Virus record (IMG/VR): IMGVR_UViG_3300044825_001742
Location: 1-20,529 of that record
DNA: 20,529 nucleotides
Strand: one strand, 5' to 3'
Origin: a virus
Numbering within the stretch: position 1 is the first letter of the stretch; every line of letters starts with the position of its first letter. The position numbers and the translations under genes were made by a program. This document shows positions 1-20,529 of this stretch, piece after piece. The notes under the pieces are model-generated. The model was not told the origin of the DNA. It made no database searches and was given only the letters and a program-made list of their open reading frames with translations.

Positions 1-521
1 TCGTACTGAGCCATCCGCGCCTTCAGCAACTGCCGACGCTCTGGTGTCAGATCACGAACCTTGGGCTTGCCAAGGCTGACAGCAACCTCATTCCAAACCT
101 CAACAACATCCTTTGGATTGAACGTGTCTGAAACATCGGTTTCGGACATACACTCGCTAGAGTGTATCTCTTTCTCTCTCTTTCCCTCTGTCTCTCTCTC
201 TGGGGTAGCAACTTGCAAGCATGGCGCTAGCATCGTGCTAGCATCAAGAAAAAAGCCACTGTTTATCAAAGGTTTAATGCCATCTTCAATCTCGCTGACT
301 GACATTCTCAATCGAAATGACAACTCATCAAGAGAGGCATCAAATGACCCATCCTTGCTTTCACTTGCTAGCAACCACATCAATGGCGCTAGCGCCTTGC
401 TAGCAACTGGTAGCGCCATGAAAGCACGATCATTAAGCAAGTCACGATGCAGCTTAATCCATGGCGGGCAGCGGTTGTTGTAGTGCTGAAACGCACTCCA
501 GTTTTTAGGGACAAGCTTCAT
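1..521 (-). CDS. Phage replication initiator / replisome organizer-like protein (3' end cut by window edge)
   Basis: The frame is open from an ATG at 521 to the window edge, giving about 173 residues without a stop. The N-terminal ~90 residues (MKLVPKNWSAF..., then WIKLHRDLLNDRAFMALP) resemble the winged-helix domain of phage replication proteins of the lambda O / replisome-organizer type. Next comes a charged, low-complexity linker (PERETEGKREKEI). A C-terminal segment, VWNEVAVSLGKPKVRDLTPE followed by RRQLLKARM, is typical of the conserved end of such proteins. It probably binds the phage origin and recruits the helicase machinery. Its ATG overlaps the stop of the upstream zinc-ribbon gene (ATGA), so the two are translationally coupled. 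The gene contains two clusters of 11-bp repeats that may be the origin. The family assignment is from motif recognition only; the role is inference. Confidence 0.72.
   Translation of the reverse strand, partial: MKLVPKNWSAFQHYNNRCPPWIKLHRDLLNDRAFMALPVASKALAPLMWLLASESKDGSFDASLDELSFRLRMSVSEIEDGIKPLINSGFFLDASTMLAPCLQVATPERETEGKREKEIHSSECMSETDVSDTFNPKDVVEVWNEVAVSLGKPKVRDLTPERRQLLKARMAQY
167..201. other. Polypyrimidine tract next to the iterons
   Basis: Thirty-four of 35 bases on the plus strand are C or T (one G at 190), immediately beside the first iteron. On the coding strand this encodes the charged PERETEGKREKEI linker. Such a strand-asymmetric tract could help unwinding or only reflect the low-complexity protein linker. 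Confidence 0.4.
204..247. repeat. Four tandem 11-bp iterons inside the replication gene
   Basis: Four consecutive 11-bp units start at 204, 215, 226 and 237: ggtagcaactt, gcaagcatggc, gctagcatcgt and gctagcatcaa. The first nine bases fit the consensus GCTAGCATC, and the fourth to seventh (AGCA) are identical in all four. Because 11 is not a multiple of three, the repetition does not come from a repeated peptide. The period of about one helical turn suits cooperative protein binding on one DNA face. This fits origin iterons within an initiator gene, as in lambda O. The origin role is inference. Confidence 0.62.
367..414. repeat. Second iteron cluster inside the replication gene
   Basis: Perfect GCTAGC cores start at 367, 388 and 399, with a GGTAGC variant at 409. 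The spacings are 21, 11 and 10 bp, so the copies stay close to helical phase. Two of them extend to GCTAGCAAC and the other two to GCTAGCGCC and GGTAGCGCC. The core is the same as in the cluster at 204-247, about 120 bp away. This is probably part of the same origin or binding array. Confidence 0.55.
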
Positions 522-718
522 TGATCGCCGCCCTCAGAACCAGCCAGTAGAGACTTAATCTCTTGTCTACGCCGATTGTTAAGAACCCTGCTCAGCTCAT
601 TGCTGCACTTTATGCAGGTCGCATTGATTGTCCTTCGCTTAGTCGTTCCACATTTCTTGCAAGGGTTACCATCATAAGTTGGTTCGCCCTGCATTGCGGC
701 TTGTTGTCTAGGATGCAT
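518..718 (-). CDS. Small zinc-ribbon protein, function unknown
   Basis: A 66-residue protein with two CxxC pairs, C20/C23 (PCKKCG) and C35/C38 (TCIKCS), separated by 11 residues rich in Lys and Arg. This is a classic small treble-clef or ribbon zinc site. The C-terminal half is basic and helical (LSRVLNNRRRQEIKS). The start at 718 is supported by a strong ribosome binding site, GGAGGGG, just upstream. The stop overlaps the ATG of the replication gene. The position between a DnaA-like protein and the initiator suggests a nucleic-acid-binding role in replication or early regulation, but that is inference. No named family was recognised. Confidence 0.68.
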   Translation of the reverse strand: MHPRQQAAMQGEPTYDGNPCKKCGTTKRRTINATCIKCSNELSRVLNNRRRQEIKSLLAGSEGGDQ

Positions 719-736
719 TTACCCCTCCATAATTTC

Positions 737-770
737 TGGTTTATGGTTTGTAAGCCAAAACCAAAAACCA
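737..770. promoter_or_regulatory. Intergenic hairpin (13-bp stem, one mismatch)
   Basis: TGGTTTATGGTTT at 737-749 pairs with AAACCAAAAACCA at 758-770 (12 of 13 pairs) around an 8-nt loop. It sits in the 54-bp gap directly after the stop of the DnaA-like gene and before the ribosome binding site of the zinc-ribbon gene. It has no T-run on the minus strand after it, so it is a processing/stability hairpin or operator candidate rather than a clear terminator. Confidence 0.4.
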
Positions 771-772
771 TG

Positions 773-1090
773 TCAAGCATACATCTTCTTCAAGTCACCA
801 TATTTGACCTTGGATGGTTTTCGCATTCCAAGGTGATGGCGCACACTTGAGTGATCCAAATCCAAGATATGTGCGATTGAATAAGGGTCGTAGTTGTACT
901 TGAAATAAAGCAAGTTGATGAACTCGCGTCGGGCTGCGACGATGTGCTTCAAGCGGCTCTTACCGAACACATCATGCGCCGAAACCTTGTGCCGTCTCCG
1001 CACTCGATCCATCGCAGGCTTGACCCCCTTGGGCATAACCAAGCCCTTGGGCACCTTGATCGGCATGGCGAGGAACTCTTCTAAAGTCAT
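773..1090 (-). CDS. DnaA domain-IV-like DNA-binding protein
   Basis: A 105-residue protein whose residues 36-88 match the layout of the C-terminal DNA-binding domain of the bacterial initiator DnaA. It has VSAHDVFGKSRLKHIVAARR, then a helix (EFINLLYF), then YSIAHILDLDHSSVRHHLG, where LDHSSVRHH corresponds to the DnaA signature GRDHSTV. The AAA+ ATPase domain of DnaA is absent, so it cannot be a full initiator. It may bind DnaA-box-like sites on phage or host DNA. Its ATG follows the TAA of the upstream nuclease-like gene directly, so it lies in the early minus operon with the replication initiator. Homology is by motif; the replication or anti-DnaA role is inference. Confidence 0.75.
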   Translation of the reverse strand: MTLEEFLAMPIKVPKGLVMPKGVKPAMDRVRRRHKVSAHDVFGKSRLKHIVAARREFINLLYFKYNYDPYSIAHILDLDHSSVRHHLGMRKPSKVKYGDLKKMYA

Positions 1091-1426
1091 TTAGGTCTCC
1101 ACAAACGTCAGGTGGGGATAAAGCGCCTTGAATATGGCCTTGCGCAGGACGTAGTCGGTTGTCTTAAACCCCTTCACGTCCTCCACAATGTTCTTGTCCC
1201 CCTCAAAATACTGAAAGTCGGGCTTCATCCCTACGCGCCGGCCGTTCTCGTGCTTGATCTGGCGGCCATCAATGATGAACCAGAACTGCGGCTGCACCAC
1301 TAGGTGGGTAATGTGACCCGCCCGCTCTAGCAGATGCAGTTCGTTGCAGCGCTTGGCTTCCTTGATGCTGTCGTGGGTGTGGCCATGCAGGCAGTCAGCC
1401 TTCTTGGCCCCGTACTTATGCCTCAT
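1091..1426 (-). CDS. DUF1064 family PD-(D/E)XK nuclease-like protein
   Basis: This 111-residue protein has the DUF1064 pattern found in phage replication regions. It begins RHKYGAKK, then DSIKEAKRCNEL (E23), LVVQPQFWFIIDGR, KPDFQYFEG (P69-D70) and VEDVKG (E82, D83, K85), then a C-terminal helix. P-D and D-V-K fit the PD-(D/E)XK nuclease core, so an endonuclease acting on recombination or replication intermediates is plausible. The ATG at 1426 is preferred over the in-frame TTG at 1429. The start lies within the end of the upstream regulator gene (about 11 bp overlap), so the two are translationally coupled. Confidence 0.78.
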   Translation of the reverse strand: MRHKYGAKKADCLHGHTHDSIKEAKRCNELHLLERAGHITHLVVQPQFWFIIDGRQIKHENGRRVGMKPDFQYFEGDKNIVEDVKGFKTTDYVLRKAIFKALYPHLTFVET

Positions 1427-1616
1427 CAATCATCCCATCCAGAACTCGACGCACGTGGACGTACATTGCCAGCGTGGGCGACTGCTTTCCAGTGCGCCAG
1501 TTGCTCAACACATTAGCACCGATCTCAGCCCGCTGGGCGAGCTGGTAGGCGCGGATCTTGTGCATGGCCATGTCCGCGTACAGCTTGTTAATCAGGATCT
1601 TTACGTCTTCACTCAT
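1416..1616 (-). CDS. Cro/CI-type helix-turn-helix regulator
   Basis: A 66-residue protein of HTH_3/XRE type. Residues 22-43 (RAYQLAQRAEIGANVLSNWR) form the helix-turn-helix, followed by a short third helix region (SPTLAMYVHVRRVLDGM). The frame stays open upstream, but the ATG at 1616 has an excellent ribosome binding site (AAAAGGAGGA) and gives the usual length of a minimal Cro-like protein. It is the first gene of the minus-strand early operon and faces a divergent plus-strand operon. It therefore probably represses one or both early promoters by binding the palindromes in 1649-1712. It lacks a CI-like cleavage domain, so it is closer to Cro in build. Confidence 0.8.
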   Translation of the reverse strand: MSEDVKILINKLYADMAMHKIRAYQLAQRAEIGANVLSNWRTGKQSPTLAMYVHVRRVLDGMIDEA

Positions 1617-1638
1617 GGTTTCCTCCTTTTCACGGCGG

Positions 1639-1666
1639 CATATACGCACATTAACGCGTAATGCAA
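1639..1666 (-). promoter_or_regulatory. Putative early leftward promoter
   Basis: On the minus strand, TTGCAT (1666-1661) and TATATG (1644-1639) are separated by 16 bp and lie about 23 bp upstream of the regulator's ATG. The boxes are moderate matches to the sigma-70 consensus. The 15-bp palindrome at 1649-1663 fills the spacer and reaches the -35 box, which suggests autorepression. Confidence 0.5.
1649..1663. promoter_or_regulatory. Putative operator, 5-bp arms
   Basis: CATTAACGCGTAATG has perfect 5-bp arms (CATTA / TAATG) around a 5-bp centre. It lies inside the leftward promoter, next to the gene for the HTH regulator, which is the most likely ligand. Confidence 0.48.
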
Positions 1667-1674
1667 TTTTTTTC

Positions 1675-1702
1675 TTGACCATGGGGCTGATAAGTTTATG
1701 AT
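1675..1702 (+). promoter_or_regulatory. Putative early rightward promoter
   Basis: TTGACC at 1675-1680 and TATGAT at 1697-1702, separated by 16 bp, give a near-consensus sigma-70 promoter. It lies about 33 bp upstream of the first gene of the recombination operon and would transcribe all the plus-strand genes to 4908. Confidence 0.62.
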
Positions 1703-1712
1703 GCGCCCATCA
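1699..1712. promoter_or_regulatory. Putative second operator over the rightward -10 box
   Basis: TGATGCGCCCATCA has perfect 5-bp arms (TGATG / CATCA) around a 4-bp centre and overlaps the -10 box. Its half-site differs by one base from that of the palindrome at 1649-1663 (TAATG versus TGATG), so the same regulator could bind both. Confidence 0.42.
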
Positions 1713-1734
1713 ACAATGAGAACTGGAGACCTTT

Positions 1735-2301
1735 ATGACGGTGTACAAAAAGCTTAATGACGCGCGCACAATCCTGCACGCACAGCCCCTCAGGAAGACG
1801 GGCAAGAACACGTTCGCCGGGTACGAGTACTTTGAGCTGAGCGACTTCCTCATCCCCTCCCTGCACGCCTTTGAGGCCGTCGGCCTGTGCGCCGTGATCT
1901 CGTTCACCAGCGACGTGGCGACCATGAAGATCGTGGACGTGGAGACGGGCGAGACTATTGAGATCACATCCCCCATGGGCTCGGCTGCATTGAAGGGCTG
2001 CCATGAGGTGCAGAACATCGGCGCAGTGGAAACCTACCAGCGTCGCTATCTCTGGACGACCGCCATGGAGATCGTCGAGCGGGATGCTCTGGAAGCCACG
2101 ACCGGCCGCGATGCGCCTGAGAAGAGGTCATCTGGCAAGGCGACCGATGCTCAAATGGCGGAATTGATGACGCTGATTGAGATCACCAACAGCGACGTTA
2201 AGCGTCTTTGTGAGCATCTGAAGATTAAGAGCTTGCAAGACCTAACCGAAGATAGCGCCAATAAGGCAATTGCTGCCGTTAAGACGAAGGTGAAGAAATG
2301 A
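1735..2301 (+). CDS. erf: ERF-family single-strand annealing protein
   Basis: A 188-residue protein with the hallmark core of the ERF recombinase family (P22 Erf type). It begins MTVYKKLNDARTILHAQPLR, then KTGKNTFAGYEYFELSDFL (22-39), ITSPMGSAALKGCHEVQNIG (77-96) and AVETYQRRYLWTTAMEIVER (97-116). The C-terminal 70 residues are a charged tail with helical segments. ERF proteins form rings that anneal complementary single strands during phage recombination and genome circularisation. It is the first gene after the rightward promoter and its stop overlaps the next start (ATGA), an exonuclease. That pairing is typical of two-component phage recombination systems. Confidence 0.92.
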   Translation: MTVYKKLNDARTILHAQPLRKTGKNTFAGYEYFELSDFLIPSLHAFEAVGLCAVISFTSDVATMKIVDVETGETIEITSPMGSAALKGCHEVQNIGAVETYQRRYLWTTAMEIVERDALEATTGRDAPEKRSSGKATDAQMAELMTLIEITNSDVKRLCEHLKIKSLQDLTEDSANKAIAAVKTKVKK

Positions 2302-2906
2302 TTGAGCAGAACACACCCGAATGGCATCAGGCCCGCTGTGGTTCGCTTGGGGCTTCGGCAGTCCACGACGCGCTGGCTCGCACTAAGGCGGGCTGGGGTG
2401 CCGGCCGCGCTAACGCAAAGGCAAAGCTTGTTCTTGAGCGGCTTACCAACACGCCTCAGGACAGCTTCACTAATGCCGCCATGCAGTGGGGGCATGATCA
2501 AGAAGACAACGCGGCCAAAGCATACGCCTTCCGCACGGATAACCCGGTTGAAGTATGCGGCATCTACAAGCACCCGTTCATTGATGGCACGCACGCCTCT
2601 CCTGACCGCCTTGTAGGCGATGACGGGCTGGTGGAGATCAAGTGCCCCAATAGCGCCACGCACCTTGATACGTTGCTGAGCAAGAAGGTGCCGGCGAAAT
2701 ACATCACCCAGATGCAGTGGCAGATGGCTGTAACTGGCCGCAAATGGTGCGATTTTGTATCATTTGATCCGCGTTTCCCTGAGGAGCATCAGTTGTTCAT
2801 CCAGCGCGTTGAGCGTGATGACCAGCTTATCCAAGAGCTGGAGCAGATGGTTGCTGAATTTTTGGCCGAAGTTGATGCCGATCTGAAGGCCCTCAGTGAA
2901 GGTTAA
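2298..2906 (+). CDS. YqaJ / lambda-type 5'-3' exonuclease
   Basis: A 202-residue protein of the YqaJ viral recombinase family (PD-(D/E)XK fold, related to lambda Exo). It begins with TPEWHQARCGSLGASAVHDAL. The WGHDQED segment carries E69. SPD supplies D103, VEIKCP gives E113 and K115, and the QMQWQMAVTG helix (138-147) is the usual post-catalytic motif. The catalytic set therefore looks complete. It would resect double-stranded ends so that the ERF protein encoded just upstream can anneal the exposed strands. The two genes overlap by 4 bp, and the next gene starts inside its 3' end. Confidence 0.92.
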   Translation: MIEQNTPEWHQARCGSLGASAVHDALARTKAGWGAGRANAKAKLVLERLTNTPQDSFTNAAMQWGHDQEDNAAKAYAFRTDNPVEVCGIYKHPFIDGTHASPDRLVGDDGLVEIKCPNSATHLDTLLSKKVPAKYITQMQWQMAVTGRKWCDFVSFDPRFPEEHQLFIQRVERDDQLIQELEQMVAEFLAEVDADLKALSEG

Positions 2907-3249
2907 TCACAAGCGGATCAAGCCCAAGGCTGGGGCTGCTCCGACCGCCGAGGAGAAGCGGTTCATGGGCTGGGTGGCGTCATGCGCCTGCCTCGCCTGT
3001 GGCCGCCGCCCGGTGACGTTGCACCATGTAACCAGCGATGGGTTTAAACGAATTGCCAGAAGCCACAAGAGGATCGTCCCGCTCTGCGCCATGCACCACC
3101 TGATCCAGCATGGTCCTACCATCTCGGTAGAGGCCTTGGGTCACAAGGGGTTCAAAGAGCGCTGGGGGGTCGATCTGCTGGCCGAGGCAGAAGCTCTATG
3201 GGAGCGGTGGATTGAAGAGCGTAACTCTAAAGACCAAGGCGCAGCGTGA
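2896..3249 (+). CDS. Ref-like HNH / DUF968-type recombination nuclease
   Basis: A 117-residue protein with a metal-binding core: C30, C32 and C35 (CACLACGRRP), H43-H44 (LHHV), C64 (VPLCAMHH) with H67-H68, H72 and GHKGFKERWGVDL. This is the pattern of the Ref (phage P1 recombination enhancement function) / DUF968 HNH group. P1 Ref is a RecA-dependent nuclease that cuts in D-loops. A GTG at 2896 is the likely start: it overlaps the exonuclease gene by 11 bp and keeps the basic N-terminus. The next ATG, at 2965, would remove that basic segment. The role in recombination is supported by its neighbours (ERF, exonuclease, NinB). Confidence 0.78.
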   Translation: MKVNHKRIKPKAGAAPTAEEKRFMGWVASCACLACGRRPVTLHHVTSDGFKRIARSHKRIVPLCAMHHLIQHGPTISVEALGHKGFKERWGVDLLAEAEALWERWIEERNSKDQGAA

Positions 3250-3619
3250 CTATGCCAAGCAGCTCATTGACGAAGCCCCGGACAACTACGTGGTCTCGTT
3301 CAAAGAGCGCACGCGCAGTCTCGATCAGAATGCGCTCATGTGGGCCCTGCTCGAAGACATCGCACAGGCAAAGCCCGACGGCCGGGATATGGACAAGGAT
3401 ACATGGAAAGCTGTGTTCCTGTTCGAGATCGGCATCAAGTCACGCTTCCAGCCAAGCCTTAGCGGGGAGGGGATGGTTGTCATCCCGCCCAAGTCATCAA
3501 CCCTATCTGTCAGCCAATTCTCCGAGCTGATCGAGTGTATCTATGCGTATGGAGCAAACCACGGCATCGTGTGGCGAGACTACACGCACAGCCTTATCGA
3601 AGAAAGAAACAATAAATGA
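3212..3619 (+). CDS. ninB: NinB / Orf recombination mediator
   Basis: A 135-residue NinB-family protein (lambda Orf). Key parts are VTLKTKAQRDYAKQLIDEAP, YVVSFKERTRSLDQNALMWA (27-46), a DTWKAVFLFEIG segment (63-74), PSLSGEGMVVIPPKSSTLSV (81-100) and a helix ending in AYGANHGIVW. Lambda Orf binds single-stranded DNA and SSB and helps load RecA, replacing RecFOR. The start is TTG at 3212, within the end of the Ref-like gene (38 bp overlap). It gives MKSVTLK, matching the usual N-terminus, and has a GGAGCGG ribosome binding site. It works beside the SSB encoded downstream. Confidence 0.9.
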   Translation: MKSVTLKTKAQRDYAKQLIDEAPDNYVVSFKERTRSLDQNALMWALLEDIAQAKPDGRDMDKDTWKAVFLFEIGIKSRFQPSLSGEGMVVIPPKSSTLSVSQFSELIECIYAYGANHGIVWRDYTHSLIEERNNK

Positions 3620-3852
3620 GCGAACAAGTTAGCGCGGACGAACTCCGCCTGTTGATTGAGCGGATCGAGACACTGGAGGCCGAAAAGCAGGGCATCGCGG
3701 ACGATGTGAAGGACACGTACAGCGAAGCCAAGTCACGCGGTTACGACACCAAGATCATGCGCCAGATCGTGCGCCTGCGGAAAATGGAAGCCCATGCCCG
3801 TCAGGAAGCCGACCTAATCCTTGAAACCTATCGCGCAGCATTGGGGATCTGA
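3616..3852 (+). CDS. GapR / DUF2312-like DNA-binding protein
   Basis: A 78-residue helical protein with the DUF2312 pattern: LIERIETLEAEKQGIADDVK, DTYSEAKSRGYDTKIMRQIV, RLRKMEAHARQEADLILETY and a terminal RAALGI. Caulobacter GapR of this family binds overtwisted, AT-rich DNA ahead of replication and transcription machinery. The family is mainly alphaproteobacterial, so this gene is the best host clue in the window. Full length is kept and no key part is missing. Its ATG overlaps the NinB stop (ATGA), and SSB starts 1 bp after its own stop. A role in phage DNA topology or replication is inference. Confidence 0.85.
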   Translation: MSEQVSADELRLLIERIETLEAEKQGIADDVKDTYSEAKSRGYDTKIMRQIVRLRKMEAHARQEADLILETYRAALGI

Positions 3853-3853
3853 C

Positions 3854-4225
3854 ATGCAGCTAATCACAATAAGTGGCAACGTCGGCAAAGACGGCACCAT
3901 CAAGGACGTGCGCGGCCGGGACGTACTTTCGTTCTCTGTGGGCGTGAAGCAGGGCTCTGGGGACAGCACCAGCACTAACTGGTACCGCGTGCAGGTCTGG
4001 GGCAAACTTGCTCAAATTTTGCTCCCGAAGGCCGTTAAGGGCGCGGGCGTGATTGCACTCGGCGAATTGAAGATCGGCGAGTATAATGGCAAACCAACCT
4101 TTGATGTTGACGCAACAAAGGTAGAGTTTACCGGCGCACCAAAGGCAAGGGAATATGAAGCTCCCAAACCAGCATATCAGGAGCCAAGCTTCGGGGAAGA
4201 CTTGAACGACGACGTACCGTTTTAA
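3854..4225 (+). CDS. ssb: Single-stranded DNA-binding protein
   Basis: A 123-residue SSB. The OB-fold runs from MQLITISGNVGKDGTIKDVR through VLSFSVGVKQG and TNWYRVQVWGKLA (41-53) to GVIALGELKIGEYNGKPTFD. A Pro-rich linker follows, and the canonical acidic tip DLNDDVPF recruits partners. The ATG at 3854 is chosen over an in-frame upstream start at 3821 because it opens directly on the OB-fold and sits immediately after the GapR-like stop. It is shorter than host SSB (about 150-180 residues), as is common for phages. It would coat ssDNA made by the exonuclease and act with NinB. Confidence 0.93.
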   Translation: MQLITISGNVGKDGTIKDVRGRDVLSFSVGVKQGSGDSTSTNWYRVQVWGKLAQILLPKAVKGAGVIALGELKIGEYNGKPTFDVDATKVEFTGAPKAREYEAPKPAYQEPSFGEDLNDDVPF

Positions 4226-4236
4226 GGGAGGGTGAC

Positions 4237-4482
4237 ATGGGGTGGTGGAATATCTTTGAGAACGCCAAAAGGGTCAAAGAGCTCAACGACGAGCTTAACC
4301 TGTGCATCGAGCACAAGAAGCACGGATCTAGCCTGATCCAAGAGCTTTTGGTCAAGAACTCAGCTCTCCGACGGGAGAACGAGATCCTGCGGCGCGATAT
4401 CTACCACCTCATGGGCCAGAAACAGCCCAGAGACCCCAAGACGGGGCGTATGCTACCCAAGGTGAAGAAAGATGCAGACTGA
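4237..4482 (+). CDS. Small coiled-coil protein, unknown
   Basis: An 81-residue protein with a good ribosome binding site (GGGAGGGTG) 12 bp after the SSB gene. It begins MGWWNIFENAKRVKELN and continues as an amphipathic helix with heptad-like leucines (ELNDELNLCIEH, LIQELLVKNSALRRENEILR), then a basic Pro-rich tail. The look is of a short bZIP-like dimer, but no family was recognised. It is co-transcribed with the recombination genes and overlaps the next gene by 11 bp. Confidence 0.7.
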   Translation: MGWWNIFENAKRVKELNDELNLCIEHKKHGSSLIQELLVKNSALRRENEILRRDIYHLMGQKQPRDPKTGRMLPKVKKDAD

Positions 4483-4663
4483 CGCCGACACAGCACTCCT
4501 AGGGGCCCTGAGAGCCTCTACGCATGGTGCGCCGTATGAACTCGCCATGGCAGCCCACGACAGGCTGTCAGAGCTCCTGAAGCAGAAGGAAGACATGTTC
4601 AAGCAGCTCATCGAGCAACTGAACGAAATCGACGACCTGAAGTACCAGTTAGAAAAAAAATAA
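4472..4663 (+). CDS. Small helical protein, unknown
   Basis: A 63-residue protein starting inside the previous gene. The first 30 residues (ALLGALRASTHGAPYELAMA) are followed by a predicted coiled coil (LSELLKQKEDMFKQLIEQLN, ending in LKYQLEKK). Like its neighbour it is mostly helical, so the two small proteins might pair, but this is speculation. The overlap and shared strand support it as a real gene; no family was recognised. Confidence 0.62.
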   Translation: MQTDADTALLGALRASTHGAPYELAMAAHDRLSELLKQKEDMFKQLIEQLNEIDDLKYQLEKK

Positions 4664-4755
4664 CATCACTGCATTTTTTCCCTTTACAGGGTGAAAAGCA
4701 TCTGCCATATCGGACTGGTCAACGGGGCTTCGGCCCCACCCTTTTGGAGGTGGTT
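4664..4755 (+). promoter_or_regulatory. Structured 92-nt leader with UUCG hairpin
   Basis: This gap between two plus-strand genes holds GGGGC-TTCG-GCCCC at 4724-4737, a 5-bp GC stem capped by the very stable C(UUCG)G tetraloop, followed by ACCCTTTT and then the ribosome binding site GGAGG of the 50-codon gene. A smaller CCCT-TTAC-AGGG element lies at 4679-4690. The hairpin could be a weak terminator (short T-run), an RNA-stability element or a control of translation. It matches no riboswitch I recognise. Confidence 0.45.
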
Positions 4756-4908
4756 ATGTACGTGATCTGGGGACGCAAGACTAACGGCAATACCGTCAAG
4801 TGCTTCACATGGCGCGGGGAGCCCTCAGAGGGCCTCCAGCGGGCTTACAGAGAGGCTAAGGACTGGGACTATGATCTAGCCTACTGCTGGGCTGAGAAAG
4901 TTATTTAG
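4756..4908 (+). CDS. 50-aa unknown protein, convergent with the late operon
   Basis: ATG at 4756 with a strong ribosome binding site (TTTTGGAGGTGG) and TAG at 4906-4908. The protein begins MYVIWGRKTNGNTVKCFTWR, continues GEPSEGLQRAYREAKDWDYD and ends LAYCWAEKVI. It is rich in aromatic residues (4 W, 4 Y) and has two Cys. It looks like a compact soluble protein, not a membrane one. Its last 8 bp overlap the end of the 699-codon gene on the other strand. The ribosome binding site and protein-like composition make it likely real; its function is unknown. Confidence 0.68.
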   Translation: MYVIWGRKTNGNTVKCFTWRGEPSEGLQRAYREAKDWDYDLAYCWAEKVI

Positions 4909-7000
4909 CGGCCATAGGGTGGCGGCAGAAGCAACGATCACGCTCTACGCGTCCACCGATTGCAAAGCCCTCAAAGTGCGGCGCAATCTTTGACCAGTTT
5001 TCACCGCTCAAACGATCAAGATAACGAGCATCTAATCCGCTAATATCGCCTTCCAATTGAGAAAGGGCGTTTTGGGCCTGCTGTTCCGTAATGTATCGGC
5101 CATCAGGAAGCCTTACAAGGCCGGTGTTGCCCAAATCGCCAACATTGCCCCACTTTTGGCTTTTCACGAAGTCCTGCACGAAGGGCAAATAGGCGTCCTT
5201 GGGAGAGCGATTTTGCTTGCCCTTGATCTGGATGATTTCTTCTGGGCGAGATGGTTCTGGAAGGGCTTCAAACTTATCAGGATATTTCTGTCTAAACCAT
5301 TCCGGCAAACTGGGGCGATTAAGTCGTTCGGTAGAAGCAATCCATTCATCGTATGCTTCAGGATACACAGCTTCAATTCGTTCAGCATCGTTTGGCAACC
5401 TGCCGCGCCCCGTTTCGATAGTCACATGAGGCTCACCCTTGGCATCGCGCAATGAGAAGATGCGGCTGCGACCAGACATAACATCAGGGCAGTAGCCACC
5501 GACGCAGTGGCCCATGGTGTCGCCCTCATATTTAAGGGCTTTGCTAAGCTCCTCCTCAACATCGTAGTTGGTGGGCCCATCACCCTTAGGGGGTGCGATT
5601 TCGACCCAGCGCAACCCCATGGGATTGTCTTCAGCGTAATCTTTAAACACCTGCGTCACAGGGTTTTCCTGAGCAGCTAAAGCCGCCCGCTCCATTTCCT
5701 TGGCGCGGTATTGGTTAATTAGTCCAACCCGCTCGGCGGCAGCCGGAAGGCTCATACGCTCAAGGCTTTCGGGGCGCAAAAGCAATTCAGGCGGCAGACC
5801 ACTGCGCGGGTCAAGGGCATTTTTCATCTCATCCAAGAGATGCCCCATGCCCATCGTATCTTGCAGCATATGAGTATCCGCAATCCCGTATATCTTGTCG
5901 GTTACAGGGGCCTTTTGAAGCCACGGCATGTTAATAAGCGTGTTGGCGCGGAAATCATAACCAGCGCCCGGAAGAGCTCCTTTTGGAGTATAGATGTCAT
6001 TTAGGCCAATAACATCACCAATCGTTTCAGCTTTAAGCACCTGTTTAGCAGCATCAGACCATTCATCAGGGCTGAGACCAACATGCAGGCCGCCACGCTC
6101 AGCAAGAGCGCGCATTGGGTCTTCTGCTGTGCCAAGATCATTTTTGATATATTTAGGAGCGGCTTTATTAAACCACGCTTGGAGTTGTGAGAGTGGGCCG
6201 TCCGCATCAGCGACAAGGCGAAGTTTGTCGTCAGCAATCCGACGAGCGGCATTTTCTGCTGAACGATTAGGATTATATCCTTCTACAATGCTCTGAGCGT
6301 AGGCGCGTGCTTCATCTTCATTCCCAAAAAGCTTCCAACGGCCCCCGTCATTACGAACCGCCCAAGTGTCTGTATCAGGAAGCTTTTCTATTTTGACCCC
6401 GACATCAGATGGCCGCATGGCACCGATGCCCTTGTCGGCCCACCATTGACCTCCACGGGGCTTTACAGCAAACGGAGGAAGGCCCGGACCCGGTGCAGGA
6501 AGTGCAAGGCGAGGTGGAGGCGCAGGGAGCGCTTTTACAGCCATGCTTTTAGTTGCCCGTTTCCCAGCCGCGCTCAACGCGCCTCGAGTAACAGCCTTCT
6601 CAGCATCACGAATAGCTGAACCAGTAACTCGACCCGCTATTGGAATGATGCCAAAAGCCGCCGCCGAAGCCAAAGCCTCAAGCTTCTGAGCCTCTGCATT
6701 ACGGCCCTGACGGCGCAATCGCTCAGCAGCGGCGCGCGTGTCACTAAAGTCACGATAGGCTGAAAACGGAAAGAAAATCGTATCGCCAATGAAGCCAGCA
6801 GGGTCTTCCTTCAGCGCGCTAAAGGTCGAAGATGCAACATTTCCAACATCGCGCGCCACATCAGATGGCGTACTCCCTCGGATGTAGTTAACCACACGCC
6901 GAGGGATAGATTTTACGCCCTGACCAAGCGCAGACAGGTTGCTAACGGCAGCGGCGTTAGCGCGGCGTCGTTCAGCAATCTTCTGCTTGGCAGTGGCCAT
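4901..7000 (-). CDS. Large virion/ejection-type protein with a PcfJ-like segment
   Basis: A 699-residue protein, last gene of the late operon. The N-terminal 150 residues are Ala-rich and basic with a weakly hydrophobic stretch (ASAAAFGIIPIAGRVTGSAI, 111-130), then a Pro-rich linker (157-177). Residues 491-529 contain EGDTMGHCVGGY, then SRIFSLRDAKGEPHVTIE, which fits the PcfJ-like family core (HCVGGY, with H498 and C499). The C-terminus ends RDRCFCRHP. The size and position after other large virion candidates suggest an internal ejection protein delivered with the DNA. That role is inference, and what the PcfJ-like segment does is unknown. Its ATG overlaps the previous stop (TAATG). Confidence 0.68.
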   Translation of the reverse strand: MATAKQKIAERRRANAAAVSNLSALGQGVKSIPRRVVNYIRGSTPSDVARDVGNVASSTFSALKEDPAGFIGDTIFFPFSAYRDFSDTRAAAERLRRQGRNAEAQKLEALASAAAFGIIPIAGRVTGSAIRDAEKAVTRGALSAAGKRATKSMAVKALPAPPPRLALPAPGPGLPPFAVKPRGGQWWADKGIGAMRPSDVGVKIEKLPDTDTWAVRNDGGRWKLFGNEDEARAYAQSIVEGYNPNRSAENAARRIADDKLRLVADADGPLSQLQAWFNKAAPKYIKNDLGTAEDPMRALAERGGLHVGLSPDEWSDAAKQVLKAETIGDVIGLNDIYTPKGALPGAGYDFRANTLINMPWLQKAPVTDKIYGIADTHMLQDTMGMGHLLDEMKNALDPRSGLPPELLLRPESLERMSLPAAAERVGLINQYRAKEMERAALAAQENPVTQVFKDYAEDNPMGLRWVEIAPPKGDGPTNYDVEEELSKALKYEGDTMGHCVGGYCPDVMSGRSRIFSLRDAKGEPHVTIETGRGRLPNDAERIEAVYPEAYDEWIASTERLNRPSLPEWFRQKYPDKFEALPEPSRPEEIIQIKGKQNRSPKDAYLPFVQDFVKSQKWGNVGDLGNTGLVRLPDGRYITEQQAQNALSQLEGDISGLDARYLDRLSGENWSKIAPHFEGFAIGGRVERDRCFCRHPMAAK

Positions 7001-9720
7001 TAATACATCTCCGACGGGTCAAATGGCGTCAGATTGTCCAGTTCGTACTTGCGACGCAGCTTCTCAGCCTCTGTTTCCTCAAGGCGAGATCCAACTTGGG
7101 CTTCAGCAAGGAACAAGCTTGGGTATTTCTGATACAACTCAGCCAACTTAGTGCGCGGAACCTCGGTCTTTTCGAGCAAGGTTTTGCCAGCGCGCACGCC
7201 TGTACCAGCAGCACGACCAGCGCCATAAGCCAATTCACCAGCCAGACGCGGTGATGTGGCCAGCATGGCAGGCACTGTTGCCAGAAGGGTGAGCGGGTTC
7301 ACATATGCACCCGCCGCCGTCAAAGGCAAGCCGCCAGCAAGGAAGCCCGTTGTAATCCCACGCGCCGTGGGAGATGACATCATCTGACCAGCCGTTGAAG
7401 CCTTAAATGTGCCGGTCGTATCAAGATCAGCAATTCGCTCGCCTTGCTTCGCCCTCATGCCGTAGTTGGTAAAGGCGTTGTTACGCATGATGGATTGCAG
7501 CTTGCGAGCAGCAGTGTCCACCTTCAACGGCCTGCCACGAGCCTGCCCAAGACTAAAGGTGTCCTCAAGTTCACGAGCCTCAACAGCAGCCTTCTCATAG
7601 TCCTTCATGATGTCGGCATACACCGGATCATGCTTGACCAATTCCTGACGAACGGCAGTGTAAGCGGTGCGCGCGATATTAGCTGCACCCTTATCAAATT
7701 GGCCGCCAATCTTTGATCCGATGTCATACAAGTCCTGCTTAAAGGCATCGACTGCCATCGGGTCTAGCAAAGACGGATCTTGCGCAGCCTTGTCAGCATA
7801 GTGATTGACCGCATCGTTCATCTGCTCCCATGCGATGTGGTCAGCCGGGCGCTTTTTAGCATCAACCATTACGTCGTAATTGCGCGGCTTGATCTTTAAC
7901 ATCCGCTCACGAACAAGGTCCATGCTGAGTGGTGTCGGGCTCTTGCCAAATTTCTGCATAGCATCGCGGTAGCTTTGAGATGCCATTTCACGCAGGTTTT
8001 TGATCGCATCGCGGGCAGTGTAAACGATGTTTTCAGCGCTTTCCCCGGGCCGACGCATACCCTCTGTAAAGGCTTCACTGCGCGGGGTTGGAGCCCCTTC
8101 CATGCCACGCTCAAAGCCAGCACCAGCCGCCTCACGAATAGCCTCACCGCCAGAACCTGACGGGAACCCGACGATGTTGCTGGGGGCGTTTTCGATGCCC
8201 TCAACAGCACCGGGAACCCTCTTTTCAGCGGCACGATAGGCTGCCGGAACAGCCTCAGTAACAAGGCCCGCAGCGCCAGACAGGGGATCAATCAAGCGAC
8301 CCGTTGATCTCACGACTTGCCCCGCCCTACCCAAAGCACCCGGCAAACGAGCCGCAGCAGAACCGCCCGCCGTTAGAAGCAATGATAGATCGCCAGCCAA
8401 GCCAAGCGGATCTTTGATGCCTGTGCGCTGGATAGCATCAAGGCTACCGTAACGTTCCTTCATGGCATTAGCGAATGCCGTCGTTGTAGGACCGTCAAGC
8501 TGCCCTCGACCAAGCTCCATGGCAAGGTCGGTAAACGTCTTAATGGTGCCGGTACGTGTGCCAGTGAGAGCGCTGATCATTGCATCCTTGGGGATTGCAA
8601 TCAGCCCCTCTGCCAACTGCGCGCCACTTTCAGGAAGGTTGCGAGCGGCTTGCGCTACAGTTTCAAACAAACCGGCGTTTTCAGATGCCGACTTGTCGAT
8701 TTCGCTATAGTCAATTCCTTTGATGCCAGCACGCTGCTCAGCAGACTGCTTAAAGAAGTCCTGCACATCACTGGTGGTGCGCTGGATATAGTCGTCACGT
8801 TGAGACGGAAGAACATGGCCTTCAGCAATAGCCTTGTCCGCCAACAGCTTTGCGTAGCCCTCAGGCGTAGCATCCTTGCTGCGAGCATACATGACGACTT
8901 CAGCTTCGCTCTCGGGCGACAAACGCCAGCCCTGAACGTCTTCGCCAGCGATCTGAGCGCCTTCTGGAACCTCTTCAAAGGCACCAACTGAAGGACCGCC
9001 CTCTTCACGCTGCTGACGAATTTTATCAGCTTCTAATTTCTTGTCGTAAGCTTCAATTTTTGAGCCATACACCTTCATTGGGTCTGGCGGCAAAATTTTC
9101 TGCGCATCGACCGGCTTAACGCCCAATGGTTCCAATTGAGAATTGAGGTCACCAATGCGTGTAACAAACGCATTCCGACTTTCTTCATAGAATGGGCGAT
9201 AGGTGTCAACGCGATTGCGCAAAAACGCAATGATACGCTGTCGTGTTTCAGGCGTAAACTTACCATCCTTGCGGAATTGGTTGCTCATCCACTGCGGGAC
9301 ATAGTCCAAAGCGACCTGCACGTTATTGTAACGATCAATGTCGCCCTGCATCACAGCGCCGGTTGGGTCTTGCACCTTAGCAGCCAGAGTGACCAAGTCT
9401 TGGTCGCCTTCACTACCTTTCGGAACAGTCAGTGCGGCAGAAAAATACCGCATACCCTGTTGATAGGTCTTAACCTCCTCCAAGCCTTCAAACGTCTTTC
9501 GCTCGTCACGCGCATTCTGCTGCACATCGAGAATGGTCTTGAGTTGAGCGTTGGTTAGCTCCGCCTTGGCCTTCGGACCAGCATAAGGAATGGTCTCGCT
9601 TTTTTCTTGAATAGACTGTCCCTTTTGGACATTCTCAAGGCTTCGACCCTGCTCTTCTGCTTGGCGCTTGGTCTTGACGGGGGCGGTGGGCAGGCCAGCC
9701 AAAATTCCTTTAGTAGCCAT
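7000..9720 (-). CDS. Large internal virion / DNA-ejection protein candidate
   Basis: A 906-residue protein with a good ribosome binding site (GGGGAG) before the ATG at 9720. The first ~340 residues are charged and helical. Hydrophobic Gly/Ala-rich stretches occur at about 437-465 (LGLAGDLSLLLTAGGSAAAR) and 789-822 (FLAGGLPLTAAGAYVNPLTL, then LATVPAML), with a helical region between (560-760). Long, alpha-helical proteins with buried hydrophobic segments are typical of ejection proteins that form a channel through the cell envelope in short-tailed phages. No enzyme motif (such as a transglycosylase) was seen. Function is inferred from build and position. Confidence 0.66.
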   Translation of the reverse strand: MATKGILAGLPTAPVKTKRQAEEQGRSLENVQKGQSIQEKSETIPYAGPKAKAELTNAQLKTILDVQQNARDERKTFEGLEEVKTYQQGMRYFSAALTVPKGSEGDQDLVTLAAKVQDPTGAVMQGDIDRYNNVQVALDYVPQWMSNQFRKDGKFTPETRQRIIAFLRNRVDTYRPFYEESRNAFVTRIGDLNSQLEPLGVKPVDAQKILPPDPMKVYGSKIEAYDKKLEADKIRQQREEGGPSVGAFEEVPEGAQIAGEDVQGWRLSPESEAEVVMYARSKDATPEGYAKLLADKAIAEGHVLPSQRDDYIQRTTSDVQDFFKQSAEQRAGIKGIDYSEIDKSASENAGLFETVAQAARNLPESGAQLAEGLIAIPKDAMISALTGTRTGTIKTFTDLAMELGRGQLDGPTTTAFANAMKERYGSLDAIQRTGIKDPLGLAGDLSLLLTAGGSAAARLPGALGRAGQVVRSTGRLIDPLSGAAGLVTEAVPAAYRAAEKRVPGAVEGIENAPSNIVGFPSGSGGEAIREAAGAGFERGMEGAPTPRSEAFTEGMRRPGESAENIVYTARDAIKNLREMASQSYRDAMQKFGKSPTPLSMDLVRERMLKIKPRNYDVMVDAKKRPADHIAWEQMNDAVNHYADKAAQDPSLLDPMAVDAFKQDLYDIGSKIGGQFDKGAANIARTAYTAVRQELVKHDPVYADIMKDYEKAAVEARELEDTFSLGQARGRPLKVDTAARKLQSIMRNNAFTNYGMRAKQGERIADLDTTGTFKASTAGQMMSSPTARGITTGFLAGGLPLTAAGAYVNPLTLLATVPAMLATSPRLAGELAYGAGRAAGTGVRAGKTLLEKTEVPRTKLAELYQKYPSLFLAEAQVGSRLEETEAEKLRRKYELDNLTPFDPSEMY

Positions 9721-9725
9721 GATTG

Positions 9726-10616
9726 TTACTCCCCTTTGCCGCGCTCTGGAACGTAATTCGGCTTTGTCGGATCTTGTCCGGGTTCAACCACTCTCGTATT
9801 TACAGGAAGGTAGTTCAATTGCCTACGATCCGTAATCACATAATTTCCGTAGGCATCCATGCCCGGCATCTCTGGATAGCCGCCTGTACCCGGCTCAACG
9901 TAAAACGCATTATCCTGTCCAAGCCGATACTTTGGTTTTCCGGCCTGTAGATAATCCGCCTGCATCTTTTGTAGAAGAAGCGCGTTCTTGATGTCACCCT
10001 GCGCCAAAGCCATGCGCTGCTTGGCAAGCCCCTGAAGGGCTTCAGTGCGCTCTTGCTCACCAGTACGCTTCAGTTCGCCAAACTTTTGGAGGACGGGCAG
10101 CACGTTACTCATAGTGCCAGAGAAGCCGCGCACACTTGTCGGCGCGAAGAAGGCGGACGACAATGCTAGAAGCTTTTCAGTTTCGCTCGGCCCGTAACGA
10201 CGCTCACGGATTTTCTGGCTGAGTTCATCGTAATACCGCTTTTGCTCAGCGGCATTATTGATAATCGCCTGTGAAACCTTATTAGGGTCAGACAGGTCCA
10301 TGGCGCTAAGAGGGCCGAGAGAAGAGTACGCATTAACCAAATCGTCATCAGACGGAGCACTGCTTGCAACACCTTCGTCGGCCAAATCATCGTCTTCCAT
10401 ATTATCGCCTCCGCCCATCGCTAAAGATAGACCGCCTTCGCCCAATAAGTTACTTACCTGAGAAGCAGGGATCGCCTTCAAACCATAGTCAGCAGATTGC
10501 TCCTCTGAGGTGGGTGTGATTTCCCAACCGTATTGACGCACTTGACGGTCGGCTTCCTGCTTGCCAACTCTAGCGACCATCTCATCATATGCGTCTCTGC
10601 CGATGCTATTCTGCAT
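9726..10616 (-). CDS. Virion-associated protein candidate, unknown
   Basis: A 296-residue protein. It starts MQNSIGRDAYDEMVARVGKQ, has an acidic disordered stretch (about 70-95, NMEDDDLADEG), then a long helix (115-225, e.g. NNAAEQKRYYDELSQKIRER and ALSSAFFAPTSVRGFSGTMS) and a Tyr/Pro/Gly-rich C-terminus. The TAATG overlap with the previous gene and the tight packing put it in the virion block. No family was recognised; a structural or ejection role is inferred from its neighbours only. Confidence 0.62.
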   Translation of the reverse strand: MQNSIGRDAYDEMVARVGKQEADRQVRQYGWEITPTSEEQSADYGLKAIPASQVSNLLGEGGLSLAMGGGDNMEDDDLADEGVASSAPSDDDLVNAYSSLGPLSAMDLSDPNKVSQAIINNAAEQKRYYDELSQKIRERRYGPSETEKLLALSSAFFAPTSVRGFSGTMSNVLPVLQKFGELKRTGEQERTEALQGLAKQRMALAQGDIKNALLLQKMQADYLQAGKPKYRLGQDNAFYVEPGTGGYPEMPGMDAYGNYVITDRRQLNYLPVNTRVVEPGQDPTKPNYVPERGKGE

Positions 10617-11806
10617 TAGATGATGCCAGTCTTGTCTAATTCTTTAATAAGAGCAGCGCCACCTGTCAGCGCGCCAGCAACCTGAGATGCCGTCGATGCC
10701 GGGTACTCAGGACGATAGCTCGTCGGCTGGATGCCGTATTCCTGCGTCGCTGACGGAATGCCAGAAGCAACCTGACCCATCGTCTGAGCCATCTGGCTGA
10801 CTTGCTGCTGCGGATATGCCTGACGACGCTCCCATTCGCTGCGAGCAAAGTCGAGGTTCTGCTGAGCAAGTTGCTGTTGCTGTGCGCCAATCCCCTGCAA
10901 TGCACCAGCCCCTGCCAATTCTTGCTGCTGACGCTGCTGAGCGAGATTGCCAAGCTGGCCTGCCGCGCTGAGAATGTTTGACGTATCTTGGCCGTAGACG
11001 CCTGCCATCTGCTGGCCAAGAGCGCCCATCTGCTGACCAGCCTGCGCCAAAGCGTTTTGCTGCTGGAAGCCCAAGCCACCCGCTGTCGATGCAAGTTGGG
11101 CCTGACGTGCAAGATCTGCCTGCGCCAAGCCTGCCGCCTGACCATAACCCTGCTGCAATGCCTGTGCCTGCTGAGCCGAGATGCCTTCCATGGTGTCACG
11201 CAAAGCACGACCCATAAGTTCAGCCTGACGTGTGCCGCCAAACTGGCCAGCGCCAATCATCTTGTCGCTGATAGCGGGGAGAAGCTGCTCTTGCAGTGTG
11301 CGCGCGCCCAACGCCCCGATACGGCCCACAACGGCGTTCTCGTAAGGGTTCATGTACTGCGCAATGTTTTGCGTCGTGGACTGCCCTGCCTGCTGGAGAT
11401 AGGGCTGCGCCATGTTCAGACCAGTCGGAGCAGCACTTTGCGCTGTAAACTGGCCAGCCTGCTGGAACGACGGCTGTGCAACACCCATGGCAGAGCGACC
11501 AAATACGTTCTGCGTCTGCTGGGTTGCTTGGCCAAGAGCGGGCTGGAAGCTAAAAGCACCCTCACGGGTGGCCTGAAAGCCCTTCTGTTGATCAGGAGAG
11601 AAGTCAGCAAAGCGCGGGATCGCCTTACCAGAGGTGTCCTTATACTCTTGGAAGGGACGTGCCGCGATAGCCTGCTGGTTAGCCAGAATGTCCTTGGCAT
11701 AGTTGGAGTACCACTCAGGCAGGATCGTCTGCTTGGTGATGTCCGTCAGCGCAGAACCAGCAGGAATGTCCTGCCCTTCAGCCATGAATGAGGTGGTGTC
11801 AGCCAT
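10616..11806 (-). CDS. Gln/Ala-rich virion or ejection protein
   Basis: A 396-residue protein with very high Gln and Ala. It starts with a conserved-looking segment (ILPEWYSNYAKDILANQQAI, 28-47, then AARPFQEY) that I associate with virion proteins of marine short-tailed phages. From about 90 to 345 it is a long Q/A/G-rich helical region (GFQQQNALAQAGQQMGALGQ; QRQQQELAGAGALQGIGAQQ). The C-terminus is hydrophobic (ASQVAGALTGGAALIKELDK). It is probably part of the internal ejection apparatus or a tail structure. Both ends share one base with neighbouring genes (TAATG). The exact role is inference. Confidence 0.68.
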   Translation of the reverse strand: MADTTSFMAEGQDIPAGSALTDITKQTILPEWYSNYAKDILANQQAIAARPFQEYKDTSGKAIPRFADFSPDQQKGFQATREGAFSFQPALGQATQQTQNVFGRSAMGVAQPSFQQAGQFTAQSAAPTGLNMAQPYLQQAGQSTTQNIAQYMNPYENAVVGRIGALGARTLQEQLLPAISDKMIGAGQFGGTRQAELMGRALRDTMEGISAQQAQALQQGYGQAAGLAQADLARQAQLASTAGGLGFQQQNALAQAGQQMGALGQQMAGVYGQDTSNILSAAGQLGNLAQQRQQQELAGAGALQGIGAQQQQLAQQNLDFARSEWERRQAYPQQQVSQMAQTMGQVASGIPSATQEYGIQPTSYRPEYPASTASQVAGALTGGAALIKELDKTGII

Positions 11807-13896
11807 TAGATACGTCCTCCAGACATGTACGCTTCAGGGCGTTTTGCGTTCACGCTGAACTTACCCTTTGCCAAGTTCTTACCCTTTGCCTTACGGATTT
11901 TCACCCGCATTTCATCAAGCTTCTTTGCGCCAGCCTTGGAAGATCCATCCCCAAGAAGGGCCACCGTTTCGGCATCAATAACATATTCGCCATCAGAAAG
12001 CACAGCCGGAATGTCATCCGAGCGGCCAGTGCCGGGACCGTTGACAGCAAAGCTTTCACGCGAAGAACCACGCGAGTATCCCATGTCGCCGCCATGAGCC
12101 ATGCCAACAGGCTGTTCAGGAATGCCACTGACAGCCTTGAAGGTTTCCTCACCCAGCGTGCCGGGGCCATAGCCAGCGTAAGGCGATGTAGCGCGGCTCA
12201 GATCAGCACCAGCCGGAATGTCCATCGCCGGACCCATGCCGTAGCGATACCAGTCAGTGACAGGACGTGCAGCAAACGTTTGATCTGCCGCAGTGCCACC
12301 AAGGCCGCCGACAGTGAAAGCGCCATTTTGCCCCGGTGTCGGAAGCTTGTCAGTGAAGGTAGACGAAAGCCGACCCGTCGATGAGTATCTGCCGGGCGAT
12401 TTCCCACCGCCGCCGCCACCACCAAAAAGGTTGCCCCCCAAACCAACGGCTAGACCGAGCAGCCTCATATAGTCTGCAACGTCCAATTTCTTTTTGGCGT
12501 CGTCTTCCTTGCCCTTTTCAAGATCTTCCTTGACTTTAGGGTCAGCAATTTGATCAAGAAGGTTTGTTGGCACGAGTGGCGTGCCTGTTTTTGTTGCGTC
12601 GGTCTTTTTAGCTGTTACTTCAATATCCTCGCCAAACTCAGGATCTACGTCTGGGCCACCAACAGCAGCCGTGCTTGACCCAGTATCCGTTCCCTTCTTA
12701 GCGATGACTTCAATATCATCTTTCGTCAGACCGCTATCAGTGGTCGTGGGCGATACAGCAAAATTACTTGAACCAGTGGTTGGCCCGCGCGTGCCCTTAA
12801 CGAGAATTTCATCTTCAGTAGGAGTTTCCTCTTCAGCAATCTGCTGATCAGTGTCAGACTTTACTGCGAAGTCAGACGCGGTATCGAAGAAGCTTGGAGT
12901 AAATGCGGAGCCGCTAAAGTTAGGAAGACGCCGTCCGGTGACCGTGATCGCGTCAGGATCAAGGCCGTTCAGTTCAACGCCGGAGCCGCCAATACCGCCT
13001 TCGGCAATTGCGCGATCAGTAGCTTCGCTGTTTAATTGCGACTTGTCAGCAAAACTCGGCGTGAAGGCCGCGCCACTAAAGCGCGGAATACCAGCCGTTA
13101 CGACAATGTCGCCAAGCTCTACGCCGCTGTTGCCGAGCGAACTGCTGCTTTCGCCGCCACTGCCAGTGCCGCGCTTTCCAAATACTTCGCCGCCAAGGTA
13201 CGACAAACCGCCGGATGTCACGCCGCCAAGCAACGCATCGCCAAGGCTCTGCCCTGTAGCCACGCCGCCAGCCGTCGCGCCGATGCCAGTGCCTACAGCT
13301 CGGGCAGCGTTAGCGCCTAATCCTGCGCCTTTAAGCGGACCTGCCAGATACTGACCGCCAGCAGCCGAAAGGCCGCCCATAAGGGTGCCTTTGAGGATGT
13401 CTTGACCCCGAAGCGCAGCGCCAACGCCGCCAGCGCCGGCCGAAGCCAACACCGCGCCGACGCCTTGCAGACCGGGAATAAAGCCCACCGCGATCGGCAG
13501 CGCCGTGCCGACAACACCGGCAATCTTGTCGAGAGTGCTCTTGTTTACCTTCTCGTTCGCAACGTCATAATAGCGCATCCCACCGACGCTGCCGTCTGGG
13601 TTGATCGTGCGCTCGCCTGTCTGGATAGTCCAGCCAGCCTTATTGCCCAGCGTGTCGCTTAGGTTTTCACCGATTTTAACAGCCTGTCGAGCAGCTTCAG
13701 GGCCCGTACCACTGAACAACAGGTTGCCCTTATTGTCGATGATGCGGACCTCGTTCTGATCAAGAACGCGGAAAGTGTTGTCTTGGCCGAACGCCGTCGC
13801 GTTCCCCTTATTGGAGAGCGAAGACGTGATGAGTTCGCCTGCCGGATACTGGAAGGCTGCCCCACGACCCCCTGCGGGCATATCACCAGCGGGCAT
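11806..13896 (-). CDS. Large virion protein with TonB-box-like repeats
   Basis: A 696-residue protein with an AAAGGAGC ribosome binding site before its ATG. Residues 125-240 are Gly/Ala-rich and hydrophobic (IAGVVGTALPIAVGFIPGLQ). The middle (263-430) repeats a D-x-I-x-V motif five times: DIVVTA (263), DAITVTGRR (315), DEILVKGTR (362), DIEVIAKK (394) and DIEVTAKK (424). Two copies of FSG[AS]AFTPSF lie at 273-282 and 327-336. The C-terminal 617-690 (GPGTGRSDDIPAVLSDGEYV, then IDAETVALLGDGSSKAGAKK) is a block I recognise from many marine phage virion proteins. A Gly7 run lies at 492-498. It is probably a tail or ejection component; the exact role is unknown. Confidence 0.68.
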   Translation of the reverse strand: MPAGDMPAGGRGAAFQYPAGELITSSLSNKGNATAFGQDNTFRVLDQNEVRIIDNKGNLLFSGTGPEAARQAVKIGENLSDTLGNKAGWTIQTGERTINPDGSVGGMRYYDVANEKVNKSTLDKIAGVVGTALPIAVGFIPGLQGVGAVLASAGAGGVGAALRGQDILKGTLMGGLSAAGGQYLAGPLKGAGLGANAARAVGTGIGATAGGVATGQSLGDALLGGVTSGGLSYLGGEVFGKRGTGSGGESSSSLGNSGVELGDIVVTAGIPRFSGAAFTPSFADKSQLNSEATDRAIAEGGIGGSGVELNGLDPDAITVTGRRLPNFSGSAFTPSFFDTASDFAVKSDTDQQIAEEETPTEDEILVKGTRGPTTGSSNFAVSPTTTDSGLTKDDIEVIAKKGTDTGSSTAAVGGPDVDPEFGEDIEVTAKKTDATKTGTPLVPTNLLDQIADPKVKEDLEKGKEDDAKKKLDVADYMRLLGLAVGLGGNLFGGGGGGGKSPGRYSSTGRLSSTFTDKLPTPGQNGAFTVGGLGGTAADQTFAARPVTDWYRYGMGPAMDIPAGADLSRATSPYAGYGPGTLGEETFKAVSGIPEQPVGMAHGGDMGYSRGSSRESFAVNGPGTGRSDDIPAVLSDGEYVIDAETVALLGDGSSKAGAKKLDEMRVKIRKAKGKNLAKGKFSVNAKRPEAYMSGGRI
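12607..13110 (-). repeat. Degenerate protein-coding repeats (D-x-I-x-V; FSGxAFTPSF)
   Basis: This span encodes residues 263-430 of the 696-aa protein: five degenerate D-x-I-x-V-x-[AG] units spaced about 30-50 residues apart, and a duplicated block SG[AS]AFTPSF with related flanks. The repetition is clear in the protein and weak in the DNA, so the duplication looks old. Confidence 0.55.
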
Positions 13897-13914
13897 AGCT
13901 TTGCTCCTTTGCCA

Positions 13915-14148
13915 TTATCCTTGTCCTTCAAGCATCGGGTAAGCTCTCATCGCCCATTCCCGCCAATCGTCAAATTGATAAGGGTTTGGCGGGTTGCGCT
14001 GCACAAAAGGTTGCGCGCGTACAAACCCAGCGGCCCAGTCTTGCCATTGCGCTTCGTCCTCTAGTTTCCCAAAAGACCAAGCATCTCCGTTCGACAGTAT
14101 AACTGCATCTGCCCATTGAAGCAATGTCAGACCGCGCGGATCTATCAT
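13915..14148 (-). CDS. 77-aa conserved-looking small protein, unknown
   Basis: A 77-residue soluble protein with many Trp, Asp and Pro residues: MIDPRGLTLLQWADAVILS, AWSFGKLEDEAQWQDWAAGF, then NPPNPYQFDDWREWAMRAY. Its ATG overlaps the stop of the gp10-like gene (ATGA), so its production is coupled to that tail protein. The high Trp content and lack of a membrane segment suggest a compact virion or chaperone-like protein. It resembles small proteins at this position in marine short-tailed phages, by recall only. Confidence 0.66.
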   Translation of the reverse strand: MIDPRGLTLLQWADAVILSNGDAWSFGKLEDEAQWQDWAAGFVRAQPFVQRNPPNPYQFDDWREWAMRAYPMLEGQG

Positions 14149-15773
14149 CCGATCACCGTGCCATCGCCCGGCTGCGTATGAGCCAAGATTAGACCCATCT
14201 GATAGTCACCGCCAACCGTGTTGCTTTCGAAGCGGAAACGTAGCTCACGGCGCTGTGTTTTGAAGTAAATCACCTGATCTTGCGGCGTCGGCGGCGTCTC
14301 GTAGATCGTCATCGGCTCGCCGTTAACCTCAGGCGCTCGAGCGTTGGCGCGACCCATGACCTGTACCGTCATGTCACCAGACTGCACAAAGTCAGGCTCC
14401 ATCATCAGTACCTGAATGGCCTTGTTGGTCTGAGCCGACACCGGCAGCGACAGATCGCCCGTCTCAAAGTAAGATTGGATCGGCTGGATGCTCTGCCCGT
14501 CGATTGCGTCAGTGCCCACCTCATGCACCCAGAGGCGATATTGCGCCGTGCCGCTTTCCTCAGTGATACGGTCGTTGCCGTCCTGCGTAATGCGAACGTC
14601 GCCACCCTGCGTGATGCGCGTGCCAATCGGCGTCAGGTTTGGCTCAACACCCGTCATTAGTGGCTTGCGGAACACCGTCGGGAACGCGCCTGCACCGCGA
14701 CCGCCCTCAGGCAGCGGCGTGTCGTACCATGTGTTCTCGCGCACGTTGTAGATGACAGCGTGGTTTGGCTCGGTCGATGTGCCCTTAGGGAAGCACCACC
14801 AAATCTCACCGAAGCGCGGCACCTTGATGGCAAACACCTTCTGCCGATACTGATAGTTCAGGTTATCGAAGAAGAAATTCTGGTTCATCTGGTTCTCGAC
14901 TTCGCGCACGACGCCGTTGAACATCAGGAAGCGGTCAGAACCCACCCAGAAGAAGATGCCGTCATATTCAATCACGCTGTTGGCGCTCATGATCGAGGTC
15001 TGCGTGCTGATCGTGTCGAACTGGAACACAGCATCGCCACCCACAAAAGAGGCGCGCAGAAGGCTGTCAGCCGACCACAACAGGCCAGATGGAGAGTTAC
15101 CGGGACCACCGCGCAGAGGCATCCCTTTGACGATTTTCTGTCCTGTGATGTTGGCAGCACCAGACCCTGTGCCAGTGTAATCAGCAGGATCGCCCGGCAC
15201 AGACCACGCAACGTAGCCGTCGTTTCCAAAGATGAAGGTGTACGGCTGAAGAGAAACAACACCACCTGTTAGGCTGTAGCCCGTGGGGAGGCTTGTCACT
15301 TCAGTCAACGGTGCGGTGCCAGTCAAATCACCGATAAAAAGCTGGCCGCCCTCGCTGTTGCAGATGCAATTTAGGTTTGGAGCCACTTGGGCAATGATTT
15401 TGTTCGTGAAATTGCCAAGCACGTCTATTTCTGTGGCAACGTCGAACTGCCACATATTGGCGTCGTTCTCAGTCAACGTCGTGGGTGTGCGGTCATAGAT
15501 GATGGACGTGTTGTACGTGCCGTCCATGTACAGCCGCTCAATCAGGTTAGCCGAGCCTGCGTGGATATAGGTTAGCTGATCTTGAGTATATGCTTGCAGG
15601 GCGCGTGGAATGCCGCGCAGATACTTGTTTGCTGAGCGATAGCCATAGATTTTGCGAGGCAAGCCGCGTTGGAAGCGCACCCAGCTACCATCGACGTAGT
15701 TGTCGCCCTCAAACTTGGTGCCGTCACGCTTGATGCCGGGCGCTGATTTAATCTGTACGACGTTATCTGCCAT
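14145..15773 (-). CDS. P22 gp10-like tail protein (DNA stabilisation)
   Basis: A 542-residue, beta-rich protein. It begins MADNVVQIKSAPGIKRDGTK, then YVDGSWVRFQRGLPRKIYGY, followed by repeated beta-strand blades (GGQLFIGDL, YTFIFGNDGYVAWS, LLWSADSLLRASFVGG, VIEYDGIFFWVGSDRFLMFN, IWWCFPKG, HAVIYNVRENTWYDTPLPEG). This build fits the beta-propeller-like packaged DNA stabilisation proteins of the P22 gp10 group, which plug the neck and tail hub. Residues 385-408 carry three RIT units (RITQGGDV, RITQDGND, RITEESG). It lies downstream of an adaptor and the fibres, as in a short-tail module. The family match is by pattern, so the exact name is uncertain. Confidence 0.72.
   Translation of the reverse strand: MADNVVQIKSAPGIKRDGTKFEGDNYVDGSWVRFQRGLPRKIYGYRSANKYLRGIPRALQAYTQDQLTYIHAGSANLIERLYMDGTYNTSIIYDRTPTTLTENDANMWQFDVATEIDVLGNFTNKIIAQVAPNLNCICNSEGGQLFIGDLTGTAPLTEVTSLPTGYSLTGGVVSLQPYTFIFGNDGYVAWSVPGDPADYTGTGSGAANITGQKIVKGMPLRGGPGNSPSGLLWSADSLLRASFVGGDAVFQFDTISTQTSIMSANSVIEYDGIFFWVGSDRFLMFNGVVREVENQMNQNFFFDNLNYQYRQKVFAIKVPRFGEIWWCFPKGTSTEPNHAVIYNVRENTWYDTPLPEGGRGAGAFPTVFRKPLMTGVEPNLTPIGTRITQGGDVRITQDGNDRITEESGTAQYRLWVHEVGTDAIDGQSIQPIQSYFETGDLSLPVSAQTNKAIQVLMMEPDFVQSGDMTVQVMGRANARAPEVNGEPMTIYETPPTPQDQVIYFKTQRRELRFRFESNTVGGDYQMGLILAHTQPGDGTVIG
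14550..14618 (-). repeat. Three RIT units in the gp10-like protein
   Basis: Three 8-residue (24-bp) units, RITQGGDV, RITQDGND and RITEESG, encoded in tandem. The DNA also shows it: gtgatgcg, gtaatgcg and gtgatacg recur about every 24 bp on the plus strand. Confidence 0.6.
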
Positions 15774-15782
15774 AGCCCTGCC

Positions 15783-16502
15783 TTACGTGTAATATGCAAA
15801 TTCAACATAGCCGCCAGACGGCACGACGAAGTTATAGGTTGTGCCCGGCGTTACGGAAACGCTCGTGTAAGTGGTGACGGTTGCCGCGTTTCCAACTTGG
15901 TTTGGATAAGAGCCAGTAAGGCTTCCGCCAGCAAAGGTGTATCCAAAACCCGTTGTGTCCGCACCGGCTGAGCCGTAATTTATGCGGGTGAAGGAAAACG
16001 CCCAATTTCCGTAAGAAAACCCGCCGCCAGCATACGCTATAGTCCCAGATGTTGCGGCGGAGCCTGTTGAGTTTAGGGGCGACAAGTAGCTGATATAATA
16101 CCCATCAAGATTGAGATTTGCACTCGATGTGTACGACCAACTACCGTCTGGATAAACAGTTACGTTACTCACATAAAGTGAGGTCGGCCCAGAAATAGCG
16201 CCCACAGTAATCTGAGAATAATTTGCGGTTGCGTCGCCATAAAGCGTAGACCAGTCAGCAGGTGCTGGGTTCGCTCCAGTTCCTGAGCCAGCCCCAAACG
16301 CCGTGTAGGTTCTTGGGAATGTGCTTGGGTAATCGCTCGTGCCGTCCTGACCCTTACCGCGCACGTAGATCAGGCTCGTGACACCTGCTGGGCACACCCA
16401 AGAGCCGTTCGATGTAAACGTCTCCTTGCGTGTCGTTATGCCGCTTTCAAAGAGGCCAAAACCCCTTGCTGATCCAGCGCCACGTGTAAGGACAGTAGGC
16501 AA
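15783..16502 (-). CDS. Tail fibre / receptor-binding protein candidate
   Basis: A 239-residue protein rich in Gly, Ser, Thr and Tyr with no hydrophobic segment. The N-terminus is MPTVLTRGAGSARGFGLFES, then KETFTSNGSWVCPAGVTSLI, a motif common near the start of phage fibre and tip proteins. The rest is beta-rich with Gly runs (AFGAGSGTGA, IAYAGGGFSYGNW) and ends SVTPGTTYNFVVPSGGYVEF plus AYYT. The start is TTG at 16502, backed by AAGGAG seven bases upstream; there is no other Met in the protein. It follows a larger fibre gene and probably contributes to host recognition. The receptor is unknown. Confidence 0.66.
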   Translation of the reverse strand: MPTVLTRGAGSARGFGLFESGITTRKETFTSNGSWVCPAGVTSLIYVRGKGQDGTSDYPSTFPRTYTAFGAGSGTGANPAPADWSTLYGDATANYSQITVGAISGPTSLYVSNVTVYPDGSWSYTSSANLNLDGYYISYLSPLNSTGSAATSGTIAYAGGGFSYGNWAFSFTRINYGSAGADTTGFGYTFAGGSLTGSYPNQVGNAATVTTYTSVSVTPGTTYNFVVPSGGYVEFAYYT

Positions 16503-16513
16503 CGGCCTGCTCC

Positions 16514-18376
16514 TTATGCAAACTGAGCGACAGAGGCGAGAACCGTAAACGTGGCACTGCCCGTCTTGATGATCGTGTAGGTGTACACATCAATGCTGTT
16601 GACGTTACCCGCTGACGGAGCAAGGCCACCCTGCCACTTGGTCGTAACACCAGTTGTAGTGCCATCAACCTGCACAGAGCTATTGTAATACGCCGTCGAT
16701 CCGTTGGTCACCATAAAGGCTACGGTCACCGACTGGCCTGTTGAAAGCGCCGTGTTCATGGTCGTGCCAGACGCCCACGTCAGGTTTACCGTCCAGTTAG
16801 CCGAGGCGTTGCTTGTGTAGTACAGAACAGACTGGGTAGAGGGGTAAATCGCAATCGTGCCAGTTGCTGCCGTTGCCGACACAGTGACGGGCTCCGCGAT
16901 ATTACGCGCAACCGCAGCCGGGACAGATGTTGAGCCAGTAAACGTCTGCGTCGCAGTAAACGTCGTAGCGGTGCCCGGAGCGACGTAGTCGGTGCCAGCA
17001 GTTGCAGCCGTGAAAGCCGACGTACCAGCGCCTTTGACAAGTCCAGTGATAGTTGCAGCGCCAGTACCACCCTGCGCCACGCTCAGCGGAGTTGTAAGAC
17101 CCGACAGTGATGTGATGTCGCTGTTTGCCCCAGAGGCGGCAGCGCTCAGCGTAGAGCGGCCAGCAGCGGCGTTTGCAGCGGTGAAGAGGGCGTCACCCGT
17201 AGCTGTTGATCCGAGGGTCGTGCGCGCAGCGGCAGCAGAGGCCGCCGTGAACAGCGCAATACCCGTTGCCGTGCCGCCCAAGTTAACACGCGCAGCGGCA
17301 GCCGTAGTCGCGCCTGTACCACCCTGAGCAACGCTGAGCGGGAACGCGATGCCGCCAGTCGATGCGTTCACGACGTTGGTGCCATCAGAATAGACGATAG
17401 CGGCCTCGTTCGTACCGATTTCAACGCCAGTCACCTGTGTCGTGGTGCGGACGCTAAAGGTATAGGCCCCGGTCGTGTTGTTCGTAATCCAGTATTGCTG
17501 CGTCGTGTTCGGAACGACAACTTCCATGTTGCCGGTTAGCGTACCGACAAACGTGTAAGCGATGCGGTTAAGTTCCGAGCCAGACAGCGTGTAAGGGCTC
17601 GTCTGCCCCGTCAGATCAATCGACGTATAGTCAAACGCAAATGTGGCACTCTGGCCAAAGCCGACCGTGTACCAAGTCAAGCCGTCCGTCACGAGTGTGC
17701 AGCTATCTTCAAGGTTCAGCGTGAGCGTTGACAGGCCATTGATCGTCTCAGAGCCAGCCGGGTCAACCGTCAGATCACCCGTGCCGTTGTTGCGCACGTT
17801 GACGTACCAGCCGTTTGCGAGGGTGGCAGCAGCCGGAAGCGTGAGCGTGCCAAGCGCGCCAGACCACACATAAGTTGCAGCGCGATCTGCCGAGGTCAGA
17901 GTGAAGCTGGCGTTAAACTCTGTGATTGGCGTCTGTGTGGACAGGGTCGCGCCAGTTGCGAGCAAGCCATATCCAGCCAAGGCAGAAGCTTGTGCCTGCG
18001 CTGTGGCCGCGCCCATCTGGTAGGTGCGCCACGTGCCAGCCGCTGTCGTGTTGCTCGTTAGGTAAAGCTGATACTGCAAGCCCTGCGCAATCGACACCAG
18101 TGTGCCGCCAGCGTTATCCTTAATGGTGATCGTGTTTGGGCCGAGGTTGTTGAACAGCACCGTCTGGCCTGTACCCGTTTCATCGGCGGGGGGCATCGTG
18201 ATCGAATAGGCACCTGTCGGCGTTACGTCGATGATGCGCGCAACAGGCGTCAGGGTTGTGCCACTCTCAAGCGGCCATTCAAGCTCGGTATCAGCAGTCA
18301 GAGACAGCGCCAGATAGGATACGTCGGACGGATAGATCGTCGATCCGCCGAAGACCTGTGTGTAGGTGTTGGTCAT
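16514..18376 (-). CDS. Tail fibre protein with collagen-like GGTGATT repeats
   Basis: A 620-residue protein, overwhelmingly Thr, Ala, Ser and Gly. The N-terminal ~120 residues (MTNTYTQVFGGSTIYPSDVS, then YLALSLTADTELEWPLESGT) look like the virion-attachment part. The middle is beta-rich. Residues 346-441 hold fibre repeats: PLSVAQGGTGATTAAAARVN (346-365) and PLSVAQGGTGAATI (430-443), plus ALFTAA[SN]AAA[AG]R[TS]TL units at 374 and 397. The C-terminus (500-620) is a Ser/Thr/Tyr-rich tip. GGTGATT repeats are typical of trimeric phage tail fibres. Its ATG shares a base with the adaptor gene's stop (TAATG). It probably binds a cell-surface receptor through the C-terminus. Confidence 0.82.
   Translation of the reverse strand: MTNTYTQVFGGSTIYPSDVSYLALSLTADTELEWPLESGTTLTPVARIIDVTPTGAYSITMPPADETGTGQTVLFNNLGPNTITIKDNAGGTLVSIAQGLQYQLYLTSNTTAAGTWRTYQMGAATAQAQASALAGYGLLATGATLSTQTPITEFNASFTLTSADRAATYVWSGALGTLTLPAAATLANGWYVNVRNNGTGDLTVDPAGSETINGLSTLTLNLEDSCTLVTDGLTWYTVGFGQSATFAFDYTSIDLTGQTSPYTLSGSELNRIAYTFVGTLTGNMEVVVPNTTQQYWITNNTTGAYTFSVRTTTQVTGVEIGTNEAAIVYSDGTNVVNASTGGIAFPLSVAQGGTGATTAAAARVNLGGTATGIALFTAASAAAARTTLGSTATGDALFTAANAAAGRSTLSAAASGANSDITSLSGLTTPLSVAQGGTGAATITGLVKGAGTSAFTAATAGTDYVAPGTATTFTATQTFTGSTSVPAAVARNIAEPVTVSATAATGTIAIYPSTQSVLYYTSNASANWTVNLTWASGTTMNTALSTGQSVTVAFMVTNGSTAYYNSSVQVDGTTTGVTTKWQGGLAPSAGNVNSIDVYTYTIIKTGSATFTVLASVAQFA
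17054..17341 (-). repeat. Tail fibre repeat region
   Basis: Encodes residues 346-441 of the fibre: two PLSVAQGGTGA units about 250 bp apart, and two nearly identical ALFTAA units between them. On the plus strand the outer units read cctgcgccacgctcagcgg and cctgagcaacgctgagcgg. The similarity in the DNA could allow recombination that changes fibre length. Confidence 0.6.
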
Positions 18377-19029
18377 TAGGCCTCCTTACGAACCGCCGAG
18401 CGGTCGAGTATCTTGGCGAGATCTTCGCCGTTGAGCATAGCGGCAGCGCGATCATACATCTGCTGCCAGACGCCGATGCGCTCGTCGTTCTTGAGGAACG
18501 GTGTGGCTTCAAGCAGCGTACCGTAAAGGATAAGCTGCGGGGCGTATTCGGTGAGCCAGTTGCTCTGTACTTCGTCGTCCAGAAGCGGGGGCAGTTCGTA
18601 ATACAGGATCTCGAACGGATAGGCCGCATCCGGCGTTGGCGCGATCAGCCAGTGGTCATAGTCATAATCGCTATAGAAAACAGGCTGTTCTGTCTGTGTG
18701 CGGTCTGGCCAATAGCTGAGCAGGTACTCATACGCGCGGCTGAAAAGCACCTTGCGGGTGTTGTTCTGGTTGCCAGTGCCGATGTTGATCGACACAGTGT
18801 CGCGCCAGCGGTCAGGCTTGCTATACACCGACTGGCCAACCGTTAGCGTGCCAGTCACCACGTTGATGAGGCCCTGAACCTTCAGTTCGCGGGCGATCCG
18901 GCGTTCAGCCAAATTGATTAAACGCGGGATTTGCTCGTAAACAACAGGGTCAGACGCATAGGTCGCACCGCGCTCCAGATAGCGCCGAACGTCCTGTTGG
19001 AGCGTCGTGAAGGTCATCGTCTGTGCCAT
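18376..19029 (-). CDS. Phage neck adaptor protein (P22 gp4 / SU10 adaptor-like)
   Basis: A 217-residue protein with a pattern I recognise from head-tail adaptors of short-tailed phages. Segments are MTFTTLQQDVRRYLERGATY, SDPVVYEQIPRLINLAERRI (27-46), YSKPDRWRDTVSINIGTGNQ, YDYDHWLIAPTPDAAYPFEI, LYYELPPLLDDEVQSNWLTE and ATPFLKNDERIGVWQQMYDR. Such adaptors join the portal to the tail hub. The upstream ribosome binding site is weak (AGGA). It is the first clearly tail-related gene after the lysis genes; the portal is not in the window. The family match is good but from memory. Confidence 0.76.
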   Translation of the reverse strand: MAQTMTFTTLQQDVRRYLERGATYASDPVVYEQIPRLINLAERRIARELKVQGLINVVTGTLTVGQSVYSKPDRWRDTVSINIGTGNQNNTRKVLFSRAYEYLLSYWPDRTQTEQPVFYSDYDYDHWLIAPTPDAAYPFEILYYELPPLLDDEVQSNWLTEYAPQLILYGTLLEATPFLKNDERIGVWQQMYDRAAAMLNGEDLAKILDRSAVRKEA

Positions 19030-19050
19030 CGGCGTGTCCTACAGCATTTT

Positions 19051-19065
19051 GTGGCTAAATGCCAC
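19051..19065. terminator. Small hairpin after the 51-aa membrane gene
   Basis: GTGGC-TAAAT-GCCAC is a perfect 5-bp stem just after the stop of the small membrane-protein gene. On the minus strand it is followed by AAAATG, not by a T-run. It is at most a weak pause or processing hairpin between the lysis and tail genes. Confidence 0.28.
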
Positions 19066-19067
19066 GG

Positions 19068-19223
19068 TCAGGAAAGATACTCAAACACAAGGGCGGCAAT
19101 ACCGACAACGAGAGCAGCAAGGGTCATCTTGCCCTTTGAGACGCCCTTTTCGCCACCAATCGGAAGCGTCTTGCCGATCACAGCCTTGGCGGCCTCTTTC
19201 TTGAGAAGGTTCTTGATGTTCAT
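19068..19223 (-). CDS. 51-aa membrane protein in the lysis cluster
   Basis: A 51-residue protein with one clear membrane segment at residues 33-50 (MTLAALVVGIAALVFEYLS) after a basic N-terminal half (MNIKNLLKKEAAKAVIGKTL, then PIGGEKGVSKGK). The ATG at 19223 has a good ribosome binding site (AAGGAGAT), so the open frame upstream to 19286 is not used. It follows directly on the endolysin gene, so it may be a second holin, pinholin or antiholin, but small membrane proteins cannot be assigned from sequence alone. Its start is 11 bp from the endolysin stop. Confidence 0.7.
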   Translation of the reverse strand: MNIKNLLKKEAAKAVIGKTLPIGGEKGVSKGKMTLAALVVGIAALVFEYLS

Positions 19224-19233
19224 GTCGATCTCC

Positions 19234-19845
19234 TTAGAGCCAAGTAGCGTACTTCTTGGTCTTTGCCTTGCGGTCATCGAGGCCATGCGTGCCGCCGTTG
19301 ATCCGCTTAGTTAGCGCCAAAATGGCAGCGTCATTAATGCCCTGATCGCAGATGCCCCACAGCTTGTTGCGGTCAAAGAACCACAGCGCGCTCTCAAAGC
19401 ACAACTCACCAGCCACGAGATCCGGGTTGGTCATAACATCTGGGCGACCTATATAGTCGGCAAACGCTTGGTAATTTGACTTGCCGGTCAATTGGAGCGC
19501 CCCCCGACCACGATACTTCCAGCCGTCGCCAGAAGCTTCGTCACCGTTACCCATGCGGTTGGCATAGACGCGGTTGGCAATCTTCTGCGGCTGGCGCTCA
19601 TAGGCTCGAGCCAAGGCCTCCGTTGGGAAATACTTGCGGAAAATCCCAAGCAGACCCTTAGCGCCGTAGTTTAGGTTCTCGGAGAACGCTTTAAAGTTGC
19701 CGCTTTCATGCGCAGTTTGAGCAAAGAAATGCGCAGCGCGATTAGGTGATAGTTTATAGTAAGCGGCAGCCGCTTTAAGCGTGCCCGGACCAAACGCACC
19801 ATCTGCCGTTACTCCGATCTTTTGTTGAAGGTTTACGAGGCTCAT
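19234..19845 (-). CDS. GH19-type endolysin
   Basis: A 203-residue glycoside hydrolase family 19 (chitinase-like lysozyme) endolysin. It has a short N-terminal peptidoglycan-binding-like segment (LQQKIGVTADGAFGPGTLKA, 6-25). The catalytic core has FAQTAHESGNFKAFSENLNY (41-60; E47 fits the first catalytic Glu), a second acidic site near GDEASGDGWKYRGRG (E103) and the family motif RGALQLTGKSNY. It cuts the glycan strands of host peptidoglycan at the end of infection. No signal peptide is seen, so it needs the holin. The gene overlaps the holin candidate's stop (ATGA). The length is normal for phage GH19 enzymes. Confidence 0.92.
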   Translation of the reverse strand: MSLVNLQQKIGVTADGAFGPGTLKAAAAYYKLSPNRAAHFFAQTAHESGNFKAFSENLNYGAKGLLGIFRKYFPTEALARAYERQPQKIANRVYANRMGNGDEASGDGWKYRGRGALQLTGKSNYQAFADYIGRPDVMTNPDLVAGELCFESALWFFDRNKLWGICDQGINDAAILALTKRINGGTHGLDDRKAKTKKYATWL

Positions 19846-20345
19846 TTGCCAGCACTCCGCCAGTCAGGGAAGTCATTCTCATCAACCACGCCATCGCCAT
19901 TAGCGTCATACCGTAGGTCATTGCGGTACTTTTCCCACGGAGCCATGTCGTCGTCATCGTCGTCATCAACAGCTTCGGTCAATTCGACAGGCTCTTCTTT
20001 GGCGTTAGAAAAGAAGGTTTCGTTAGCAGCAACGGGTGTAGGTGCTACTGGGCTGTCATCAACAGGTGCCGGATCTTCAGGCTTTGCGTCGCGTGCGTTG
20101 GCATTGAGGCTCAAGCCGCCCAGCAAGCCGACAAACGCCCCAACGATTGTGTTGAAGGCGGGACCGATGATCTCAAAGACCTTTTCGCTGTCCACAATGT
20201 CGTTCGACACGAACATGCCAGCCACCATCGCGGCGACCACAACAAGGATGACCATCGCCAAGGTGACAACAGCCATGCGGATCGTGAACTCGATTGTGTC
20301 CTCGATGCCTTCCTGCTTGCTCTCGAATTTATCCCAGAAGCTCAT
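19842..20345 (-). CDS. Holin candidate with EF-hand-like C-terminus
   Basis: A 167-residue protein. Two membrane segments lie at about 23-46 (RMAVVTLAMVILVVVAAMVA) and 57-80 (VFEIIGPAFNTIVGAFVGLL), separated by a short loop with SNDIVDSEK. The cytoplasmic-looking tail is disordered, with a D7 run at 127-133 and then DANGDGVVDEND at 147-158. That is a textbook EF-hand/dockerin-type calcium loop, with D147, N149, D151, G152, D155 and D158 in the ligand positions. Two TM segments and an ATGA overlap with the endolysin fit a class II holin. The ATG at 20345 is preferred over the TTG at 20348. A calcium role is inference. Confidence 0.72.
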   Translation of the reverse strand: MSFWDKFESKQEGIEDTIEFTIRMAVVTLAMVILVVVAAMVAGMFVSNDIVDSEKVFEIIGPAFNTIVGAFVGLLGGLSLNANARDAKPEDPAPVDDSPVAPTPVAANETFFSNAKEEPVELTEAVDDDDDDDMAPWEKYRNDLRYDANGDGVVDENDFPDWRSAGK

Positions 20346-20529
20346 CAATTATCCCTTTCGGCCAGCGGGTTGGCCAGCGTCTTAGTGATCTTGTCGTTCA
20401 CTTGCGCTTCCAATTCTTTAACCCGGCGCTGCTGCTCAAGGTCTTGAGCGCGTAGCTCTTGTATAATAGCACGTTGTGATTGCAATGTCTCCCTCTCTGA
20501 TACTTGCGTGCGAGCGGTCACTGCATCGA
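20345..20529 (-). CDS. Coiled-coil protein, 5' end outside window
   Basis: The last 60 codons of a gene read leftward, ending TGA at 20347-20345, one base inside the holin start (TGATG). The visible part is a long charged coiled coil: VSERETLQSQRAIIQELRAQ, then DLEQQRRVKELEAQVNDKIT, then KTLANPLAERDN. The abutting lysis genes make an Rz-like inner-membrane spanin possible. The N-terminal membrane anchor that would prove this is outside the window, so a structural coiled-coil protein is equally possible. Confidence 0.6.
   Translation of the reverse strand, partial: DAVTARTQVSERETLQSQRAIIQELRAQDLEQQRRVKELEAQVNDKITKTLANPLAERDN

Follow-up and report, generated by a model that had tools for sequence, protein, structure and literature searches.

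A putative iteron-type replication origin inside the initiator gene of a phage genome fragment and its relatives

The replication initiator gene at one end of a phage genome fragment contained an array of 11-bp repeats, which we interpreted as initiator-binding iterons of a phage replication origin located inside the initiator's own gene. The probability of this reading, drawn from comparative sequence analysis, was put at roughly 0.85; initiator binding, unwinding, helicase loading and origin activity are predicted on the same basis. The fragment, hereafter the window, was the entire 20,529-bp IMG/VR record. The array resembled the general kind of initiator-gene-embedded iteron origins, in that helically phased repeats lay in coding sequence and were constrained as DNA. 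An origin of this kind had been proposed in a first-pass annotation of the window, and conservation at synonymous sites, concentration of the repeats in the gene and their co-change with the DNA-binding domain all argued for it. The features of the region were as follows.

3–521, minus strand: replication initiator gene, 173 aa seen, its 3' end cut by the contig end; an N-terminal winged-helix DNA-binding domain (about residues 1–105) is followed by a charged linker and the start of a C-terminal domain.
3–167, minus strand: start of the C-terminal domain, with 91% identity to the relative L031.
148–167, no strand assigned: inverted repeat ATACACTC-GCTA-GAGTGTAT, perfect over 8 bp with a 4-nt loop.
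165–203, minus strand: purine tract, CCAGAGAGAGAGACAGAGGG... on the coding strand, abutting cluster 2 and encoding a Glu/Thr/Arg/Lys linker.
204–247, minus strand: iteron cluster 2, four direct 11-bp units at gene positions 313, 302, 291 and 280; 204 (GGTAGC) and 215 (GCAAGC) are degenerate, 226 and 237 (GCTAGC) perfect.
367–414, minus strand: iteron cluster 1, units at gene positions 150, 129, 118 and 108; 367, 388 and 399 (GCTAGC) are perfect, 409 (GGTAGC) degenerate.

All eight copies annotated in the first pass were found at the positions claimed for them. When the whole 20,529 bp was counted, GCTAGC occurred five times and every copy fell within 226–404, which bore out the claim that the motif is absent elsewhere in the window. 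The one-mismatch copies at 204, 215 and 409 and the perfect units formed two groups on an 11-bp ladder, and all copies with one mismatch or fewer between 200 and 415 were on the array. The excess of copies that had been claimed stood only as clustering. The total of five was ordinary (mean of 6.6 in shuffles of the window), and the raw count was dropped as evidence; the clustering alone was significant, with P <1e-6 for five random sites inside 173 bp. The phased pattern GCTAGCA-N4-5-GCTAGC gave three matches, both strands being counted, versus none in 100 shuffles.

The initiator matched the profile of PHROG 26426, "replication protein", over residues 1–130, which include the N-terminal domain (E 1.2e-34), and DnaD-like phage replisome organisers (PHROG 26426 and 186; phiPLPE gp04) are homologues of the window protein. 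A winged helix was predicted with pLDDT >90 over residues 31–90. In the predicted structure, cluster 1 encoded residues 36–52, including the long helix 39–52 of the DNA-binding domain, and cluster 2 encoded residues 94–106, right behind the last strand. The top fold neighbours listed were N-domains of RepA-type initiators (4pql, 5kbj, 4pta and 4pt7; Z 6.7–6.3), with DnaD (2vn2) lower at Z 4.9; all of these Z scores are below 8, and hence below the decisive level. Pfam gave no match to the RepA_N domain, and DnaD_N was matched weakly by 6 of 20 relatives (best E 0.0035) and not by the window protein. The C-terminal part had a weak match to the O-like PHROG 345 (E 0.0022). Comparison of the family profile with the sequences of solved structures gave nothing credible (E 0.085), and Foldseek against the PDB gave nothing significant (best E 0.94).

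Relatives were taken from close matches in IMG/VR, a profile scan (552 confirmed, 80 kept), 37 loci in bacterial genomes and phage records, among them Cylindrospermopsis phage Cr-LKS3 and Iodobacter phage phiPLPE. In a set of 101 genes made up of viral contigs, two phages and the window, GCTAGC was present at gene position 118 in 92 genes and at position 291 in 91; positions 280, 150 and 129 carried it in 63, 43 and 39 genes, respectively. Some lineages were without a unit, yet had extra units at gene position 187, 198, 220 or 313. Loci of Bradyrhizobium, Variovorax, Limnoglobus, Zavarzinella and other bacterial genomes had a similar array, and these loci are presumably prophages, spread over several phyla. 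At the Oxalobacteraceae loci, an ORF of about 100 aa encoded the DNA-binding domain on its own, with iterons continuing beyond the end of this ORF; the TAG stop codon of L132 sat within a GCTAGC. Among these loci (L117–L135), the next ORF in L118 and L126 began with iteron-coded residues, and in L118 this ORF was an SF2 helicase, the N-terminus of which the array helps to encode. Close relatives of the L050 group had the diverged cores GCAAGC and GATAGC. In L050, L058, L065, L069, L079, L080 and L087 the cores had drifted jointly without a change of position (GCAAGC, GATAGC, GCTATC) and may be a sub-dialect. No such array was seen in L148.

Five distant relatives carried GATATC, spaced 11 bp apart, at the place corresponding to the iterons, and a profile scan started from these GATATC relatives yielded 80 loci, nearly all of which had GATATC at 11-bp spacing and a similar tract. 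After removal of near-copies, the winged-helix domain contained FQHY in all 73 GCTAGC rows and FQHF in all 42 GATATC rows; ten rows were left unclassed, having diverged cores, mixed cores, units beyond the ORF or no array that could be seen. On a domain tree built without the iteron-coded columns, two changes of dialect sufficed, the tree having few columns and weak support. The C-terminal domains crossed the dialects, with 92 GCTAGC genes matching 64 GATATC genes. The clearest pair was L077 and L175, in which the C-terminal part was 98% identical and the DNA-binding domain 50%, with GCTAGC iterons in one and GATATC iterons in the other. Their nucleotide identity was 73–100% at 120–270 bp upstream, fell to about 30–70% across the domain and, from gene position 361 on, was about 90% or more; this profile indicated that domain and iterons were exchanged as one cassette, and as judged from the alignment one boundary of the swap is at or just past the purine tract. 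In no classified case was a domain type joined to the dialect of its counterpart, a co-inheritance that is partly simple linkage because domain and iterons physically overlap. The FQHY/FQHF split and the L077/L175 swap thus answered in the affirmative the question, raised in the first pass, of whether the repeats change with the DNA-binding domain.

In L031, a window-like C-terminal domain (91% identical) was fused to an unrelated DUF1376-type N-domain. This relative was without GCTAGC and had CTAACCA repeats of its own at the corresponding place, for which reason it was dropped as a clean negative; its sequence suggests an origin of another type and not a loss. The CTAACCA-type array, at 2940–2995 of L031 where the window has iterons, is a possible third iteron type. 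Similarity between the window and L031 started exactly at the hairpin 148–167, which lay directly after the purine tract (-7.4 kcal/mol, z -5.9). A role of this hairpin as a recombination boundary or a single-strand signal is possible. An Rfam scan of the window gave no match.

The polypyrimidine tract that had been reported beside the array was present; it reads as purine on the coding strand and lay at a fixed distance from the array, as part of the same element and not a mere neighbour. Its typical form in relatives was CAGAGACAGAGACAGAG, with GAGACA repeats, and its start (CAGAG) was most often 40 nt after the first perfect cluster 2 unit in both dialects. The purine fraction was 0.82–0.87 in the first 40 nt versus about 0.45–0.67 around it. 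Across diverged relatives, codons of the tract that encoded the same amino acid were 98% identical. In the GCTAGC class, the Glu codons GAG and GAA were used 553:16 in the tract versus 245:342 upstream, and Thr was encoded by ACA in the tract at 259 to 6. An A+T-rich region was not found beside the iterons, the AT content being 0.50–0.57 in the tract and similar in the flanks. We consider the tract a putative unwinding or loading element.

Whole-genome counts, which had been proposed as a check, placed the motif mainly in the initiator gene of complete genomes. All five GCTAGC of the 47.4-kb phiPLPE genome were inside the initiator gene (12.4 expected), as were 6 of the 10 in Cr-LKS3, and every GATATC of PBR31, ct2t2046 and DC33 was inside the gene; of the seven complete phage genomes, four (phiPLPE, PBR31, ct2t2046 and DC33) therefore had the motif in this gene only. 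A GC-skew plot, likewise proposed, agreed in part: the distance between the gene and the detrended minimum was 0.5–2.3 kb in five of the seven genomes and about 8 kb in the other two, and the skew is only suggestive because transcription diverges next to the gene. Downstream of the initiator, Cr-LKS3 had a DnaB-type helicase gene and phiPLPE and phiV208 a gene for a DnaC/IstB-like ATPase; other relatives had genes for a CHC2 primase-like protein or a weakly matching P-like loader. In the window, a 105-aa ORF on the minus strand (773–1090) lay close upstream of the initiator and matched the C-terminal, DNA-binding domain of DnaA below the threshold (E 0.0011), and a divergent recombination block on the plus strand (1735–4225) encoded an ERF annealing protein, a YqaJ exonuclease, a Ref-like HNH nuclease and an SSB. 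Limnohabitans phage DC33 (PQ492659.1, L233) is classed in the Inoviridae, although its genome is 39 kb in size, contains very long ORFs and is laid out like that of a tailed phage; the label is probably a taxonomy error.

Depending on the frame, GCTAGC is read as Ala-Ser or as Leu-Ala, and these residues are conserved, so that the array might be a mere coding constraint on an Ala-Ser or Leu-Ala peptide pattern. Shuffling of synonymous codons in the window gene, by which the encoded protein is left unchanged, gave a mean of 1.04 GCTAGC versus the five observed (P 0.0004), and the excess had P <0.01 in 11 of 12 representatives, window gene included, with 0.042 in L027. Ala40-Ser41 was GCT-AGC and Leu98 was CTA in all 12 of these diverged representatives, in which several codons were used for other residues; codon identity given the same residue was 0.46 outside the elements, 0.74 in motif codons and 0.98 in the purine tract. 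Both the shuffles and the invariant codons thus spoke against the peptide pattern, as did the use of two reading frames by the units, the appearance of new units at new codons, and the replacement of GCTAGC by GATATC in the sister clade. Moreover, a peptide constraint cannot explain iterons that run past the ORF end in Oxalobacteraceae or the TAG inside a GCTAGC of L132. The codon shuffles, frame changes and synonymous-site analysis ruled out the coding-repeat reading, to which we accord a negligible chance; the first-pass view that this is no peptide repeat was upheld, and the repeats were kept, not lost, at synonymous sites in relatives.

More serious, albeit still unlikely, is the explanation that the initiator-bound sites are an operator within the gene, acting in autorepression or as a roadblock to transcription, and that the true origin is at another site. 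Binding of the initiator to its own gene would fit all of the sequence evidence, and clusters 1 and 2 are separable; however, up to four to six phased direct repeats, a conserved purine tract at a fixed distance, adjoining helicase or loader genes and skew minima nearby are origin-like. Another type of cis site, for partition, recombination, packaging or as a restriction or methylation target, appeared quite improbable. Both cores are 6-bp palindromes (GCTAGC being the NheI site and GATATC the EcoRV site), and the hairpin and a recombination boundary are close by, but the array is particular to the initiator gene and its DNA-binding domain, is phased at 11 bp, and has a motif that is absent elsewhere in several genomes.

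The proposed iteron origin was compared with known systems. In lambda and lambdoid phages, the iterons of ori-lambda are located within the initiator gene O and the helicase-loader gene is downstream (PMC7466680, PMC5043065), and one strand of the lambda origin region is nearly all purines (PMC5043065). The window region was like ori-lambda in having iterons in the initiator gene, an adjacent purine-asymmetric region and, in relatives, a loader gene downstream. Whereas ori-lambda has inverted repeats as its iterons, placed midway in O, those of the window were 11-bp direct units with a 6–8-bp palindromic core; the earlier statement that the repeat differs from the lambda sequence was upheld. 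Unlike in ori-lambda, they were partly within the codons of the DNA-binding domain itself, and the tract was GAGACA-rich instead of A+T-rich. The oriL of SPP1 consists of direct repeats in gene 38 that are bound by its own origin-binding protein (PMC6316719). The likeness lies in repeats in the own gene and in a helicase loader and helicase that are separate, and the difference in the AT-rich DUE and second origin oriR of SPP1; gp38 was likened by description. The rep gene of the RepA_N plasmid pSK41 has four Rep boxes at its centre, which are bound by the N-terminal winged helix, and modular exchange of the N-domain is known among RepA_N plasmids, as in pPR9 (PMC5703833). The pSK41 origin encodes a linker, whereas the window iterons encode part of the fold too. 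Plasmid Rep proteins bind iteron DNA and single-stranded DNA at once (PMC4081077), which by analogy may serve as a model for the use of a repeated tract.

Our best reading is that the predicted origin would work in the manner of ori-lambda, from which it differs in its iterons and in lacking an A+T-rich element. The 11-bp unit, about one helical turn with the core (T)GCTAGC(A), would align initiators on one face of the DNA, and the N-terminal winged helix would bind units in the very DNA that encodes it. Cluster 2 and the adjoining purine tract would make up the core element, and cluster 1, within the coding region of the domain, would be accessory and more variable. Side-by-side binding on phased units with cluster 2 as the core is strongly supported by the sequence comparisons. 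Initiators so arranged may cause distortion and opening at or beside the strand-asymmetric tract, and the C-terminal domain may recruit the helicase or its loader, which relatives encode in an adjoining gene; for opening and recruitment we infer from the lambda, SPP1 and RepA_N systems.

It is already known that an origin can lie inside an initiator gene. The comparative paper on phiPLPE described neither iterons nor a replication origin, and we found no GCTAGC iterons, and no origin for phiPLPE or Cr-LKS3, in the open-access literature. What appears undescribed in the literature searched is the family, the domain-linked dialect cassette, the overlap of iterons with codons of the domain and the codon-frozen GAGACA tract. 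It is conceivable, and we propose it tentatively, that these genes represent a widespread undescribed origin family, in which the DNA-binding domain is partly encoded by the very sites that it reads, GCTAGC and GATATC dialects switch with that domain as a cassette, and a GAGACA tract replaces the A+T-rich unwinding element. For hundreds of uncultured phages, as well as for prophages in phyla that include Pseudomonadota and Planctomycetota, the finding provides a predicted origin whose coordinates are exact. A specificity swap is already at hand in nature, through the two dialects and their recombinant pairs, for asking which residues read GCTAGC versus GATATC, and the non-A+T-rich, codon-frozen tract makes it directly testable what is unwound and where the helicase loads.
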